A DNA stretch of 64,000 nucleotides from Chloroflexota bacterium (GTDB taxonomy: Bacteria; Chloroflexota; Anaerolineae; Anaerolineales; Anaerolineaceae). Location: the NCBI GenBank assembly GCA_004347695.1, contig SLTK01000007.1, forward strand, positions 970,823 to 1,034,822, given 5' to 3'. Position numbers and translations under genes: made by a program. Numbering within the stretch: position 1 is the first letter of the stretch; the number at the start of each line of letters is the position of its first letter. Shown piece by piece: positions 1-64,000 of this stretch. Under the pieces are notes generated by a model. That model was not told the DNA's origin. It ran no database searches and worked only from the letters and a program-made list of their open reading frames with translations.

Positions 1-2
1 TG

Positions 3-1070
3 CAACGCTGCTTCGATGCACTCAACGAGGTGGATTCTGCCTCTCTGCCCGAAGCGCAAAACCGGAATGAAACTGCTTTGCATCGCAACGTCGGACTGGT
101 GATCGAGACTCGCCCGGACGAAATTACACCTAAAGAGCTGGCCTGGCTGCGCTACCTGGGCGTCACCAAAGTGCAGATGGGTGCGCAGTCGTTGGATGAT
201 CACATCCTGGAGCTTAACCAGCGCGGGCATACTACCGCCGGGACCTTGCAGGCTACTGCGCTGCTGCGCGCTGGCGGGTTTAAAGTGGTGCTGCACTGGA
301 TGCCCAATTTGTTGGGCGCCACGCCTGAATCCGACCGGCAGGATTTCTTTAAGCTGTGGCAGGGTTACTGCCCCGACGAAATCAAAATCTACCCCTGCCA
401 GTTGCTGGAAAATGCCGATCTGTATGCTTACTGGCAGCGAGGTGAGTACCACCCCTATACCACTGAAGAACTGGTACAACTGATTGCGGATGTCAAGCTG
501 TCGATTCCGGCCTACTGCCGCGTCAACCGCGTTATCCGCGACATCCCGTCCACTCATGTGGTAGAAGGCAACCGCCGTACCAGCCTGCGCCAGGATGCAC
601 TGGCTGAGTTGGCTGCCCGTGGGCAATCCTGCGGCTGCATTCGCTGCCGCGAGGTGCGCGGGGAAAAGGTCGATATCGAGACGCTGCGGCTGGACGACCT
701 GGTCTATCCGGCAGCCTGCGCCGAGGAGCACTTTCTGCATTACCGGACGCCCGAAGGACGCATTGCCGGGTACCTGCGGCTTTCACTGCCGCAAGCCGGC
801 GCCCCGGAAGTGGGACTGCCTGACCTGACCGGTGCTGCCTTGATCCGCGAGGTGCACGTCTACGGACAGTCGCTGCCGGTTGGCGGCGGGCAAGACGGCG
901 CTGCCCAGCATGTGGGCCTGGGTACCCGCCTGCTGGAAAAAGCCGAGCACATCGCTCGTGAGCACGGATTTGAACGCATGGCGGTCATTGCCGCCATTGG
1001 CACCCGCCGCTATTACCGGGCGCGCGGCTTTGAATCCGGCGAGCTGTATTTGGTAAAGGCAGTCACTTAA
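3..1070 (+). CDS. elp3: Elp3-family tRNA uridine(34) acetyltransferase, 5'-truncated by window edge
   Basis: The reading frame is open from the first bases, so the start lies outside the window. The visible protein is the second half of the radical SAM domain (ETRPDE, VQMGAQS, HWMPNLLGATPESD, RVNRVIRDIPS), a Cys-rich turn CGCIRC, then a C-terminal GNAT domain with the acetyl-CoA segment GLGTRLLEKAEHIA and the ending RRYYRARGFE. Family knowledge: Elp3 adds a carboxymethyl-type group to U34 of certain tRNAs using acetyl-CoA and SAM; bacterial Elp3 is known from Chloroflexota. The FeS-binding CxxxCxxC segment would be upstream and cannot be checked. It reads toward the HepT/MntA pair on the other strand, with only about 35 bp between the two stop codons. 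The domain order makes the assignment firm. Confidence 0.93.
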   Translation, partial: QRCFDALNEVDSASLPEAQNRNETALHRNVGLVIETRPDEITPKELAWLRYLGVTKVQMGAQSLDDHILELNQRGHTTAGTLQATALLRAGGFKVVLHWMPNLLGATPESDRQDFFKLWQGYCPDEIKIYPCQLLENADLYAYWQRGEYHPYTTEELVQLIADVKLSIPAYCRVNRVIRDIPSTHVVEGNRRTSLRQDALAELAARGQSCGCIRCREVRGEKVDIETLRLDDLVYPAACAEEHFLHYRTPEGRIAGYLRLSLPQAGAPEVGLPDLTGAALIREVHVYGQSLPVGGGQDGAAQHVGLGTRLLEKAEHIAREHGFERMAVIAAIGTRRYYRARGFESGELYLVKAVT

Positions 1071-1106
1071 CTCCGTGCATTGCTCGTGCTCTTTAATCTG
1101 GATTTT

Positions 1107-1457
1107 TCAATATTCCAATAACTTCATTAATTCTTGGGAAAGCAAGGGTAAATCATGGGTTACGGTCCGCCATATTATCGGCAAACTTACGCCGAAATAC
1201 TCATGCACCATGATATTTCGCATTCCACGCATTTCTAACCAGCCCATGTCAGGATAACGATCCTGAATGGCTTTGGGAATATACCCTGCCGCTTCCCCAA
1301 TAACTTCCAAATTGCGAATGACCGCATCCACGGTTTTGGCATCGTCTGTAAACTGGCCGTACGTCATACCAGCGGTATATGCTTGAATTTTCTCGATACA
1401 GGTTAGGATATCGGTGATACGTAGTTTCCAGTCGCGGCCGGTGGTTTTAGCGGGCAT
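1107..1457 (-). CDS. hepT: HepT-like ribonuclease toxin (DUF86)
   Basis: A 116-residue all-helical protein carrying the HEPN RNase signature Rx4HxY (Arg80, His85, Tyr87 in RNIMVHEY). Family knowledge: HepT is an RNase silenced when the partner MntA adds AMP groups to its active-site tyrosine. I chose the ATG at 1457, which overlaps the end of mntA by 11 nt. A longer reading from 1505 would sit well inside mntA and adds a non-conserved N-terminus. Gene order (antitoxin first, toxin second, overlapping) is typical of the pair. All active-site residues are present, so the toxin looks intact. Confidence 0.88.
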   Translation of the reverse strand: MPAKTTGRDWKLRITDILTCIEKIQAYTAGMTYGQFTDDAKTVDAVIRNLEVIGEAAGYIPKAIQDRYPDMGWLEMRGMRNIMVHEYFGVSLPIIWRTVTHDLPLLSQELMKLLEY

Positions 1458-1737
1458 AGATGGCTTCCTTGAGAATTCGTTCGCGCAAAGCTGGATGGAG
1501 CGCATCCGGCGTGACTAAATCAACCCGGCGCCCAATCCATTCCTCGAGCAAAAGTTTTAGCCGCACAAATTCGAACAAACCAACCGCACGGTCGAATTCA
1601 ACCAGAATGTCAACATCGCTGGTTTTACTGGAATCTCCGCGCGCCACAGAGCCGAAAACGGCCAAATTTTTGACCCCGCGCTCAAGTAAATCAGCCTGGT
1701 GGGATTTGAAAATCTCAAAAACGTCTTCCCGCTTCAT
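1447..1737 (-). CDS. mntA: MntA-like minimal nucleotidyltransferase antitoxin
   Basis: A 96-residue protein with the nucleotidyltransferase motif GSx10DxD (Gly29, Ser30, Asp41, Asp43 in the stretch from FGSVARGD to DVDILVEF) and a third candidate acidic residue, Asp73 in RRVDLVT. In this family the protein AMPylates the HepT toxin and so blocks its RNase activity. It is transcribed first, and its stop codon lies inside the start region of hepT, which suggests translational coupling. The catalytic residues are all visible, so this should be an active AMPylator and not just a binding antitoxin. Confidence 0.88.
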   Translation of the reverse strand: MKREDVFEIFKSHQADLLERGVKNLAVFGSVARGDSSKTSDVDILVEFDRAVGLFEFVRLKLLLEEWIGRRVDLVTPDALHPALRERILKEAIYAR

Positions 1738-1813
1738 AGCACACTGTTCCTGCGCTTAGTATAGCTGAATTCTTGCTTTGATAACGCGCTGAACCGCGGA
1801 ATTTTTATCCACT

Positions 1814-2491
1814 TTAATTTCGTGGCACGTGAAACGTGGCACTTGACACGAATTGCCTTATGGGCGCAAAACTAAACCGGTGCAGCTTGCAAGGTCCGAT
1901 CTCATCCAACCCGGCGCGGTGGGCAGCGGTGCCATAGCCCTTGTTACGGGCAAAGCAATACCCCGGGTAAGTCTCCTCAAGTTCCAGCATGACCGCGTCC
2001 CGCGCAGTCTTTGCCAGTACGCTGGCGGCTGCGATACTCAATGAGCGCGCATCCCCTTTGATCAAAATTTGTTGCGGGATGTTCAAACCCGGCAGGTACA
2101 CTGCATCTACCAGCAGGCGTTGCACCTCACAACCGCAGGCAGAAAGCGCCCGTTCCATTGCCAGCCGCGTCGCCGGCACAATCCCAACTTCATCCACCTC
2201 ATGTGCTTCGGCAAATCCGACCCCCCAGGCTAATGCCGCGGCCTGAATCCGGCCAACCCAGGCAGCTCGTTGGTGGCCTGTCATTTGTTTGGAATCGCGT
2301 ACACCGTGAAGCTTTTCCAGCAGTCCGACATCCGGTGGAAGCACAACCGCCGCAGCGGAGACGGGTCCTGCCCATGCGCCGCGTCCGGCTTCGTCCAGCC
2401 CGGCAACCGTCTGGATACCGCTCGACCACAATGGCGTTTCAAAACGCAGGTCGGGGTACTTTGGCACCTCAACTTTTGGCTGGCGCCGCAT
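1814..2491 (-). CDS. rnhB: Ribonuclease HII
   Basis: Cleaves RNA in RNA-DNA hybrids, including single ribonucleotides in DNA. From the ATG at 2491 the protein is 225 residues. Motifs: GLDEAGRGAWAGPV (Asp33, Glu34), a conserved DSK at 66-68, Asp129 in LLVDAVYL and Asp147 in KGDARSLSIAAASVLAK, which together are the four acidic metal ligands of RNase HII, followed by the usual GYGT segment. A start at 2512 is possible but would add seven residues with no conservation. The gene overlaps the end of the upstream glycosyltransferase by 23 nt, so the two are probably co-transcribed. Confidence 0.94.
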   Translation of the reverse strand: MRRQPKVEVPKYPDLRFETPLWSSGIQTVAGLDEAGRGAWAGPVSAAAVVLPPDVGLLEKLHGVRDSKQMTGHQRAAWVGRIQAAALAWGVGFAEAHEVDEVGIVPATRLAMERALSACGCEVQRLLVDAVYLPGLNIPQQILIKGDARSLSIAAASVLAKTARDAVMLELEETYPGYCFARNKGYGTAAHRAGLDEIGPCKLHRFSFAPIRQFVSSATFHVPRN

Positions 2492-3209
2492 CGTACACTC
2501 CGCGCCGGGCATTGCGCCGGATCTGAATCAGGTCAGTGACCATGTTCCAGGCATCCTGCCACATGCGCACTTTGGAATCGGCATTGTAATACCACGGCAC
2601 ACCGACTTCCGTGATTGTATAACCATGTAACCGGGCGATATACAACACCTCAACATCGAACGTCCAACCAAAGATGGTCTGGCGTTGGAATACATCCTCG
2701 GCGATATCATCGCGAAATAGTTTGAAACCGCACTGGGTATCTTGCAAACCCGGCAGGGCAATCCAGCGCACCAGTGTATTGAACACCCGCCCGGAAAGAT
2801 GCCGGATTTCCGGCTCGCCGTAGCGCACCGATCCGGCCACTTCGCGTGACGCAATTACAACCTGCGGATCGGGTAATTGTGGGGGCAGGAAGCGGTTGAT
2901 CTCCTCGATCGGCATTGACAGGTCAGCGTCGCCGAAGAAACGGTATTTTCCGCGGGCCGCCAGCATGCCAGCCCGCACCGCCCGCCCCTTACCGCGTTGT
3001 TCTTCGTGCAGCACCCGTACGACCGGATTGCTGCCGGCAAAATCCTGCGCAATTTGCAGGGTACGGTCACTACTGCCGCTGTCGACAACCAAAACTTCGC
3101 TCAAGTAGTTTTGTTGATTTAAAAAGACCCGGATCGTCTCCAGGGTGGCAGGCAGGCGTTTTTCTTCGTTTAACGCGGGGATGATGATGGAGAGCAGCGG
3201 GAAGGTCAA
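2469..3209 (-). CDS. Glycosyltransferase family 2, dolichyl-phosphate-glucosyltransferase-like
   Basis: A 246-residue GT-A enzyme of the type that moves a sugar from a nucleotide donor onto a polyprenyl phosphate. Visible: SIIIPALNEEKRL at the N-terminus, VVDSGSSDRT, GKGRAVRAGMLAA and the metal-binding DAD (Asp94, Asp96), then TQCGFKLFRDD and FDVEVLYIARLHGY, a pattern close to Alg5/DPG synthases. There is no C-terminal membrane segment, so it would act at the cytoplasmic membrane face as a peripheral protein. It precedes rnhB with overlap. Exact sugar and acceptor cannot be read from the sequence. Confidence 0.85.
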   Translation of the reverse strand: MTFPLLSIIIPALNEEKRLPATLETIRVFLNQQNYLSEVLVVDSGSSDRTLQIAQDFAGSNPVVRVLHEEQRGKGRAVRAGMLAARGKYRFFGDADLSMPIEEINRFLPPQLPDPQVVIASREVAGSVRYGEPEIRHLSGRVFNTLVRWIALPGLQDTQCGFKLFRDDIAEDVFQRQTIFGWTFDVEVLYIARLHGYTITEVGVPWYYNADSKVRMWQDAWNMVTDLIQIRRNARRGVYDAAPAKS

Positions 3210-3258
3210 GGGAAGACCATATTGTTGCGAAAAGGTTGATCGCCGTGAAGATCGCAGA

Positions 3259-3603
3259 TCAGAATAGAGGCGCTTCCTTGATCTCGACCTTGCCGTCGGG
3301 ACTGTTGACGGTAACGAGTTTTTCTTTTCCGCCGTTTCCGGTCAAATGCACCGGGGATATCAGGGAAAAAGTGCCGCCAAGATATGGCTGCCGTTCGCCG
3401 ACTATGAATTTCTCGCCTTTTTTAACGCGTTTGACCAGATCCTCGCGATTGATCAGCAGATGGTCAGACCAGGTTGGACCGCGTCGTTCGTAATACCGGG
3501 CGGTGTTGATTTCCCCGTCTGTGCCGCGGCGAACGGCCTCGATTACACCGTCGAATTTCTTAAATTCATCTGATGCATTTTTTTTGCGCGAGAATAGTCC
3601 CAT
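3259..3603 (-). CDS. Small conserved-looking protein of unknown function
   Basis: I do not recognise a family. From the ATG at 3603 the product is 114 residues, charged, with no signal peptide or membrane segment. It starts MGLFSRKK, has a basic KRVKKGEKF stretch in the middle and ends in a probable beta-rich part (EKLVTVNSPDGKVEIKEAPLF). A longer reading frame runs upstream through tRNA-Pro, which cannot be coding, so the ATG at 3603 is preferred. It lies downstream of tRNA-Pro and its terminator, and upstream of the glycosyltransferase and rnhB. It may be the first gene of that group. Confidence 0.6.
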   Translation of the reverse strand: MGLFSRKKNASDEFKKFDGVIEAVRRGTDGEINTARYYERRGPTWSDHLLINREDLVKRVKKGEKFIVGERQPYLGGTFSLISPVHLTGNGGKEKLVTVNSPDGKVEIKEAPLF

Positions 3604-3634
3604 ATTAAATCCGCCGTTCTCGTGAAATTGCCTT

Positions 3635-3691
3635 AAAAAAATGGAAGCCCCCAACTGTTGCCCACTCCCGCCTGAACCGGGAGTCTTCCAT
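3635..3691 (-). terminator. Intrinsic terminator behind tRNA-Pro
   Basis: On the minus strand a stem ATGGAAG/CTTCCAT (3685-3691 with 3641-3647) encloses an inner perfect 7-bp hairpin (3664-3670 with 3678-3684) and is followed by a run of seven T residues (3635-3641). It sits 8 nt beyond the CCA end of tRNA-Pro. Confidence 0.75.
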
Positions 3692-3698
3692 AAATAAC

Positions 3699-3774
3699 TG
3701 GTCGGGGTGGGCGGACTTGAACCGCCGACCCCCGCGTCCCAAACGCGGTGCGCTGCCAACTGCGCTACACCCCG
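3699..3774 (-). tRNA. tRNA-Pro (anticodon UGG)
   Basis: A complete 76-nt cloverleaf on the minus strand: acceptor CGGGGTG/CACCCCG (3768-3774 with 3703-3709), anticodon stem CCGCG/CGCGG around loop TTTGGGA giving anticodon TGG, and T-arm GGCGGTTCAAGTCCGCC. The discriminator A and the CCA end (3699-3701) are encoded. Confidence 0.96.
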
Positions 3775-3783
3775 GCAGACCCG

Positions 3784-3813
3784 AGTATAATCTGAACAAT
3801 GGAGAGACGTCAA
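3784..3813 (-). promoter_or_regulatory. Promoter of tRNA-Pro
   Basis: On the minus strand TTGACG (3808-3813) and TATACT (3784-3789) are spaced by 18 bp, placing the start of transcription a few bases before the tRNA 5' end. The -35 box lies inside the first codons of the divergent esterase gene. On the + strand the same bases contain TATAAT (3786-3791) only 7 bp from the esterase ATG. Confidence 0.6.
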
Positions 3814-4731
3814 GCCAAATCAGGTGGGCGCTGGATGCTGGGGGTGTGCGCCTGTTTTTTGCTTTTAAGCGCGGCAGCCTGTAAGCCGTGGGTCGCGCTG
3901 CCCGCTGCTGGTGAAAGCTTGCCGCAGTCCAGCCCGACTGTTACTCTTGCCCCGCCGACCGTCACAGCCAGCCCGCTGCCTGCCAGCACCCCCACGGTCA
4001 CACCCGAGCCTGGCTGCACGGAGACTGCGGGAACGCTACAGGAGCTGACGATTGACTCGAAATTCGTTGGCAAGGCCGTACCGTTCATTTTGTATACCCC
4101 GCCCTGTTACACGCCGGAAAATGATTTTCGCTACCCGGTGCTGTATATCCTTCACGGGCAAAGTTATTCCCAGGATCAATGGGTGCGGCTCGGCATGCCG
4201 GCAACGGCTGATGGGTTGATTAGCGCCGGTGAACTCCCGCTGTTTCTGATTGTCATGCCGTACGAGGAGTACAACCTGGCCAATCCCTTCGAAAAGGGCT
4301 ATGAACAGGCGCTTGTGGAGGAATTAATCCCCTGGGTGGACGCCAATTACTTCACTTGCACGCAGCGCGCCTGCCGAACGATTGCCGGGCTTTCCCGCGG
4401 CGGTTCCTGGGCGCTCTATCTGGGGGTAACCCACTGGGAGTTGTTCGGCGCGATTGGCGCCCATTCCACCGCGCCATTCTTTGGCATGGATGGTTGGCTG
4501 TCGTATTACCTCGGGCAAATGGGTAAAGAGAATTTCCCGCGCCTGTTTGTGGATTTTGGCGAGAATGACTCGCTGCTGCCGTACATGACGGAATTCCAAA
4601 AGAAACTCGACGGCTATAAGTTGAACTATGACTTCCACCTGTATCCCGGCAATCACACTGAGAAGTACTGGTCAGCGCACGTGGAGGAATACTTGCGCTG
4701 GTATTGGACATCGTGGAACCCGGCGGATTAA
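3799..4731 (+). CDS. Secreted lipoprotein esterase, esterase-D/Fes-like alpha/beta hydrolase
   Basis: A 310-residue hydrolase, likely anchored to the outer face of the membrane. Basic N-region, hydrophobic stretch 13-27 and lipobox SAAAC (lipidated Cys28), then a Pro/Thr/Ser-rich linker (about 36-72). The putative-esterase domain follows: YPVLYILHGQ (oxyanion region), nucleophile elbow GLSRGG with Ser199, Asp257 in FGENDS and His286 in GNHTEKY, so the catalytic triad is complete. Substrate unknown; relatives include siderophore and carbohydrate esterases. The ATG is only 24 bp from the divergent tRNA-Pro 5' end. A TATAAT 7 bp before the ATG would give a nearly leaderless mRNA. Confidence 0.85.
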   Translation: MERRQAKSGGRWMLGVCACFLLLSAAACKPWVALPAAGESLPQSSPTVTLAPPTVTASPLPASTPTVTPEPGCTETAGTLQELTIDSKFVGKAVPFILYTPPCYTPENDFRYPVLYILHGQSYSQDQWVRLGMPATADGLISAGELPLFLIVMPYEEYNLANPFEKGYEQALVEELIPWVDANYFTCTQRACRTIAGLSRGGSWALYLGVTHWELFGAIGAHSTAPFFGMDGWLSYYLGQMGKENFPRLFVDFGENDSLLPYMTEFQKKLDGYKLNYDFHLYPGNHTEKYWSAHVEEYLRWYWTSWNPAD

Positions 4732-4778
4732 CTGAGGCGTCGTGCACTGGCGCGGAACGAACAAGAGGAGCACGTCCT

Positions 4779-5312
4779 CTACAGATCAATCCAATAACGC
4801 CTTACGAGCTTATCGCCGTCCTCGGGAACGATTTTATTGATCAGCCTGCCGCCATTTTTCTCGATCACCCGTGCTGAAGCGTAATTATCATCGTCACAGG
4901 TGACCAGCACTCCCGGCAACCCCAGGCCGCACGCTTCTCCCATGGTCAATGCCAGCAGCCGGGTGGCATATCCCTTGCCGCGTTGCGATGGGCGCACATC
5001 ATATCCAATGTGTCCCCCTTCCTGTTCCAGCCGCGACGTCAACGTATGGCGCAACCGGCTCGACCCGATAATATAGCTCCCGCCGCGCACCAGGTAATAA
5101 ACTGACTGCGGTACGCGCCCATCTGGCAGTTCTATGCCGCGTGAGTCAGCTTCCTGCCTGAGCAGCAGCGCAGCGTATTCCTCCCGGGTCATTTCAGGGG
5201 TGATAAATGCGTAGCGCGGCTCGCCGGCAGCGCTAAATTCGGCTGCATATTCGATCAAGGCATGCTGCATATCAGGGCGCAACACGGTTAAGGTCGGGTT
5301 GTTGTTGTCCAT
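4779..5312 (-). CDS. GNAT family N-acetyltransferase
   Basis: From the ATG at 5312 a 177-residue acetyltransferase. The core is typical: GSSRLRHTL strand, GHIGYDVRPSQRGKGYATRLLALTMGEA (acetyl-CoA pyrophosphate loop RGKGYA), then VLVTCDDDNYASARVIEKNGG with the conserved Asn and the end of the fold. This resembles the RimJ/RimL-like or YjaB-type GNATs found as stand-alone genes. The frame is open further upstream to 5564, but that stretch covers the divergent promoter and has no GNAT features. The substrate cannot be deduced. Convergent with the esterase. Confidence 0.85.
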   Translation of the reverse strand: MDNNNPTLTVLRPDMQHALIEYAAEFSAAGEPRYAFITPEMTREEYAALLLRQEADSRGIELPDGRVPQSVYYLVRGGSYIIGSSRLRHTLTSRLEQEGGHIGYDVRPSQRGKGYATRLLALTMGEACGLGLPGVLVTCDDDNYASARVIEKNGGRLINKIVPEDGDKLVRRYWIDL

Positions 5313-5425
5313 AGTGAATGGTTCAATCTCATATTTCCAATTGGATGGCAAAAAATGCTTATTACGGGTCGTGGGGGTAATTGTATCAGGGGCTCCCCGG
5401 CCGCAACATGGACTGTTTAGTCCTC

Positions 5426-5434
5426 TGATATAAT
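5426..5434 (+). promoter_or_regulatory. Extended -10 promoter of the membrane protein gene
   Basis: TGATATAAT (5426-5434) is a perfect extended -10 box with no good -35 at the usual distance. It places the transcript start near 5441, about 22 nt before the ATG at 5463, and argues against the alternative ATG at 5433. Confidence 0.5.
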
Positions 5435-5462
5435 GCCAGAAGTCCCCTCTTCCGCTATCCGT

Positions 5463-7340
5463 ATGACTTTTACCTTCGCTCAAACTGCAACTTACAGCCT
5501 TGCGGCGCTGCTCATCCTGCTCCTGCCAGGCGCCGCCCTCCTGGTGTGGTTGCCGGGGCGGCATGGCTTTCTGTCGCGACTGGCCGATAGTGTCGGTCTT
5601 TCCGTTGCGTTGACCGCCATCACAGCCCTTATTGGCTTTCTGGTTGAATTGCGCTTCACCCGCCAGCTACTGACCGGACTGTATGGTTTTTGCGCTCTGG
5701 TTCTGCTGGCGGGTTTTGTCTGGCGGACGATCCGGTCGGGCGAGCGTCTTTCCATTAGCTGGAAAGGTGCGCTGGTTGGCGTTCTGGGTCTGGCCGGTCT
5801 GGCCGGCCAGACCGCCTGGCGTTTGTACCAGGCGCGCGAACTGCTGCTGCCTGCCTGGGTGGATTCAGTCCATCATACGCTGATCGTACGTGTGATCATG
5901 GAAAATGGCGGGCTGCCCGCCACCCTCGACCCTTATCTGCCGGCCGAATTTAGTTATCATTACGGCTTTCACGTACTGGCGGCGCTGTTCGCCAGCCTCA
6001 CCCGCGTCGAACCGGTGGTTGCGCTGCTCTGGTTTGGCCAGGTTCTGAATGCCCTGATCGCCCTGTCGGTTTACCGGCTGGCAATGGAAGTCTGGAACGA
6101 TTGGCGCCGGGCAGTTTTGGCGGCGCTGCTGGTCGGGTTTGGCCTGCACATGCCGGCTTATTATCTGACCTGGGGTCGTTACACGCTCCTTACCGGATTG
6201 CTACTCTTGCCGCTGGCAATGGCAGCATTATTGCGTGTCTTACGCCAGCCCGTTGACCGTGCGTCCGTGCTCGTTGCGGTGCTTTTGACTACCGGCGTCG
6301 CGCTTTCACACTACACCGCTCTGCTGTTGTTGGGTTTCTTCACCATTATTTTGCTGGCAGGGCATTTGCTGCAATCCCGTTTACCGGATGAAAGCGAGGT
6401 CCAGCCCCGGCGTTGGCTGGCTGCCTGGCCGGTCGCGTTGTCTGCGTTGGGCGGTGTGCTGATCGCTGTTCCCTGGCTGGTGCGCGTCTGGCAGCAGTCG
6501 AGCTCTCAGGCAGCCCTCTCTTTCGTCTCGCCACTGAGTTCCAGCCAGAGTGAGTATTGGGATTACATTCTTTATTTGCTTGGTCCGGCGCATAATGCTA
6601 CCTGGTTGGCAGTTGCCGGGTTGGGATTGGTCTGGGCGCTGCTGCGAAAACCTGCTCGCCTTTTGGCGGTGTGGGGGCTGCTGCTGGCATTCTTGACTTT
6701 GCCCTGGGGGCTGCGCCTCGCGCCGTTTCGACCCGATCACATGGCAATTGTGCTCTTTTTACCGGCCTCGCTTTTGGCAGCCGACCTGGTGTTCAATCTG
6801 GTCGAGCTGGCGGGCAGATTGCCCGGGATCTGGCTGAAGCGCGTGACCCTGGCTGCCGTCATTTTGGCTGCGCTGGCAGGTCTCGGCTGGGGCGGCTGGC
6901 AAACTCGCGACATTCTCAATCCCGGCACGGTTTTTGTTACCCGGGCAGACCTGGATGCACTGAATTGGGTGCGGGAAAACACGCCGCCGGAAGCGCGTTT
7001 TATGATCAACACCACCGGTTGGATGGAAAATATTTACCGTGGCGTGGACGGCGGATATTGGCTACTTTCCTATGCCGGCCGGCAAACCATTTTGCCGCCG
7101 GTGATGTATACTTATGCTGCAAGTCAATTTGTCGCTCAAACGGAAGAATGGGCGGAACAATCCAGCAAGCTGACAACCTGCGATGACGTATTTTGGAAGT
7201 TGGTGGACGAGTTCGGTGCCAGCTATCTTTATTTGCGGCTGGGGCAGGGCAGCTTGCAGCCTGACGCGCTGGTCAACTGCCCGCAGTTGGTCAACGTGTA
7301 TCGCCGGGGCGGCGTTTCGATCTACGAAATTGCGCGCTAA
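5463..7340 (+). CDS. Large polytopic membrane protein, DUF6541/GT-C-like
   Basis: A 625-residue integral membrane protein with about a dozen hydrophobic segments, beginning with TYSLAALLILLLPGAALLVWL. After the second pair comes an extracytoplasmic loop with WVDSVHHTLIVRVIMENGG and FSYHYGFHVLAALF, a pattern seen in GT-C-type glycosyltransferase-like proteins of archaea and Chloroflexota. The C-terminal about 140 residues are soluble (LDALNWVRENTPPEARFMINT onward, with YRGVDGGYWLLSYAGRQTILPP). Likely role: transfer or flipping of lipid-linked sugars at the cell surface. This is inferred from fold resemblance only. No glycosyltransferase partner is adjacent. Confidence 0.6.
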   Translation: MTFTFAQTATYSLAALLILLLPGAALLVWLPGRHGFLSRLADSVGLSVALTAITALIGFLVELRFTRQLLTGLYGFCALVLLAGFVWRTIRSGERLSISWKGALVGVLGLAGLAGQTAWRLYQARELLLPAWVDSVHHTLIVRVIMENGGLPATLDPYLPAEFSYHYGFHVLAALFASLTRVEPVVALLWFGQVLNALIALSVYRLAMEVWNDWRRAVLAALLVGFGLHMPAYYLTWGRYTLLTGLLLLPLAMAALLRVLRQPVDRASVLVAVLLTTGVALSHYTALLLLGFFTIILLAGHLLQSRLPDESEVQPRRWLAAWPVALSALGGVLIAVPWLVRVWQQSSSQAALSFVSPLSSSQSEYWDYILYLLGPAHNATWLAVAGLGLVWALLRKPARLLAVWGLLLAFLTLPWGLRLAPFRPDHMAIVLFLPASLLAADLVFNLVELAGRLPGIWLKRVTLAAVILAALAGLGWGGWQTRDILNPGTVFVTRADLDALNWVRENTPPEARFMINTTGWMENIYRGVDGGYWLLSYAGRQTILPPVMYTYAASQFVAQTEEWAEQSSKLTTCDDVFWKLVDEFGASYLYLRLGQGSLQPDALVNCPQLVNVYRRGGVSIYEIAR

Positions 7341-7447
7341 AGTGGACTGGACAAATCCGCCCTGTTTTGTGAAATTTACCACCAAAGGCGGGTTTGTGAT
7401 ATACTTGCCCAAATAAGACAATCCCTGTACACATTGAAAGGATGGCG

Positions 7448-7804
7448 ATGGCTCAGCAATACCTGCCTCTTTTAGTCATCTTTGCGGTCGGTACACTGAT
7501 CGCGTTGATCGCACTCGCGCTGGGAATGATCTTTGGTCCGCGCAGACCAACAGCACGGAAATCAGCCCCCTACGAATCTGGAATGGTCCCTTACGGCCCT
7601 GGTCGCCGGCGAATCTCAGTGCGTTACTACCTGATCGCTGTGCTCTTTATCCTCTTCGACATCGAAGTGGTATTTGTGGTTTCCTGGGCGGTTGTGCTGC
7701 GTAAACTCGGCATGTACGGGTTGATAGGAATGCTCGTCTTTCTGGTGGTCTTGGAAATAGCCCATTTATACGCTTGGAAGAAAGGAGCATTGGAATGGGA
7801 TTAG
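7448..7804 (+). CDS. nuoA: NADH-quinone oxidoreductase subunit A
   Basis: Small membrane subunit of complex I, 118 residues, three membrane helices ([22 protein letters not shown], the [19 protein letters not shown] helix with the conserved FDIE, and [20 protein letters not shown]). The loop [23 protein letters not shown] matches the mobile loop at the quinone site. Two ATGs are possible; the one at 7448 has a Shine-Dalgarno (AAAGG) 6 nt upstream, whereas 7442 would touch it. First gene of the fourteen-gene operon. The 100-bp region before it holds a weak TATACT at 7400-7405 without a clear -35. Confidence 0.95.
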
Positions 7805-8277
7805 AAGAAAAGACCGGCAATATGGGCGTTGTTACTACAACGCTTGAAACAGTCGTTAACTGGTCGCGGACCAATTCGATGTGGCCTTTACTGTTTGGAC
7901 TGGCCTGCTGCGCGATCGAAATGATGGGCGCTCAAGCCAGCAATTACGACTTAAGTCGATTTGGTATGGAACTTAATCGCGCCAGCCCGCGTCAGTCAGA
8001 CTTGATGATCGTGGCTGGCCGCGTTTCGCGCAAAATGGCTCCGGTTCTGCGTCAGTTGTACGACCAGATGCCTGACCCCAAATGGGTGTTGGCAATGGGT
8101 GATTGCGCTTCGTGCGGCGGCGTATTCAATAATTACGCCATTGTTCAAGGCGTGGATGAGGTTGTGCCGGTGGACGTTTATGTTTCAGGCTGTCCGCCGC
8201 GTCCCGAGGGTCTGATTCACGGCATTTTGACCCTGCACGAAAAAGTAAAAAAGGAAAAAATTACCCACTGGGCATGA
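7795..8277 (+). CDS. nuoB: NADH-quinone oxidoreductase subunit B (N2 cluster)
   Basis: 160-residue peripheral-arm subunit that binds the terminal 4Fe-4S cluster N2 and passes electrons to quinone. The four ligands are visible: tandem Cys in [18 protein letters not shown], and SGCPPRPEG. The ATG at 7795 overlaps the end of nuoA by 10 nt and is preceded by AGAAAGGAG. The reading from 7774 lies inside nuoA and is not conserved. A 7-bp hairpin (8296-8302 with 8311-8317) lies in the 77-bp gap to nuoC without a T-run; it may mark an mRNA-processing site. Confidence 0.97.
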
Positions 8278-8354
8278 TTTAATGCCCTGCCAAATCCTGG
8301 CGATAAAAGGCGCCAGGCATCGCTATGATTAAATGACAGGATGGGCTGAAGCCA

Positions 8355-8867
8355 ATGAGTGAAACGCTTGAGCAGATTGTAAAAGACATGAAGGAACGGT
8401 TTGCGGTTGAAAGTTCGGAATACGCCGGCGACACAACCCTACTTCTTTCACCAGAATATCTACAGGTAGCCTTTCAAACCCTGCGCGATGAGTACCATTT
8501 CAATATGATCGTTGACGTCACGGCGGTGGATTATTGGCCGCAGCAGGAACCCCGCTTCCACGTGGTGTACCACATCTATTCGATGCTGAACAACGACATC
8601 CTCCGCGTGCGGGTTCCGCTTAACGGCAATGGACCGCACCTGCCCACTATCGAAAAAATCTACCCGGGCGCCAATTGGAAAGAACGCGAGGTCTGGGATT
8701 TATTCGGCATCACCTTCGACGGTCATTCTGACCTGCGCCGCATCGTCATGCCGTATGACTGGCAAGGGCATCCCCTGCGCAAAGATTACCCGCTTGGCTA
8801 TGAAGAGGTTCAATTCACCTTCAATGCCGCGGAAATTGATAAGCGCAAACCCTACGCCAAAGATTAA
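8355..8867 (+). CDS. nuoC: NADH-quinone oxidoreductase subunit C
   Basis: 170-residue peripheral-arm subunit. The family signature is plain: ANWKEREVWDLFGITFDGH followed by DLRRIVMPYDWQGHPLRKDYPLG. It forms the quinone-site base with NuoD. It is a separate gene here, unlike the fused nuoCD of enterobacteria. The C-terminus ends shortly after the signature with VQFTFNAAEIDKRKPYAKD. It starts 77 bp after nuoB, the largest gap in the first half of the operon, and its stop lies 17 bp before nuoD. Confidence 0.95.
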   Translation: MSETLEQIVKDMKERFAVESSEYAGDTTLLLSPEYLQVAFQTLRDEYHFNMIVDVTAVDYWPQQEPRFHVVYHIYSMLNNDILRVRVPLNGNGPHLPTIEKIYPGANWKEREVWDLFGITFDGHSDLRRIVMPYDWQGHPLRKDYPLGYEEVQFTFNAAEIDKRKPYAKD

Positions 8868-8884
8868 AAGCCGAGGTCGCAACT

Positions 8885-10114
8885 ATGACGAATATCCGTG
8901 AAGTAACAGTTGATGAGCTTCGCCACCTGGTTTCCGACCGGGCGATGACCGGCGAGACCATGCTGCTGAACATGGGCCCCCAGCATCCCAGCACCCACGG
9001 CGTGCTGCGCCTGCTGCTGGAGCTGGATGGCGAGATCGTCGTCAACTGTATACCTGATATCGGCTTTTTGCATACCGGCGTTGAAAAAAACATGGAAGCC
9101 AAGACCTACCAGAAGGCCGAGGTGATGACTGACCGGCTCGATTATATGAACTCGGTCGGCAACAACCTGGTTTACTGCCTGGCAGTCGAAAAGCTGGTGG
9201 GTCTGGATGTGCCCGTCCGGGCGCAGGTTCTGCGGGTGATTTTGACGGAATTGCAGCGCATTTCATCGCATTTACTCTGGCTGGGCACCAGTTGCCTCGA
9301 TCTGGCAGCCATGTCCGTCTTCTTGTACGCCATGCGTGAACGTGAAATGATCCTTGGCGTGATGGAAATGGTTTCCGGTCAGCGCATGATGACGACCTAT
9401 ATCCGCCCCGGCGGGGTGTGGCGCGATGTGCCCCCCGAATTTGTTCCGGCTGTGCAGGAGATCGTGAATGTCATGCCTGGCCGCATCGCCGAATACGAAT
9501 CGATGCTGACCCAAAATATGCTTTTCACCGAGCGCACTCAGGGTATCGGCGTCATTTCCGCTGAAGACTGCGCCCGCTATGGCCTGAGCGGTCCGGTCAT
9601 CCGCGGGGCAGGTGTGGCCTTTGATTTGCGCAAAGCGCGCCCGTACAGCGGCTACGAGCAGTATGATTTCGAAGTCCCGACCTATGACACCGGCGATATC
9701 TTTGGGCGTTATATGGTCCGCATGGAAGAAATGCGGCAGTCGGTGCGCATCGTCCGCCAGGCGCTTTCCAGGCTGCCAGCCGGTCCTGTTCTTAGCGACA
9801 ATCGCAAATTTGTTCCTCCGCCGCGTTCTGAAATCGGCGTGAGCATGGAAGCGCTCATCCATCACTTCAAGCTGTGGACAGAGGGTTTCAATGCGCCCCG
9901 GGAATCGGTTTTCGCCACCACCGAAAGCCCGCGCGGTATTTTAGGCGTCTTTTTGGAAGGCGACGGCGGACCGAAACCGTACCGCGTTCACTATGTTACC
10001 CCTTCGTTTGTCAACCTTCAATCCATGCCGCTGCTCACCCGCCAGCACTTTGTGGCTGACGTGGTCGGCATTATCGGCAGCATTGATATTGTCTTGGGAG
10101 ATGCAGACCGTTGA
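8885..10114 (+). CDS. nuoD: NADH-quinone oxidoreductase subunit D (49 kDa)
   Basis: 409-residue subunit evolved from the hydrogenase large subunit. N-terminal MLLNMGPQHPSTHGVLRL contains the His of the quinone cavity. DIGFLHTGVEKNMEAKTY, the TDRLDYMNSVGNNLVY stretch and the C-terminal IVLGDADR are typical. The hydrogenase NiFe cysteines are absent, as expected for a true complex I. A GAGGTC ribosome site lies before the ATG. Its TGA stop is shared with the TTG start of nuoE (TTGA). Confidence 0.97.
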   Translation: MTNIREVTVDELRHLVSDRAMTGETMLLNMGPQHPSTHGVLRLLLELDGEIVVNCIPDIGFLHTGVEKNMEAKTYQKAEVMTDRLDYMNSVGNNLVYCLAVEKLVGLDVPVRAQVLRVILTELQRISSHLLWLGTSCLDLAAMSVFLYAMREREMILGVMEMVSGQRMMTTYIRPGGVWRDVPPEFVPAVQEIVNVMPGRIAEYESMLTQNMLFTERTQGIGVISAEDCARYGLSGPVIRGAGVAFDLRKARPYSGYEQYDFEVPTYDTGDIFGRYMVRMEEMRQSVRIVRQALSRLPAGPVLSDNRKFVPPPRSEIGVSMEALIHHFKLWTEGFNAPRESVFATTESPRGILGVFLEGDGGPKPYRVHYVTPSFVNLQSMPLLTRQHFVADVVGIIGSIDIVLGDADR

Positions 10115-10632
10115 ACGAACTGCTTGCCAAATACCCCACAGAGATCAAAGCAATTCTGGCAAAATATCCGCCGGAGTTCAAACGCTCGGCGGTTATGCCG
10201 CTGCTGCATCTGGCCCAGGGTGATCCGGGTTACATCACCCCCCAGGCGATGCAAGATATTGCCGAAATCTGCGGCATTTCGATCACCGAGGTCGGTTCGA
10301 TCGTCGGGTTTTACACCCTCTATTACGATAAACCCCTTGGCCGCTACCACATCCAGGTTTGCACCGACATGCCCTGCGCGCTGCGCGGCGCTGATAAGTT
10401 CCTTAAAGAGCTGTGCGAGCGGCTGGGCGTGAAAGTTGGCGAACCGACCGCTGACGGGCTGTTCGTCATCGAAGAGGTGATGTGCCTGGCAGCCTGCCAC
10501 CGCGCGCCGATGTTCCAGGTGCACGGCGATGGCGACCTGGTGTACCACGAGCATCAAACGGTGGATACCGCCCTGGCAGTGCTGGATGCTTTACGCCAGA
10601 AAGCTGCTGTGGCAGAGGAGGGGAAAGAATGA
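10111..10632 (+). CDS. nuoE: NADH-quinone oxidoreductase subunit E (24 kDa)
   Basis: 173-residue thioredoxin-like subunit holding the 2Fe-2S cluster N1a. Ligands appear as CTDMPC and CLAACHRAPM, the C-x4-C and C-x3-C pairs of the family. The N-terminal helical part PPEFKRSAVMPLLHLAQGDPGYI is the usual one. It begins with TTG overlapping the nuoD stop by 4 nt (10111-10114). The rare start in an overlap suggests translation coupled to nuoD. It ends overlapping nuoF by 4 nt (ATGA). Confidence 0.95.
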   Translation: MNELLAKYPTEIKAILAKYPPEFKRSAVMPLLHLAQGDPGYITPQAMQDIAEICGISITEVGSIVGFYTLYYDKPLGRYHIQVCTDMPCALRGADKFLKELCERLGVKVGEPTADGLFVIEEVMCLAACHRAPMFQVHGDGDLVYHEHQTVDTALAVLDALRQKAAVAEEGKE

Positions 10633-11888
10633 GCGAGTACATTCTTTTACGCCACCGCGATATCCCTGACCTTGACCGGTTGAAGGTTTATCTCAAAAAC
10701 GGCGGCTTTGAGGCCTGGAAGAAAGTGGTCACCAGCATGGAGCCGGCCGAATTAATCCAACTGGCGAAGGATTCCGGGTTGCGCGGCCGCGGCGGCGCGG
10801 GCTTCCCCACCGGCATGAAATGGTCTTTCGTGCCCAATAACCTGTGGCCGCATTATGTGGTCGCCAACGCCGATGAATCGGAACCGGGCACCTTCAAAGA
10901 CCGCGAAATCATGGAAAGCAACCCCTTCCAATTTCTGGAAGGCTTGATGATCGCTTCTTATGCCGTGCAGGCGCAGAATTCTTACGCTTATTTACGCGGT
11001 GAATTCTGGCAGATCGGTCTTAAGCTCAATCAAAAGATTGCCGAACTGGAAAAAGCCGGCTTTCTCGGCGACAACCTGTTCGATACCAAGTATTCACTGC
11101 GGCTCCATGTTCACATGGGCGCCGGGGCTTATATCTGCGGCGAGGAAACCGCTCTGCTTGAATCCATCGAGGGCAAACTTGGGCAGCCGCGCTTGCGGCC
11201 GCCTTTCCCGGCAGTCGCCGGCTTGTATGCCAGCCCGACGGTGATCAACAATGTCGAGACGCTCACCAACCTGCCGCCCATCGTCCAAAACGGGGCAACC
11301 TGGTTCCGCGAACACGGCACCGAAAAATCCCCGGGCGTGAAGGTATTCAGTCTCTCTGGCTGCGTCAACAAACCCGGCAATTACGAATTGCCGCTGGGGA
11401 CCCCCTTCCGTAAGTTGATTTATGAACTTGGCGGCGGCATTCCCGAAGGGCGCGCGATAAAAGCCATTATGGCGGCAGGCGCTTCCTCGGCTTTAATTTC
11501 TGCCACCGAAGCTGCGCTGGATACCCCCATGGACTATGAATCAGTGGCCAACCTTGGCGCAAGCCTCGGCTCCGCCTCGGTTATTGTGCTCGACGAGTCG
11601 GTCAGCATGTCCTGGTTGGCGCAAAAGACCACCCACTTCTTTAAACACGAATCCTGTGGAAAATGCACCCCCTGCCGTGAAGGAACGTACTGGATGGCGC
11701 ACATCCTGGACCGCATCGAGGATGGAGGCGCCAGCGCAAAGGATGTTGACCTGCTTTTTACGGTTGCGCGCCAAATGCAAAACAAATGCCTGTGCGCTCT
11801 GGGTGAGTTTTCCACCCAGCCGGTCGTGTCCAGCCTTGAAAAATTCCGCAGCGACTTTTTAGCGAGAGTGGATGGGCAAACGCGCTAG
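10629..11888 (+). CDS. nuoF: NADH-quinone oxidoreductase subunit F (51 kDa, NADH-binding)
   Basis: 419-residue subunit that oxidises NADH with FMN and carries a 4Fe-4S cluster N3. GLRGRGGAGFPTGMKW is the Gly-rich nucleotide site, ANADESEPGTFKDRE and GAGAYICGEETALLESIEG follow, and the cluster ligands are ESCGKCTPCREG plus the later Cys in NKCLCALGEF. The ATG at 10629 overlaps the nuoE stop (ATGA). Readings from further upstream lie inside nuoE. The presence of E, F and G means this complex I takes NADH and is not the shorter ferredoxin- or F420-dependent form. Confidence 0.97.
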   Translation: MSEYILLRHRDIPDLDRLKVYLKNGGFEAWKKVVTSMEPAELIQLAKDSGLRGRGGAGFPTGMKWSFVPNNLWPHYVVANADESEPGTFKDREIMESNPFQFLEGLMIASYAVQAQNSYAYLRGEFWQIGLKLNQKIAELEKAGFLGDNLFDTKYSLRLHVHMGAGAYICGEETALLESIEGKLGQPRLRPPFPAVAGLYASPTVINNVETLTNLPPIVQNGATWFREHGTEKSPGVKVFSLSGCVNKPGNYELPLGTPFRKLIYELGGGIPEGRAIKAIMAAGASSALISATEAALDTPMDYESVANLGASLGSASVIVLDESVSMSWLAQKTTHFFKHESCGKCTPCREGTYWMAHILDRIEDGGASAKDVDLLFTVARQMQNKCLCALGEFSTQPVVSSLEKFRSDFLARVDGQTR

Positions 11889-11918
11889 CCTGTGCGCGCT
11901 GCTCTCGACGAGGTGCTT

Positions 11919-14408
11919 ATGCCAAAAATGGTAACGTTGACGATTGATAACCATCCGGTGACCGTCCCCCAGGGAACGGTGGTGGTGGACGCGGCGAAAA
12001 AAATTGGTGTGGATATTCCGGTTTTCTGCTACCACCCCAAGATGGAACCGGTCGGTATGTGCCGATTGTGCCTGGTGGAAATTGGCCGTCCGATGGTCGA
12101 CCGCGCCACCGGTCAACCGCTGATGAATGAAGACGGCACGCCTAAAGTGCAATTTGGACCCAAGCTGGAGACCGGCTGCACCACGCCGGTTTCTGAAGGC
12201 ATGGTGGTACACACCCAGACGGATGGGGTGACTTCAGCGCGCAAGGATATTCTCGAGTTCCTGCTCACCTCGCACCCGCTGGACTGCCCGGTGTGCGACA
12301 AAGGCGGCGAGTGCCCGCTGCAAAACCTGACCATGCGTCACGGCCCGGGCAATTCACGCTTCCTGTTTGACGAAAAGCAGCACCTGGGCAAGAATATTCC
12401 GCTGGGCGAGCTGATCTATCTGGACCGCGAACGCTGCATCCAGTGTGCGCGCTGCGTGCGTTTTCAGTCTGATGTGGTCGATGACCCGGTTATCGGTTTC
12501 TACAACCGTGGGCGTAAGCTGGAAATCATGTCCAACTCCACCCCCGGCTTTGACTCGATCTTCTCCGGTAACACCACTGATATTTGCCCGGTTGGGGCGC
12601 TGACCACCGCGGATTTCCGCTTCGGCGCCCGCCCATGGGAACTCAAATCAGCCGCCTCGATCTGCACGCACTGCCCGGTTGGTTGCAACCTGACCGTCAA
12701 CGTGCGCCGCGAGGCCAAAAGCGGCGGTGACGTGGCCATCAAACGCATCATGCCGCGTCAGAACGAGAGCGTCAACGAAATTTGGATTTGCGACAAAGGC
12801 CGCATGGCTTATCACTATGCCGAAAGCAAGGAACGTCTGACCAGCCCATTGGTGCGGAAGGGTGCCGACCTGCAACTTGTTTCCTGGGACGAGGCGCTTG
12901 ACCTGGCTGCTGAAAAAATTCGTTCCGCCGGACAATTGGTCACCCTGGCGGGCGGGCGGCTCTCGAATGAGGATCTTTTCAATTTGGTTCAGGTGACCCA
13001 AACGGTTAACGGCCGCGCGCTGCTCTACACCCACATGGCCGGCGGCGACCTGGTTGCCCGTTACGGGTTGCCTGAGGGCAGCGACCTTGGCGCGCTTGGC
13101 AAAGGTGATGCAATCCTGGTCATCGCCAGCGATTTGCATCAGGAAGCGCCAGTCTGGTGGCTGCGGCTCAAGCAGGCAGCCAAACGCGGCGCTGAATTGA
13201 TCGTGCTCAATCCGCGCGAGACGCGCCTGGATAAATTCGCCGGGCATGTTGTGCGCTACCCCTATGGACAGGAAGTTGAGACCCTCTCCGCCTTCCTGCC
13301 TGGCGCGCAGGTGCCTGAAGCGCTGCAGGGGGTTGTTTCCGCCTTCCAGGCAGCCGAAAATGTGGTCGTCTTTTATGGCAGCGAAGGTCTCGGCCTGGAC
13401 GGATCGCAGGCCGTGGCTCAAACAGCCGCTGCGCTGGTCTTCTCCCGCGGGAAAACCGGGCAGCCCAATAACGGCCTGGTGGCGGTTTGGCCTAACGGCA
13501 ATACTCAGGGTGCCTGGGACATGGGTTTCAAACCGTCTGCCGATTTGGCCAGCGCAGTGCGCACCGCCGATGTTTTGTGGGCGGCTGCGGTTGACCCGGC
13601 CGGTGACGACCCGGCTCTGGCTGAGGCCGTGGACGGCGCTAATTTCGTTATCGTCCAGGAACTGTTCCTGAGCGAAACAGCTCGCCGCGCCGATATTGTT
13701 TTCCCGGCCCAATCCTTTGCCGAACGCGAGGGAACGGTCACGTCTGGCGAATTGCGCGTGCAGCGTTATTACCCTGCCATCCGGCCAGATGCCAACACCC
13801 GGCCCGATTTTGCCATTTCCGCCCAGATCGGCTTGCGGCTTGGCCTGAAACTCGAAACCAGTGTGCCGTCATTGGCGCTGCTGCAGGCAGTCGAGAAGGT
13901 CCCGACCTACACTGGCGTGAATTACCAGCGCCTGGCTGAAGTGGCCGAACAGTGGCCGATCTTTGGGCGCAAGGATATGTACTACGGCGGCACAGGCTAT
14001 GCCAACTCGCAAGGGTTGGGCGTCAAACTGGCGCTGGCGGCGGATGGGATCAACCCGCATGCTGCCAAAGAAAGCGCCGGGATGCCGCCGGCTGCGGTCA
14101 ACGGCCTGGTGTTGGTGCCGGTGACTCGCCTGCTCGACCGCGGCGCCACAGTCATGCCCTCCACGCTGCTGCACCAGCGCCTGGCGGACAAAGTTTTGCA
14201 GCTTCACCCGCGCACCGCTGAAAAGCTGGGGCTCAATGCGGATGGCGATGTGGTTGTTGCAGCGAACAACTGGACGGTGGAAGCGCGCATCCAGCTCGAT
14301 GAAAAAGTTCCGGTCGGTGTGGCGCTTGCGCCGCGCAGCACTGGTTTTCCGGTTTCGGCGCCGCTGGCAGCGGCCGTTACTTCACGGGTCGCGGTGCCCG
14401 AGGTTTAA
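11919..14408 (+). CDS. nuoG: NADH-quinone oxidoreductase subunit G (75 kDa)
   Basis: 829-residue subunit with an N-terminal 2Fe-2S ferredoxin domain (VFCYHPKMEPVGMCRLC), the His/Cys cluster region (DCPVCDKGGECPLQN), a CIQCARCVRFQ cluster and a molybdopterin-oxidoreductase-like domain. CTHCPVGC followed later by the Cys in IWICDKGR is the fourth motif, the ligand set of the extra cluster N7 known from E. coli and Thermus. The molybdopterin-type domain is likely empty. The ATG at 11919 is preferred over 11892 because the ferredoxin fold begins right after it (MVTLTIDNHPVTVPQGT). Confidence 0.95.
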   Translation: MPKMVTLTIDNHPVTVPQGTVVVDAAKKIGVDIPVFCYHPKMEPVGMCRLCLVEIGRPMVDRATGQPLMNEDGTPKVQFGPKLETGCTTPVSEGMVVHTQTDGVTSARKDILEFLLTSHPLDCPVCDKGGECPLQNLTMRHGPGNSRFLFDEKQHLGKNIPLGELIYLDRERCIQCARCVRFQSDVVDDPVIGFYNRGRKLEIMSNSTPGFDSIFSGNTTDICPVGALTTADFRFGARPWELKSAASICTHCPVGCNLTVNVRREAKSGGDVAIKRIMPRQNESVNEIWICDKGRMAYHYAESKERLTSPLVRKGADLQLVSWDEALDLAAEKIRSAGQLVTLAGGRLSNEDLFNLVQVTQTVNGRALLYTHMAGGDLVARYGLPEGSDLGALGKGDAILVIASDLHQEAPVWWLRLKQAAKRGAELIVLNPRETRLDKFAGHVVRYPYGQEVETLSAFLPGAQVPEALQGVVSAFQAAENVVVFYGSEGLGLDGSQAVAQTAAALVFSRGKTGQPNNGLVAVWPNGNTQGAWDMGFKPSADLASAVRTADVLWAAAVDPAGDDPALAEAVDGANFVIVQELFLSETARRADIVFPAQSFAEREGTVTSGELRVQRYYPAIRPDANTRPDFAISAQIGLRLGLKLETSVPSLALLQAVEKVPTYTGVNYQRLAEVAEQWPIFGRKDMYYGGTGYANSQGLGVKLALAADGINPHAAKESAGMPPAAVNGLVLVPVTRLLDRGATVMPSTLLHQRLADKVLQLHPRTAEKLGLNADGDVVVAANNWTVEARIQLDEKVPVGVALAPRSTGFPVSAPLAAAVTSRVAVPEV

Positions 14409-14422
14409 GGAGGCTTGCGCTC

Positions 14423-15454
14423 ATGATAACTGCAGCAATGGTTTGGGAGTGGGTGATTAAATCGGTGATCATTTGCCTGGCAATGACCATCGGTTTCGCC
14501 TACGTAACCCTTTACGAGCGCAAAGTGCTCGCTCGCATTCAAGTTCGCGTTGGCCCCAACCGCGCCGGTCCCTGGGGTGCCTTGCAGCCTCTGGCGGATG
14601 CAGTCAAACTGATCTTCAAGGAAGAATTGACCCCGGCGACTGCCGACAAGAAGATCTTCTTTATTGCGCCCATTATCACTGTTCTGCCAATGCTGGTCAT
14701 CACTGCGGTAATTCCCTGGGGCGAATCGGTCACCATTGGCGGTAAAACCTTCAACCTCTACCTGACCGACAGCAACATCGCCACCCTCTACCTCATGGCA
14801 GTGACCTCGATTTCGGTGTACGGTATCACGCTGGCGGGCTGGTCTTCCAATAACAAGTATGCCCTGATGGGCGGGTTGCGCTCGACGGCGCAAATGGTCA
14901 GTTATGAACTGGCGCTCGGACTGTCATTTGTTGGCCCAATCATGCTGGCAAGTTCGATGAGCATTTTGGATATCGTGCATGCCCAGAGCAAGATCTGGTA
15001 CATCTTTTTTCAGCCAGCCGGCTTTTTGCTTTTCTTTGTGGCTTCCCTGGCGGAAGTAAATCGTGCGCCCTTTGACATGCCCGAAGCCGAGCAGGAATTG
15101 ACCGCCGGGTACCATGCTGAATACTCCGGCATGAAGTTCGCACTCTTCTTTATGGCGGAATACGGCAAAATGATTGCCGTCTCGATGATTGGCTCATCGC
15201 TCTTTTTGGGTGGCTTCCTTTCACCGGTGGGTTTCTTATCCAACATCCCGGTAATTGGTTTTCTGTTTGGCAATGGGCCACATTGGCTGCTGCTTAAGGT
15301 TGCCGCCTGGTTATTTGTGATGATCTGGATCCGCGCCACCTGGCCGCGTATCCGTTATGACCGCCTGATGGCGTTGGGCTGGAAAATCATGTTTCCGCTC
15401 GGCCTGTTGAACGTCGTCATCACCGCGATCGTAATTGTACTGGTAGGAGGTTGA
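14423..15454 (+). CDS. nuoH: NADH-quinone oxidoreductase subunit H
   Basis: 343-residue membrane subunit linking the peripheral arm to the proton channels. The first helix is followed by the signature YERKVLARIQVRVGPNRAGPWGALQPLADAVK, written here only in part: ERKVLARIQVRVGPNRAGP and GALQPLADAVKL. Acidic loop FDMPEAEQEL and RATWPRIRYDRLM near the end are also standard. A strong GGAGG site precedes the ATG by 8 nt. Confidence 0.97.
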   Translation: MITAAMVWEWVIKSVIICLAMTIGFAYVTLYERKVLARIQVRVGPNRAGPWGALQPLADAVKLIFKEELTPATADKKIFFIAPIITVLPMLVITAVIPWGESVTIGGKTFNLYLTDSNIATLYLMAVTSISVYGITLAGWSSNNKYALMGGLRSTAQMVSYELALGLSFVGPIMLASSMSILDIVHAQSKIWYIFFQPAGFLLFFVASLAEVNRAPFDMPEAEQELTAGYHAEYSGMKFALFFMAEYGKMIAVSMIGSSLFLGGFLSPVGFLSNIPVIGFLFGNGPHWLLLKVAAWLFVMIWIRATWPRIRYDRLMALGWKIMFPLGLLNVVITAIVIVLVGG

Positions 15455-15458
15455 TGCC

Positions 15459-15953
15459 ATGCTGCGCGGTTTATTAGCCACTCTCAAAGAAATGGTTGTT
15501 GATCCGGTAACCACGGTTCAATACCCCGAGGTCAAGCGCCCGGTCAGCCGGCGCTATAAAGGACGCCATACCCTCAAACGCTACGAAAACGGGCTGGAAA
15601 AATGTATTGGCTGCTCTCTGTGCGCCGCAGCTTGCCCGGCCGATGCCATCTTTGTTGAGGCGGCGACCAATACCGACGAAGAACGTTATTCGCCGGGGGA
15701 GCGTTACGCCAGTACCTATGAAATTAACTTCTTGCGCTGCATTTTCTGTGGTTTCTGCGAAGATGCCTGCCCGACGGAGGCCATCGTTCTGGGCGACCAG
15801 TATGAGATGTCGTTCACGGAGCGCTCGCAGTCGATTTACGACAAGGCGATGCTGTTGGAGCCGGTTCCCGCCGGCGGTCAGCCGACGCCGCAAAAGACTG
15901 AGCCGGGTAAATTCACTCGCTCGGTCCCGGAAATGCAGGATCCTACAGATTAG
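15459..15953 (+). CDS. nuoI: NADH-quinone oxidoreductase subunit I
   Basis: 164-residue subunit with two 4Fe-4S clusters (N6a, N6b): CIGCSLCAAACPADAI and CIFCGFCEDACPTEAI, eight ligands all present. The N-terminal amphipathic part and RYKGRHTLKRYENGLEKC are family-typical. The C-terminal 30 residues (PVPAGGQPTPQKTEPGKF) are a flexible Pro-rich tail. The ATG lies 4 bp after the nuoH stop, with TAGGAGG just upstream inside the nuoH end. Confidence 0.97.
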   Translation: MLRGLLATLKEMVVDPVTTVQYPEVKRPVSRRYKGRHTLKRYENGLEKCIGCSLCAAACPADAIFVEAATNTDEERYSPGERYASTYEINFLRCIFCGFCEDACPTEAIVLGDQYEMSFTERSQSIYDKAMLLEPVPAGGQPTPQKTEPGKFTRSVPEMQDPTD

Positions 15954-15965
15954 GGAGGGGCGGGA

Positions 15966-16520
15966 ATGTCACTCGGATTGATATTTATGTACTCGGCGCT
16001 GGCCCTGGTGGTGGTCGTTTCAGGCATTGGCTTGATCACCAGCCGGAATGCCATTTATGCCGCCCTGTTCCTGGTGCTGAACTTTGTTACCGTTGCCCTG
16101 CTGTATATTGCCCTGGGCGCCCCGTTCATTGCGCTGGCCCAGGTAACGGTTTATGCCGGCTCGATCATGGTGCTGTTTTTATTTGTGATCATGCTGCTCG
16201 GTGCAGAACAATTGCCCATTGCTGAACCGCTGCGCGGTCAGCGGGTGTTGGGTATATTGCTGGCAGTTGCCTTTCTGGCGGAGATGGTGCTTTTTGTCCT
16301 GCTGCGCGGCGCTCCGACGGTCGCCGGTCAGGCGGTATCGCCTGATTTTTCCACGCCAACAACCATTGGGATGCTTTTGTTTGAGCGTTATTTGCTGCCC
16401 TTCGAGATGACTGCCGGCGTTTTACTGGCAGCCACCGTTGGTGCGATCTTCATGACCCGTCAGCCGCGCCCCGATCGAAAGGGCGCCCTCCCGGCCATAC
16501 CTGAAGAAAGCAAGGAGTGA
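15966..16520 (+). CDS. nuoJ: NADH-quinone oxidoreductase subunit J
   Basis: 184-residue membrane subunit with five hydrophobic helices. The pattern SRNAIYAALFLVLNFVTVA, APFIALAQVTVYAGSIMVLF with the pi-bulge helix and FVIMLLGAE is the family core. The soluble tail RQPRPDRKGALPAIPEESKE ends the protein. An AGGGAGGGG site precedes the ATG. The last codons contain the AAGGAG that serves nuoK. Confidence 0.95.
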   Translation: MSLGLIFMYSALALVVVVSGIGLITSRNAIYAALFLVLNFVTVALLYIALGAPFIALAQVTVYAGSIMVLFLFVIMLLGAEQLPIAEPLRGQRVLGILLAVAFLAEMVLFVLLRGAPTVAGQAVSPDFSTPTTIGMLLFERYLLPFEMTAGVLLAATVGAIFMTRQPRPDRKGALPAIPEESKE

Positions 16521-16525
16521 CCATC

Positions 16526-16825
16526 ATGCCAATGTCTTATTTCATCGGACTTTCGGTTGTGATGTTCGCCCTGGGAATTCTCGGCGTACTTATGCGGCGT
16601 AATCCGTTGGTGGTGTTTATGTCGCTTGAGTTGATGTTTAACTCAGCCAACCTGCTTTTCGTGGCTTTTTCTGCCTACCATCAGGTGTTGGACGGCCAGT
16701 TGTTCGTGTTCTTCGTGATGACTACCGCCGCGGCTGAAGTTGCGGTGGGGCTGGCGTTGATTGTGGCTGTCTTCAAGGCCAAGCGCACCATCGACCTCGA
16801 CCAGATGAGCAGCCTGAAAGGATAG
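16526..16825 (+). CDS. nuoK: NADH-quinone oxidoreductase subunit K
   Basis: 99-residue membrane subunit with three helices. The conserved membrane glutamates are in SLELMFNSANLLF and TAAAEVAVGLALIVAVF, as expected for proton transfer. Two starts are possible: a GTG at 16517 overlapping the nuoJ stop, or ATG at 16526. The AAGGAG at 16512-16517 is 8 nt before the ATG, so I take the ATG. Confidence 0.96.
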   Translation: MPMSYFIGLSVVMFALGILGVLMRRNPLVVFMSLELMFNSANLLFVAFSAYHQVLDGQLFVFFVMTTAAAEVAVGLALIVAVFKAKRTIDLDQMSSLKG

Positions 16826-16831
16826 CCGGCT

Positions 16832-18826
16832 ATGAGCTTGAATGAAATTGCGAGTTTGCATCCTTTCTTCCAACTGGCGCCGTTGGTAGTATTTCTGCCG
16901 GTCCTTGGCCTGCTGATCAACCTGCTGGTGGGCCGGCGCCTGGGTGAAAAAGGTATTGGCGCGGTCGCCAGCCTGGCAACCGGTGGCGCCTTTGTCGTCG
17001 CTGTGCTGCTGGCAGTTGGACTGGCGCAGGTGAGCGAAGGCGGCACCCTCACCCTGGCGAACTGGATTACCCTGGGCGATCTGGGCGTAAGCTGGTCCTT
17101 TCGCATCGACACCCTTTCGGTGTTGATGATGCTGGTGGTTTCCGGGGTCGGCACGCTCATCCACATTTATTCGATCGGCTACATGCACAGCGATGTGCGC
17201 CACAACGAAGATCCGGGCCGCTTCCGCCGTTTCTTCGTTTACCTCAACCTGTTCATCGCGTTCATGATGGTGCTGGTCAGCTCTGACAACTTCCTGATGC
17301 TCTTCGTCGGTTGGGAAGGGGTGGGGCTGTGCTCTTACCTGCTGATTGGTTTCTGGTTCGAAAAAGGCGCTGACGGCATTGGCAACGCGCGCGCGGCCAA
17401 AAAAGCGTTTGTGGTCAACCGCATCGGTGATTTCGGCCTGCTCATCGCTCTCTTTTTACTTTTCTACAATTTCGGCACGCTCAATTTTGCTGAAATCTTC
17501 GAAAAAGCCCCGGCGGTCGCCGCGGCTGCCCCGGGCGCAATTATGGCCATCACCCTGTTTATGCTGCTGGGCGTGACGGGTAAATCGGCCCAACTGCCGC
17601 TCTTTGTCTGGTTGCCCGACGCTATGGCAGGCCCGACGCCGGTCTCAGCACTGATCCATGCCGCGACCATGGTCACGGCTGGCGTGTACCTGGTAGCTCG
17701 CTCGCAGGCGTTGTACTTCGAAGTGCCCGCGGCCCAGAATGTTGTCATGTGGGTGGGGGCGCTGACCGCTTTGTTCGCCGCCACGATTGCCGTTGGACAG
17801 AACGACATCAAGAAAGTTCTGGCGTATTCCACCATCAGCCAGCTTGGTTTTATGGTCACTGCGGTTGGCATGGGCGCCACCGTGGCAGGCATGTTTCACC
17901 TGACCACCCACGCCTTCTTCAAAGCGCTGCTCTTCCTGGGCGCTGGTTCGGTGATTTTGGGTGTGGAACACGGGCACGCCCATGCGCACACGAAAGAAAT
18001 GGAGCACGGGCACGACAGTTTCGATCCGCAGGATATGCGCCAGATGGGCGGGCTGCGCAAGCGCATGCCGCTGACCTTTATCGTTTACTTGATCGGCGCT
18101 CTGGCGTTGGCCGGGATTGCGCCCCTGGCGGGCTTCTTCTCGAAAGACGAAATTCTGGCGGCAGCCAATGAAAAGTCGGTAGGAGTGTATGTTGTTCTGA
18201 CGGCAGCCGCATTCCTGACAGCCTTTTATATGGGGCGCCAGTTGTTGATGGTCTTTTTTGGCAAGCCGCGCAGCGGCGCCAGCGAAAAGGCAGCCGAAAG
18301 TCCGCTGCTGGTCACCCTGCCGCTGGTCATTCTTGCACTTCTCTCCTTTTTTGGCGGCGCGCTCAACCTGCCTGGCTCGCATCTGCTTGAGACCTGGCTG
18401 GAACATAGTCTGGCTGAGGCTGCCCCGGGTGAATTTGTGCTGACCGTGGCGCTCATTTCACTTGGCATTGCTCTGCTCGGCCTGTTATTGGCCTGGCTGG
18501 TTTATGGCCGCAAGCCGCTCTTCGAAAAAGGCCAGCCCGATCCCTTGAGCCGCCCTCTGAACGGCCTCTTTAAGGCATTGGAGAACAAGTGGTGGGTCGA
18601 TGAGCTGTATCACGCGGTCATCGTGCGGCCTTACCAATCCATTTCACAGTTTTCGGCTGGTGCGGTGGATCAGGGTGTTATTGATGGGCTTGTGAACGGC
18701 ATGGGGTCGCTGGTTCGCAGCGGCGCAAAAGCCTGGCGGCGTTTCCAGAACGGGTATATCCGTTCGTATGCGCTGACGATTGTGTTTGGGGTGGTGCTGG
18801 TCATCACCTATCTGGTTTTGCGGTGA
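16832..18826 (+). CDS. nuoL: NADH-quinone oxidoreductase subunit L
   Basis: 664-residue Mrp-type antiporter-like subunit with about 16 helices and the long lateral helix at the C-terminus. HNEDPGRFRRFFVYLNLF, the GWEGVGLCSYLLIGFW helix with the essential Glu, KKAFVVNRIGDFG, the TGKSAQLPLFVWLPDAMAGPTPVSALIHAATMVTAGVYL region with its Lys, and KKVLAYSTISQLGFM are all present. A His-rich insert (HGHAHAHTKEMEHGHD) lies near residue 380, as in several other NuoL proteins. It starts 6 bp after nuoK. Confidence 0.97.
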   Translation: MSLNEIASLHPFFQLAPLVVFLPVLGLLINLLVGRRLGEKGIGAVASLATGGAFVVAVLLAVGLAQVSEGGTLTLANWITLGDLGVSWSFRIDTLSVLMMLVVSGVGTLIHIYSIGYMHSDVRHNEDPGRFRRFFVYLNLFIAFMMVLVSSDNFLMLFVGWEGVGLCSYLLIGFWFEKGADGIGNARAAKKAFVVNRIGDFGLLIALFLLFYNFGTLNFAEIFEKAPAVAAAAPGAIMAITLFMLLGVTGKSAQLPLFVWLPDAMAGPTPVSALIHAATMVTAGVYLVARSQALYFEVPAAQNVVMWVGALTALFAATIAVGQNDIKKVLAYSTISQLGFMVTAVGMGATVAGMFHLTTHAFFKALLFLGAGSVILGVEHGHAHAHTKEMEHGHDSFDPQDMRQMGGLRKRMPLTFIVYLIGALALAGIAPLAGFFSKDEILAAANEKSVGVYVVLTAAAFLTAFYMGRQLLMVFFGKPRSGASEKAAESPLLVTLPLVILALLSFFGGALNLPGSHLLETWLEHSLAEAAPGEFVLTVALISLGIALLGLLLAWLVYGRKPLFEKGQPDPLSRPLNGLFKALENKWWVDELYHAVIVRPYQSISQFSAGAVDQGVIDGLVNGMGSLVRSGAKAWRRFQNGYIRSYALTIVFGVVLVITYLVLR

Positions 18827-18893
18827 GCAAGACCGTCATCCTGGCCTGGACTTCCTGGCGGGGACTGGAATTTTCGAAGCCTGAGGACTGGTT

Positions 18894-20402
18894 ATGAACT
18901 TTGGGATCCACCCCCTTCTCCTGGTGACCTTCTCCCCCCTGGTGGGCGTGCTGGTCATTCTCTTCCTCAAATCGCAGCAGAAGAAAGCCATCCGCTGGAC
19001 TGCATTGGCGACCGCGCTGGTGACCTTTGCGATATCGCTGTGGGTGCTGGCGCAATTCCAGCCGGGCACAGCGGACATGCAGCTTGAGTTGCGTGTGCCC
19101 TGGCTGCGCCTGGATGGACTTGCCATCGATTTCTATATGGGCGTGGACGGGCTGAGCATCTTGATGGTGCTGCTGACCGCCTTGCTCACTCCGATTGCCA
19201 TTCTATCCACCTGGTCGGCAGTTGAAGACCGCGTCAAAGGCTTTATGATCTTTTTCCTGCTGTTGGAAGTCGGCATGACCGGCGTCTTTCTGGCGCTCGA
19301 TTTGGTGCTCTTTTATGTCTTCTGGGAATTCACCCTTATTCCCATGTATTTCCTGATTGGCATCTGGGGAGGCGAACGGCGGATTTATGCTGCGGTCAAA
19401 TTCTTCCTGTTCACCATGGCCGGTTCGCTGCTGATGCTGCTGGCAATTCTGGTAATCGGTTTCCAGACCGGTACCTTCGCCTGGTCCGATTTGCTCGCGA
19501 AGCGCGAATTGTTCGCGGCTGCCCAAACCTGGTTCTTCCTGGCTTTTGGTTTGGCGTTTGCCATCAAAGTGCCCATGTTCCCGTTGCATACCTGGCTGCC
19601 GGATGCCCACGTCGAAGCGCCTACGGCTGGCTCGGTCATTCTGGCGGGCGTACTGCTGAAAATGGGGGCTTACGGCTTCCTGCGCTTTAACCTGCCGCTG
19701 TTTCCCGAGGCCACGGTGAAATTCGCGCCGTATCTGGCAATTCTGGCCATCATCGGCATCATATATGGCGCGGCAGTGTCTTACGCCCAGAAAGACATGA
19801 AGAAACTGGTGGCTTATTCATCGGTCAGCCACCTGGGCTTTGTGGTGCTGGGTACCTTTGCGCTGACCACCCAGAGCGTATCCGGCAGTGTGCTGCAGAT
19901 GGTCAACCACGGCTTGAGCACCGGCGCATTATTCTTGATCGTCGGAATGTTGTATGAACGGCGCCACACCCGCGAAATGAGCGCCTTTGGCGGCGTCTGG
20001 AAGGTGGTTCCGGTCATGGGGGCGCTGATGTTGGTGGTCACGCTTTCATCGATGGGCTTGCCTGGTTTGAATGGCTTTGTAGGCGAATTTACCATCCTGT
20101 TAGGCTCATTCGGCTCCAGGGTACTTGGCAGTCCCTGGTTTGCCGGTGTCGCAACTCTGGGTGTGATTCTGGCGGCAGTTTACCTGTTGGTGATGTTCGA
20201 AAAAGTGTTCCTCGGCCCGGTAAAAGTGGAAGCCAACCTGGCGCTCAAGGACCTCAGCGTGCGTGAGATCTTCACCCTGGTTCCGTTACTGATCCTGATC
20301 TTTTGGATTGGGCTTTATCCCCAGCCTTTCTTCAATCTTATCAACCCGAGCGTAGAAAACCTGGTTTCCATGGTTTCTTCGACGCTGCTGGCGGTTCATT
20401 AG
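18894..20402 (+). CDS. nuoM: NADH-quinone oxidoreductase subunit M
   Basis: 502-residue antiporter-like proton-pumping subunit. Diagnostic stretches: FYMGVDGLSILMVLLTAL, FYVFWEFTLIPMYFLIGIWGG (functional Glu), AIKVPMFPLHTWLPDAHVEAP (Lys), KKLVAYSSVSHLGFVVLG and GLPGLNGFVGEF. It starts 67 bp after nuoL, the only gap of note in the nuoH-N half. The gap has no clear terminator. Confidence 0.97.
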   Translation: MNFGIHPLLLVTFSPLVGVLVILFLKSQQKKAIRWTALATALVTFAISLWVLAQFQPGTADMQLELRVPWLRLDGLAIDFYMGVDGLSILMVLLTALLTPIAILSTWSAVEDRVKGFMIFFLLLEVGMTGVFLALDLVLFYVFWEFTLIPMYFLIGIWGGERRIYAAVKFFLFTMAGSLLMLLAILVIGFQTGTFAWSDLLAKRELFAAAQTWFFLAFGLAFAIKVPMFPLHTWLPDAHVEAPTAGSVILAGVLLKMGAYGFLRFNLPLFPEATVKFAPYLAILAIIGIIYGAAVSYAQKDMKKLVAYSSVSHLGFVVLGTFALTTQSVSGSVLQMVNHGLSTGALFLIVGMLYERRHTREMSAFGGVWKVVPVMGALMLVVTLSSMGLPGLNGFVGEFTILLGSFGSRVLGSPWFAGVATLGVILAAVYLLVMFEKVFLGPVKVEANLALKDLSVREIFTLVPLLILIFWIGLYPQPFFNLINPSVENLVSMVSSTLLAVH

Positions 20403-20412
20403 GAGGATGACC

Positions 20413-21858
20413 ATGACTCAGGCGGATTTTTTCTCCATCCTCCCCATTATCACCATATTACTGTGGGCGCTGGCGCTGTTGGTAGCTGACCTGTGGATCC
20501 CGAAGGAACGCAAGAGCATGACCGCGTTGCTGGCGGCCGTTGGGCTGGCTGTGGGAGTCGGACTTTCATTATCTCAAGTTGGGCAAACCGCGCTGACCTT
20601 CAAGGGTATGCTCATGCTCGATAATTTCGCCGTATTCCTGAATATCATTTTTTTGGTGAGCGGAATTTTGGCGATAGCCCTGAGCTACGACTACCTCAAA
20701 CGGATGGGGATCGAACGCGGCGAGTACTATGTGTTGCTGATATTTTCCATCGCGGGCATGATGCTGCTTTCACAGGCTTATAACCTGATCGTCGTCTTCC
20801 TGGCGATTGAGTTTCTATCGATCCCGCTCTACATTTTGGCCGGGTTTGCCCGGCCGCGGCTTGAATCGGAAGAAGCGGCGCTTAAATACTTCCTGCTCGG
20901 TACTTTTTCTTCCGGCTTTTTGCTCTACGGCATTGCCCTGATCTTTGGCGCAACGAAAAGTACTGGTCTGGAAGGAATCATGGCGGCGTTGAGCGCTAAC
21001 GAGGCCAATCTGGTCTTATTCATAGCCGGAGCAGCGTTGATGCTGGTTGGTTTTGGCTTCAAGGTGGCGGCGGTTCCCTTCCATGAATGGGCGCCGGACG
21101 TGTACCAGGGGTCGCCGACTCCGGCATCGGCTTTCATGGCCGTTGCAGTCAAAGCTGCCGGTTTCGCCGTGTTGTTACGCATCTTCCTGACCGCCTTCCC
21201 GACGCTGGCGCAGCAGTTAATGCCAGTGGCGTGGGGCGTCGCCGCGCTGACCATGCTGGTGGGGAATGTTCTGGCGATCAACCAGACCAATCTGAAGCGT
21301 TTGCTGGCCTATTCCAGCATCGCACATGCCGGTTACCTGTTGATGGCATTCGTTTCAGCCAGCAACCCGGCTCATACCGGACAGGCTGTGTCCGCAATGC
21401 TCTACTACCTGGTGGCTTATGGCCTGACGACCTTCGGCGCGTGGGCGGTGGTGGTTTCGCTCGAACAGGCTGAAGGCAAAGGGCTGGAGCTGGAGGATTA
21501 CGCGGGGGTCGGGCAAAAATACCCCTGGCTGGGCGTGGCCATGCTGGTGTTTATGCTCTCGCTCTCAGGCATCCCGCTGACGATTGGGTTCTGGGGTAAG
21601 TTCTTCCTGTTCCGCACTGCCGTGGAGGCTGGTTTCACCAGTCTGGCGCTGGTCGGCTTGTTCACTTCGCTGGTATCCGTTTTCTACTACCTGCGGGTGG
21701 TGGTGTACATGTTCATGCGTCCGGGCGAGCCGCGTGTGCGCCGGGACGGCTGGCTGAGCCTGGTGGCAGTCGGCGCTGCTGTGGCAGTGGTGCTGCTCAG
21801 CGTGTTGCCATCCCGCTTGCTCGACATGGCTGCTCAGGCGGTGTTACGTCTGCAATAA
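20413..21858 (+). CDS. nuoN: NADH-quinone oxidoreductase subunit N
   Basis: 481-residue antiporter-like subunit, the last gene of the operon. Core motifs: NLIVVFLAIEFLSIPLYILAGF with the membrane Glu, FGFKVAAVPFHEWAPDVYQGSPTP with Lys, and NLKRLLAYSSIAHAGYLLM. The ATG at 20413 sits 6 nt after AGGAGG; the ATG at 20407 touches it and is less likely. The final 33 bp (21829-21861, coding AAQAVLRLQ and stop) recur at 23368-23400 with one silent change, so the gene end borders an inserted segment. Confidence 0.95.
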   Translation: MTQADFFSILPIITILLWALALLVADLWIPKERKSMTALLAAVGLAVGVGLSLSQVGQTALTFKGMLMLDNFAVFLNIIFLVSGILAIALSYDYLKRMGIERGEYYVLLIFSIAGMMLLSQAYNLIVVFLAIEFLSIPLYILAGFARPRLESEEAALKYFLLGTFSSGFLLYGIALIFGATKSTGLEGIMAALSANEANLVLFIAGAALMLVGFGFKVAAVPFHEWAPDVYQGSPTPASAFMAVAVKAAGFAVLLRIFLTAFPTLAQQLMPVAWGVAALTMLVGNVLAINQTNLKRLLAYSSIAHAGYLLMAFVSASNPAHTGQAVSAMLYYLVAYGLTTFGAWAVVVSLEQAEGKGLELEDYAGVGQKYPWLGVAMLVFMLSLSGIPLTIGFWGKFFLFRTAVEAGFTSLALVGLFTSLVSVFYYLRVVVYMFMRPGEPRVRRDGWLSLVAVGAAVAVVLLSVLPSRLLDMAAQAVLRLQ

Positions 21859-21861
21859 GGT
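21829..21861 (+). repeat. Left copy of the 33-bp nuoN-tail direct repeat
   Basis: Ends nuoN and is repeated in the same orientation at 23368-23400, 32 of 33 bases identical. The single difference is a synonymous third base (CGT versus CGC), so the distant copy still encodes the same residues. See the right copy and the finding on the insertion. Confidence 0.85.
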
Positions 21862-22056
21862 TTGTCCTGCCGAAAAGCCCACAGGCTAAGTCACTGCTCT
21901 AGCTGTCCGCGAATCAGATGTAAGCCCGTAATTCCCATCAAAATTAAACGGGTTTTTGTAGAATTTTCTCTGCAAAGTCTCGTTTGCTTATTGATACTTA
22001 CCCAATTAGCCGTTTGCTCCCCAGAGCCGAATTACCCGGTTTTCTGGTGGACGACA

Positions 22057-22971
22057 TTATAAGACGGTCAAAACAATTTTTCCGGGCGCCGTTGTTTGAA
22101 GTCGGTACGCCATGGCAGCGTTGGCTTCCTCCAGCGGGAAGGTGCGGTTCACAAAAACCTGGATTTTTCCGGCGTCGATCCGCTCTGCCATTTTCATCAA
22201 AACCTCGGCGTTTGGCCAGGCCGCGAGCCCCATGCTGCGAATACCGCGCCGTTGCGGTTCATCCTGAGGTGTTTCCCCCAGGAGTGAAGTAACATACCGC
22301 CCGCCGGGTTTGAGTACATTGTAGGAACGGTTCATCAGCTCGCCGCCGACCAAATCGAGGACGGCATCTACATCCTTGACGATGTCCTCAAACCACTCAT
22401 TTGTCGAGATGAACTGGTCGATCCCTAATTTATGGCCATGCTCGGCTTTTTCTGGTATATCCGTCCCATAAACAAATACGCCTTCAGCCTTGGCGAGTTG
22501 CGTAGCTATGCCGCCGACATTGCCCGCTGCGCCATGGATCAACAGGCGTTCGCCGCGCTTCACTTCCAGCAGCTCAAACAATGATTTCCAGGCAGCCATA
22601 GCTGGCAGCGGAGCGGCTGCTGAAGTGACAAAATCCAGCGAATGAGGTTTGTGTGTTGCTTCATGTGCTTTGACGGTTATATACTCTGCGAACGCCCCGG
22701 ACCCGAGAGGACTGAGGCCATAAACGGCATCGCCTGGCCTTAGATGGATGATTTGAGAACCTGCCGACACCACATCACCGGCAAAATCTGTTCCCATGGT
22801 CAAAGGAACACTTGCCATGCCTTGTAGATATCCTGCCTGTAATGCAGCATCGAAAGGGTTAATGGAAGCAGCGTGGACACGGATCAACACCTCATCGTCC
22901 TTAGGCTGTGGTTGCGGGACATCCTCTAACACAACCGCTTTTCCCCAATCATTAAGTCGCACCGCTTTCAT
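22057..22971 (-). CDS. Zinc-independent MDR-family NAD(P)-dependent oxidoreductase (quinone-reductase-like)
   Basis: 304-residue medium-chain dehydrogenase/reductase. GroES-like N-terminal half with VLIRVHAASINPFDAALQAGY, TMGTDFAGDVVSAG and GDAVYGLSP; Rossmann half with LLIHGAAGNVGGIATQLAKAEGVFVYG (AxGxVG-type nucleotide loop). The catalytic-zinc Cys and structural-zinc cysteines are absent, as in quinone oxidoreductase members. Likely reduces quinones or activated alkenes with NADPH in the cytoplasm. It is the only gene in a segment flanked by copies of the nuoN tail. It lies convergent to nuoN. Confidence 0.88.
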   Translation of the reverse strand: MKAVRLNDWGKAVVLEDVPQPQPKDDEVLIRVHAASINPFDAALQAGYLQGMASVPLTMGTDFAGDVVSAGSQIIHLRPGDAVYGLSPLGSGAFAEYITVKAHEATHKPHSLDFVTSAAAPLPAMAAWKSLFELLEVKRGERLLIHGAAGNVGGIATQLAKAEGVFVYGTDIPEKAEHGHKLGIDQFISTNEWFEDIVKDVDAVLDLVGGELMNRSYNVLKPGGRYVTSLLGETPQDEPQRRGIRSMGLAAWPNAEVLMKMAERIDAGKIQVFVNRTFPLEEANAAMAYRLQTTAPGKIVLTVL

Positions 22972-23367
22972 ATTCGTATTCTCCTTCCAGGGTTACAAAT
23001 GATAGAGTGTGAAGGCAAAGACCGGTACGAAGGATGTCCAAACCGAAAAAACTTCTTTCCGTCGACCCCATAAAGGAAAACGGGTTCGAATAGCTCTCAG
23101 AGGTCTGTAACTTCCCGTCTGTTGTGCTAACCAGGCCCGACCCATAGATTCAGTGCATCTCAATAATATTATCACTATTATTATCAAAATAGTAAAGAAT
23201 ACAAGAAACTTAGTGGGGCAATTTTCGTTTAGGCAGCTGAAAAGACGAGGAAGAATCGAGATTGCATAGACGCTGCGCGATAAACAGGTCATCCTAAAGA
23301 TTTAGTAATTGGCGCATAGGGCGTCATTTTGCGCCGCGACCGCCGGTCTTTTTGCGCGCTGCACACA
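22972..23367. other. Intergenic region, AT-rich, no gene seen
   Basis: Nearly 400 bp between the oxidoreductase start and the nuoN-tail repeat. It includes a very AT-rich stretch near 23160-23200. An open frame of 99 codons on the minus strand (22993-23292) has no recognisable features or ribosome site. The part near the oxidoreductase may hold its promoter, but I see no convincing boxes. Confidence 0.5.
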
Positions 23368-23400
23368 GCTGCTCAGGCGGTGTTACGCCTGCAATAAGGT
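23368..23400 (+). repeat. Right copy of the 33-bp nuoN-tail direct repeat
   Basis: Encodes AAQAVLRLQ and a stop in the same way as the nuoN end at 21829-21861, with one synonymous difference. A few bases upstream are also related at the protein level (LHT versus LDM). The repeat ends on the first base of the TATAAT that serves tRNA-Arg. Confidence 0.85.
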
Positions 23401-23405
23401 ATAAT
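23400..23405 (+). promoter_or_regulatory. -10 box of tRNA-Arg
   Basis: Perfect TATAAT ending 9 bp before the tRNA 5' end. The -35 region would fall inside the nuoN-tail repeat and is not close to consensus. Confidence 0.55.
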
Positions 23406-23414
23406 TAAGTTATC

Positions 23415-23487
23415 GCCCCCGTAGCTCAATGGACAGAGTGACAGACTTCGAATCTGGAGGTTCAGGGTTCGAATCCCTGCGGGGGCG
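23415..23487 (+). tRNA. tRNA-Arg (anticodon UCG)
   Basis: Acceptor GCCCCCG/CGGGGGC (23415-23421 with 23480-23486), anticodon loop CTTCGAA giving TCG, and T-arm CAGGGTTCGAATCCCTG. Discriminator G at 23487; CCA is not encoded. The top pair of the anticodon stem (A-G) is mismatched. Its T-arm with flank (23455-23477) recurs at 31817-31839. Confidence 0.95.
23455..23477 (+). repeat. Candidate left attachment site inside tRNA-Arg
   Basis: TGGAG, one variable base, then TTCAGGGTTCGAATCCC; 22 of 23 bases match 31817-31839 in the same orientation. tRNA T-arms are classic integration sites, and the 8.3 kb between the copies is the carbohydrate locus. Confidence 0.55.
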
Positions 23488-23502
23488 CTTTTGGCAAAAT
23501 AC

Positions 23503-23543
23503 AACAGTCTTTAACATCGAATGTTAAAGACTGTTATTTTTTA
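23503..23543 (+). terminator. Intrinsic terminator after tRNA-Arg
   Basis: A perfect 15-bp stem (23503-23517 with 23521-23535) with a 3-nt loop CGA, followed by ATTTTTT. The stem is AT-rich but long. It lies 15 nt beyond the tRNA end. Confidence 0.75.
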
Positions 23544-23584
23544 ACATTGGACTGGTCAATATTTTCCAGAAACATGTTTGGTAA

Positions 23585-23630
23585 TTGACATTCAAACAAT
23601 AATTATGTAAAATAGCACCATATTCAAACA
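23585..23630 (+). promoter_or_regulatory. Promoter and candidate DeoR operators of the carbohydrate operon
   Basis: TTGACA (23585-23590) and TAAAAT (23608-23613) with a 17-bp spacer form a near-consensus promoter for the regulator gene starting at 23652. A 9-bp direct repeat ATTCAAACA occurs at 23590-23598 and 23622-23630, one copy in the spacer and one beyond the start site, 32 bp apart or about three helix turns. A palindrome AAACATGTTT lies just upstream (23570-23579). This arrangement fits autorepression by the adjacent DeoR protein; the binding itself is inferred. Confidence 0.65.
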
Positions 23631-23651
23631 TTTCGTCAATTTTATAATTCT

Positions 23652-24413
23652 ATGATCTCTGACCTGAGACACAAAAGAATCCTCGAAAAGATAGAAGCCG
23701 ACGATACTGTGGTCGTTTCGGAACTCGTTAAGGAATTTAATGTCTCCGAGATGACAATCAGACGCGATTTGATAATTCTGGAGAACCGCGGGTTGCTCCG
23801 CAGAGTTCATGGTGGTGCGGTTAGTCAGCGTGGTCGAAGCTACGAACCCCCCTACCTGGCGAGAACAAGTGAAAACTTGGAAGCCAAACAACGCATTGGC
23901 CGGGCGGCGGCAGAGGTAATCCAAAATGGTGACAGCATTACCCTGGATGTGGGTACCACGACCCTGGAGATTGCACGAAACCTTCATGCCAAACAAGGCC
24001 TAACCGTAATAACGCCCAGCTTGAGAATTGCCAATGAATTGATTGATCATCCCGGGATTCGCTTAATTTTGACCGGCGGGATTCTTCGTTCTGGCGAGTT
24101 CTCTATGGTCGGTCATCTGGCAGAACGAATCTTTGCCGACTTTTTCGTCGACAAACTGTTTCTAGGCGGTGGTGCGGTTGATATGAAGGTCGGAGTTTCT
24201 GAGTTTAATATTGAGGACACACTTGTAAAGCGTGCAATGTTGAAGAGCGCCAAAAAAGTTTATCTGGTGGCTGATTCAAGCAAGTTTCGCCAGGTGGCGT
24301 TCACATCCATTGTTCCTATGTCTGGCGTCCATACTGTCATCACAGACACTGAACTGGATTCACAGACTGCTTCACTAATACGCAAACAAAACATTGAATT
24401 AATATTGGCTTAA
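23652..24413 (+). CDS. DeoR-family transcriptional repressor
   Basis: 253-residue regulator. N-terminal winged helix (residues about 5-57: RHKRILEKIEADDTVVVSEL and VSEMTIRRDLIILENRGLLRRVHGGA) is the DeoR signature. The C-terminal sugar-phosphate sensor domain shows DSITLDVGTTTLEIA, ILTGGILR, LGGGAVD and VADSSKF, the ISOCOT-fold binding site. Family members respond to phosphorylated sugars made by the operon they control. It is the first gene of the locus behind a strong promoter with direct repeats. In E. coli the sgc cluster pairs a DeoR regulator (SgcR) with a BtpA/SgcQ protein as here. Confidence 0.92.
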   Translation: MISDLRHKRILEKIEADDTVVVSELVKEFNVSEMTIRRDLIILENRGLLRRVHGGAVSQRGRSYEPPYLARTSENLEAKQRIGRAAAEVIQNGDSITLDVGTTTLEIARNLHAKQGLTVITPSLRIANELIDHPGIRLILTGGILRSGEFSMVGHLAERIFADFFVDKLFLGGGAVDMKVGVSEFNIEDTLVKRAMLKSAKKVYLVADSSKFRQVAFTSIVPMSGVHTVITDTELDSQTASLIRKQNIELILA

Positions 24414-24429
24414 ATATCATGGAGGAAAA

Positions 24430-25248
24430 ATGTCATTTATATTGCATGAATTGTTTGGGGTAAATAAACCCGTGATCGCGATGGCGCATATCCCTGCCAT
24501 CCCCGGGACTCCTCGGTATGACCCAAAAAAGGGTGTTGAGGGTGGATTAGAAGTGGTACGTAAAGATGTATCACACTTGCTGGAACTCGGGGTGGACGCG
24601 ATCATGTTTTGCAATGAAGATGACCGCCCATATACTTTTCATGCAGATTTCGAAGCTGTTGCATTAATGTCACGCATCGTGACGGAACTGCGGCCCACCG
24701 ACCGTCCATTTGGTGTTGATTTTTTGTGGGATCCCAAAGCCCCATTGGCGATATGCAAAGCCACTGGCGGCTCTTTTATACGCGAAGTTGTCACTGGTGT
24801 TTATGAAAGTGACATGGGTATTTGGGCGCCGGATGCAGCGGAGCTTTACCGCTACCGCCACAACATAGATGCAGATCATGTGCGTGTATTTGCTAACATT
24901 ACACCCGAGTTTGCTTCACCACTGGGCACGCGCGATGTTGCACAACGCGCACGCAGTGCAGTAGTTTCCTCGTTGGTCGATGCAATCCTGATCGCAGGTA
25001 CCATGGCTGGCGCAGAGCCTGATTTCTCGGTTGTTCAGCAAGCGAAGGAAGCGGTAGGAGATCAGGTTCCTGTAATCCTTAACACTGGTGCTCGCCAGGA
25101 GAATATTCGTCAATACCTGAGTGTGGCAGACGGCGTGATTGTCGGCTCAAGCTTGAAGGTGGACGGCAAGACATGGAATCCGGTCGATCCAAACCGGGTG
25201 AAAGCCTTTATGGAAACTGTCCAACAAGTTCGCAAGGAAATTGCATGA
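24430..25248 (+). CDS. BtpA/SgcQ family TIM-barrel protein
   Basis: 272-residue protein of the BtpA/SgcQ family: KPVIAMAHIPAIPGTPRYD at the N-terminus, LELGVDAIMFCNEDDRPY, GVDFLWDPKAPLAICKATGGSFIREVVTGVYESD and the C-terminal GVIVGSSLKVDG. The fold is a TIM barrel with a phosphate-type site near GSSLK. Biochemical role is not settled; the name BtpA comes from a photosystem I factor in cyanobacteria, and SgcQ from a sugar operon. Here it lies between the regulator and an FGGY kinase and shares ATGA with the kinase start, so a sugar-metabolic role is more likely. GGAGG precedes the ATG. Confidence 0.88.
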   Translation: MSFILHELFGVNKPVIAMAHIPAIPGTPRYDPKKGVEGGLEVVRKDVSHLLELGVDAIMFCNEDDRPYTFHADFEAVALMSRIVTELRPTDRPFGVDFLWDPKAPLAICKATGGSFIREVVTGVYESDMGIWAPDAAELYRYRHNIDADHVRVFANITPEFASPLGTRDVAQRARSAVVSSLVDAILIAGTMAGAEPDFSVVQQAKEAVGDQVPVILNTGARQENIRQYLSVADGVIVGSSLKVDGKTWNPVDPNRVKAFMETVQQVRKEIA

Positions 25249-26768
25249 GCCAGGAATACCTGCTTGGAATCGATATTGGCACAACCGGAACAAAATTATT
25301 ATTGGTAGATACGGCCGGTGGTATCACTGCGGAAATTAACCTAACTTCCACCCTGCAATCCCCCCAAGCAAACTGGGCTGAGGAAGATCCGGGCGAATGG
25401 TGGGACAATATTTGCTCAGGAGTGCCAGAGATTTTAATAAAAGCCAGCGTCGATCCCTCGCACATCCTGGCGGTTGGTGTTAGTGGCATGGTGCCGGCTA
25501 CCATTTTAGTAGGTGGTGATGGGCGACCTCTTCGTCGCTCTATCCAGCAAAATGACGCGCGATCGATTATCGAAATAGACGAATTCAAAGCTCGGGTGGA
25601 TGAACAGGATGTTTTTCGCCGTACTGGGTCAGCGATAACTCAGCAAAGCATCGGGCCTAAACTGCTCTGGCTGGCAAAAAATGAACCAGATGTTTTTGCG
25701 CAGACTGTGTGGGTGATGGGATCGTACGACTACATCAATTATAGATTGACAGGTACACCCACACTGGAACAAAATTGGGCTCTTGAAAGTGGATTGTATG
25801 ATATTCATCACAAAGACTGGGACGATGACCTGCTGAAGCTAGCCGAGATTAGTCGTGAACAATTGCCAGCAGTCCATGCACCAAATGATGTAATTGGGCG
25901 TATAACATCAGAAACTGCGGCGTTGACTGGATTACTTGCCGGAACCCCCGTTGTAGCGGGCAGTGCGGACCATGTCTCATCAGCTTTTTCGGTCGGTTTG
26001 AAACAAAATGGCGATTTACTCATCAAACTGGGGGGAGCCGGGGATGTTCTTTATTCGCTCGACCGGTTGGAAATAAACGAATGTCTGTTTCTGGATTACC
26101 ATGTTATTCCAGGTTTGTACCTGATTAATGGCTGCATGGCGTCCAGTGGCTCGATCATTAAGTGGTACCGTGATAAATTTGGCGCTGGTTTGGATTACCC
26201 CGAACTGGATGCCGAAGCCTGGAATATTCCGGCTGGCTCAGACGGATTAATTCTGCTTCCATATTTTATCGGCGAGAAAACACCTATATTTGATCCCATC
26301 GCACGCGGCGTGTTCTTCGGATTGACCCTGCAACATACCCGTGCTCATTTGTACCATGCAATTTTGGAGGGAATTTCTTTTGGCTTCTATCACCATATTC
26401 AGGTGTTGAAAAAAGCCGGATTTGATATTAAACGGGTACGGGTGGCCAACGGAGGTGCACGCAGTAAGCTTTGGCGGCAAGTGACGTCTGATGTGATCGG
26501 ACTGCCATTGGAAGAGGTCGCCAATCACCCAGGCTCATCACTAGGGGCTGCCTTCGTTGCAGGGATGGGTGTTGGTGCATTCACTGAATGGAGTGAGATC
26601 GAAAAATTTATCCACCTTAAACAGCCGACTTACCCCGACCAAACCCGGCACGAGAAATACAAAACTTTGTACAGGCTCTATCGTGATTTGTACGAAACCA
26701 ACCGTACAAATTTTGCGACCCTGGCCCAGATCGAAGGCCTTACCGGTAAATCTCAGCCATATCCATAG
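25245..26768 (+). CDS. FGGY-family carbohydrate kinase
   Basis: 507-residue kinase. The N-terminal ATPase fold begins LLGIDIGTTGTKLLLVD; GVSGMVPATILVGGDGRPLRRSIQQNDAR resembles xylulokinase-type substrate loops. The second domain has VVAGSADHVSSAFSVGL, LIKLGGAGDVL and VANGGARSKLWRQVTSDVIG with PGSSLGAAFVAG (the family C-terminal signature). Expected reaction: ATP-dependent phosphorylation of a sugar or polyol entering through the adjacent ABC importer. The substrate cannot be fixed by eye. Start ATG 25245 overlaps the btpA-like stop by 4 nt. Confidence 0.9.
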   Translation: MSQEYLLGIDIGTTGTKLLLVDTAGGITAEINLTSTLQSPQANWAEEDPGEWWDNICSGVPEILIKASVDPSHILAVGVSGMVPATILVGGDGRPLRRSIQQNDARSIIEIDEFKARVDEQDVFRRTGSAITQQSIGPKLLWLAKNEPDVFAQTVWVMGSYDYINYRLTGTPTLEQNWALESGLYDIHHKDWDDDLLKLAEISREQLPAVHAPNDVIGRITSETAALTGLLAGTPVVAGSADHVSSAFSVGLKQNGDLLIKLGGAGDVLYSLDRLEINECLFLDYHVIPGLYLINGCMASSGSIIKWYRDKFGAGLDYPELDAEAWNIPAGSDGLILLPYFIGEKTPIFDPIARGVFFGLTLQHTRAHLYHAILEGISFGFYHHIQVLKKAGFDIKRVRVANGGARSKLWRQVTSDVIGLPLEEVANHPGSSLGAAFVAGMGVGAFTEWSEIEKFIHLKQPTYPDQTRHEKYKTLYRLYRDLYETNRTNFATLAQIEGLTGKSQPYP

Positions 26769-26777
26769 GAACAACTT

Positions 26778-27605
26778 ATGCTGGCTAAATTCAGACGCAA
26801 TTACGGAATAACGATTTCGCATATCATCTTAATAATATCGTCGCTTGCAATTCTTTTGCCGATTCTGTGGGTAATTCGTACATCGTTGGCAAACAGGTTG
26901 ATTGCTTACAAAATTCCCCCGGTGTGGTTTTTCAAGCCAACTTTGGACAATTACCTGACAATTTTCGCCAAATATCCGTTTCAAGAGTACTTCGTCAACA
27001 GTCTTGTGATTTCTGGGATAGCAAGCATCGTCGCACTAATTATCGGATCGTTAGCGGCTTACTCAATCGCCCGCTTCAAAACAGGCGATCCATGGTTGCG
27101 CTTGAGCATGCTCAGCACACAAATGTTGCCCCCTATCGCGCTCGTTATCCCAATTTTCCTTCTTATGCGTGTCATTCAAATGTGGGATACCTTACCGGGA
27201 TTAGTACTGGCATATTTATCCTTTAACTTGCCATACACAGTATGGATTTTGATCGGTTTTTTTCAAAGCATTCCGGTAGAAATTGAAGAAGCTGCTATGA
27301 TTGATGGCTGTTCAAGGTTACAGGCGCTTCTTAGAGTCATTTTTCCTGTGGCACTCCCCGGACTTTTATCTGCCGGTGTATTTAATTTCATTCTCAATTG
27401 GAATGAGTTTTTATTCGCGCTTATCCTGACCGGGCGAAACACTCGCACACTGCCGGTAGCAATTGCCAGTCTGTGGACTCAACAAGGTGTCAACATTGGG
27501 GCAGTCTCGGCTGCCACAGTGGTCACGATATTACCTGTGGTCATCCTCACATATGTTATCCAGAAATCACTAGTCCGAAATTTAACCTTCGGTTCAGTGA
27601 AATAA
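26778..27605 (+). CDS. Carbohydrate ABC importer permease, MalG type
   Basis: 275-residue inner-membrane permease with six helices. The N-terminal helix ISHIILIISSLAILLPILWVI, the SLVISGIASIVALIIGSLAAYSIAR segment and the EAA loop EEAAMIDGCSRLQALLRVIFPVALPGL mark it as the MalG-type subunit. It forms the channel with the permease at 29084. Placing this subunit before the binding protein and the MalF-type subunit after is unusual; most operons read binding protein, MalF, MalG. It begins 9 bp after the kinase. Confidence 0.92.
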   Translation: MLAKFRRNYGITISHIILIISSLAILLPILWVIRTSLANRLIAYKIPPVWFFKPTLDNYLTIFAKYPFQEYFVNSLVISGIASIVALIIGSLAAYSIARFKTGDPWLRLSMLSTQMLPPIALVIPIFLLMRVIQMWDTLPGLVLAYLSFNLPYTVWILIGFFQSIPVEIEEAAMIDGCSRLQALLRVIFPVALPGLLSAGVFNFILNWNEFLFALILTGRNTRTLPVAIASLWTQQGVNIGAVSAATVVTILPVVILTYVIQKSLVRNLTFGSVK

Positions 27606-27682
27606 TTTCCAAGGAGGTGTTTATAAAGTGATTGTGTCCCGTATCCATATTATTCGTCGGCTCACCAATTAGGAGGAGAATA

Positions 27683-29011
27683 ATGACAAAAAGGGTAATC
27701 ACAATTTTTGGTCTTTTGCTCATCGTCAGCATGCTGCTAACGGCCTGTGCGAAAACCGAACAGCCCGCGGCTGACGGCGCAAAAGAATTCGATGGCGTAA
27801 CCATTAACGTGATGATGGAAGGCGTGCCTGACACGGAATATGTCCAGGCATTGCTTGACAAGTTTGAAGAAGAAACTGGCGCTACGGTTAACATCGAGGT
27901 TTTGAATTATGCCCTGATGCATGAAAAGTTGGTCCCACAACTCACCGCAGCTAAAGGTACCGGGTCATATGATCTGATTGTGGTGGACAACTACTGGGTG
28001 GCTGAATTTAACCGCGCTGGCTGGTTGATGGCACTGGACGAAAAAATCGCAGCGAGTGACAAAGTCAATACAGATGTATACCTTCCCTCAATGATGGAGA
28101 TGGTCGGCAAGTACGAAGGCAAGATTTACATGCTGCCTTTCTACAATTACGCTATGGCTTTGGTTTATCGTGACGATATCTTCTCGGATCCTGCCATTCA
28201 AGCTGAGTATAAAGCCAGGTTCGGCAAGGATTTAGCCCTTCCAACCACGATCCCGGAATATGTTGAACTGGCGGAGTTTATGACCCGTGACACCAATGGT
28301 GACGGTGAAGTGGATGTCTTTGGTGCTTCCATGCAAGGCCTGCGCCCAGACCCAACGGCTATGGAGTTTCTAAACTATCTCTATAGTATGGGAGGTCAAC
28401 TTTATGATACTGACGGAAACGTCGTGCTTACCCAGGATGTTGGTGTACAGGCGCTGAATTATTACGTCCAAAACATGAAGACCGCCGCTCCTCCGGGTGC
28501 TCCGTCTTATGGTTTTGATGAAGCTTTTGCCACAGTTGCTCAGGGCAAAGCGTTTAGCTACATCACCTACAACTGGATGGTACCAGTGCTGGATAATCCA
28601 GAGCAATCCCAGGTAGTCGGAAAAATGAAAGTAACCGCAGTCCCTGGTGGTGTTGGTCTCTTGGGCGGGTGGGGTTGGGCAATCCCCAATTCTTCTGCCA
28701 ATCCGAATGCAGCTTGGGCTTTCATTGAATGGGTCGAATCGTTCGAAATCGCTAAGGAACGCGCCCTCATGGGTGGTGCTCCCACTCGCACAGATGTATT
28801 CCGGGACGCTGACGTTCTGGCGAAATACCCCCACTACAAGGACGTTGAGAAGATTGTTGGCGATTCCATCATGTTTCCCATGCAATCCCGAGCACCTCAG
28901 ATTGTAGAGGTTTTAGGTCGGGTTATCTCCGAGACCATTGCAGGTAGCATGACTGCTGACGCCGCAATACAGGAATTGATTGCAGAGAGCAACAATCTGG
29001 CAGACAAGTAA
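27683..29011 (+). CDS. Extracellular solute-binding lipoprotein (family 1)
   Basis: 442-residue binding protein of the carbohydrate importer. Signal peptide with lipobox LLTAC (Cys about 22), then the family 1 fold: DGVTINVMMEGVPDTEYVQALLDKFEEETG, YDLIVVDNYWVAEFNRAGWL, and KIYMLPFYNYAMALVYRDDIF. The ATG at 27683 follows AGGAGGAG. An upstream in-frame start would precede the Shine-Dalgarno. The ligand is unknown. A strong hairpin downstream of the gene (29026-29059) could stabilise this part of the mRNA and raise its level over the permeases. Confidence 0.93.
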   Translation: MTKRVITIFGLLLIVSMLLTACAKTEQPAADGAKEFDGVTINVMMEGVPDTEYVQALLDKFEEETGATVNIEVLNYALMHEKLVPQLTAAKGTGSYDLIVVDNYWVAEFNRAGWLMALDEKIAASDKVNTDVYLPSMMEMVGKYEGKIYMLPFYNYAMALVYRDDIFSDPAIQAEYKARFGKDLALPTTIPEYVELAEFMTRDTNGDGEVDVFGASMQGLRPDPTAMEFLNYLYSMGGQLYDTDGNVVLTQDVGVQALNYYVQNMKTAAPPGAPSYGFDEAFATVAQGKAFSYITYNWMVPVLDNPEQSQVVGKMKVTAVPGGVGLLGGWGWAIPNSSANPNAAWAFIEWVESFEIAKERALMGGAPTRTDVFRDADVLAKYPHYKDVEKIVGDSIMFPMQSRAPQIVEVLGRVISETIAGSMTADAAIQELIAESNNLADK

Positions 29012-29025
29012 CCAGCCCTTTTTTG

Positions 29026-29059
29026 GTGGTTCCCCGCTCTTTACTGGGTGGGGAACCAC
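29026..29059 (+). promoter_or_regulatory. Intercistronic hairpin after the binding-protein gene
   Basis: Perfect 10-bp stem GTGGTTCCCC/GGGGAACCAC (29026-29035 with 29050-29059), 14-nt loop, no T-run. In other importer operons such hairpins protect the binding-protein mRNA or lower read-through into the permease genes. Confidence 0.6.
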
Positions 29060-29083
29060 ACCTACCTGTGTTTAATATAAATC

Positions 29084-29980
29084 ATGGTAAAAACACCCTT
29101 ATTTAAAAGCCTTCCATCGCGAGATCGAACCGCAGCTAAAAAGCTAGTTGCGCCTGCGGTTATTGGTATTTGGATTGTCATTTTATTCCCGCTGTTGTAT
29201 GCGCTTTACGTCAGCTTCCATGATTGGATCCTAAGCCAGGGAAAAATAGGCGAGGTCAATTTTTCTAATTACATCACAGTTCTAAAAGATCCACTGCTGC
29301 TAAATGCCGCTAAAAATACCATTCTCCTGACTGTGAGTGTTGTGGTATTGGAAATCGCAATTGGTTTCGGTTTGGCATTACTGCTCAACAACAAACGAAT
29401 TCGACTGCGCAATTTATATTTATTTATTCTTCTTGTTCCGATGTTAATGCCACCAATTACCGTTGGCCTCATCTGGCGACTGCTGCTCCATCCCGATTTG
29501 GGGATTATTAATTACATGCTGAGTCTGGTTGGGTTGCCGCAGCCCATCTGGCTAGCCGACCCTGTCTTGGCGATGATCACAATCATCATTGTGGATGTGT
29601 GGCACGAGACATCATTTATAATCCTCGTATTATTGGCTGGATTAACCAGCTTACCCGATGAAATGTATGAAGCTGCCATGATCGATGGGGCTAGTGCTTG
29701 GCAAAAATTTAAGTTTGTTACCCTGCCCCTCATGGCCCCGACGATTCTCGTGGCAACGATTATCCGCATGATTGCTGCCCTTAAGACGTATGACTTGGTG
29801 TATATACTCACAAGGGGAGGGCCAGGTATTTCAACCGAAACGATCAGCTATTACATCTACAAAGTGTTTTTTGTCTTCCTCGATATGGGTAAAAGTTCAG
29901 CGATGGCCTTCATTTTGCTTGCGATCATCATCTTGATGACACTGATCTTGATGCGAGTAATGCGCACGGCCGAACAATAA
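29084..29980 (+). CDS. Carbohydrate ABC importer permease, MalF type
   Basis: 298-residue permease with six helices. APAVIGIWIVILFPLLYALYVSFHDW at the start, the EAA loop MYEAAMIDGASAWQKFKFVTLPLMAPT in the middle and the C-terminal GGPGISTETISYYIYKVFFVFLDMGKSSAMAF identify the MalF/UgpA type. Partner of the permease at 26778. No ABC ATPase gene occurs anywhere in the locus, so the pair must use an ATPase encoded elsewhere, as known for shared MsmX-type ATPases. Confidence 0.92.
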   Translation: MVKTPLFKSLPSRDRTAAKKLVAPAVIGIWIVILFPLLYALYVSFHDWILSQGKIGEVNFSNYITVLKDPLLLNAAKNTILLTVSVVVLEIAIGFGLALLLNNKRIRLRNLYLFILLVPMLMPPITVGLIWRLLLHPDLGIINYMLSLVGLPQPIWLADPVLAMITIIIVDVWHETSFIILVLLAGLTSLPDEMYEAAMIDGASAWQKFKFVTLPLMAPTILVATIIRMIAALKTYDLVYILTRGGPGISTETISYYIYKVFFVFLDMGKSSAMAFILLAIIILMTLILMRVMRTAEQ

Positions 29981-30003
29981 CATTAAGAATAGGATTATTG
30001 GAT

Positions 30004-30810
30004 ATGGCATCGACTTTGTCTGGTAAAATTTTTGTCGTTACTGGCGCTGGCTCAGGAATAGGACGTGCGATAAGCTTGGCATTGGCAAAAAACGGCGCAA
30101 CGGTTGTGGCATCGGATTTAAATTTTATTCTTGCAAAAAAAACCGCCACTGACATTCAGGCTTCAGGTGGGACATCGGATGCGCATGCATTGGATGTGAC
30201 CAAGGCCGATCAAAGTACTGCACTAGCGAAAACAGTCTCACAGGATTATGGGCGGCTGGACGGCTGGGTTAACAATGCTGGCGTCAGTAGCATGAACCGC
30301 CTGGTTGACCTAACTGAAGGCGATTGGGATTTCAATATGAACGTTAATGCCAAGGGCGCGTTTTTTGGCACCCAGGCCGCTGCCCGTGTGATGGTTAACC
30401 AACCCCTTGATCCGATTTCCGGACTACGCGGGAAAATTATCAATATCGCATCTATGGCTGCTAAGCGTGGTAATGCACCTTTCCTGGCGCATTATGTCGC
30501 CTCTAAATTTGCTGTTGTTGGGCTTACCCAAGCCGCTGCTGGTGAATTGGCGCAACAGCGAATCACGGTGAATTCCGTTTGTCCCGGTTATGTGGCTACA
30601 GGTATGCAGGAACGTGAACTTACTTGGGAAGCCAACCTGCGCGGTATTACTGTTGAGGAGGTCAAACAGCTGTACATCACAGATACACCGCTTGGCCGGA
30701 TTGAGACGGCCGAAGATGTGGCTTCCATCGTAATTTTTCTAGCCTCCCCCCTCTCCGACTTTATTACTGGGGAGGCTATCAACGTTAATGGTGGCTCATT
30801 TATGGATTAA
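30004..30810 (+). CDS. Short-chain dehydrogenase/reductase
   Basis: 268-residue classical SDR. Cofactor loop TGAGSGIGRAISLA (residues about 12-25), ASDLNF suggesting an acidic residue after beta-2 and hence NAD preference, NNAGVSSM, the active-site Ser in INIASMAAKRG and YVASK (Tyr, Lys). C-terminal GEAINVNGGSFMD is standard. In this locus it would oxidise or reduce a sugar or polyol. The ATG at 30004 is preferred over a TTG at 29998. It begins 23 bp after the permease. Confidence 0.92.
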   Translation: MASTLSGKIFVVTGAGSGIGRAISLALAKNGATVVASDLNFILAKKTATDIQASGGTSDAHALDVTKADQSTALAKTVSQDYGRLDGWVNNAGVSSMNRLVDLTEGDWDFNMNVNAKGAFFGTQAAARVMVNQPLDPISGLRGKIINIASMAAKRGNAPFLAHYVASKFAVVGLTQAAAGELAQQRITVNSVCPGYVATGMQERELTWEANLRGITVEEVKQLYITDTPLGRIETAEDVASIVIFLASPLSDFITGEAINVNGGSFMD

Positions 30811-30815
30811 GAGTC

Positions 30816-31607
30816 ATGCAGAAAAAAGCACAGGCAGCCGTCCAGGCGGCTTATAAGGCAGGGGATTTACTGCGCAATCGATTTCGCTCGAACTTCAAAA
30901 TTCGAGAGAAAGCACCAGCCAACTTGGTAACTGAATTGGATATACAAGCAGAAAAAATAATCCTGGATATTTTATGTTTGGAATATCCAGGTATCCCGGC
31001 ATTGACCGAAGAAGGGCTCGCAATCAGTAATGAGAGCCCCAAGGAGCGATGGATCATCGACCCATTGGACGGCACAACCAACTATGCACACGGCTATCCC
31101 TGCTTTGCAGTATCGATTGCCTTAGAGCATTATGGGCAGATCAAGGTGGGCGTCGTTTATGACCCCATGATGGATCAAATGTATACAGCCATCCAAGGGC
31201 AAGGCGCTTTTGTCAACGGAGAACCCATTCGCGTATCACATACTCGCACCTTGAGCAAGTCACTTATTGGCTCGGGTTTTCCGTACTATGCCTGGACCAA
31301 CACGAACAACAATTCATCTGAATGGGCAGCATTGATAAAAAGGGTTGTATCGCTGCGCTGCGACGGGTCCGCCGCCCTGGATCTTTGTCGGGTGGCCTCC
31401 GGCAGCCTGGATGGTTTCTGGGAACTTGACTTGGAGGCTTGGGATATGGCGGCGGGCGCGTTGATCGTACTTGAGGCCGGCGGGCTGGTGACCCGGGTGG
31501 AAGGTAGCCCCTTTACCCCTTTTCAGCGAAGTTTGTTAGCCACCAATGGCAGCATCCACGCGGAACTGCTCGATGTATTAATGGCAAGCTTTTCTGATGA
31601 CCATTGA
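30816..31607 (+). CDS. Inositol-monophosphatase-family phosphatase
   Basis: 263-residue Mg-dependent phosphatase. Metal ligands appear in order: ALTEEG, WIIDPLDGTTNYAHGYP (the DPxDGT motif), and LEAWDMAAGALIVLEAGG (WDxAAG motif). Family members hydrolyse inositol phosphate, histidinol phosphate or other sugar phosphates. Its place at the end of the operon, 5 bp after the SDR, suggests it dephosphorylates an intermediate of the pathway, an unusual partner for a kinase-led catabolic operon. Substrate unknown. Confidence 0.9.
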   Translation: MQKKAQAAVQAAYKAGDLLRNRFRSNFKIREKAPANLVTELDIQAEKIILDILCLEYPGIPALTEEGLAISNESPKERWIIDPLDGTTNYAHGYPCFAVSIALEHYGQIKVGVVYDPMMDQMYTAIQGQGAFVNGEPIRVSHTRTLSKSLIGSGFPYYAWTNTNNNSSEWAALIKRVVSLRCDGSAALDLCRVASGSLDGFWELDLEAWDMAAGALIVLEAGGLVTRVEGSPFTPFQRSLLATNGSIHAELLDVLMASFSDDH

Positions 31608-32288
31608 TTATTGTTAAGGTCGATACTCCAGAATAATCTGAACAAATCTCTTCTCGCGAGCCGCCTTTTCATGGATGCACCACCGATTAATTGAGGTGCA
31701 GAGTGGTGCAAAACAGTTGGAATTCATGTATTTACTGGATTCTTTGGACACTATAGCCGCCACATATGGAAGGTGTGGACGTTTTGCCCCCACACATACG
31801 GTTAATAGAACATTTGTGGAGCTTCAGGGTTCGAATCCCAAAGGTAGGGATGCCCCTGATGCTTTCCAAAAAATGCCGCTTGTGCCAGAACTGCATCGCT
31901 GTTTGCCGGCAGAGCGCCTTGAATCGGTCGTTTAGATTCAACCTGGGCGGTAAGGGCTGCTGGCGAACGCTTTCAACTGAAGCTCAAGATTTTTAACGAT
32001 GGTTTGATACTTGAAATATGGGTAAATTTCCGATAAAATACAATGGCATAATTTGATCATATTTATAAACAATATCGTTTTTAGTTTTGTCCAATTCGAA
32101 GTTAACAAAACACCTGGCTGGACAACTTGAAGTCGGTTTTTAGCCTTCAAGGGTGGAAATTGTGGTCTGTCTGGTGGAAACATTTTTGGGTTGGTTTTCC
32201 GAGTTCCCCGCTTATTTTTTGGCCTTATTCGTACTCCTCCAGGCAGCATAGTTCTGTTTGTTTTCCTGGTTGGAAAACTGGAGTGGGG
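31608..32288. other. Long intergenic region with a tRNA-like fragment
   Basis: About 680 bp without a supported gene. A T-arm-like sequence lies at 31817-31839. The DNA from about 32000 is AT-rich. Short open frames here have no ribosome site and no recognisable content. A GTGGGG(6 nt) region precedes the response regulator at 32289. The region looks like the decayed edge of an island. Confidence 0.55.
31817..31839 (+). repeat. Candidate right attachment site (tRNA-Arg T-arm copy)
   Basis: Matches tRNA-Arg positions 23455-23477 in 22 of 23 bases, same orientation. The match stops within the T-stem, so the acceptor end of a displaced tRNA is not preserved. Confidence 0.55.
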
Positions 32289-33035
32289 ATGAAAACTGAA
32301 AGAATTAAATTAATGGTTGTAGATGACCACACGATTTTCCGCGAGGGATTGATCAGCCTGCTCAGGCAACAGCCCGATTTTGAGGTCGTTGGCGAGGCTG
32401 GGCTGGTAAAAGAGGCTATTGCAAAAGCCGCCAGCCTCCGGCCTGATTTAATCCTGATGGATATTGGGTTGCCGGATGGAAGCGGATTGGAAGCGACCCG
32501 GGAAATTGTCCGTTGCTTGCCCGATATCAGCATCGTCATCTTGACCATCTTGGAATCGGATGAACTGCTGTTCGATGCCTTTCATTGTGGCGCGCGTGGT
32601 TACCTGATAAAAAACACCTCGATTACAAAACTTCTGGCTTCGTTACGCGGCCTGCAGTCAGGTGAAGCCGCCCTTTCGCGGAAGCAAACCTCAAAAATCC
32701 TCGATGAGTTCTATCGCCTGGGAAAGACTCAAATCACAACGGATGAGCACCCTGACATACTTACCCATCGCGAAATGGAAGTATTAGAACAAATGGGAGC
32801 CGGTGCATCCAACCTGCAAATCGCCGAGAAATTGGTCATCAGTGAAAATACAGTTAAAAATCACGTGCACAACATTTTGCACAAGCTAAAATTGAAGAAC
32901 CGCTATGAAGCTGCGGAGTTTGCTCGCCGACATTTGCACATACTATCGAGTGTCGAAGCCATACTTCCTCAGTTGATGTTTTACACCCTACTCTTAAACA
33001 ATTTATTCTTAAATGAACCGTTGACAGTTTTCTAA
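32289..33035 (+). CDS. NarL/LuxR-type response regulator
   Basis: 248-residue regulator. Receiver domain (residues about 5-120): acidic pair in VVDDHTIFREGL, phosphoacceptor Asp in LILMDIGLPDGSG, Thr in ILTILE and Lys in GYLIKNTS. A LuxR-type HTH follows, LTHREMEVLEQMGAGASNL and ISENTVKNHVHNILHKL. A nonstandard hydrophobic tail of about 30 residues ends the protein. No histidine kinase is adjacent, so it is an orphan here. The ATG at 32289 begins the conserved domain; the frame open upstream to 32127 has no features. It may control the export operon that follows. Confidence 0.9.
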   Translation: MKTERIKLMVVDDHTIFREGLISLLRQQPDFEVVGEAGLVKEAIAKAASLRPDLILMDIGLPDGSGLEATREIVRCLPDISIVILTILESDELLFDAFHCGARGYLIKNTSITKLLASLRGLQSGEAALSRKQTSKILDEFYRLGKTQITTDEHPDILTHREMEVLEQMGAGASNLQIAEKLVISENTVKNHVHNILHKLKLKNRYEAAEFARRHLHILSSVEAILPQLMFYTLLLNNLFLNEPLTVF

Positions 33036-33064
33036 ATATTGGGCTGAACTAAAGTTGAACGAAC

Positions 33065-33096
33065 AAAGGCAGTTTTCTTTGGAAAGCTGCCTTTTT
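33065..33096 (+). terminator. Intrinsic terminator of the response regulator gene
   Basis: Stem AAAGGCAG/CTGCCTTT (33065-33072 with 33087-33094) with additional inner pairing, ending in a run of five T residues. Confidence 0.75.
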
Positions 33097-33252
33097 AGTT
33101 ACTTGAAATCTTTGAATAACTAGTTCTTTACGTGGATTCACCCGTTTCATATAGTCCTTTTCCCATTCTCCAGAACCATAAAAGGTGATAGCCTGCCAGC
33201 CCGGGATTGACTAAGATGGGGAAAGCCGTAATCGACCGATCAGGAGTTAGAG

Positions 33253-33603
33253 ATGCGCATCCTCATCGTTCAAAGCAGGTCCATCTTGGTAGCCGGATTA
33301 ATCAGCCTGCTGCATGAGGAAGAATGTTTCGATGTGGAGAGCACGATCTATAAAAATAAAAAGCATCTGCAAACTGAAATCAATCTTTATCAACCCGAGG
33401 TAGTCATCATTGATGCCTGTTTGAGTAAATCCAAAATTAGTACGATGCTAACCTTTTTGGAATCCCAACCTCAGATTCGTATTCTCGTTGTTAGCCTGAG
33501 GGAAAATCAGATCCAGATTTATGAAAAACAAAACCGGGAAGTTAATTACATCGACGATCTGATCAGGATAATACAGGGCGAAGCAGTCGTACAGCGGGAT
33601 TAA
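33253..33603 (+). CDS. Degenerate stand-alone receiver-like protein
   Basis: 116 residues with receiver-domain layout but missing key parts. It starts MRILIVQSRSILVAGLISLL, where a receiver would have an acidic pair after IV; here it is Gln-Ser. An Asp is kept at VVIIDACL, but the later Thr/Ser and Lys positions (VVSLREN and the end) do not match a phosphorelay. No DNA-binding domain. GGAGTTAGAG lies before the ATG. It sits between the response regulator and the first RND gene and might act as a phosphorylation-independent partner. Function unknown. Confidence 0.6.
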   Translation: MRILIVQSRSILVAGLISLLHEEECFDVESTIYKNKKHLQTEINLYQPEVVIIDACLSKSKISTMLTFLESQPQIRILVVSLRENQIQIYEKQNREVNYIDDLIRIIQGEAVVQRD

Positions 33604-33673
33604 GCATTCTATAGCTGCCATTAACCCGAAATCTGAGTTCGGGCAAGATCTGACCACTCCAGGAGGTGAACCT

Positions 33674-36600
33674 ATGATGCGCGGAATAATTAACTCAAGT
33701 ATTAGCTTCCGCTTTCTGGTCGTTATCATCGCAGCGGTTTTGCTTGTTTTTGGCATTAATCAAATGGCGAATATGCCGGTTGATATGATGCCGGAAATCT
33801 CACCTCCTTATGTCGAGATACAAACTGAGGCGCTGGGGCTTTCGGCTAAAGAGGTCGAGCAAATGATCACCATGCCTATGGAGCAGGATTTGCTCGCTGG
33901 TGTGGCCTGGCTCGACGTCATCCGTTCCGAATCGGTGCCGGGACTATCGAGCGTGCTGATATATTTTGAGCCGGGGACTGATCTTTTCCAGGCACGGCAA
34001 ATGGTGGCGGAGCGGTTGTCACAGGCAGCTGTAGGCTTGCCGCATGTTTCCAAACCGCCAACCATGATCCAGCCTCTATCCACGGCCAGTCGATTTATGA
34101 TCGTCGGGTTATCATCCTCCGAATTGTCATTAATTCAGATGTCTGTCCTGGCCCGATGGACGATCGCCCCGCGCCTGATGGGCGTTCCGGGGGTGGCGCA
34201 TGTTTCCGTATGGGGCAACCGCGACCGCCAGTTGCAGGTCCAGGTTGATCCAGATCGATTAAGAGCACGAAATGTAACCCTCGAACAGGTGGTGGAAACG
34301 ACCGGCAATGCACTCTGGGTGTCTTCCCTCAGCTACCTGGAAGCATCCACTCCGGGAACCGGTGGTTTTATCGATACCCCCAATCAACGTCTGAGTATTT
34401 GGCACGTGTTGCCTATTACTTCCGCGGAAGAACTGGCGCAGGTGCCCATCGAAGGCACAAAGTCGTTATTGCTTTCGGATATCGCTGATGTCGTCGAGGA
34501 TCATCAGCCGTTAATCGGTGATGCCGTGGTTAACGACAATCCCAATTTAATGTTGGTGGTTGAAAAACTACCTGGAACGAATACGCTGCAAGTTACCCGG
34601 GATGTGGAAAGAGCGCTTGACTTGATACGGCCTGGTTTCACGGCAATTGACTTTGACGCCAGTATTTTCCGACCGGCAACCTTTATTGAAATGGCGATCG
34701 CCAACCTAACCCAAACATTGGTTATTGCAGCAATACTCATCCTCGTGCTGCTGGGTCTGTTCCTTTATAGTTGGCGAGCAGTGTTGGTTGGTTTGGCGTC
34801 TATTGCCTTTTCCATGGTCGCGGCGCTATATGTATTGTATCTACGAGGCGAAACCCTCAATGCCATGGTTTTAGCCGGCCTTGTGGTCGCGCTTGGTGTC
34901 ATTATTGATGAGGCGGTGGTTGAAAGCGATATCATCGTACGCCGCCTGATTCAAAACAGGCATATGGAAGAACCGCTCAGCACGGTCGAGGTGGTTCGTG
35001 AGAGCCTGGCTGAGGTTCACGGTTCAACCATCTTTTCAACGCTAATCATGTTGCTCTTGGTGGTACCCATCTTCTTCATAAGGGGAGTAACCGGATCCTT
35101 ATACCAGGCAACTGCAGTATCTTATTTGTTAGCTGTCTTGGCAGCCCTGGTGACAGGACTCATCGTCATCCCGGCGTTTAGTTTAATCTTCTTCGCGAAC
35201 AATCAACCGGTAAAACGCTTTTCACCCATATCGGTATGGTTCACGAATAGCTACAGCCGTTTCGTTTTGCGCAGTCTCTCTAAACCAAATGCAATCTTTG
35301 CGATTGCAATCATCCTGGTTCTGGTTGTGGCTGTATCCGTCCCCTTGTTCGGTTACCCCCAGGAGCTGCCTACCATGCGAGAACCTTATGTGCAGGTGAG
35401 CCTGGAGGCTGCACCCGGAACATCGCACCAGGCAATGGACCGCATTGTGTCGCTGGTCAGCAGCGACCTCCGCAGCATCCCGGGAGTTCTAAATGTTGGC
35501 GCCCACGTCGGCCGGGCCGTCTTTGGCGATCAGGTGGTCGGGATCAATTCAGCGCAACTCTGGGTGCAAATTGCCTCTGATGGCAATTACACCTCTACGG
35601 TAGGCGCAATTGAGGATCTTACCAGCGGTTACACTGGTGTAAAGATGGATGTTCATACCTATACTGATCAGGTACTGAACCAACCGCATTTCACAACCTC
35701 TGAAACAATGACCCTGAGGGTTTTTGGCGAGGAGCAGGATGTATTGCGCAGTGAAGCGGAAAAACTTCAATCTTTAATAGCCTCTATTGAAGGCGTTTCT
35801 GATGCTCAAGTTATCTACCCGGCGGTTGAACCGACGATAGAAATCGAGGTCAATCTCCCGGTTGCTCAAAAATATGGCATCAAACCGGGGGATGTGCGCC
35901 GAACAGCAGCCTCACTGTTCTCAGGTATTCAAGTTGGTAGCCTCTTCGAAGAACAAAAGATATTTGATGTGGTCGTCTGGAGCACACCAGAGACGCGTGA
36001 CAGCATTTCCGATATCCGAAATTTGATGATCGATACACCATCTGGCGGACAGGTACGCCTGGGTGAACTGGCGGATGTTCGTATGGTGGCCTCTCCAACC
36101 GTGATCAAGCGAGAAGCTGTGTCGCCGTACATGGATGTGTATTTCACTGTAGCAGCACGTGATGCACAGGCTGTTGTAACCGAAATCAATGCAACCCTGC
36201 AAAATTACCTCTTCCCATTGGAATATCACGCCGAGGTAATGGGTGATTACTCGAGCCGGCTGTTATCACAGCAGCAGCTCCTGATATCCGGGCTGGTCGT
36301 GCTGATTGGCATTTTCCTTCTGGTGCAGGCAGCCACCCGTAACTGGCGGCTGGCAATTGCGCTCTTACTGAGCTTGCCGGCAGCAGTATCCGGAGGGATC
36401 CTGGCAACTGTCATATCGGGAAAGCAGATTTCTCTCCTAAGTATGTTTGGCATGCTGGCGATCGTTGGAATTTGCTTGCGATCAGTAATTTTGTTGATCA
36501 ACCGGTGCCAGGCGCTGGCGAAGAAGGGGGAGATAACCACCGAGTTGGTCGTGCTTGGGTCAAGTGAACGCTTTACGCCATGGCTTATGACCCTGCTGAT

Positions 36601-36808
36601 GACCGCATCGGTCTTCATGCTCATCATCATTTTTGGTAACGCCCCTGGGCATGAAATTTTATTACCCATTGCAGTGTCAGCCGTTGGCAGTCTGGTCACA
36701 ACCACTTTATATATCTTGCTCATCGTGCCAGCGTTGTACCTGCGTTTCGGCACTTACCAGGAATCTGAATTGGAACTCACCCAAGAACCGGTCCCTAATT
36801 ATGGCTAG
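33674..36808 (+). CDS. RND efflux transporter, CusA/CzcA-like (first copy)
   Basis: 1044-residue inner-membrane pump with 12 helices and two large extracytoplasmic loops. It begins with [20 protein letters not shown], then [33 protein letters not shown], the usual porter entry. The helix 4 proton-relay position reads [16 protein letters not shown]: Asp-Glu in place of the Asp-Asp of most pumps. The helix 10 position [12 protein letters not shown] lacks the usual Asn-Gly. AGGAGG precedes the ATG. The pump lies upstream of an ABC exporter and, further on, a second RND copy and a short adaptor. Substrate unknown. Confidence 0.9.
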
Positions 36809-36864
36809 CGTATTGAAAGCAACACTCATGACTGGCGATTGCTCTCATAAAACCGGAGTCACTT

Positions 36865-37869
36865 ATGAAGTCAAATAACAACCACACTGCTGCCCCAAAG
36901 GACCAAAGAGAGGTTTTGGTGGTAGAAGGCATTCAAAAAATGTACGGGAACCGGAGAGCACTGAAAGGCTTAACGTTTACACTGCTTGCCGGACGTGTGA
37001 TGGGTTTTCTTGGACCGAATGGAGCCGGAAAAACAACTTCGATTCGCATTCTAACAACCATTATGGAACCTGACGCCGGTCACTTTACGGTGGACGGGAT
37101 CGAATTTGATCAGCCGGAAAAAATCCGTCGCAAGATCGGAGTGCTGCCAGAAAACCTTGGATTCCCGCGCCAAATGACGGCGGTTGAATATTTGGTTTAT
37201 TTTGGGCAACTATACGGCCTTCCGCCGCAGTCAGCCAAAACGAACGCAATGAGGTTGTTGAATGTGGTCGGGTTGGAGAACAGGACAAAATCCCTGATCA
37301 GCAGTTTCAGCCATGGCATGCGCCAGCGGCTTGGTATTGCACGCGCATTGGTCAACAACCCTGTAGTTGTCTTTCTGGATGAGCCCACACTTGGCCTGGA
37401 CCCGCGCGGGCAGCAGGAACTGCTGCTTCTCATTCAGCGAATTGCCCGCGAGCATCAGACTGGCGTTATATTGTGCAGCCACATGCTGTCAGAGATTGAG
37501 GGGATTTGTGATGATGTCATCATCCTTTCCTCTGGGCAGGTGGTAGCTCAAGGTGCTGTAAATAGTGTCATTGGCGATATCCAGCGCAACATTGCCAGAG
37601 TGCGTGTGCCGCCAGAAAACGTGGACACCTCTCTTGAGCTTTTGAGTGCCATACCGAACGTTTTCAAGGTTTCCTCTGATCCCCAAATGCGGGGATGGTT
37701 GTCCGTCGAGTTGGCCGATTTTATTGCAGCCGATTCCCAAAGCGGCAATTTACGAAACGCTATTCTCAAGGTTTTGATTCAATCCGAAATCCCAGTCTTG
37801 AGCTACGAGGCCGAAGGCGGCCGGTTGCAAGATGTATTTCTTCAACTCACCGAGGAGGTCATTAAATGA
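36865..37869 (+). CDS. ABC transporter ATP-binding protein (exporter type)
   Basis: 334-residue ATPase. Walker A GPNGAGKTT, Q-loop region ENLGFPRQMTAVEYLVYFG, signature SFSHGMRQRLGIARAL, Walker B VVFLDEPTLGLDPRG and the switch His in ILCSHMLSEIEG. A C-terminal extension of about 80 residues follows (DIQRNIARVRVPPENVDTSLELL onward), as in exporters of the Nod/DrrA and NatA type. It works with the membrane protein at 37866, whose start overlaps its stop by 4 nt. Confidence 0.92.
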   Translation: MKSNNNHTAAPKDQREVLVVEGIQKMYGNRRALKGLTFTLLAGRVMGFLGPNGAGKTTSIRILTTIMEPDAGHFTVDGIEFDQPEKIRRKIGVLPENLGFPRQMTAVEYLVYFGQLYGLPPQSAKTNAMRLLNVVGLENRTKSLISSFSHGMRQRLGIARALVNNPVVVFLDEPTLGLDPRGQQELLLLIQRIAREHQTGVILCSHMLSEIEGICDDVIILSSGQVVAQGAVNSVIGDIQRNIARVRVPPENVDTSLELLSAIPNVFKVSSDPQMRGWLSVELADFIAADSQSGNLRNAILKVLIQSEIPVLSYEAEGGRLQDVFLQLTEEVIK

Positions 37870-39299
37870 GCACGACCTCTGTTGTCGAAAAAGACGCACA
37901 GGAACGTATGGTTGACCAGGCCGCTGAAAAAGGTCGTAGCCGCCCTGTCTGGTGGCTGGTGTTTATTCGCGAATTGGCGGATCTATGGATCGGTGGCAAG
38001 GCGCTGAATATGATTTTGATCTACAGCGTCTTGATGGGGATCATGGTCTATGTCTACTCGTACAACAGCGAGTTGAGCTTAATTCCACCCAAAGAGATGG
38101 TGTACGAGATGCTCAAGAATGCCATGGCGGTCAGCCTATTCATCGGCCTGGTTATCGGTGCTGACATGCTGAGCGGAGAGCGGGAACGCAACACGCTTGA
38201 GTCGTTGCTGCTCACGCCTGCTAAACGAGGCCAAATCGTCTTCGGAAAATTTCTGGCCGGCATTTCTCCCTGGCCGGCGGCACTTCTTATTGCCATTCCT
38301 TATTTGATTGTCGTTTCCCAGGGTGATGAAGTCCTGGGCCCTGCAATCTTATGGGGTGCAATTACTGGCAGCATCCTCGTACCTGCCTATACCGGTCTTG
38401 GCATGCTGGTGAGTTTCTGGTCAAGCAGCAACAAGGTCAGCTATTTTGTCAGCCTTGGAGTCTACATCCTGTTTCTAGTGCCGGCCCAGTTGCCGGGACG
38501 GGCGCAAACCGGGGCTGCAGGACAATTCCTGCAGTGGGTGAACCCGCTGGCAGCGGTAAACCATTTCCTATCGAAGCATCTGGTGAATTACCGAACAATA
38601 GCCGAATTTTGGACCTGGCTTATCTCCCCCGTGGCGTTTGCAGCGCTCGTCCTGGGATTGTTATTCGTTATTGCCGGACCAGGCCTGCGACTTGAAGCTG
38701 GCAGGAGCATAAAATTCCTGAAACGATTGGGCTCGCGAACCAGCACTGTGATCATCCTATTAGCCATTCTAATAACGAGTGTCTACCCGGCGATGGCATT
38801 TCAAACCGGTAATACTCAGGCGGAGAATTTATCCATCACCATAGATTTGGATACCGCAATTGTAAAAACTGGAGATAAAGTGGAGTTCAATACCGTCGTG
38901 ACGAACCTTGGAAGCAGCCCATCGCTGCCGCTAATTGTCGCGATGAACATCATCAACCTCAACGCCCAGGGGGATGTGGTTGATCCGGAAGACTGGTCGC
39001 CGCAGCGGACGCAGTACAGCGAGTCGTTGGCACCAGGCGGATCGATTTCTCATGCCTGGATCATCAACACCATCCTGGATGGTGATTACATGGTGTATAT
39101 GGTCCTTATCCCGGCACCAGGCAGTGTGGATGCTACCAGCCATCCGGTTGCCAGCCCGGGGATACACCTGACCGTAACTCAATTTACTCGACTAAACCCC
39201 GGTGGAGTCTTACCTTATGCCATTGGTGGTCCTGTAGTTGTACTTATCGGGATTTTGGTCCTTTATCGAATACGCAGGAAGCAGGTCGATAATGATTAA
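37866..39299 (+). CDS. ABC-2-type exporter permease with extracytoplasmic Ig-like domain
   Basis: 477-residue membrane partner of the ATPase. N-terminal ABC-2 part: an early helix, then MLSGERERNTLESLLLTPAKRGQIVFGKFLAG, the characteristic cytoplasmic segment, and several helices to about residue 275. A further helix (TVIILLAILITSVYPAMAF, near 295) leads to about 130 extracytoplasmic residues (LSITIDLDTAIVKTGDKVEFNTVVTNLG), which look like a CARDB/NEW3-type beta sandwich, and a last helix near the C-terminus. The fused beta-sandwich domain suggests contact with a periplasmic or surface partner. Its stop overlaps the ORF leading to the adaptor. Confidence 0.82.
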   Translation: MSTTSVVEKDAQERMVDQAAEKGRSRPVWWLVFIRELADLWIGGKALNMILIYSVLMGIMVYVYSYNSELSLIPPKEMVYEMLKNAMAVSLFIGLVIGADMLSGERERNTLESLLLTPAKRGQIVFGKFLAGISPWPAALLIAIPYLIVVSQGDEVLGPAILWGAITGSILVPAYTGLGMLVSFWSSSNKVSYFVSLGVYILFLVPAQLPGRAQTGAAGQFLQWVNPLAAVNHFLSKHLVNYRTIAEFWTWLISPVAFAALVLGLLFVIAGPGLRLEAGRSIKFLKRLGSRTSTVIILLAILITSVYPAMAFQTGNTQAENLSITIDLDTAIVKTGDKVEFNTVVTNLGSSPSLPLIVAMNIINLNAQGDVVDPEDWSPQRTQYSESLAPGGSISHAWIINTILDGDYMVYMVLIPAPGSVDATSHPVASPGIHLTVTQFTRLNPGGVLPYAIGGPVVVLIGILVLYRIRRKQVDND

Positions 39300-39339
39300 A
39301 AGTTCATCCTTGTTTGAGGTTATGAGAAAGGACGCAGAT

Positions 39340-40098
39340 ATGAAGACCCTTTTTCTTCGTTTCGTGATCTTTGCAGCACTGACAAGTGTTGCATTGGTCG
39401 GATGTTCGCCCAAGGCGACCGCTTCGGAAAAAGTTCTTCCAGCAACGCTGGAGGAAATTGAGGGGTCCGAGTTCAAGCGGGTCGTTCTGACGGAAAAAGC
39501 CGCAGGCCGTATCAGCATCCAGACTGCCATGGTGGATGAGGCCACGGTTGATCGCAAATTAAGGGTCGCCGGTGAGGTAATCTCGCCAATGTCCACCGGG
39601 ACAGGTGCGAATGCTCCTGCTTATATTCGAGTTCGGCTGACTGCTGGCGGGGCACAGGAAGTTGATCGGGCCAAGCAGGCCTTTATCATCCCGCTGACCG
39701 GTGCTGCGGATGCAAAGTCATATTCCGCAAAATCGGTTTTGGTCGAGGGACTGGTTGATGACATTGAAGATGAAGATGATCTGGATGATCTTTACCTTGA
39801 AATCGAGGATGATGATTATGATCTGACAGTTGGCGAGCGTGTCTTTGTTGATTTTTCCCTTGCCAGCGGTCAGGTGCAGCGCATGGTCATTCCCTATTCG
39901 GCTGTGATCTACGGCGTAAATGGTGAAACATGGGTATACATCAATCCCGAACCACTCGTCTATGTGCGCCAGCCGATTGTGATCGATTATATCGATGGAG
40001 ACCAGGTGTATTTGGTCGAGGGCCCAGAGACGGGTTCAACGGTAGTGACTATGGGCGTGGCGGAGTTATTCGGAGCCGAAACTGGAGTATCCAAATAA
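39340..40098 (+). CDS. Short lipoprotein of the RND membrane-fusion (adaptor) family
   Basis: 252 residues, against about 350-400 for typical adaptors. Signal peptide and lipobox ALVGC. The start FKRVVLTEKAAGRISIQTAMVDEATVDRKLRVAGEV and the end AVIYGVNGETWVYINPEPLVYVRQPIV with VTMGVAELFGAETGV are the normal first and last beta parts of HlyD/CusB-type adaptors. The middle, where a coiled-coil hairpin and lipoyl domain should be, is replaced by about 60 residues with a strongly acidic tract (DDIEDEDDLDDLYLEIEDD, near residues 140-160). I take the ATG at 39340 with AAAGGACG before it; an ATG at 39292 overlaps the permease end and would disturb the signal peptide. Confidence 0.75.
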   Translation: MKTLFLRFVIFAALTSVALVGCSPKATASEKVLPATLEEIEGSEFKRVVLTEKAAGRISIQTAMVDEATVDRKLRVAGEVISPMSTGTGANAPAYIRVRLTAGGAQEVDRAKQAFIIPLTGAADAKSYSAKSVLVEGLVDDIEDEDDLDDLYLEIEDDDYDLTVGERVFVDFSLASGQVQRMVIPYSAVIYGVNGETWVYINPEPLVYVRQPIVIDYIDGDQVYLVEGPETGSTVVTMGVAELFGAETGVSK

Positions 40099-40116
40099 CC
40101 GTTCGGGAGGTATCTC

Positions 40117-43100
40117 ATGCGCTGGATCGTAGCAAATAGCCTGCGATTTCGTTACCTGATTGTTTTTGCCGCAGCAGCCATGCTGTTTATCGGTATTGTC
40201 CAATTGAGCAACTCGGCTGTGGATGTCTTCCCTGAATTTGCGCCGCCTAAGGTGGAAATCCAGACATTCTCCCTTGGCCTCTCTGCCGCCGCGGTTGAGG
40301 AGTTGGTCACTGTGCCGCTTGAACAGGCGTTAAACGGCCTGCCCGGATTGGATGTAATGCGCTCAAGATCGGTGCCGGATCTTTCTGCAATCGTGCTCAT
40401 CTTTGAGCCTGAAACCGATTTGATCTTAGCCCGCCAATTGGTGCAAGAGCGTATTTCAGCGGTTTATTCATCTCTCCCGACCTGGGCTGCGCCCCCAGTG
40501 ATCATCCAGCCACTGTCATCGACCAGCCGGGTGATGAAGATTGGCATTTCATCGGATGAGGTCGATATGATGGATCTTTCGATGATTGCCTACTGGAAGA
40601 TCCGGGCCAGGCTGCTGGACGTCCCTGGGGTGGCAAATGCGCCGATTTGGGGTGAGCGTATTAAGATGCCTCAGGTGCAGGTTGATCCTGGCAAAATGCA
40701 GGCCTATGACGTCGCGCTAAATGAGGTCATGGATTCCACCGCAGACGCCCTGGATGTAGGCCTGTTGATGTATTCCGAGGGGTCTGTAATTGGCACTGGC
40801 GGCTTTATTGATACACCCAACCAGCGCATTGGACTACAAACGGTGCTTCCCATCCTGGAGCCGGCTGGATTGGCTCAAGTACCAATTTACAACCGGTACA
40901 AAAATGACGGCAATCCATTGTTGTTGAGCGACATTGGAAACGTTGTCTGGGACACCTGGCCGCTGTTTGGCGATGCAGTTATCAACGACGGTGAAGGTTT
41001 GATGATGATTGTTGAAAAACTGCCCTGGGCCAACACCCTTGAAGTCACCCGCGGTGTTGAAGAAGCCATCGCCGAGATGAAGCCGGGACTGAGGGACATT
41101 GATATTGACACCACCATTTTCCGCCCCGCTACATTTATTGAACAATCCATTAGTAATCTCACCGAATCCCTGCTGATCGGCGCTTTTCTGGTCGTCCTGG
41201 TTCTACTGTTTTTCCTGTTTGAGTGGCGGGTAGCATTAATCAGCGCAACGATCATTCCGCTATCTTTGATGGCTTCGCTGCTGGTACTCAATTTACGGGG
41301 TGTAACCATCAACGTGATGACCCTGGCTGGTTTGGCAATCGCCATTGGCGCGGTAGTAGATGATGCCATCGTGGATGTCGAGAATATTGTGCGCCGGTTA
41401 CGGCGGCTGCGCAAAGAGGGCAGCACCCTTTCAACCGCGAGGATTGTTTTAGATGCGTCCATTGAGGTGCGCGGGGCAATTGTTTATGCGTCGTTGATAG
41501 AAATTTCCGCCCTGCTGCCCGTTTTCTTCCTGGAGGGACTTTCCGGCGCGTTCTTTAAACCACTTGCAACAGCTTACATTGTCGCAGGTCTGGTCTCGCC
41601 GCTAATTGCATTAACCGTTACGCCAGCGATGGTGCTGATCTTAATGCAGAATGCGCCGATCGAGCACCGTGAATCCCCCATCATCCCTTGGCTGCATCGG
41701 ATCTATGATCGCGTCTTGAGTGCAACTTTACGTTCTCCTGGATTCGCCTATGGCACTGCCACCGTTATCGTTTTAGCGGGAATGATCGTTACACCGTCCC
41801 TCGGCTCAGAGCTTTTACCTTCTTTTAAAGAGCGTGACTTTCTGATGCACTGGATCACTAAACCCGGCACCTCTCATCCTGAAATGTGGCGCATCACCGC
41901 GCAGGCTTGTCGTGAGTTGTTAACCATTGACGGCGTTCGCAATTGCGGCTCTCATATTGGCCAGGCATTGCTGGCAGATGAGCCGTACGGTGTTTACTTC
42001 ACTGAGAACTGGATCAGTATTGATCCGGCGGTTGATTATGATGACACGCTTGCCAAAGTCCAGGAAACCGTGGATGGTTACCCTGGCCTGGTTCGCGACG
42101 TGCAAACCTACCTGAAGGAAAGGATTCGTGAGGTTTTGACCGGTTCCAGCGATACAGTGGTAATCCGCATCTATGGACCTGACCTTGAAGTGTTGCGTGA
42201 AAAAGCGGATGAGGTGTTAGCCGCCATGGAAGGGATTCCCGGTATAGTGGATTTGAAGAAGGAATTACATGCCGACATGCCGCAAGTTAATATTGAAGCT
42301 GATTTGTTGGCGTCGCAGCGGTATGGGTTAAAACCAGGTGAAATTCGGCGTGCGACAGCCTTTTTGCTGCAAGGTGAAGAGGTGGGCGACATCTTTGTGG
42401 GCGGCAAGACTTATGATGTGAACGTTTGGAGCACTCCCGAAACTCGCGACAGCCTGTATGACATTCAGAATTTACTGATTGACACCCCCGATGGCGGGCG
42501 GGTTCGTCTTGCGGATGTTGCAAGTGTGCAAATGGTCCCGTCCCCCAACGTGATCGAACGGGAAGGCCAGTCGCGGAAGATCGATGTATCGGCTAACGTG
42601 CGCGATCGCGACCTGGGCTCAGTTGCCAGAGATGTAGAGGCTGTTTTGCAGACGGTACCTTTCCCACTGGAATATCATGCTGAGGTACTGGGTGAATTTG
42701 CCGAGCGCCAGGCAGCCCAGAATCGCATCTTCCTCACAGGCATCTTTGCCTTGATCGCGATCTTCATTCTGCTGCAAACCTCGTTCAATAATTGGCGCCT
42801 GGCCACCCTTACCTTCTTTACCCTGCCCTGGGCATTGGTAGGCGGTCTGCTGGCAGCCTTCCTTGGGAATAAGGGTGTCCTTTCGCTGGGTTCGTTGGTA
42901 GGGCTGTTGACTATACTGGGCATCGCCACCCGCAACGGTATCATGATGATTAGCCATTTCCAGCACCTGGAAAATGAGGAAGGCGAAGCCTTTGGGCCGG
43001 AGCTGGTCAAACGCGGCGCGCGGGAAAGAATTGCGCCGATCATGATGACTGCATTAACTACCGGCCTGGCTTTGGTCCCCCTGGTGATTGCAGGCAACAT

Positions 43101-43254
43101 CCCAGGTCAGGAGATAGAGCACCCTATGGCAATCGTGATTCTGGGTGGATTGGTCACATCGACATTGCTGAACCTGTTGGTTGTACCGACCCTTTACTTG
43201 AAATTTGGCAAGAGCCGGAAACATCTCGCGCAGATGGATCGTTCAATGGCATGA
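40117..43254 (+). CDS. RND efflux transporter, CusA/CzcA-like (second copy)
   Basis: 1045-residue pump related to the one at 33674 throughout. Entry region VDVFPEFAPPKVEIQTFSLGLSAAAVEELVTVP. Helix 4 has the usual pair, GAVVDDAIVDVENIVRRL, and helix 10 reads GIATRNGIMMISH as in heavy-metal RND pumps. So this copy keeps the residues changed in the first copy. The porter-loop [14 protein letters not shown] is shared by both copies. GGGAGG precedes the ATG. It follows the adaptor by 18 bp. The methionines of copper-exporting CusA cannot be assigned by eye. Confidence 0.92.
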   Translation: MRWIVANSLRFRYLIVFAAAAMLFIGIVQLSNSAVDVFPEFAPPKVEIQTFSLGLSAAAVEELVTVPLEQALNGLPGLDVMRSRSVPDLSAIVLIFEPETDLILARQLVQERISAVYSSLPTWAAPPVIIQPLSSTSRVMKIGISSDEVDMMDLSMIAYWKIRARLLDVPGVANAPIWGERIKMPQVQVDPGKMQAYDVALNEVMDSTADALDVGLLMYSEGSVIGTGGFIDTPNQRIGLQTVLPILEPAGLAQVPIYNRYKNDGNPLLLSDIGNVVWDTWPLFGDAVINDGEGLMMIVEKLPWANTLEVTRGVEEAIAEMKPGLRDIDIDTTIFRPATFIEQSISNLTESLLIGAFLVVLVLLFFLFEWRVALISATIIPLSLMASLLVLNLRGVTINVMTLAGLAIAIGAVVDDAIVDVENIVRRLRRLRKEGSTLSTARIVLDASIEVRGAIVYASLIEISALLPVFFLEGLSGAFFKPLATAYIVAGLVSPLIALTVTPAMVLILMQNAPIEHRESPIIPWLHRIYDRVLSATLRSPGFAYGTATVIVLAGMIVTPSLGSELLPSFKERDFLMHWITKPGTSHPEMWRITAQACRELLTIDGVRNCGSHIGQALLADEPYGVYFTENWISIDPAVDYDDTLAKVQETVDGYPGLVRDVQTYLKERIREVLTGSSDTVVIRIYGPDLEVLREKADEVLAAMEGIPGIVDLKKELHADMPQVNIEADLLASQRYGLKPGEIRRATAFLLQGEEVGDIFVGGKTYDVNVWSTPETRDSLYDIQNLLIDTPDGGRVRLADVASVQMVPSPNVIEREGQSRKIDVSANVRDRDLGSVARDVEAVLQTVPFPLEYHAEVLGEFAERQAAQNRIFLTGIFALIAIFILLQTSFNNWRLATLTFFTLPWALVGGLLAAFLGNKGVLSLGSLVGLLTILGIATRNGIMMISHFQHLENEEGEAFGPELVKRGARERIAPIMMTALTTGLALVPLVIAGNIPGQEIEHPMAIVILGGLVTSTLLNLLVVPTLYLKFGKSRKHLAQMDRSMA

Positions 43255-43344
43255 GCCATTCGGATTCGCAATCGAGTGCAGCGGTGCGAAAATGATTTCA
43301 AAAATTCCTTGCGCCGCTGCCTTGATTAAGCAGGAGGTTTAGGC

Positions 43345-44799
43345 GTGCACCGCAAGAAACCACAATTTGCTCTGATAATCGCTGCTGTTTTACTGGCAGC
43401 AGCAGCATGCGCACCTCAATCCAACGGGGAACTGCCCCCTGAATTAGATCCTCAGAATTTTGATCGTCCAACTGAGATTACGAATTCATTTTTACCGATG
43501 ACACCCGGGACGCGTTACGTATATGAAGGTATCACGGTCGAGGATGACGGCACCGAGGTTTCTCATCAGGTTATTATCCACATCACCGGACTTACAAAGG
43601 TCATCGGTGGCGTGCCGTCGCTGGTTTCGTGGGATCTGGATTACAGCGATGGCGAATTGGTCGAGGCTGAGCTGGCCTTCTTTGCTCAGGATAATGACGG
43701 CGCCGTCTGGCGGATGGGCGAATTTCCGGTTGAATACGATGGCGAGATGATTCTGGACACCCCCGCCTGGATTCACGGCATCAAAGATGCGCGCGCAGGC
43801 ATTATGATGCAAGCCAAACCCCAGACTGGCACACCCAGTTATGCCCAGGGTTGGGGTCCGGACGTCGATTGGACCGATCGTGGTCAGGTGGACCAGGTGG
43901 ATCAGGATACCTGCGTCCCCGCCGATTGCTATTCGGACGTACTGGTGATTGCAGAGACCAGCACCTCTGAACCGGATGCCGAGCAGTTAAAGTATTATGC
44001 ACCGGGCGTCGGCAATGTGCGGGTGGGCTGGCGTGGCGAAGGTGAAAAGACCAGGGAAACTTTGGAACTGGTCAAGGTCGAGCACCTCGCTGGTGCAGCC
44101 TTGAAGGAAGTGCAAATCAAAGCGCTGGAGCTTGAAAGCCTGGCATACCAGGAGAGTCAGGACGTCTACGGCCTGACTGAGCCGATATTGGAAGCGGCTG
44201 CTTTGGGGCGAATTGAGGTTGCGACGCCGAAGGAAACCGCTGAAGTACCTGTCGCCAGTCTGCCGGGATCGCCTGAAGAGATTGTCATTTACGCTTCGGA
44301 CCTGCCGGAGAATGCCTTGTTCGAGCTTGAATTTTGGGACGACGAGGCTTCTCCGGGTGGCAGATTGATCGGGCTGGTAAATAACGGCGACGAGCTTGAC
44401 CCGCCGCCGGAAAATGATCCCAACGCCACCTTTTCCGTGCAGGTGCTTGGCGGAGAGTCGTACCGCTGCTGGATCCACATGAAAGTGGGCGAACAGCTTG
44501 GTAAATCCACAGCCAACGTGATTTACGTGGCTTTTTCAGATGCTTTAAATGAAGCCGGGCAGACTGCTTATAAAATACAGACTGACAGTTATCTGACCGC
44601 GCAAGGGTCTCAACAACAGGGTTGGAGCTGGGTGGGTTGCGACCTGGAAGGTGCGCCAGCGTTGATTGAATTCCCCGCAGATGGTGAAATCACCGTACGG
44701 CTGCAAGCTGGCATGGAAGGGGTCGGTTTTGACCAGTTCATCCTGAGCATGGGTGAATACTTGGAATCGCCGCCTGTAGGTGCAATCGTCGTAAAGTAA
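43345..44799 (+). CDS. Secreted lipoprotein with two beta-rich domains, unknown function
   Basis: 484 residues. Lipobox AAAAC (Cys about 22). The first domain (to about 235) contains NFDRPTEITNSFLPMTPGTRYVYEG, a motif shared with uncharacterised secreted proteins, and ends with YYAPGVGNVRVGWRG. The last about 170 residues begin VIYASDLPENALFELEFWDDE and end EITVRLQAGMEGVGFDQFIL, the GVGFDQFIL ending being common in carbohydrate- or ligand-binding beta sandwiches. A good AGGAGG site is present. Together with the pumps it may capture the exported or imported substrate. No enzyme motif is seen. Confidence 0.7.
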   Translation: MHRKKPQFALIIAAVLLAAAACAPQSNGELPPELDPQNFDRPTEITNSFLPMTPGTRYVYEGITVEDDGTEVSHQVIIHITGLTKVIGGVPSLVSWDLDYSDGELVEAELAFFAQDNDGAVWRMGEFPVEYDGEMILDTPAWIHGIKDARAGIMMQAKPQTGTPSYAQGWGPDVDWTDRGQVDQVDQDTCVPADCYSDVLVIAETSTSEPDAEQLKYYAPGVGNVRVGWRGEGEKTRETLELVKVEHLAGAALKEVQIKALELESLAYQESQDVYGLTEPILEAAALGRIEVATPKETAEVPVASLPGSPEEIVIYASDLPENALFELEFWDDEASPGGRLIGLVNNGDELDPPPENDPNATFSVQVLGGESYRCWIHMKVGEQLGKSTANVIYVAFSDALNEAGQTAYKIQTDSYLTAQGSQQQGWSWVGCDLEGAPALIEFPADGEITVRLQAGMEGVGFDQFILSMGEYLESPPVGAIVVK

Positions 44800-44813
44800 A
44801 TCGGGAGGTGGTT

Positions 44814-45035
44814 ATGGAAGAAACGGCCAAATCGCATCAATTGGCGCTGCCTGTGAATTGGACGGACGTTATCGTCCGGGCGCTCGTGATCTTCGTGATT
44901 TCGTTCCTGACGTTTCATGTAAAAGAGTACATCGATGCCGGCAGGTTCGATACAGTTGACATCATCATCGATTCGTTATGGCTGGCAGGTGGTTCTATCA
45001 TTGTTTATGCAGTGCTGCTGATGATTAGACGATAG
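44814..45035 (+). CDS. Small membrane protein, unknown
   Basis: 73 residues with two predicted helices (DVIVRALVIFVISFLTFHV and IIIDSLWLAGGSIIVYAVLLMI). GGGAGG lies about 6 nt before the ATG at 44814; a GTG at 44808 touches it. Last gene of the export operon, 14 bp after the lipoprotein gene. Possibly an accessory subunit of one of the pumps, by position only. Confidence 0.7.
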   Translation: MEETAKSHQLALPVNWTDVIVRALVIFVISFLTFHVKEYIDAGRFDTVDIIIDSLWLAGGSIIVYAVLLMIRR

Positions 45036-45269
45036 TGGAAATTGTGCGGACAAAACAAGGAGTCTACGCTCCATAGCCCTGTGATAAACCCCTCGTTATC
45101 TCGGGGCAGGAAGTTTATTGAATCGTATGGGAAAGCGTACGGATTTGTTTTGTCTGCATTTGTACGTATCAGAGGGTTTCCTGATAATAACTTTTCGCGT
45201 CATCGCCTTTGTTGTTTAGACATTGGGTGTTCGAATCCTACGGGACGCCAGTTTTAACCAACCGGGTTG
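45036..45269. other. Intergenic region with a tRNA-3'-end-like fragment
   Basis: About 230 bp, no gene seen. At 45228-45250 a stretch reads TGTTCGAATCC, TACGGGACG, CCA: like the T-loop, acceptor strand and CCA of a tRNA 3' end, but two bases too short and with a poorly paired T-stem. It might be a displaced tRNA end left by an integration. Confidence 0.4.
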
Positions 45270-45491
45270 CTACATATTCAAGTACTTCAGCGCCTCATAG
45301 ACCAGCAGTGCCGGCCACACAATGGCTTTCAAAAACCCCAAAACACCCAACCAGAAGGTGGTAGCGTGCCCGATGAAATAGACTGCCGCACCAATAAAGC
45401 CCAGGCCATAGACGGCTTCGGACCCGCCACCTCGGCGGCAATATTTAGTTTTGTGTCTTTCCGGTACGGATGAGGTTGTTTCTGCGGTCAT
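45270..45491 (-). CDS. Small hydrophobic protein, unknown
   Basis: 73 residues. From the ATG at 45491, preceded by GGAGG. The N-terminal about 23 residues are charged (MTAETTSSVPERHKTKYCRRGG), followed by one or two membrane helices (GFIGAAVYFIGHATTFWLGVLGFLKAIVWPALLVYEAL, written here as the hydrophobic stretch from residue about 31 to 68). I do not recognise the family. It is divergent from the ArsR-rhodanese gene, separated by about 275 bp that hold the promoter of the latter, so the two may be regulated together. A longer reading up to 45668 lacks features. Confidence 0.6.
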   Translation of the reverse strand: MTAETTSSVPERHKTKYCRRGGGSEAVYGLGFIGAAVYFIGHATTFWLGVLGFLKAIVWPALLVYEALKYLNM

Positions 45492-45698
45492 TTTTCCTCC
45501 ATTTATGAATTGAATATTTGTCATCACTATATACGGCAATAATTGCCCTGGGTTGTATGACAGGAAAGGATATTTTTGTAAAACCGGGATGATTTTTTCT
45601 CGGGGATACATCGGCCTTCTAGCCTCACCTTTAAATTCGATAAACGCGAATAGGATCGAACGGGCCAATCGAGGAAAGGGGATAATAAAATTGAATAC

Positions 45699-45748
45699 TT
45701 GACAAAAAAGGTAAAAGTTATTATAATATTCAATAATTCAATTGAATG
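45699..45748 (+). promoter_or_regulatory. Consensus promoter and ArsR/SmtB-type operator
   Basis: TTGACA (45699-45704), 17-bp spacer, TATAAT (45722-45727): full consensus at both boxes. An inverted repeat TATTCAA-8-TTGAATG (45727-45733 and 45742-45748) overlaps the -10 and the start site, the typical layout of ArsR/SmtB/CadC-type operators. In addition AATTGAATRCTTGAC occurs twice (from 45689 and from 45741). The adjacent gene encodes an ArsR-type protein, so autorepression is the natural reading. Confidence 0.8.
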
Positions 45749-45766
45749 CTTGACTGAGAGTCTGAT

Positions 45767-46441
45767 ATGCCTGCTAATGATAATGGTAACCGTGTAGATA
45801 AAGAACGCCTGTACGAATTGTTTTCAAAAATTAGCAGCGCGATGGCTAATCGGCACCGGCTGGAATTGCTCGATCTACTGGTGCAGGCGCCGCGGACGGT
45901 TGAGGAGCTGGCGGAGCAGGCGCATATGAGCGTTCCCAATACCTCCCAGCACCTGCAGCGATTGAAGCATGCCAACCTGGTCATCGATGTGCGCGACGGA
46001 CAATACATTCGCTACTTCCTGGCGGACCCCTCGATCACCCGATTGTGGAGCGCATTGCGCCGCGTGGCAAAAAATCAGTTGGCCGACCTTGGCCCGGCTT
46101 TGGATCGTTACCGCCCGCAGCGCCACCGCTTCACCCGCATTACACCTGACGAATTACACGGCTGGATGCAAAGAGATGAAGCCGTTTTGATCGATGTTCG
46201 TCCCGCAGTGGAGTACAAGGCCGGGCATCTTCCCGGGTCGATTTCGATGCCCATTGATAATCTAAGCGAACATATCGCTGAACTCCCCAAAGGAAAGACC
46301 GTGGTTGCTTATTGCCGCGGACCGTACTGTGTATATGCTGACCAGGCATTGGAATTGCTTATGGATCAAGGTTACCCGGTCGCCCGCCTGGAAGAGGGTG
46401 TGGCCGAATGGCTGGAGGAAGATTATCCCCTCGAAACGTAA
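45767..46441 (+). CDS. ArsR-type regulator fused to a rhodanese domain
   Basis: 224 residues. N-terminal winged helix (about 15-95): ISSAMANRHRLELLDLLVQAPRTVEELAEQAHM and VPNTSQHLQRLKHANLV. No Cys-x-Cys metal site on the recognition helix and no Cys in the HTH part at all. The C-terminal rhodanese domain (about 124-220) has LIDVRPAVEYKAGHLPGSISMP and the active loop CRGPYC, Cys183 as persulfide carrier and Cys188 close by. Architecture suggests sensing of reactive sulfur through the rhodanese cysteines. The strong promoter with operator just upstream and the OsmC, methyltransferase and persulfide dioxygenase genes downstream support that role. Confidence 0.92.
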   Translation: MPANDNGNRVDKERLYELFSKISSAMANRHRLELLDLLVQAPRTVEELAEQAHMSVPNTSQHLQRLKHANLVIDVRDGQYIRYFLADPSITRLWSALRRVAKNQLADLGPALDRYRPQRHRFTRITPDELHGWMQRDEAVLIDVRPAVEYKAGHLPGSISMPIDNLSEHIAELPKGKTVVAYCRGPYCVYADQALELLMDQGYPVARLEEGVAEWLEEDYPLET

Positions 46442-46600
46442 GATCCTCAGGGCTCAAGGCTGAATTCCTCCACCGATTTCCACCCTGCCAACCTTTTCAA
46501 TTCTCGCACTCATATTTCATCGCTGACACGTACCTTCACCGGTCAGGGTTTTCCCTGCCCGGATTATCAACCACTTTCTGATTCATTTGGAGGAATCACA

Positions 46601-47167
46601 ATGGCTACTACCGTCCAAACCAATCTTAATGGTGTCAATGTCGATACACTGGTCCAAACCATCCAGGCCATTCAGGAGAATCCTGATCTGGCAAAATTCA
46701 CCTTTCGCTCCCAGACAAAATGGATTAATGGTGGACACAGCACAACCATGATCCAATCTTTCCATGGTGCTGGCGCTGAAGATGCTTCTCGCACCCGGCC
46801 GTTTGTCATCGAAGGGGATGAACCGCCTGTTCTGTTAGGCGAAAACTACGGGCCGAATGCAGTTGAGTCGGTGCTGCAGGCGCTGGCTTCCTGCCTGGCC
46901 GTGGGTTTCATTTACAACGCGTCTGCTCAGGGGATCAAGGTTGACAGCCTTGAATTCTGGCTGGAAGGCGAACTGGACCTGCATCCTTTCCTGGGGCTAT
47001 CCGACAAAATCCGCCCGGGATACAACAAGGTCTCGGTCAATTACCGCATAAAGACCAACGCGCCCCGCGAAAAGGTCGAAGCGCTTTGCGACTACGTACA
47101 GGCGACATCGCCTGTAATGGATATCCTGCGAAATCCCGTGCCGGTCACCGTCAATATGATCGATTAA
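46601..47167 (+). CDS. OsmC/Ohr-family thiol peroxidase-like protein
   Basis: 188 residues. The two redox cysteines of the family are present: Cys98 in ASCLAVGFIYNASAQGI and Cys163 in LCDYVQATSPVMD. The GENYGPNAVESVLQALASC stretch is typical, and the N-terminal about 30 residues are an added helix. Family members reduce organic hydroperoxides, some also with persulfides. It lies 159 bp downstream of the ArsR-rhodanese gene, with TTGGAGG before the ATG. The neighbours suggest a role in sulfur-related oxidative stress. Confidence 0.88.
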   Translation: MATTVQTNLNGVNVDTLVQTIQAIQENPDLAKFTFRSQTKWINGGHSTTMIQSFHGAGAEDASRTRPFVIEGDEPPVLLGENYGPNAVESVLQALASCLAVGFIYNASAQGIKVDSLEFWLEGELDLHPFLGLSDKIRPGYNKVSVNYRIKTNAPREKVEALCDYVQATSPVMDILRNPVPVTVNMID

Positions 47168-47260
47168 GACCGGCACATTCATATAGATGCCCAAAGGGGG
47201 TGTTGCGGTGATGGCTTTGCCGCACGCCCCCTGCAACCGATAAATTTGAATGAGGTCAAT

Positions 47261-48103
47261 ATGGACCAACAAGTGATGATCCGCAAAGTTGACATTTCCG
47301 AGCTTCGCCGCGCCATCCAAACTGAATACGCGGCGGTGGCCACCGAGCCCCAGGGAGATTACCACTTTCACACCGGGCGAAACCTGGCCCGGATTTTGGG
47401 ATACGACGAGACCTGGCTGGAAGGTATCCCTGAAACCACCATCGAGTCGTTTGCGGGCACAGGTAATCCGTTTCGTATGCGCAAAATCGAGCCTGGCGAG
47501 CGCGTGGTGGACGTCGGTTGCGGCGCAGGGATGGACTCGCTGATTGCAGCCCGGATGACCGGCCCAAAAGGTCAGGTGATCGGCGTGGATATGACCCCGG
47601 CGATGCTCCAAAAGGCTAATGCCGGAGCGCGGAAAGCCGGCATCCCAAACGTGACCTTTCGGGAAGGATTCGCGGAGGCCTTGCCGGTGACCGACGGGTG
47701 GGCAGACGTGGTCATCTCCAACGGCGTGCTGAATCTCATGCCTGATAAAGAAGCCGGGCTGCGTGAAATGGCGCGCGTGCTCCGTCCCGGCGGGCGGCTG
47801 CAAATTGGGGATATTCTGGTGGACAGGGCGGTGCCCGAAAGCGCGAAAGCCAAGATCGACCTGTGGACGGGTTGAATAGCCGGTGCTCTGCTGGAAGCAG
47901 AGCTTCAGACTGCGGTCGCAGTCGCCGGTTTTGTCGGATTTGAGATCACCTGGCGCGGAGATGTGTACACGGGCGCGCGGCACGAGTCCAGCGCGGCGGA
48001 GTACGGTACCGTTGGCATCAATATTCGCGCGCGGAAACCTGTGACTGACGCTGAATGGGCAGCCGAGTTGGCCAAACTCAACTGCCGGTTGCCGGAGAGG
48101 TAA
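47261..48103 (+). CDS. ArsM-like SAM methyltransferase, candidate selenoprotein (Sec205 at in-frame TGA)
   Basis: 280 residues if the TGA at 47873-47875 is read as selenocysteine. SAM fold: RVVDVGCGAGMDSLIAAR (residues about 81-98), IGVDMTPAMLQKA, VISNGVLNLMPDKEAGLREMARVLRPGGRL. The TGA interrupts DLWTG-U-IAGALLE, where relatives (arsenite-methyltransferase-like proteins) have a Cys, as in ArsM CIAGAL-type motifs. After the TGA the same frame continues for 75 codons with coherent protein (VAGFVGFEITWRGDVYTGARHES, AEWAAELAKLNCRLPER) to TAA at 48101, 7 bp before the next gene. A SECIS-like hairpin follows the TGA. I recall a methyltransferase-domain selenoprotein family called MduS, which this may be. 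ArsM's first active-site Cys is not seen (SFAGTGNPF). ATG 47261 has TGAGG upstream. Confidence 0.85.
47873..47903 (+). promoter_or_regulatory. UGA-Sec codon with bacterial SECIS-like hairpin
   Basis: After the TGA a perfect 8-bp stem GCTCTGCT/AGCAGAGC (47885-47892 with 47896-47903) is capped by GGA. The apical loop starts 17 nt after the TGA and begins with G. This matches the bacterial SECIS description as I remember it (loop 16-37 nt from UGA, G in the first loop positions). A second 6-bp hairpin (GACTGC/GCAGTC) follows. Confidence 0.75.
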
Positions 48104-48110
48104 GACCAGC

Positions 48111-48842
48111 ATGTTCTTCCGCCAGATCCTTCACCCTGAGCGCGCCTGCCTATCGTATTTGATCGGCTGCCCGACCCTTGGGCGCTGCGCCGTCATCGAC
48201 CCGCAGGGCAGCCCGGATACGACCGTGCAGACGGTCGCGGCGAACGGCATGCGCATCACCCACATCTTCGAAACGCACATCCATGCCGATCATCGCTCGG
48301 CTGCCAGGGAACTGCAAGCCCTGACCGGCGCGCCCATTTATCTTGGGCCCGGGACCAGGGTTGATTACGCGGTGGAGACATTGGTGGACGAGCAAGTCCT
48401 CAAGGTGGGCAAGCGCAGAATTCGGGTTTTGCACACGCCGGGGCACTCCGCAGAACATGTCTGCCTGCTGGGCGACGACTGGTATCTGCTGACCGGCGAT
48501 GCGCTTTTCGTTGGCGATGTCGGGCGGGTCGATTTAGGCGACGAGGCCGCAACCCCCCGGGATTTCGAACGCTGCGCAGGTCAGCTTTACCAGAGTTTAC
48601 AGCGCCTGCTGGCATTACCCGACTGGATCGAAATATATCCGGGCCATTACGCCGGGTCGGCCTGCGGGCGGGACCTGGACGGGAAGCCGGTTTCGACCAT
48701 CGGCCGTGAACGGCGCATGAACCGCGCGCTGGGGCTCAGCCAGCCGGAGTTCATTCAATTTCAACTGGAGAATCGTCCCGAGCTGCCCGAAGATTTCCGC
48801 AGCATCCGGCAAATGAACATGAGTGTCAATGTGTCACCCTGA
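48111..48842 (+). CDS. ETHE1-like persulfide dioxygenase (metallo-beta-lactamase fold)
   Basis: 243 residues. Metal ligands: His56, His58, Asp60, His61 in THIHADH, His112 in HTPGHSAEH, Asp130 in LLTGDALFVGDVGRVD, His179 in YPGHYAGSACG. This is the pattern of the ETHE1/Blh branch, which uses one iron to oxidise glutathione persulfide to sulfite. The segment ERCAGQLYQSLQRLLALPDWIEIYPGHY is typical. 7 bp after the methyltransferase stop. The last codons (MSVNVSP) run into the tandem repeat downstream, so the C-terminus may have been reshaped by it. Confidence 0.88.
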   Translation: MFFRQILHPERACLSYLIGCPTLGRCAVIDPQGSPDTTVQTVAANGMRITHIFETHIHADHRSAARELQALTGAPIYLGPGTRVDYAVETLVDEQVLKVGKRRIRVLHTPGHSAEHVCLLGDDWYLLTGDALFVGDVGRVDLGDEAATPRDFERCAGQLYQSLQRLLALPDWIEIYPGHYAGSACGRDLDGKPVSTIGRERRMNRALGLSQPEFIQFQLENRPELPEDFRSIRQMNMSVNVSP

Positions 48843-49270
48843 GCGCAGTGAAGGGTCTCGGCGGCAACCATCGAGATGTTTCGCTGCGCTCACTCGCAGA
48901 GTGTCCCACCCTCAGGGTGCTCTGTGAGTGCGGACAGCATGACAACAAAAGTGGTACCCAGAGCGTAGCGAAGTGTCTCGGCCACAACCATCGAAATGCT
49001 GCACTGCGGACAGCATGAGTGCCAATTTGTCACCCTGACCGAAGGGAAGGGTCTCGGTGACAACCATCGAGATGTTTCGCTGCGCTCACTCGCAGAGTGT
49101 CCCATCCGAAGGGTGCTCTGTGAGTGCAGACAACATGAGTGCCAATGTGTCACCCTGAGCGCAGTGAAGGGTCTCGGCGGCAACCATCGAGATGTTTCGC
49201 TGCGCTCACTCGCAGAGTGTCCCATCCGAAGGGTGCTCTGTGAGTGCGGACAACATGACAACAAAAGTGA
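48816..49270 (+). repeat. Tandem 120-bp repeats
   Basis: Units start at about 48831, 48951 (shortened to 76 bp), 49027 and 49147; the full units are 120 bp. Each holds CACCCTGA, a variable core, AAGGGTCTCGG, then CAACCATCGAGATG, CGCTGCGCTCACTCGCAGAG and CTCTGTGAGTGC. The left edge lies inside the end of the dioxygenase gene. The CACCCTGAGC...AAGGGTCTC type is a known interspersed repeat of many environmental bacteria; here it is stacked in tandem. No protein-coding content. Confidence 0.85.
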
Positions 49271-49537
49271 CACCCTTCGGGTGGGGCAAGCTTTGATTGA
49301 GCCTATCGAAACGCCCGCTGGCTGAGCTTGCCTGCACTGAGCTTGCCGAAGTGTCGAATTCAGGCGGGGGCTGCATACCCGACGTAGATCGCCATGCTCA
49401 CTGCGTTCGCTCGCGATGACAGTGTGGGTTTGCCCTTGCGAGGATAGCTTCGTACCGCTCATCGACAACCCGTTCTGTTTAGGCTTTGCTATACGCACAA
49501 CACAATTCTACGAACCGGCACAGGTATATCCAAAACC
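49271..49537. other. Intergenic region with inverted-repeat fragments
   Basis: Contains CACCCTTCGGGTG just after the tandem array, then at 49299-49355 a different short repeat type (CTGAGCTTGCC/GCTTGCCGAAG) of the same type as one at 51615-51660. No gene seen. Confidence 0.5.
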
Positions 49538-49838
49538 TCAGCCAAAATACTCCAGCGATAAATCCTTCCATTCCGGATTGATCGAATTGATCAGCTCAAT
49601 CTTGTTCTTCCTTGAACCACCCTTAATTTGTTTCTCCCGGGCAATGGCTGAATTGATATCTGTGCCGGACTCCCAAAAGACCAACTTGAAAATTTTAAAT
49701 TTTTTCGTGAACTCCCCACCCTGTCCATTTTTATGCTCTAGAACTTGTCGCTCGAGATTGTTCGTTACCCCTGTGTAAAGGCACTGAATTAAATGCATTG
49801 GTCATGATATAGACGTAATAAAGCCGGCCATTTTCCAT
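49538..49838 (-). pseudogene. GIY-YIG endonuclease, single frameshift near N-terminus
   Basis: Small UvrC-type nuclease-domain protein. The frame from 49838 gives MENGRLYYVYIMTNAFNSV, the normal start of this family, and then loses register. The continuation LYTGVTNNLERQVLEHKNGQG is in another frame and runs to the end at 49538. Removing one C/G near 49780-49782 would join them into a protein of about 99 residues. The rest of the protein (FKLVFWESGTDINSAIAREKQIKGGSRKNKIELINSINPEW) is intact, so the frameshift is recent or a sequencing error. Confidence 0.8.
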
Positions 49839-50116
49839 CTTCGGGTTAAGCCTTTGCGAGAGTTGATTGCACTTAATATTGTATAGCTATTGTGTTCATG
49901 CCTTAGTTGTCGCTGGCAAGAATTTCTATTTGGGAGAATTTATCACCTGGCTAAGCGAGTATGATCATCTTATTTAGTCCTCAAAGCCAGAACTGCACGT
50001 TAATTGGACGAAGGTTATATAAACCCTCGCGAAGGTGCGCTGGGGTGGATTAGTGATATAAAATAACAATATCCCGCACCAAAAACATGATATTCCTTCC
50101 CATCCGAGGTGCTTGC
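49839..50116. other. Intergenic region, no gene seen
   Basis: About 280 bp between the divergent nuclease and PNPOx-like genes. AT-rich in part. I see no repeats or promoter boxes worth naming. Confidence 0.4.
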
Positions 50117-50563
50117 ATGAAATTAACGACAGTGGAAATGTCTGCCCGACCGTGGGTGGGCGCGCTGCTGGCTCAGCCGGTTTTAGCACGGCTGGCAACG
50201 GCTAATCCCATTACCCTGCAGCCGCATGTCGTCCCTGTATGGTTCGAGTGGGACGGCGAAGCCATCTGGATCAGTTCTTTCGACTCGACTCGCAAAATGC
50301 GCGACCTGGCACGGAACCCGCGAGTCTCGATTGTCATCGATGCCGTGGATGACGCTGAGCATAATCGCGGGGTTGTTTTCGAGGGCAAGGCAGAAGTGAT
50401 TAGCGACCCGGATGCAGTGGTGGCGCGGGCGACTTCGATTTATGTCCGCTACCTGGGCGAGGCGGGCGCGCGCAAACCCGAGCCGGCTTCATGGATCGTG
50501 GATCCGGAAAATCGGGTCATTCGGCTGACACCTGAACGCATCTACATCTGGGGCGAGACATAA
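50117..50563 (+). CDS. Pyridoxamine-5'-phosphate-oxidase-like (FMN/F420-binding) protein
   Basis: 148-residue split-barrel flavoprotein. LLAQPVLARLATANPITLQPHVVPVWFEWDGEAIWISSF shows the usual entry strands, and DSTRKMRDLARNPRVSIVIDA is the cofactor phosphate-binding part. The C-terminal IRLTPERIYIWGET is common in F420- or FMN-binding members. Actual substrate unknown. I take the ATG at 50117; an in-frame ATG at 50087 adds ten residues lacking conservation. Convergent with the PilZ gene; a 7-bp hairpin ACCAGGC/GCCTGGT (50564-50570, 50586-50592) lies between them. Confidence 0.85.
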   Translation: MKLTTVEMSARPWVGALLAQPVLARLATANPITLQPHVVPVWFEWDGEAIWISSFDSTRKMRDLARNPRVSIVIDAVDDAEHNRGVVFEGKAEVISDPDAVVARATSIYVRYLGEAGARKPEPASWIVDPENRVIRLTPERIYIWGET

Positions 50564-50593
50564 ACCAGGCGTTAATAAGCAATTAGCCTGGTG

Positions 50594-51286
50594 CTATAGC
50601 TGAATAAGACTGGGATGGGTTGAAAGTTGATCCAGTTCCCTCAAGATTTCAAATTTTCGCCTGGCTATGTATTTTTCCAGCCAGATCCCTTGATTGGGCG
50701 TGGGTTCCAGCCGGATACCCAGTTTTACCAGGGTATAGTTCATCTGGCGGATGCTGGCAACTGACCCCGAGATATGAATGTTGGACTGAGAGCCCAAATG
50801 AAAGCTGACTTCCACCGGCTTATTGACCACCAGATCGCGGCACTCATCGTCACCAAAGTAAACCATTAAGCCAGCCCCGTGTAGCGATAAATTGTTTAGA
50901 TTAGCACGGTAGGGCTTTTTTTCGAAAGTAATGGAAGCCTGCAAGGGGGCGGGCGGCTCGATGCGCTGTTCGCGGCGGTCACGCCAATAAGCGCCGGTAA
51001 AGCAAAAATTGGTCAACGTGATTTCAGAGCGGCTGGCATCGAAGGATTGTAAATCCGTGCGTACGGATTGGGGCAGAACATGCGAATGTAAAATGACTTG
51101 ATCATGCAGTGTTCGGTGCATGGGGGATTCAGGCGCACGAAAGATGACATAGTCCGGGCCAACCTTGATGGGCGCCACTTTTTCTTCAAAAAACAGCCCT
51201 TTAAAGGTGCTTGTAACCGCTATCGGGATACGCTGAAATGCAAGCGATTTGACTGCCTGAAGCGCGTAGCTGGGATGGGTGAACAT
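50594..51286 (-). CDS. PilZ-domain protein, probable c-di-GMP receptor
   Basis: 230 residues. The N-terminal half (about 1-110) resembles a YcgR-N beta domain: FQRIPIAVTSTFKGLFFEEKVAPIKVGPDYVIF. The PilZ part has RDRREQRIEPP (RxxxR) and NNLSLHGAGLMV, the (D/N)xSxxG motif, so c-di-GMP binding is plausible. The ATG at 51286 has AGGAGAG about 7 nt upstream; the TTG at 51325 lacks one. A stand-alone gene with intergenic DNA on its upstream side. Effector role (motility, secretion, transcription) cannot be told. Confidence 0.82.
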   Translation of the reverse strand: MFTHPSYALQAVKSLAFQRIPIAVTSTFKGLFFEEKVAPIKVGPDYVIFRAPESPMHRTLHDQVILHSHVLPQSVRTDLQSFDASRSEITLTNFCFTGAYWRDRREQRIEPPAPLQASITFEKKPYRANLNNLSLHGAGLMVYFGDDECRDLVVNKPVEVSFHLGSQSNIHISGSVASIRQMNYTLVKLGIRLEPTPNQGIWLEKYIARRKFEILRELDQLSTHPSLIQL

Positions 51287-51814
51287 GCGCGATCTCTCCT
51301 GCAAAGCCAGTCCTCGCTGTGCCAATAGGTCTACGTTTCACCGTATTATTGATAAAAACTTCACCCTCGGCGGCCAGGGCGTCACCTATAATTCCGTACA
51401 CGAGCAGAACCCGCGCCGGATTGAATTGAGTATAGCAAAATTAATGAAAATTGGTATCCGTACCAATACTTAGTCTTTTCAAAGAAGCGTACAGTTTTCG
51501 AGGTGTTCTGCAAAAAGGAATCCCTCATCTGCCTGTCCCCGGCTGTTCATTGGCCTGAGCGAGGGACCAAACTGTATAGTTCTTTAGAAAAACAGGCTGT
51601 GTTTTGCACACGTGGGCTTTGACAAGCTCATTCACCCGGCTTCGGCAGGCTCAGCCACCGGGCAGTTGAAGGGTGATGTTAATAAAATAATTCTGTTGGA
51701 GGCGCCGAAAAAATACGGGCCGGCTTCCATACCGGCCCGTATTTAGTAACTCCCTGAACCTGGTTGGTGGAACGGTCAGGTCATACTTACCCCGAGAAAG
51801 AAACGAACCTTACC
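51287..51814. other. Intergenic region with a short inverted-repeat element
   Basis: About 530 bp. A repeat element at 51605-51660 (GGCTTTGACAAGCTCA and GGCTTCGGCAGGCTCAGCC) is related to the one near 49330. The right part contains the terminator of the subtilase gene. No gene seen. Confidence 0.55.
51707..51744 (-). terminator. Intrinsic terminator of the subtilase gene
   Basis: 13-bp perfect stem AAATACGGGCCGG/CCGGCCCGTATTT (51711-51723 with 51732-51744), loop 8 nt. On the minus strand it continues into TTTTTT (51708-51713), about 70 bp past the subtilase stop. Confidence 0.85.
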
Positions 51815-53179
51815 TCAGGGTATTGCTGCAAGCGCTGCATCAGCCGTGGCTAAACCTGCCCCAGTTGCGTCCGCTCCCCAACAATATTTTGCTAATCCAC
51901 GCGGACCCAATACAGACCGGCAACCCGCTGGTAGTGGAACGGCGGACGTTTCAAGGATCACCTCTGCTTCTGGTCCAGATAAAGATGCATCCTTCTGCAC
52001 CATCAAAGCCACAATGCCGGCCACATGCGGCGAGGCCATCGAGGTACCGCCAAGGTAGTAGAAGGAGGTGCTCATACCGCTGTTGGTCTTGTATGGGCCG
52101 ACCACCCATGATCCGGGAGCAGCTACATCCAGGTCCTGGCCGGCTAATTCGCGGCTGGAGAAGTCGGTGATGTAGTAATCATTGGCGTTGAATGGATCCG
52201 GGACATTCAAAGTTCTCCACCAATTTGCCGCAGTCCACTCGCCGGTCCACCCGGAAGCCGCCACGGATATCACCGGGGCATACGCGCCCGGGTAACCCAT
52301 ACCAGCCGTGCCTGAATTGCCTGCCGAGGCGACAATGATCACACCCGCGTCGATCGCATAATCAACAGCGGCTTTTTCAATGATGTCCAAAACCGGGCCG
52401 CCAAGCGACATATTGATCACCACTGGAGCAGCACCTAAAGCACCGGATAATTTCAAATCTGCCACATATACGATGCCTTCAGCTACAGTGGATGACCAAC
52501 CGGAGCCATTCTGGTTGAGCACTTTCACCGGAATCACGGTTGCCAAAGGCGCTACCCCATTGATTGTCCGGGTGCCCATGAAATAACCCAGGATGGTGCT
52601 GGTGACATGCGTGCCGTGGCTGTTCTGGTCGTGTTCCCATTTGTTGGGCTGCTCGGAAACATACCCAACTTCACCACCGCCACCGCCGAAGGATTTGGCG
52701 TATTGTTCCGCAATGCGTTCCTGTGGGAAGAAGGCGCGCCAAATATCCACTAACCCGGTATCCAGTACGGCAACATAGACGCCGGAGCCGTCATAGGCAA
52801 CCTGACGTCCAACGCCAAAATTGGTCACATTGATAGCGTCCAGATCCCAGGTGTTGATCCCGTCCGAGAAATCTGTGGCAGACACAATATCCACCGGCGC
52901 AGCGTTCCGTTCGGCATCCGGGTTGGCGGCTGCCACATACGGCAGAGCGCGAATAACCGCCAGTTCACTCACGCGCACCTGCATGGTCAAGGCTCTGATC
53001 TCTGGCATCACAACTTTCACTTTGCCGTGCGTGCCAATGTCAGCTAACAGTTCGTCGTTGATATCGTAACTGAGCAGCACATTAATGCCAATGGTTTTGT
53101 TGGGCGCTGCGCCTAAAGAGGTGAGAGTGAGCGCCAGCATGCTAACGATTACCAAAAGACTTAATAATTTATGCTTCAT
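51815..53179 (-). CDS. Secreted subtilisin-like serine peptidase (S8)
   Basis: 454 residues. Signal peptide 1-24 (KLLSLLVIVSMLALTLTSLGA). A short I9-like propeptide region (about 27-90: TIGINVLLSYDINDELLADIGTHGKVKVVMPEIRALTMQVRVSEL, given here as location). Catalytic triad: Asp140 in VAVLDTG, His188 in SHGTHV, Ser380 in GGTSMASPHVAG, with the oxyanion Asn288 in SAGNSG. No C-terminal anchor or repeats, so it is likely released. The gene has its own promoter, a 230-nt structured leader with a terminator-like hairpin, and its own terminator, so it is a single-gene unit. Confidence 0.95.
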   Translation of the reverse strand: MKHKLLSLLVIVSMLALTLTSLGAAPNKTIGINVLLSYDINDELLADIGTHGKVKVVMPEIRALTMQVRVSELAVIRALPYVAAANPDAERNAAPVDIVSATDFSDGINTWDLDAINVTNFGVGRQVAYDGSGVYVAVLDTGLVDIWRAFFPQERIAEQYAKSFGGGGGEVGYVSEQPNKWEHDQNSHGTHVTSTILGYFMGTRTINGVAPLATVIPVKVLNQNGSGWSSTVAEGIVYVADLKLSGALGAAPVVINMSLGGPVLDIIEKAAVDYAIDAGVIIVASAGNSGTAGMGYPGAYAPVISVAASGWTGEWTAANWWRTLNVPDPFNANDYYITDFSSRELAGQDLDVAAPGSWVVGPYKTNSGMSTSFYYLGGTSMASPHVAGIVALMVQKDASLSGPEAEVILETSAVPLPAGCRSVLGPRGLAKYCWGADATGAGLATADAALAAIP

Positions 53180-53287
53180 CGGTTAACCCCTCCGTGGGTG
53201 TAATGTTCGGTTGTCATACGAGCAAGGAACAGTCCTGTAATTTGGGGCCCCTCCTTTCTCACACCAGGACTGACGGGAAACATACGC

Positions 53288-53318
53288 AAAACGGCCGTGC
53301 ACTTAAAAATCACGGCCG
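53288..53318 (-). terminator. Terminator-like hairpin within the subtilase leader
   Basis: On the minus strand CGGCCGTG (53311-53318) pairs with CACGGCCG (53292-53299) around an 11-nt loop, followed by TTTT (53288-53291). It stands about 109 bp before the subtilase ATG and after a structured region, so it could be a conditional terminator. Confidence 0.65.
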
Positions 53319-53410
53319 GTTACGCCACTTGCTCGCCTATCCCCTGGCGTCCAGTCTCACAAGGATAGGGTCATTGCATCCGAATGGGTTGCCTACGGTT
53401 TGTTTTGCGG
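53319..53410 (-). promoter_or_regulatory. Structured 5' leader, candidate riboswitch aptamer (class unassigned)
   Basis: Between the promoter and the hairpin above. A perfect 7-bp stem CCTATCC/GGATAGG (53363-53369 with 53336-53342) encloses CTGG/CCAG (53344-53347 with 53351-53354). Before it, GGCAACCCATTCGGATGCAATG can form a short CATT/AATG hairpin; after it lies GGCGAGCAAGTGGCGTAACC running into the terminator stem. I could not match it to a known class. Confidence 0.45.
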
Positions 53411-53417
53411 TTTTAAA

Positions 53418-53446
53418 ATTATATACAACCTTGAATGAGATTTCAA
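53418..53446 (-). promoter_or_regulatory. Promoter of the subtilase gene
   Basis: On the minus strand TTGAAA (53441-53446), 17-bp spacer, TATAAT (53418-53423). The start would be near 53411, leaving a leader of about 230 nt before the ATG at 53179. Confidence 0.7.
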
Positions 53447-53496
53447 GGAGGTACCAGCTATTCTAAGAAATTTGATGCAGCGAGATGGATGCTGCC

Positions 53497-54084
53497 TTAA
53501 ACCTCATCGAAGCGTTTCACGATGTGACCAACCAGCCCGTAATCCTTGGCTTCCTCGGCGCTCATCCACAGGTTGCGGTCGGTCTCGCGCTCGATTTTTT
53601 CCAGCGGTTGCCCGGTTTGTTGGGCGAAAATTTCATTCAGCCGACGGCGCATTTTTAATATTTCCTTGGCTTCGATAGCCAGGTCTTGCGCGCTGCCGCG
53701 GATTCCGCCCAGAGGCTGGTGCAGCAGGAAGCGGGTGTTGGGCAGCGAGTAACGCTGCTTGACGGGCGCAGCGGCATAGATCAATGCGCCAGCGCTGGCA
53801 ACCCACCCGGTTCCGATAATTTTTACTTTAGGCGTAACAAAGCGGATCATATCGAAAATGGTATCGCCCGATTCGACATGTCCGCCCTGAGAATTAATGA
53901 TAATTTTGATATCATCCTGCGAAATAGCTGAGAGCAGGAGAAGCTGTTGGGTGACCCGTTCTGCCATCTTTTGATCGATTTCCCCAAAGATGAGCAGGGT
54001 GCGCGTCTCCATTAATTTTTCTTGGTAATTGAATTTGGGTTGTTCTTCGGCAGTTTTTTGTTCTTGTTCTTCGGTTTCGAACAT
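53497..54084 (-). CDS. clpP: ClpP-like peptidase subunit with Asn at the catalytic Asp position
   Basis: 195 residues from the ATG at 54084 (the frame is open to 54195 without conservation). ClpP fold: INSQGGHVESGDTIFDMIRF, GWVASAGALIYAA with the nucleophile Ser97, RFLLHQPLGGIRGSAQDLAIEAKEILKMRRRLNEIFA with His122, and the end RETDRNLWMSAEEAKDYGLVG, where the third triad position (Asp171 in E. coli numbering, ERD) reads Asn171. ASAG replaces the usual ASMG. Listeria ClpP1 has a similar Asn and is active only in mixed rings. No clpX or second clpP is next to it. It may be a paralogue that forms hetero-oligomers with a canonical ClpP elsewhere. Confidence 0.88.
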   Translation of the reverse strand: MFETEEQEQKTAEEQPKFNYQEKLMETRTLLIFGEIDQKMAERVTQQLLLLSAISQDDIKIIINSQGGHVESGDTIFDMIRFVTPKVKIIGTGWVASAGALIYAAAPVKQRYSLPNTRFLLHQPLGGIRGSAQDLAIEAKEILKMRRRLNEIFAQQTGQPLEKIERETDRNLWMSAEEAKDYGLVGHIVKRFDEV

Positions 54085-54273
54085 GGATAGCCTCCCTTGG
54101 CGGCTGAGGTGAATGGACTGATTATAAACGATGCGCACTACGGCTGTAAAATAGTGATTCGAGCACGAAAATCGCTGATTAAGGGTACCCGGCAAGGCTT
54201 TGAAAAGTATAAATGGATGATAAGATATTTATATGTATTCATTCTTTCACAGCAAATGAAAAGGAGAGATACT

Positions 54274-54561
54274 ATGCCAAAACTTGAAGGGGACAACTTG
54301 AGTGCTGTTTATAAAAAACTTGCCGCAGAAAAACGAGCCGAGTTCGCGCAGAAAGTCGCACTGCTCAAAACCAAAGGGGAGCATAAAGTGGCTGCCGGCG
54401 AAACCCTCAGCGCCCTGGCGCTGAAATATTACGGCAAATCTGCCAAAGATTACTGGATGCTGATCTACGAAGCCAACAAAGCCGTCATCGGGGAAAACCC
54501 GAATGTAATCAAAGCCGGAATGGTACTCAAAGTGCCGGAACTGCCAGAGGATATGAAATAA
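54274..54561 (+). CDS. LysM-domain protein (LysM/BON-like, cytoplasmic)
   Basis: 95 residues. N-terminal about 35 residues are charged helix (LSAVYKKLAAEKRAEFAQKVALL). A LysM domain follows (HKVAAGETLSALALKYYGKSAKDYWMLIYEANKAVIGENPNVIKAGMVLKVPEL, about residues 38-91). No signal peptide, so unlike most LysM proteins it appears to stay in the cytoplasm, as YgaU/XkdP-type LysM proteins do. AAGGAG precedes the ATG. Directly upstream of the DAK2-like gene, whose ATG follows its stop with no gap, so the two are coupled. Confidence 0.88.
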   Translation: MPKLEGDNLSAVYKKLAAEKRAEFAQKVALLKTKGEHKVAAGETLSALALKYYGKSAKDYWMLIYEANKAVIGENPNVIKAGMVLKVPELPEDMK

Positions 54562-55293
54562 ATGCCGAACCAATCTGCTCTCGATCTCTTGACTATGTTC
54601 AAAGCGGCTTCCCGGTCGCTTAAACAGAACAAAGAAGCCCTGAACCAGGCTGACGATTACAATCACAACCACGGTGATAACATGGTGTCTATCTTCCGGG
54701 TGATTACCAAAGCCATGGAGACTAAAAAGGATGCTTCTGCTGCGGACCAACTCGAATATGCCAGCCAGCTATTACGCCAAAACCCCACCAGTGGGTCGGC
54801 GGTGGCTTATTCGGAAGGGCTGGAGCGGGCAGCAGAAAAATTTCAGGGCAAGCAGGTGACACCCGACAGCGCAGTGGAGCTGATCTCCGCTCTGATGGGC
54901 GCCGGTTCCGGTCAGGCTCCATCCAATAGTCCGGCAGGTGACTTGCTGGGCACATTACTGGGCGGCAGTGGGTCAACGTCACAGGGCAGTAGCTCAGGCG
55001 ATATGCTGGGTTCATTGATTGGTGGTTTGATGGGCAGCGGATCCGCTGCGCAGCAGGCCTCGGACGGCTTCGATACCGGCGACCTGATCAACATTGGTAT
55101 GCAGTTGTTCCAGGCATATCAATCTGGCAGCGGAAAGCCTTCCGGTCAATCCGGCGGTGGGCTTGCCGGTGGGCTGTTAGACACGTTACTCTCGAACAGC
55201 TCGATGAGCAGCTCATCGCACCGCAGCGAATCGGGCAAGCTGGTGGTGGATGCTTTGTTGAAAATCGCCAGCCAATACCTGAGTAAGCGGTAA
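54562..55293 (+). CDS. DAK2-like N-terminal domain with Gly/Ser-rich middle, unknown function
   Basis: 243 residues. The N-terminal part (ALNQADDYNHNHGDNMVSIFRVITKAM) recalls the DAK2 domain of dihydroxyacetone kinases (the NxxxVxDGDTGxNM loop), but the acidic residues are replaced by His/Asn, so nucleotide/Mg binding is doubtful. From about 110 to 195 the sequence is Gly/Ser/Leu-rich with short repeats (DLLGTLLGGSGS, DMLGSLIGGLMGSGSA), then a helical end (KLVVDALLKIASQYLSKR). It starts immediately after the LysM gene stop. The repeats may form an assembly or scaffold region. I cannot assign a function. Confidence 0.7.
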   Translation: MPNQSALDLLTMFKAASRSLKQNKEALNQADDYNHNHGDNMVSIFRVITKAMETKKDASAADQLEYASQLLRQNPTSGSAVAYSEGLERAAEKFQGKQVTPDSAVELISALMGAGSGQAPSNSPAGDLLGTLLGGSGSTSQGSSSGDMLGSLIGGLMGSGSAAQQASDGFDTGDLINIGMQLFQAYQSGSGKPSGQSGGGLAGGLLDTLLSNSSMSSSSHRSESGKLVVDALLKIASQYLSKR

Positions 55294-55542
55294 TCACAGC
55301 CTTTACGCGTAAAAAATAACGAATTCAGGCCATGGTTCTCGTAGAGGGCTCTCCCAAAAGCGGGCGGGCGTGGAAACCCGCCCCTACCTGTAGGGGATGG
55401 GTTCCACCCCATCCCGCATATGTGACGGAATAAATGACAAATTTATTCTTTTGAGGCAGACCCGGGTCGACATGGAAGTCGATCCCTACCAATATTGCGA
55501 TCCGCATAGGAGGAAACCCAGGTATCTGCCGGAACTTCAGCT
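55294..55542. other. Intergenic region with short palindromic repeats
   Basis: About 250 bp with GGCGGGCGTGGAAACCCGCC, CCTACCTGTAGGGG and GGATGGGTTCCACCCCATCC at 55360-55415, three adjacent palindromes of a REP-like type. No gene seen. Confidence 0.6.
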
Positions 55543-56580
55543 TTACCCATTTCGGGTTTCGAGCGCCTTAAGCAATTCGACGTTACCTTGAGGGGCGCCG
55601 GGATTGGTCTGGTTGCCGCGGATGTGCATAATCCGGCTAAACCCGCAGCGCGTCCAAAACCGCAGCGCCCGCCAGTTTTTTAATCCTACCACCACGCGCG
55701 CATCGTGAAAACCTGCCTGCAGCACCAAACGAGCCAACTCGGCAACGATCACCTGACCAAATCCGCGCCCCTGCCACGCCGGCCGCATATAAAAACTGCT
55801 GATGTAAATGGTTTCAGGAGTTGGGTAACCGAAGTAAACATTGAGAAAGCCGATTGTGTCGCGGCTTTCGATATCGCGGATCAGGTAGAGTCTTTCGCGC
55901 CAGGGCACGCCGCCCGGCGGCAGGACTGCATGACTCACCTCTCGCTGGGCCTGCTCCTGTGGGTTACCCGGTTTGCCGCTGATTTCCAACGCTTCGGTGT
56001 TTTCGCCCAAAATCATGGCCACTGCACCGGTAGCCTGATCGTCAGCCTCCACCATAAAGCACAAATTGGTTTCCCAACGACTTGGCAAATATTGTACCGG
56101 GCGCCCTTCCTTGCGCATCCAATAATGGACCTCAGTCTCGCCAAAGATCTGGAACCCAAGCCGTTCGTATAACGGACGCGCCGGGGTGTTTTTTAAGGTA
56201 CGCAAACTGACCGGCAAGCCGCGTGCAGCAGCTCGCTCCAACAGGTCGGTAATGAGCGTAGTGCCGATTCCCATCCCCTGATAAGCTGGCAACAGTTCAA
56301 TGGAAGAAAGGATGTATCCCAGGGGAGTCTCCTCGACGGCCAGCACCCCAACATCCACACGCTGGTATTGGATCACCTGGTTATGCAGTGTGCTGTAATT
56401 TTCGAGATAGTAGCTGCGCTGGAAGGCTTCATCCCAACCATAAACAGCCGAGACATGTGGTTTCAGGGCGGTCACATGCAAATCCCAGAGAAAATTCGCG
56501 TCGTTTTGCTCTGCCGGACGCAGCGAGATATCACTCATTTCCATACCTGAATCGTTCCTCCCTCCCTCTGGCTCATCCAT
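55543..56580 (-). CDS. Tandem GNAT acetyltransferase
   Basis: 345 residues with two GNAT domains. First domain (about 18-150): GYILSSIELLPAYQGMGIGTTLITDLLERAAARG, with the acetyl-CoA loop QGMGIG, and ARPLYERLGFQIFGETEVHYWMRKE at the end. Second domain (about 165-330): YISSFYMRPAWQGRGFGQVIVAELARLVL with loop QGRGFG, then NWRALRFWTRCGFSRIM. The ATG at 56580 overlaps the stop of the glycosyltransferase by 8 nt; ATGs at 56544 and 56538 are alternatives (GGGAGG lies upstream of them), the conserved part starting at MSDISLRP. Substrate unknown. Confidence 0.85.
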   Translation of the reverse strand: MDEPEGGRNDSGMEMSDISLRPAEQNDANFLWDLHVTALKPHVSAVYGWDEAFQRSYYLENYSTLHNQVIQYQRVDVGVLAVEETPLGYILSSIELLPAYQGMGIGTTLITDLLERAAARGLPVSLRTLKNTPARPLYERLGFQIFGETEVHYWMRKEGRPVQYLPSRWETNLCFMVEADDQATGAVAMILGENTEALEISGKPGNPQEQAQREVSHAVLPPGGVPWRERLYLIRDIESRDTIGFLNVYFGYPTPETIYISSFYMRPAWQGRGFGQVIVAELARLVLQAGFHDARVVVGLKNWRALRFWTRCGFSRIMHIRGNQTNPGAPQGNVELLKALETRNG

Positions 56581-57277
56581 TCAGATCGTTCCGGGCTGCG
56601 CGAACCATCCGGCCTGCTTTCCAGGAGATTTGTAAGAATTTTGCCAGATGGCTCAACGGATGGATGTGACTCTTTTCACCCGCATAAATCGTACGGATGG
56701 GAACCCAGTCCAACGAATATTTTTCGAGTACACAGGTAACGAGCATTTCCACTTCGAATTCAAAACCCGATTCACGATTATTCTGAATCGCCAGTAAAAG
56801 CCGGCGGCTGATCAGACGGTAACCGGATTGATTATCCGGCACGGGCTGGCGGATTGCCCGCGAAAACAGCGCCGTGCCAAGTGTGTTTGCCAGACGGCGC
56901 ACCAGCGGCATGCTGCTAAAATCTCGCCGCCCGATAATCAAATCTGCACCGGTCCTGCGGTACGCTGCCAGGAATGTGGGAATTTCCGCCGGGTCATGCT
57001 GGCCGTCAGCATCCAGGGTCAATACCGCCTGGTAGCCGCGCTCGAGCGCAGCCGCAAAGCCTGCTCGCAGGGCAGCGCCTTTTCCTTGATTGGGCTGCTG
57101 GGATAGCACCTCGGCGCCGGCATCCAGGGCATGTTGCGCCGTGCCATCATTCGAGCCATCGTCAACCACCAGAACCGGCAGGTAGGCCAGAGCAGCGCGC
57201 ACGACTGGCGCAACCCGGTCTCCCTCGTTGTAAGCCGGAATGAGGGCCAGGATTTTTGCTTCGGTCAGATCAGACAT
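56573..57277 (-). CDS. Glycosyltransferase family 2, polyprenyl-phosphate type
   Basis: 234 residues of the DPM1/DpmA type: ILALIPAYNEGDRVAPVVRAAL, VVDDGSNDGTAQHALDAGAEV, NQGKGAALRAGFAAALERGYQAVLTLDADGQHDPAEIP (DxD metal site DAD). The second half has DNQSGYRLISRRLL and FEFEVEMLVTCVLEKYSLDWVPIRTIYAGEKSHI. No membrane helix at the C-terminus. Expected to build a polyprenyl-linked sugar. Co-transcribed with the tandem-GNAT gene, which may acetylate a sugar, protein or small molecule; this pairing is only suggestive. Confidence 0.85.
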   Translation of the reverse strand: MSDLTEAKILALIPAYNEGDRVAPVVRAALAYLPVLVVDDGSNDGTAQHALDAGAEVLSQQPNQGKGAALRAGFAAALERGYQAVLTLDADGQHDPAEIPTFLAAYRRTGADLIIGRRDFSSMPLVRRLANTLGTALFSRAIRQPVPDNQSGYRLISRRLLLAIQNNRESGFEFEVEMLVTCVLEKYSLDWVPIRTIYAGEKSHIHPLSHLAKFLQISWKAGRMVRAARNDLNG

Positions 57278-57324
57278 TCTGAAAGTGAATCAACTCTTTG
57301 GCAGTCAGCCTTCTCAACCGCAAT

Positions 57325-57666
57325 CTAGCCGCGAACAAAATGCGGCATCTCGAAAGGAATCTCCAGGGATAACTCGACAAACCCGGCGAAAACGCCGGTA
57401 TCAAACCAGGGCACCTGGTAAATCAGCTTTTTCACGCCTTTTTTCTCGATAGTGTAGATGTTCGACTGTTCGTTGGCGATCATCGCCTGTAATTTTTTGC
57501 GCGACTCCTCGGAATGGCAGCCCCATAAGTTGGTGCCGATCAATTTTTCGCCCCCATCATTAGCAAAAGTTTGAATGGCTTTGTCATTCATTTCCAGAAT
57601 GATGCCGTCCCGGTCGCAGACTGTTACTGCGCCGGGGAAACCCTTGATCCAGGCGTGTTCTGGCAT
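57325..57666 (-). CDS. PAS-domain protein
   Basis: 113 residues, a single PAS domain with AWIKGFPGAVTVCDRDGIILEMNDKAIQTFANDGG and GTNLWGCHSEESRKKLQAMIANEQ. The ATG at 57666 is preceded by a usable site; the ATG at 57678 is possible. No output domain, so it would act as a separate sensor or through a partner. The upstream 140 bp before the APC permease stop is non-coding. Confidence 0.8.
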   Translation of the reverse strand: MPEHAWIKGFPGAVTVCDRDGIILEMNDKAIQTFANDGGEKLIGTNLWGCHSEESRKKLQAMIANEQSNIYTIEKKGVKKLIYQVPWFDTGVFAGFVELSLEIPFEMPHFVRG

Positions 57667-57810
57667 GCGTCTCTCCATTAAGGAAGGTTGGGGTGATCGC
57701 TGATGAGTAAAGCGGATGCTAATATCTTGATTCTACCTTGAACGGGGGTTCGCTGTGTACGGAACGGGTCATGATTAATGTCATAACAGCCGGTTCCCAC
57801 AGCATAGGGC

Positions 57811-59655
57811 TCATTTTTTCAAGTGGTACGGCACGTCGATGATGATATTCTGGAAACCATTTTTTCGGCGCCGGTAAAGAAGCGCCTTCTTGATTTCATC
57901 AGCCAACTGGTTATGCAAAATTTCTTGCCAGGATGAGGCCGGAATTAATTCTGGCAGCACCAGCACCGACTGCTGACCGTCGTGGGCCTCCAAATCGGTT
58001 TGATCCAGGAACTTAAGCAGAGGTTCCACGATCGACCGGTATGGCGAAGGCACCACAACAAAGTTTACATCCGGGAACCATTCATTCCAGTGTTTTCGAA
58101 GCACGACTTCATCTGAACTCGGGTCCACATCGATATACACTGCAGTTACATCATCGGTGAGCGAGCGGGCCAGATTGACCGCATCGACCATGCCGCGATG
58201 GACGCCGGAAACGGGTATCACCACCCGCGGTTTGGGCAGAGGGCGCAGGGAAGGCGGCACTCCACTCATGGATAGTTGTTTCCCCACCATACGATAATGC
58301 TCGCGAATTTTTAGAAATAAATACACCGTTGCAGGAATAACGATAATAGAAATCCACGCCCCGCCCAGAAATTTGCTGATCCCGATGACCAGCAGCGTAA
58401 TGGCCGTGACCAGCGCGCCTAACCCATTGATGAACGCTTTAACTTGCCAATCTCTTTCTTTTGATTTGAACCAGTGCACAACCATGCCAGCCTGAGAGAG
58501 GGTGAAAGCGGTAAAGGCGCCTACCGCAAAAAGCGGCACCAATGCATGTGAATCCCCATTGAACACCACAATCAGGAAAGCTGTAAATCCCGTGAGAATA
58601 TAAATGCCGTTATGAAACACCAGTCGGTCGCCAACATTAAATAACTGGCGCGGCATAAACTGATCCTTTGCCAGGATGGCAGTTACCCGTGGAAAGCCAG
58701 CGAAACTGGTGTTGGCTGCCACCGCCAAAACCGCCAATGTTGAAAATTGCACCAGGTAATAGCCTGTCCCATTACCCAGCACCCGGCGGGCCAGAGCCGA
58801 AAGAATTGTTTCGCCGGTGCCGGCTACCACTCCGAAAAATTGCGTCAACCCGATGCTGCCCAGGAACAAAGCGCCCATCAAGATTGCCATAATGATTAAT
58901 GTTTTACGCGCATTCACCCATTCCGGCGGCTTAAAAGCCGGTGTCCCATTGCTAATGGCCTCGATCCCGGTTAGCGCGGTACAGCCGGCTGAAAAAGCAT
59001 GCAGCACCAGTAATATGGCAAGCGGCTCGACTGCAGGCGGCGCAACGGCGGCCAGCGGCGTCGGGGTCTCCTGAATAATAGCCTTGACCAGACCAAATAC
59101 AAGCATGCCAAAAAACGAGAACAGGAACAGGTATACAGGCACTGCCATCACCGTGCCGGATTCGCGCAGCCCGCGTAAGTTAAGGACGGCAATCAATAAC
59201 AGCAGACCCAGCGCCAACCAGACTCGATAGGCTGCTAACTCGGGAAACGCGGATGTGATGGCGGCTACACCGGCAGTCAAGCTGACGGCGGCTGTCAGCA
59301 CATAATCCAACAGTAAAGCGGCGCCTGCCACCAGGCCGGGGTAGGTTCCCAAATTCTCGCGGGCTACAATGTAAGACCCGCCGCCGGATGGGTATCCGCG
59401 AATGGTCTGGGAATACGATAACGCCACGATCCCTAACAGAAAGGCGATCGCCAGGGCGATTGGAAACTGAAGCGACAAACCCGCCGAACCGGCTACCAGC
59501 AGGCCCAGATAAATTTCTTGATTGGCGTATGCGATCGACGATAAGGCGTCGGGGGAAAATGCTGCTAAAGCTCTGACTTTATTGAGCCGCTTTTCACCCA
59601 GTAATTCGGTTGGCAGGGGCGAGCCGATGATTAAATATTTTAGCTTATTGAGCAT
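57811..59655 (-). CDS. APC-superfamily permease, KimA-like
   Basis: 614-residue membrane transporter with about 12 helices and a cytoplasmic tail of about 150 residues. The start LGEKRLNKVRALAAFSPDALSSIAYANQEIYLGLL is characteristic of the KimA/YdaO potassium-uptake family, as is GYPSGGGSYIVARENLG. The tail (KPRVVIPVSGVHRGMVDAVNLARSLTDDVTAVYIDVD) is a USP-like domain, also as in KimA, where it binds c-di-AMP. Potassium or amino acid uptake is therefore likely. No ydaO-type riboswitch was recognised in the leader. Confidence 0.85.
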   Translation of the reverse strand: MLNKLKYLIIGSPLPTELLGEKRLNKVRALAAFSPDALSSIAYANQEIYLGLLVAGSAGLSLQFPIALAIAFLLGIVALSYSQTIRGYPSGGGSYIVARENLGTYPGLVAGAALLLDYVLTAAVSLTAGVAAITSAFPELAAYRVWLALGLLLLIAVLNLRGLRESGTVMAVPVYLFLFSFFGMLVFGLVKAIIQETPTPLAAVAPPAVEPLAILLVLHAFSAGCTALTGIEAISNGTPAFKPPEWVNARKTLIIMAILMGALFLGSIGLTQFFGVVAGTGETILSALARRVLGNGTGYYLVQFSTLAVLAVAANTSFAGFPRVTAILAKDQFMPRQLFNVGDRLVFHNGIYILTGFTAFLIVVFNGDSHALVPLFAVGAFTAFTLSQAGMVVHWFKSKERDWQVKAFINGLGALVTAITLLVIGISKFLGGAWISIIVIPATVYLFLKIREHYRMVGKQLSMSGVPPSLRPLPKPRVVIPVSGVHRGMVDAVNLARSLTDDVTAVYIDVDPSSDEVVLRKHWNEWFPDVNFVVVPSPYRSIVEPLLKFLDQTDLEAHDGQQSVLVLPELIPASSWQEILHNQLADEIKKALLYRRRKNGFQNIIIDVPYHLKK

Positions 59656-59912
59656 AAAATGCCTGAGTGGCGTAATTCCAGTAGGATTCTATCACCAGTG
59701 AAAATTAAAGGCTGGATTAAGAAGTGGCAATTCTTGAGCCTCAATCCAACCTTCAAAGCCCGGTAAATCTCCTGATTTTCTAGTCAATGCGAGTTTGGGA
59801 TAACGAAATCCATCAAAATGTCATCCTGCTCACAGAGCATGCTTTGCATGAGCAGCCCAAAAAGCGCTCGCTCAGGTTGCAACCTCAGCCTGCGCAATCT
59901 ATTGGGGTTGTC
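59656..59912. other. Intergenic region, no gene seen
   Basis: About 255 bp between the APC permease start and the end of the phosphotransferase gene, both on the minus strand. It should hold the permease promoter, but no clear boxes were found. Confidence 0.4.
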
Positions 59913-62645
59913 TCAGGTCAAAATAACGATCTTTCCGCTCGAACCGTCCAGCCGGATGCGCATGCCGGTTTTCAGGCGGGTGGTGGCCTGGTCCACCCCG
60001 ACCACTGCCGGGATGCCATATTCGCGCGCCACGACCGCGCCATGGGTCATCATGCCGCCGACCTCCATGATCAGCCCGCCTGCGGTCAGGAACAGCGGCG
60101 TCCAGGACGGATCGGTGCCCGGGCAGACCATAATTTCGCCGGGGAGCAAACCGGCCTGATGCGGGTTCAACACCACGCGCGCATTGCCCTCCACACTGCC
60201 CGGCGAGACCGGGCTGCCTGCCAGGCTGTCCGCCCCCGCTGCGGCGTTGATTCCGGCATAAAAAGCTCGCCCGTCGCTGAGCAGCAGGCGCGGAATCTGG
60301 CGGCGGTGCATTTCGAGGTCATAAGCGTGCCGGCGGCTGACGATGCGCTCTCGCAGAACCGGCGACCCTCCCTGTTTTGCCAGTTCTTCCAACTCTTTAT
60401 AGGTCAGGAAAAACAGATCGTCAGCCTTATCTATTTCTCCGTCAGCAGCCAATTCCTTACCGCAGGAGAGCAGCTCCTGGCGGATGAGATTGAACAACCG
60501 CACAGCGAAAAATTTTGGGTTTTCGCGCATGCCGAGCAGTTGGCGCATACGGCTGGCGAAAAATCTTGCCAGCCTGGCTTTAAACCAGCCACCGTGGCTG
60601 GCGCGCAAGCAGGCGATTAATTGCTCCAGCGCAGCCGTGGCAGAACCAGCGCTGCGCTGGAAAATGATATTCGGCGCTTGCGCAGGATCATCCATTTTCA
60701 GATAGCCAACCAGCGCTTCGATCACCGGTGTCGGGTTTTCAACCCAGCGCTCGCGCCCGAGATCGATTTCAGCCAATCCGCGTCCGCCGTAAAGATCAAT
60801 AAACGGCTGAAGTGCGGCTTTGGCCCCTGAAATGATTGACCCGTCTTTCCAGGCATTGCCTAATTCCTCTGGTGTCATAGATTGGAAGTATTGCAATAGA
60901 CTTGCATCCCGTTGGATCCCCTGAGCGGTTTGCCAGAGGATTAAATCCATTTCAGTGGTCGGGTTGTGAGGCACTCCCCGGGTAATTTCCAATACCAGGT
61001 TGCGGTTGGCATGCTTCCCGCTGTCGCTCTCACTCCCGGGCAGGCTGTCAGCCAGTTTGTTGAGCGCGTTGAGCGAGGCCATGCCAGCGGCAACGCCGGA
61101 GACAAAGCGCAGAAAGGTATATGGCAGCCGTAGAGTGACGATATTCGGCAGCAAACCGGCTACCCGCGCGAGTCGGGGGCGGCCGGTCTGGTTGATTGCG
61201 GCAATATTCGCTTTGATTTCGTCTAGCAGCTTCTCGCCGTCGGCGACGAGTGCTGCCCTTCGCCTGGCTGGAGCGGCAAGATTGAGGAGCAGATTTCCGG
61301 CCAGCGGGAACGCCAGATGCGCGATCTGCCGCCGCGCCCGCCAACTGATGCCTGGCCTTCCGGGCTGCACGCGCGGGTCATTCCAGATTTCGTTTATCGC
61401 CTGCTGGACGCTCGGTTCGATCATCCCCAAACCGGCGCGGACCAGTTTGCGGCCAATCGAGTTTCGCATGGGCGTGGTTATATTCATCCAGAGCCGCTCA
61501 CCGGCAGTAAAAACGATGGTCTGGGTCTCGGCTGTGACGCGAAAATTCAACAACCCGGCTGCGATGGACACGATCCACTGCATGGTATCCCTGCCAAGTG
61601 GGGTGATCGGCGTCAGCAGACCTTGAATGGCGCCGAATGATGCCATGACCTTAAGCGGTTCGGCTGGCATGCCTTCCGGTGTGGGATAAAGCGAGGTGAT
61701 CGGACGCGATTGCAGGATATACAAGTGGTTGCTTGCCCAGGCCCATTCGATGTCCTGCGGCAGGCCGTAATGATATTCGATCTGCCGCCCGAGGCGCGCC
61801 AGGTTTAATATTTGCTCGTCCGGCAAGGCCTGTTGGCGGCTGCGATCCGCTTCCTGCCAGGCAGTACCACCGCCGGATTGACCGTGCAGCGCTTTGGTTT
61901 TAGCGCCCAGGTTCTTGCGAATGATCTTTTCTGCAATGGCATCCACAACATAGTGATCGGGTTCGACCTGGCCGGACACCAGCGCCTCGCCCAGCCCGAA
62001 TGCGGCATCCACCACCATTTCGCTGCGCAGCCCGGTCAACGGATTGGCGGTGAACAATACGCCGGATACGTCACTGGACACCATGCGTTGTACCACCACC
62101 GCCAGCGCCAGGCCGGCATGCGAAATGCCATTATGGGTGCGGTAACCGATGGCGCGGGCGGTCCACAGGGAACTCCAGCAATCCACCACCGCATTCCGCA
62201 GCGCTGTATCATCGATGATGTTGAGGTAAGTATCCTGCTGACCGGCAAAAGAAAGCTCGAGCGTATCCTCGGCGGTGGCAGAGGAGCGCACTGCTACCGG
62301 CGGCATTCCAAGCGCTGCATAGGCAAAATGCAGGTCAGCTTCCAGCGGCGGGGGCATTCGACCGGTAGCAAAAAGCTCTCGGATTTGCTGTGAGGATGCC
62401 TCCAACGCGTCCGGGTCAAGCGAAGCTTCGGCCGGCAAGGATGCCAGAATGCGTTCCTCCAACTGGTTGCCTGTGATATAGTCGCGATAGGCCTGGGTGG
62501 TGAGGATGAAGCCGTCGGGAACCGGCAGGCCAGCTTGTGCCAGCCGCGCCAGATTGGCGCCTTTGCCACCTGCCAATGCCGTCCAATCTGCCGGGGTGAG
62601 GTTCTGAGCATGAAAATTAATAATCCAACCCGCGGATTCAGGCAT
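59913..62645 (-). CDS. PEP-synthase/rifampicin-phosphotransferase-like enzyme
   Basis: 910 residues. N-terminal ATP-grasp domain (about 15-315): GGKGANLARLAQAGLPVPDGFILTT, AVRSSATAEDTLELSFAGQQDTYLN, VQRMVSSDVSGVLFTANPLTG, IEWAWASNHLYILQSRPIT. A large central region (about 330-800) with HANRNLVLEITRGVPHNPTTEMDLIL. C-terminal phosphohistidine domain with His868 in GGMMTHGAVVAREYGIPAVVG. The THGA motif (not the SCHAA-type of PEP synthase) and the absence of the PEP-binding barrel fit rifampicin phosphotransferase, which moves the beta-phosphate of ATP onto the drug. Many environmental homologues are not resistance enzymes, so the substrate is open. Confidence 0.8.
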   Translation of the reverse strand: MPESAGWIINFHAQNLTPADWTALAGGKGANLARLAQAGLPVPDGFILTTQAYRDYITGNQLEERILASLPAEASLDPDALEASSQQIRELFATGRMPPPLEADLHFAYAALGMPPVAVRSSATAEDTLELSFAGQQDTYLNIIDDTALRNAVVDCWSSLWTARAIGYRTHNGISHAGLALAVVVQRMVSSDVSGVLFTANPLTGLRSEMVVDAAFGLGEALVSGQVEPDHYVVDAIAEKIIRKNLGAKTKALHGQSGGGTAWQEADRSRQQALPDEQILNLARLGRQIEYHYGLPQDIEWAWASNHLYILQSRPITSLYPTPEGMPAEPLKVMASFGAIQGLLTPITPLGRDTMQWIVSIAAGLLNFRVTAETQTIVFTAGERLWMNITTPMRNSIGRKLVRAGLGMIEPSVQQAINEIWNDPRVQPGRPGISWRARRQIAHLAFPLAGNLLLNLAAPARRRAALVADGEKLLDEIKANIAAINQTGRPRLARVAGLLPNIVTLRLPYTFLRFVSGVAAGMASLNALNKLADSLPGSESDSGKHANRNLVLEITRGVPHNPTTEMDLILWQTAQGIQRDASLLQYFQSMTPEELGNAWKDGSIISGAKAALQPFIDLYGGRGLAEIDLGRERWVENPTPVIEALVGYLKMDDPAQAPNIIFQRSAGSATAALEQLIACLRASHGGWFKARLARFFASRMRQLLGMRENPKFFAVRLFNLIRQELLSCGKELAADGEIDKADDLFFLTYKELEELAKQGGSPVLRERIVSRRHAYDLEMHRRQIPRLLLSDGRAFYAGINAAAGADSLAGSPVSPGSVEGNARVVLNPHQAGLLPGEIMVCPGTDPSWTPLFLTAGGLIMEVGGMMTHGAVVAREYGIPAVVGVDQATTRLKTGMRIRLDGSSGKIVILT

Positions 62646-62704
62646 GGGGCAGTCCTATCGATTTACGAGAATGGGGGAATGTGACTAACGCTTACGCTTT
62701 GCGC

Positions 62705-63955
62705 CTACGCCTCTCGGCGTAACACAATGAGGGCAATATCATCCTGGCGTGGGGTGCCGCCGACAAAGGTGTGAACTTCTTCCAACAACAAGTGCTTGAT
62801 ATCGGTCACGCTGCGGTGAGTGTTGGCCAGCACCAGGTCGAGCAAGCGGTCCTCGCCGAACATCACCCCGTCGGGATTGGCGGCTTCGGTGATTCCATCG
62901 GTGTACAACACCAGCAGGTCGCCTGGCGCAAGTTTGACGATCTTTTGAGTCCAACGCCCGGTCTCGCTGGCGCCCAGAGCCATGCCGGTTGTGCGCAGCG
63001 CCTGAATCGGGTTTTTACCGTGCGGGTTGCTGATGATGTAACCTGGTGGATGCCCTGCGTTGGTATAGATCAAGCGGCCAGTGTTTTGTTCCAGGATGCC
63101 GAAGAACGCAGTGACGAACATCGAGCCGCGCGTGTCGGTCAAAATACGCTCGTTGACCGCGCTCATGGTCAGGGATGGCAGGGTGGGAAAGCGCGCCGCG
63201 TAGGTGCGCATCAGCGAGCTGGAAAGCGCCATAAATAAGGCTGCGCCCATGCCTTTGTCCGAAACATCTGCAATCACCAGCCCCCATTTTTGCGAAGTAA
63301 GCGGGATAAAGTCATAAAAATCGCCTGAGGTTTCACGCGCCGGCTCCAGCTCGGCGGATATGTCCCAACCGGACAGTACCGGCGCTTTTTCGGGCAGGAT
63401 GTCCGCCTGGATCTTGCCGGCCATGTACAACTCGCGTGCCACGGGATCACCGGCGCGCGCTGTCGCCGTCACGACCGATGAGGTCGGTGATTTTAACGTA
63501 GAAACCCCGGCCCGATTGGATTTGGGAAGGGAAGGGTCGGGCGGAGCTGCTTCGACACGCAGAACTGGGGGAAGCGGTTCGCGCCGCACCCGATCAAAGG
63601 CAGCTTTAAACTCCTCTTCCGAGACATCGCGCGAGATGACGAACAACCGTTCGGCTGCCAGGTCTTCAAGCCCGGGGGCTTCATCCGGACAACTATGCAG
63701 AAGGATGATGCGGATCTGGCTGCATTCTTGGTGTATCGCGCGGGCTATTTTGCGGGCTTCCAGCGCATCTTTCAAATCGAGGAGCAGCAGGTCCGGCTGG
63801 GTTAATTTGCATAGTTGGAAAGCATCGTCGCCGTTCTGGGCTTCACCAACCAGTTGCACGCCTTTGATGGTTTGCAGGATATTGACCATGCCCCGCAGAA
63901 AGATAGGCTGGTCACAGGCAGTTGTTACGCGCAGGGACTGGTTCGATTCGCTCAT
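62705..63955 (-). CDS. Receiver-linked PP2C/SpoIIE-type serine phosphatase
   Basis: 416 residues from the ATG at 63955. N-terminal receiver domain (about 8-125): a candidate phosphoacceptor Asp in LLLLDLKDA, but only one acidic residue in the RVTTACDQPIF start, so phosphorylation is uncertain. A linker of about 35 residues rich in Pro/Ser is followed by the SpoIIE/PPM domain (about 170-415): ETSGDFYDFIPLTSQKWGLVIADVSDKGMGAALFMALSS with the metal Asp residues, YTNAGHPPGY, LLVLYTDGITEA and the terminal GTPRQDDIALIVL. Members control anti-sigma-factor antagonists. No such partner genes are adjacent within the window. Confidence 0.9.
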   Translation of the reverse strand: MSESNQSLRVTTACDQPIFLRGMVNILQTIKGVQLVGEAQNGDDAFQLCKLTQPDLLLLDLKDALEARKIARAIHQECSQIRIILLHSCPDEAPGLEDLAAERLFVISRDVSEEEFKAAFDRVRREPLPPVLRVEAAPPDPSLPKSNRAGVSTLKSPTSSVVTATARAGDPVARELYMAGKIQADILPEKAPVLSGWDISAELEPARETSGDFYDFIPLTSQKWGLVIADVSDKGMGAALFMALSSSLMRTYAARFPTLPSLTMSAVNERILTDTRGSMFVTAFFGILEQNTGRLIYTNAGHPPGYIISNPHGKNPIQALRTTGMALGASETGRWTQKIVKLAPGDLLVLYTDGITEAANPDGVMFGEDRLLDLVLANTHRSVTDIKHLLLEEVHTFVGGTPRQDDIALIVLRREA

Positions 63956-64000
63956 CAAGGGTGTTCAGGCTTCCATCGTGCAGGTTGATTTGGATACCTC

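What the first reader, a model, noticed from the sequence alone, without database searches (positions are those of the whole stretch)
21829..23400. Segment with an MDR oxidoreductase flanked by the duplicated nuoN 3' end
The last 33 bp of nuoN occur again right before tRNA-Arg, 32 of 33 identical with one silent change. Elements that integrate at a gene's 3' end restore that end and push the old one away. Here the old tail still adjoins the -10 box of tRNA-Arg, so originally nuoN and the tRNA were probably neighbours. The inserted 1.5 kb carries a single oxidoreductase and no integrase.
Basis: partly seen in the sequence, partly recalled or inferred. Interest (0 to 1): 0.6.

Follow-up and report, generated by a model that had tools for sequence, protein, structure and literature searches.

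The report
Old insertion beside duplicated nuoN tail
In a relative of Bellilinea, an oxidoreductase gene sits between a respiratory gene (nuoN) and a tRNA gene that used to be neighbours, and a decayed second copy of the nuoN end still lies beside the tRNA; it is an old, fairly ordinary insertion scar, shared with a close relative, rather than a new kind of element.

Summary
The 33-bp repeat is real (21829-21861 and 23368-23400, 32/33) and occurs nowhere else in this genome. Relatives give the predicted precise empty site: G007 and two Thermanaerothrix genomes have nuoN directly before tRNA-Arg(TCG), with gaps of 18, 27 and 26 bp. The ancestral adjacency and the insertion are therefore well supported.

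Three corrections. (1) The insertion is not private to this genome: sister genome G003 carries the same oxidoreductase, orientation and nuoN relic, so the insertion probably predates their split. (2) The relic is more than a 33-bp core. In G003 it shows nuoN homology starting 121 bp before the nuoN stop, and both relics share the same decay marks. (3) The 32/33 identity does not date the insertion. It is local to this genome (the two relics differ at 8/33), so the end was later homogenised, re-duplicated or constrained.

The oxidoreductase alleles are far more diverged (third codon positions 48% identical) than the backbone (79-99%). No integrase was found in the insert. The geometry resembles e14 in E. 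coli icd, but a Campbell-type or repair-made duplication is not excluded. Interest is modest.

The parts
20407..21858 (+). nuoN (complex I subunit N), live copy with intact 3' end
   Evidence: ORF, Pfam PF00361 E 1.9e-70; syntenic with G003 and G007
21829..21861 (+). repeat copy 1: last 30 bp of nuoN plus GGT
21862..22056 (.). left intergenic stretch of the insert; does not align with the same stretch in G003
   Evidence: global score -1.5
22057..22971 (-). MDR-family (quinone-reductase-like) oxidoreductase, the only clear cargo gene
   Evidence: no NCBIfam model reaches its cut-off, so no finer name
22972..23330 (.). leader and upstream stretch of the oxidoreductase, alignable with G003 (about 78-80% in the first 240 columns)
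23331..23400 (+). decayed nuoN 3' relic; the start is the place that corresponds to the 16-bp block of the G003 relic
23368..23400 (+). repeat copy 2, the well-kept end of the relic
23400..23405 (+). TATAAT, putative -10 box of tRNA-Arg; GGTATAAT precedes the tRNA in all 7 genomes compared
   Evidence: sequence; no canonical -35 found
23415..23488 (+). tRNA-Arg (anticodon TCG)

Best explanation
An old insertion landed in the junction between nuoN and tRNA-Arg in the common ancestor of this genome and G003, after the split from G007. It left nuoN with an intact 3' end and put a second copy of that end (at least about 97-121 bp) against the tRNA-Arg promoter. The cargo is one MDR oxidoreductase. 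The geometry is that of prophage e14 in E. coli icd: the gene end is restored on one side and the old end is left as a relic on the other. My favoured mechanism is a site-specific integration of that kind whose integrase is now gone. SHOWN: the ancestral adjacency, the sharing with G003, the relic longer than 33 bp. INFERRED: a single event, the integrase, the loss of the rest of the element, and that the last ~30 bp of the relic persist because they lie over the tRNA promoter and/or were homogenised with nuoN.
For: Empty sites in G007 and two Thermanaerothrix genomes. Same arrangement in G003. G000 and G003 are sisters with G007 outside in a four-gene DNA tree (100/100) and a five-protein tree (92/96). 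G003 relic: 16-bp block identical to nuoN at the 5' border plus TGGTGGC at the same spacing, 0 of 2000 shuffles reach the score against G003 or G007 nuoN. The two relics share a ~20-bp loss and ACACAGC against nuoN. The same geometry is described for e14/icdC (PMC11148124, passages seen; PMC4759930, passages seen).
Against: No integrase was found in the insert. The live nuoN tail is no more foreign than the rest of nuoN (third positions G0-G3 0.68 in the last 123 bp against 0.69-0.88 in quarters; no clustering). The left arms of the insert do not align between G000 and G003. The nuoN protein tree alone groups G003 with G007 (95/94), and nuoN has 5 amino-acid sites for each grouping. Against G000's own nuoN, 9 of 2000 shuffles reach the upstream homology score, and in G000 alone it is not seen.
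Confidence: 0.45

Rival explanations
1. No integrase: a circular or linear DNA from a relative carrying a nuoN 3' piece next to the oxidoreductase entered by a single homologous crossover (Campbell type), or break repair at the junction made the duplication.
For: The relic is a truncated homologous piece of at least ~97-121 bp, long enough for homologous recombination; no integrase in the insert; the live tail looks native.
Against: The gap has been invaded separately in G002/G005 without a nuoN duplicate, so the junction accepts insertions in other ways too; no donor with nuoN-oxidoreductase found: only G000 and G003 of 8 genus genomes hold the insert.
Confidence: 0.35
2. Two independent insertions of related cassettes, one in G000 and one in G003, at the same site.
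For: Oxidoreductase alleles are far more diverged than the backbone: third positions 48% against 79-99%; left arms do not align; within each genome the repeat copies share bases not shared with the other genome.
Against: The relics share the same losses and substitutions and the right junction is the same; the leader aligns at 78-80%. One insertion plus later exchange of the oxidoreductase allele explains this as well.
Confidence: 0.15
3. Chance repeat or assembly artefact.
For: None found.
Against: Next best match 20 of 33; two places only in the genome; a separate assembly, G003, has the same order.
Confidence: 0.01

Closest known systems
Prophage e14 in E. coli icd (icdC relic)
   Same: Gene end restored on one side, old 3' end (165 bp in e14) left as a relic on the far side (PMC11148124, passages seen; PMC4759930, passages seen)
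   Different: No integrase or phage gene was found in the 1.5-kb insert; one metabolic gene only; the target is nuoN next to a tRNA; the relic is heavily decayed except its last 33 bp
tRNA-borne genomic islands (tyrosine-integrase type)
   Same: Same tRNA-Arg; in G003 a tyrosine integrase gene lies 138 bp beyond this tRNA's 3' end
   Different: The insert discussed here is on the 5' side of the tRNA and duplicates the nuoN end, not the tRNA end
MDR superfamily oxidoreductases (ADH_N / ADH_zinc_N)
   Same: Both domains above Pfam cut-offs; best NCBIfam score is the PIG3 quinone oxidoreductase subfamily
   Different: Below every NCBIfam cut-off listed, so substrate unknown

Membership tests
e14-type integrative element | Target gene's 3' end duplicated, live end restored, relic on the far side | tested here: met
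e14-type integrative element | Precise empty site in relatives | tested here: met
   G007 and two Thermanaerothrix genomes
e14-type integrative element | Integrase gene in the insert | tested here: not met
   ORFs of the insert: only the oxidoreductase has a Pfam match; the 99-aa ORF has none. So it is not filed as a member, only as working like one.
e14-type integrative element | Short crossover core at the 5' border of the duplication | tested here: inconclusive
   16-bp identical block in G003 at that border; 13/16 between the G000 copies by reading; may be mere homology
tRNA-borne island | Duplicated tRNA 3' end flanking the insert | tested here: not met
   The insert lies 5' of the tRNA and has no tRNA fragment over 10 bp: the only match there is 10 bp at 23082-23091
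MDR superfamily, quinone-reductase-like | ADH_N and ADH_zinc_N domains above Pfam cut-offs | tested here: met

The most novel reading that the evidence does not exclude
In the G007/G000/G003 clade the last codons of nuoN also serve as the upstream half of the tRNA-Arg promoter (TATAAT begins 2 bp after the stop codon by sequence). An insertion at this junction then survives only if it duplicates that end, and the relic's last ~30 bp are kept by selection and by gene conversion with live nuoN: a gene end maintained as a promoter after the gene has moved away.
Probability: 0.25. Interest if true: 0.45.

Novelty: new member of a known kind. Interest (0 to 1): 0.3.

Why it matters
It is a well-bracketed case of how a single metabolic gene enters a core operon/tRNA junction and leaves a gene-end scar, and it warns that near-identity of flanking repeats does not date an insertion. 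If the nuoN end really doubles as the tRNA promoter, it would show why such scars persist. Otherwise it is ordinary genome history.

Tried and rejected
Chance: rejected. Assembly artefact: rejected, G003 agrees. Recent insertion judged by 32/33 identity: rejected, since G003 shares the insert and relic. A nuoN-tail duplication with the insert that sits in the same gap in G002 and G005: not found (395 and 415 of 500 shuffles reach the score). Replacement of the live nuoN tail from outside: no sign. Recent mobile donor for the oxidoreductase: none; plasmid matches are all below 60% identity (3070 of 3070 records with a match, best listed 41%), phage matches likewise (38 of 38, best listed 35%). 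RNA family in the gap: only the tRNA itself above gathering score. The 16-bp block as a repeated site elsewhere in the genome: only the two places here. The nuoN protein tree alone (9 rows) grouped G003 with G007; four genes of DNA and five proteins reversed this; the gene at 11892-14408 was left out because it was not found in the two Thermanaerothrix loci, and the gene at 15966-16520 was in the protein tree but not in the DNA tree. Literature: Bellilinea + genomic island (1 paper, search listing only); nuoN + tRNA-Arg + insertion (1 paper, unrelated by its listing); duplicated gene end/integrase terms (4 papers, search listing only); e14/icd terms (27 papers, 8 listed; passages of two read). 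I make no claim that this case is or is not in print beyond these searches.

Full report
Observation. The window is part of a 3.30-Mb genome (G000, contig C3). The last 30 bp of nuoN and the next 3 bases (21829-21861) recur at 23368-23400 with one change, CGT to CGC, which is silent. The next best match in the window is 20 of 33, and only these two places in the genome match within 3 mismatches. Between them lies one MDR-family oxidoreductase gene on the minus strand. The second copy ends on the first T of a TATAAT, followed by tRNA-Arg(TCG).

Ancestral state. In G007 (nuoN 92% aa) nuoN ends 18 bp before tRNA-Arg, with TAAGGTATAAT at the join. Thermanaerothrix daxensis (record NZ_LGKO01000005.1) and Thermanaerothrix sp. 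(NZ_CALIMF010000032.1) have the same adjacency with gaps of 27 and 26 bp by my count on the sequence. G002 (its contig length equals that of Bellilinea caldifistulae record NZ_LGHJ01000011.1) and G005 have 0.8 kb in the gap, with a reverse-strand gene that I take for TetR-like from its sequence only, not from a family search, and no nuoN duplicate. So the adjacency is ancestral in this group and the gap has been invaded at least twice. Among the 8 genomes of the genus, 5 hold this nuoN at 71% identity or more and 2 hold the insert (G000, G003); G001, G004 and G006 had only weaker nuoN-like matches and say nothing on the junction.

Sharing with G003. G003 (contig length as in MGMG01000095.1, Chloroflexi bacterium GWB2_54_36) has nuoN, then the same oxidoreductase in the same orientation, then a relic, then TAAGGTATAATTAAG and tRNA-Arg. 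On four genes of DNA G000 and G003 are sisters and G007 is outside (100/100); five proteins agree (92/96); nuoN protein alone does not (95/94 for G003 with G007). The simplest history is one insertion after the split from G007.

The relic is longer than 33 bp. In G003 the stretch before the relic's end holds a 16-bp block identical to G003 nuoN 121 bp before its end, followed by TGGTGGC at the same spacing; none of 2000 dinucleotide shuffles reach that score against G003 or G007 nuoN, and 9 of 2000 do against G000 nuoN. The G000 relic lacks 30 bp that the G003 relic has and otherwise matches it at 68 of 81 compared positions. In G000 alone the part before the last 46 bases is too decayed to be recognised as nuoN. 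Both relics lack about 20 bp of nuoN and read ACACAGC where the three nuoN genes read ACATGGC, ATATGGC or AGATGGC, so they probably share an origin.

The 33-bp identity is a local matter. Over these 33 bp the G000 copies differ at 1, but G000 copy 2 and G003 copy 2 differ at 8, and the two G003 copies at 9, including the 3 bases after the stop. The 10 bp just upstream differ at 4 in G000. Gene conversion, re-duplication, or constraint from the tRNA promoter could explain this; GGTATAAT precedes this tRNA in all 7 genomes compared, though no canonical -35 hexamer was found with it.

The cargo alleles. Oxidoreductase third positions are 48% identical between G000 and G003 (four-fold sites 56 of 133), against 79% in nuoN (four-fold 208 of 272) and 0.79-0.99 in the backbone forward ORFs of 150 codons or more; syntenic backbone at 51.5-63.9 kb of the window is 90-92%. 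Yet the non-coding leader aligns at about 78-80% and the 25 bp next to the start codon are identical. This suggests that one allele was exchanged, or that the leader is under constraint; it is not fully explained. Outside G000 and G003 the best relative is 49% (G015), and 44% among 396 genomes of the class, so no donor is known.

Mechanism. The geometry equals e14 in icd, where the gene end is restored and a 165-bp old end lies beyond the prophage (PMC11148124, passages). But no integrase was found in the insert and the live tail looks native. I hold integrase-type insertion slightly above a Campbell-type or repair-made duplication, and mark this step as inferred.

Verdict. A confirmed observation, a partly supported reading, and an ordinary but well-bracketed insertion scar.

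Noticed in passing
window 31817-31839: A 23-bp piece matching the T-arm side of tRNA-Arg (22 of 23, same strand) lies 8.3 kb beyond that tRNA; the sugar-catabolism cluster between them has no DNA match next to the tRNA in G003, G007, G002 or G005. Possibly a relic end of an island at this tRNA.
   Followed up: partly
L007 246-688 (G002): tRNA-Arg is followed by a tandem array of 6.4 units of 70 bp, most units holding the last 22 nt of the tRNA; G005 has one similar unit after its tRNA. Unexplained.
   Followed up: partly
L033 3894-5069 (G003): Tyrosine integrase gene 138 bp beyond the same tRNA-Arg, followed by a primase-like gene (Prim-Pol): this tRNA is probably an integration hotspot.
   Followed up: partly
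window about 48830-49440 and 55330-55465: Dispersed repeats: these stretches give many short matches scattered over G003 contigs.
   Followed up: no
window about 32.3-43.2 kb: Response regulator/RND/ABC cluster is only 69-72% identical to G003 contig C96, while syntenic backbone is 90-94%: another stretch more diverged than its surroundings.
   Followed up: no
window 23155-23190 (minus strand): A GATAAT-rich stretch upstream of the oxidoreductase, partly conserved in G003, resembles a Fur-type operator (likeness recalled, not tested).
   Followed up: no
window 22972-23000: The 25 bp next to the oxidoreductase start codon are identical in G000 and G003 although the gene's third positions are only 48% identical.
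   Followed up: no

Follow-up and report, generated by a model that had tools for sequence, protein, structure and literature searches.

Arsenite methyltransferases of the ArsM/AS3MT type, such as CmArsM (PDB 4fr0), CrArsM (5evj) and the members of PRK11873/NF008823, bind arsenic through cysteines. One study assigns three cysteine ligands to arsenite, two to methylarsenite and one to dimethylarsenite (PMC3877260), and a survey of ArsM sequences took as its criterion at least three of the four cysteines at CmArsM positions 44, 72, 174 and 224 (PMC5552862). ArsM-like methyltransferases that contain selenocysteine (Sec) have already been catalogued (PMC2398784; PMC13188914, which cites Fomenko et al. 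2007). The catalogued entries carry Sec in a UxxG motif and are treated as arsenite methyltransferases. The same kind of methyltransferase domain, also with UxxG, is present in the NCBIfam models ArsM_AhpD_UU (NF041537), ArsM_DUF2284_UU (NF041536) and MTase_UXPK_star (NF047649), which describe proteins that have at least two Sec residues and carry a further domain.

The gene described here lies in a 64,000-nucleotide stretch of DNA from a Chloroflexota bacterium (GCA_004347695.1), referred to below as the window; the source genome amounts to 3.3 Mb in 14 contigs and is 91% complete. The predicted protein shares the fold, the SAM motifs and the reactive chalcogen position (Cys224 = Sec205) of ArsM/AS3MT, but it differs from these enzymes in three respects: it has no equivalent of Cys72 or Cys174, it scores under the family cut-off, and it is encoded in a sulfur-gene neighbourhood. 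With the catalogued Sec proteins, compared by their catalogue entries, it shares the Sec of the UxxG motif. Unlike the proteins of the three NCBIfam models, it stands alone, and it falls far below their cut-offs. The features of the locus are listed in Table 1.

Table 1. Positions of the methyltransferase gene, its putative recoding and translation signals, and its neighbours (window coordinates)
Feature	Position	Strand	Basis or remark
ArsR/SmtB-rhodanese fusion regulator	45767..46441	+	NF033788 (71 bits over cut-off), PF00581
OsmC family protein	46601..47167	+	PF02566
GAGG, probable ribosome-binding site	47252..47255	+	5 nt ahead of ATG; inferred from sequence
SAM-dependent methyltransferase CDS (subject gene)	47261..48103	+	280 aa, Sec at residue 205
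TGA read as Sec, residue 205	47873..47875	+	aligned with CmArsM Cys224; homologue codons TGA or Cys
Putative bSECIS hairpin	47885..47903	+	8-bp stem, GGA loop, 17 nt after TGA
ETHE1-like metallo-beta-lactamase, probable persulfide dioxygenase	48111..48842	+	PF00753 and PDB matches

The internal TGA is the sole interruption of the reading frame, which continues for 75 codons to a TAA at 48101-48103 and leaves a gap of 7 bp before the ATG of the next gene, as the initial annotation had described when it proposed that this codon is read as Sec. The protein beyond the TGA, which was judged there to be coherent, matches its homologues about as well as the part before it: identity to the L042 homologue is 0.66 downstream versus 0.69 upstream, the corresponding values for L084 are 0.68 and 0.67, and changes beyond the TGA fall mainly at third codon positions. 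Thus, the region past the TGA behaves as coding sequence. Elsewhere in the window TGA is a normal stop, ending 14 of the 41 long ORFs, the next gene included; the recoding is therefore local, as had been supposed.

Homologues were drawn from public genomes, from relatives, from the order and from the phylum. Among the 47 inspected, the codon aligned with residue 205 is TGA in 41 and TGT or TGC in six (L063, L064, L081, L082, L089 and L090), and no other codon is found, so that Sec or Cys occupies this position throughout. The TGA-bearing homologues are spread over many genera and include one from a second phylum, Gemmatimonadota (L001, 66% identity). Cys forms also occur on four plasmids, three of them haloarchaeal and one from Chelatococcus. 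In a maximum-likelihood tree the Sec and Cys forms are mixed, with at least four label switches and with two well-supported sister pairs of opposite type (L079-Sec/L082-Cys and L068-Sec/L081-Cys). Phage records gave weak generic methyltransferase matches only. In L129 (1491-2210, minus strand) there is another ArsM-like methyltransferase frame, more distantly related, which has its TGA at this site too (NWFA-U-IAGA) but lacks a Cys174 equivalent; its genome, G039, also has the main type.

In principle, the TGA could be a true premature stop in a pseudogene, or a mistake of sequencing or assembly, a general possibility with an incomplete assembly of 14 contigs. Sequencing error, which the initial annotation had marked for checking, is very unlikely because the same codon is TGA in 41 homologues, and the spread of these over many genera and a second phylum, the coding constraint downstream, and the SECIS covariation and complete Sec machinery described below all speak against a pseudogene or assembly artefact as well. 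The comparative data refute this explanation, and its probability is negligible.

The published model of the bacterial SECIS (bSECIS) calls for a stem of 4-16 bp, a loop of 3-9 nt with a G in its first two positions, a spacing of 16-37 nt and a minimum free energy of at most -7.5 kcal/mol (PMC13188914). The hairpin downstream of the TGA, GCTCTGCT-GGA-AGCAGAGC, falls within all of these limits, with the stem, loop and spacing given in Table 1 and -11.7 kcal/mol for the hairpin alone. Of the 2178 other TGA triplets on the two strands of the window, only 2 are followed by a stem of this strength at the SECIS distance. A scan with Rfam at gathering thresholds gave no SECIS match in the window. Since a single-sequence fold test of the region was not significant (z = -0.74), folding of this one sequence is not used as evidence, and it is the comparative evidence that counts. 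In a comparison of 38 distinct Sec genes, 91.1% of the alignment cells in the stem are paired, versus 30-52% in slid controls, and the covariation score of the stem exceeds that of all 500 shuffles. Compensatory changes are seen, as at pair 15-29, which is UA in 27 of these genes, CG in 8 and GC in 2. Pairing in the six Cys genes is 50%, near the shuffle mean and thus at background. The hairpin has therefore been conserved in the genes that need it and has decayed in those that do not, which agrees with its first identification as a bacterial SECIS.

The source genome also contains what is needed to make and insert Sec. Matches were found to selA (553 bits), selB (356 bits, over cut-off) and selD (355 bits), together with a tRNA-Sec (72 bits, anticodon TCA), so that all four of the genes selA, selB, selC and selD, which had been named beforehand as the ones to look for, are present. 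The selD gene (L037, G000:C7:104468-105400) contains an in-frame TGA of its own and thus probably encodes a selenoprotein itself. Among the six genomes with a Cys form, G343 and G240 gave no selA match. Of the 43 other genomes searched, 41 gave one; the two exceptions, G488 and G380 (the latter only 77% complete), bear the TGA. Since selA is in any case widespread here, with a match in 41 of 48 comparison genomes, its presence alone gives weak support for the TGA form, and its distribution is consistent with the Sec reading rather than strongly backing it. With the homologue codons, the covariation of the hairpin and the Sec machinery taken together, the proposal that this TGA is read as Sec is strongly supported, and from these sequence comparisons the gene is almost certainly translated through UGA as a selenoprotein. 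SelB and tRNA-Sec would recognise the hairpin just downstream and insert Sec at residue 205.

The product belongs to the class I SAM methyltransferases (Pfam PF13847, E 7e-33). The closest NCBIfam models, those for Sec-containing ArsM fusions and for ArsM, all scored below cut-off. The best of them, NF041537, matches the methyltransferase part only, at 239.7 bits where more than 510 are required, and the protein has no fused AhpD domain; a search of 400 genomes of the phylum gave no match to the ArsM-AhpD fusion family at E <= 1e-75, with the controls equally silent. An AlphaFold model (mean pLDDT 91) comes closest in the PDB to two structures of ArsM, 4fr0 and 5evj, so the label "ArsM-like" given initially was right by sequence and by fold. 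The SAM motifs DVGxGxGxD and VDMTP are present, the Rossmann SAM site is intact, and the SAM-motif residues G86, G88, G90, D110, M111 and T112 are invariant in the subfamily alignment. Given this intact site and the ArsM-like fold, the product is very probably a SAM-dependent methyltransferase.

A profile alignment to CmArsM places residue 205 at the arsenic-binding Cys224, in line with the claim that the TGA occupies a functional ArsM cysteine position, and Gly155 at Cys174; Cys72 is matched by a different amino acid. In a 32-row alignment of the subfamily, Gly155 and Sec/Cys205 are invariant, and the latter is the sole invariant Cys or Sec; the Cys72 position holds no Cys and is mostly Thr or Val. 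The Cys72 and Cys174 equivalents are missing from the haloarchaeal and Chelatococcus plasmid forms too. By contrast, the canonical ArsMs used for comparison, which come mostly from related genomes, contain the motifs GCG[ND]P and SNC, and they have a Cys at position 224 wherever this position is covered by the alignment. In the subject protein, the only Cys before the TGA sits in the SAM motif (DVGCGAG), with none near CmArsM position 44, and of positions 72, 174 and 224 only the last is kept, as Sec. By the cysteine count of the survey, this protein is thus not an ArsM.

These observations bear on the possibility that the enzyme is an arsenite methyltransferase after all, in which Sec replaces one of the arsenic-binding cysteines and As(III) is methylated. 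Such a reading fits the closest solved structures, which are of ArsM, the location of Sec at the Cys224 position, and a recent review that includes NF008823, with UxxG, among selenoprotein families (PMC13188914). However, equivalents of Cys72 and Cys174 are absent from every subfamily member examined, and arsenite, by the count cited above, needs three cysteines. In addition, the NF008823 score of 224.8 bits lies below the curated ArsM cut-off of 263, and the source genome has a separate ArsM-like frame at C11:19143-19655. Consequently, this reading is quite improbable. Dimethylarsenite, needing one ligand, is a conceivable substrate, if a less likely one than a chalcogen species. With two of the three arsenic-binding cysteines missing and the gene in a sulfur-gene setting, arsenic methylation is probably not the real job of the enzyme.

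The gene lies third in the order ArsR-rhodanese regulator, OsmC, methyltransferase, ETHE1-like metallo-beta-lactamase. The PDB matches of the last include 3tp9, a beta-lactamase/rhodanese fusion (the best), and 4chl, the persulfide dioxygenase ETHE1. Similar genes recur near other members of the subfamily: OsmC at 9 of 47 loci, the ArsR-rhodanese regulator and TusA-like genes at 7 each, and the metallo-beta-lactamase at 6, so that at least one of these four partners is found at 23 of the 47. None of the four is found at 37 canonical ArsM loci, in which a similar total of sequence was searched. OsmC adjoins three haloarchaeal Cys homologues, and in L062 (1258-2307, minus strand) the Sec methyltransferase runs in frame into a TusA domain. 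The motif of this TusA domain is CGEGPL, where CPxP is usual. TusA is a carrier of sulfane sulfur, rhodaneses transfer sulfane sulfur, and ETHE1 oxidises persulfides; handling of reactive sulfur or selenium is therefore the best-supported candidate role. Since the partners differ between loci, and about half of the loci have none in the stretch examined, the assignment to a pathway is indirect. Thus, of the sulfur, selenium and arsenic detoxification initially suggested from the neighbouring genes, the sulfur/selenium part is upheld and extended by the recurrent OsmC, ArsR-rhodanese, ETHE1-like and TusA partners, whereas the arsenic part is not, given the two missing arsenic-binding cysteines.

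Other flanking genes, among them those for DUF1326, a PpoB2 copper chaperone, a multicopper oxidase and an amidase, are variable and were left out of the comparison; copper-related neighbours (PpoB2 copper chaperone, DUF1326) occur near subfamily members in L112 and L114. Within the window, a tandem array with units of 120 and 196 bp (48818-49258) occupies the gap after the metallo-beta-lactamase gene. Further on, a c-di-GMP-II-GAG riboswitch (48.9 bits, 53305-53390, minus strand) lies immediately upstream of a gene (51815-53179) that probably encodes a subtilisin-like protease, as judged by eye from its translation.

The best explanation, to which a probability of about 0.6 is assigned, is that the gene encodes a selenoprotein SAM methyltransferase whose Sec205 engages a soft substrate, likely a chalcogen, for detoxification. 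As the single conserved chalcogen, standing where ArsM has an arsenic ligand, the selenolate of Sec205 would bind or activate a soft, thiophilic substrate that needs one chalcogen ligand, and the methyl group would come from SAM. The partners, an ArsR-rhodanese sensor, OsmC, an ETHE1-like persulfide dioxygenase and the TusA sulfur carrier, point to sulfane sulfur, sulfide or selenide, or to an adduct formed from such species, as the most likely substrate, which would be methylated for detoxification. OsmC and the ETHE1-like enzyme may remove related peroxides or persulfides, and the setting would be one of reactive-sulfur (or selenium) stress.

Alternatively, the protein could be a redox enzyme on a methyltransferase fold, in which methyl transfer has been lost and Sec205 serves, with OsmC, as a peroxidase-like or persulfide-handling nucleophile. 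Oxidoreductases make up the majority of the selenoproteins whose function is known (PMC2398784), the gene is linked to OsmC and TusA, and the best NCBIfam match is to the ArsM-AhpD fusion selenoprotein family. Yet the SAM-motif residues are invariant, and there is no second conserved Cys to resolve an oxidised Sec, which makes a redox function rather unlikely.

For the chalcogen methyltransferase, literature searches returned nothing on a Sec methyltransferase that has a single arsenic ligand and linkage to sulfur-carrier genes. The reduction of the three arsenic ligands to one and the tie to sulfur-carrier genes appear to be new, with the catalogued examples compared by their descriptions. 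A wider proposal, put forward tentatively, is that a widespread subfamily of the ArsM fold has abandoned arsenic binding and relies on a single Sec (or Cys) for the methylation of sulfide, persulfide or selenide species that TusA- or rhodanese-type carriers deliver, and that OsmC and the ETHE1-like enzyme supply accompanying activities.

An automatic annotation would end this gene at its TGA or call the product an arsenite methyltransferase; either result would be wrong or doubtful, and the case warns that ArsM-like matches alone are insufficient to infer arsenic methylation. To our knowledge, methyltransferases that use Sec are few. Through its single conserved reactive residue, its naturally occurring pairs of Sec and Cys forms and its recurring sulfur-gene partners, the subfamily makes the question of why selenium is used in a methyltransferase directly testable. 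If the proposal is true, the enzyme would be a selenoenzyme that methylates reactive chalcogens.
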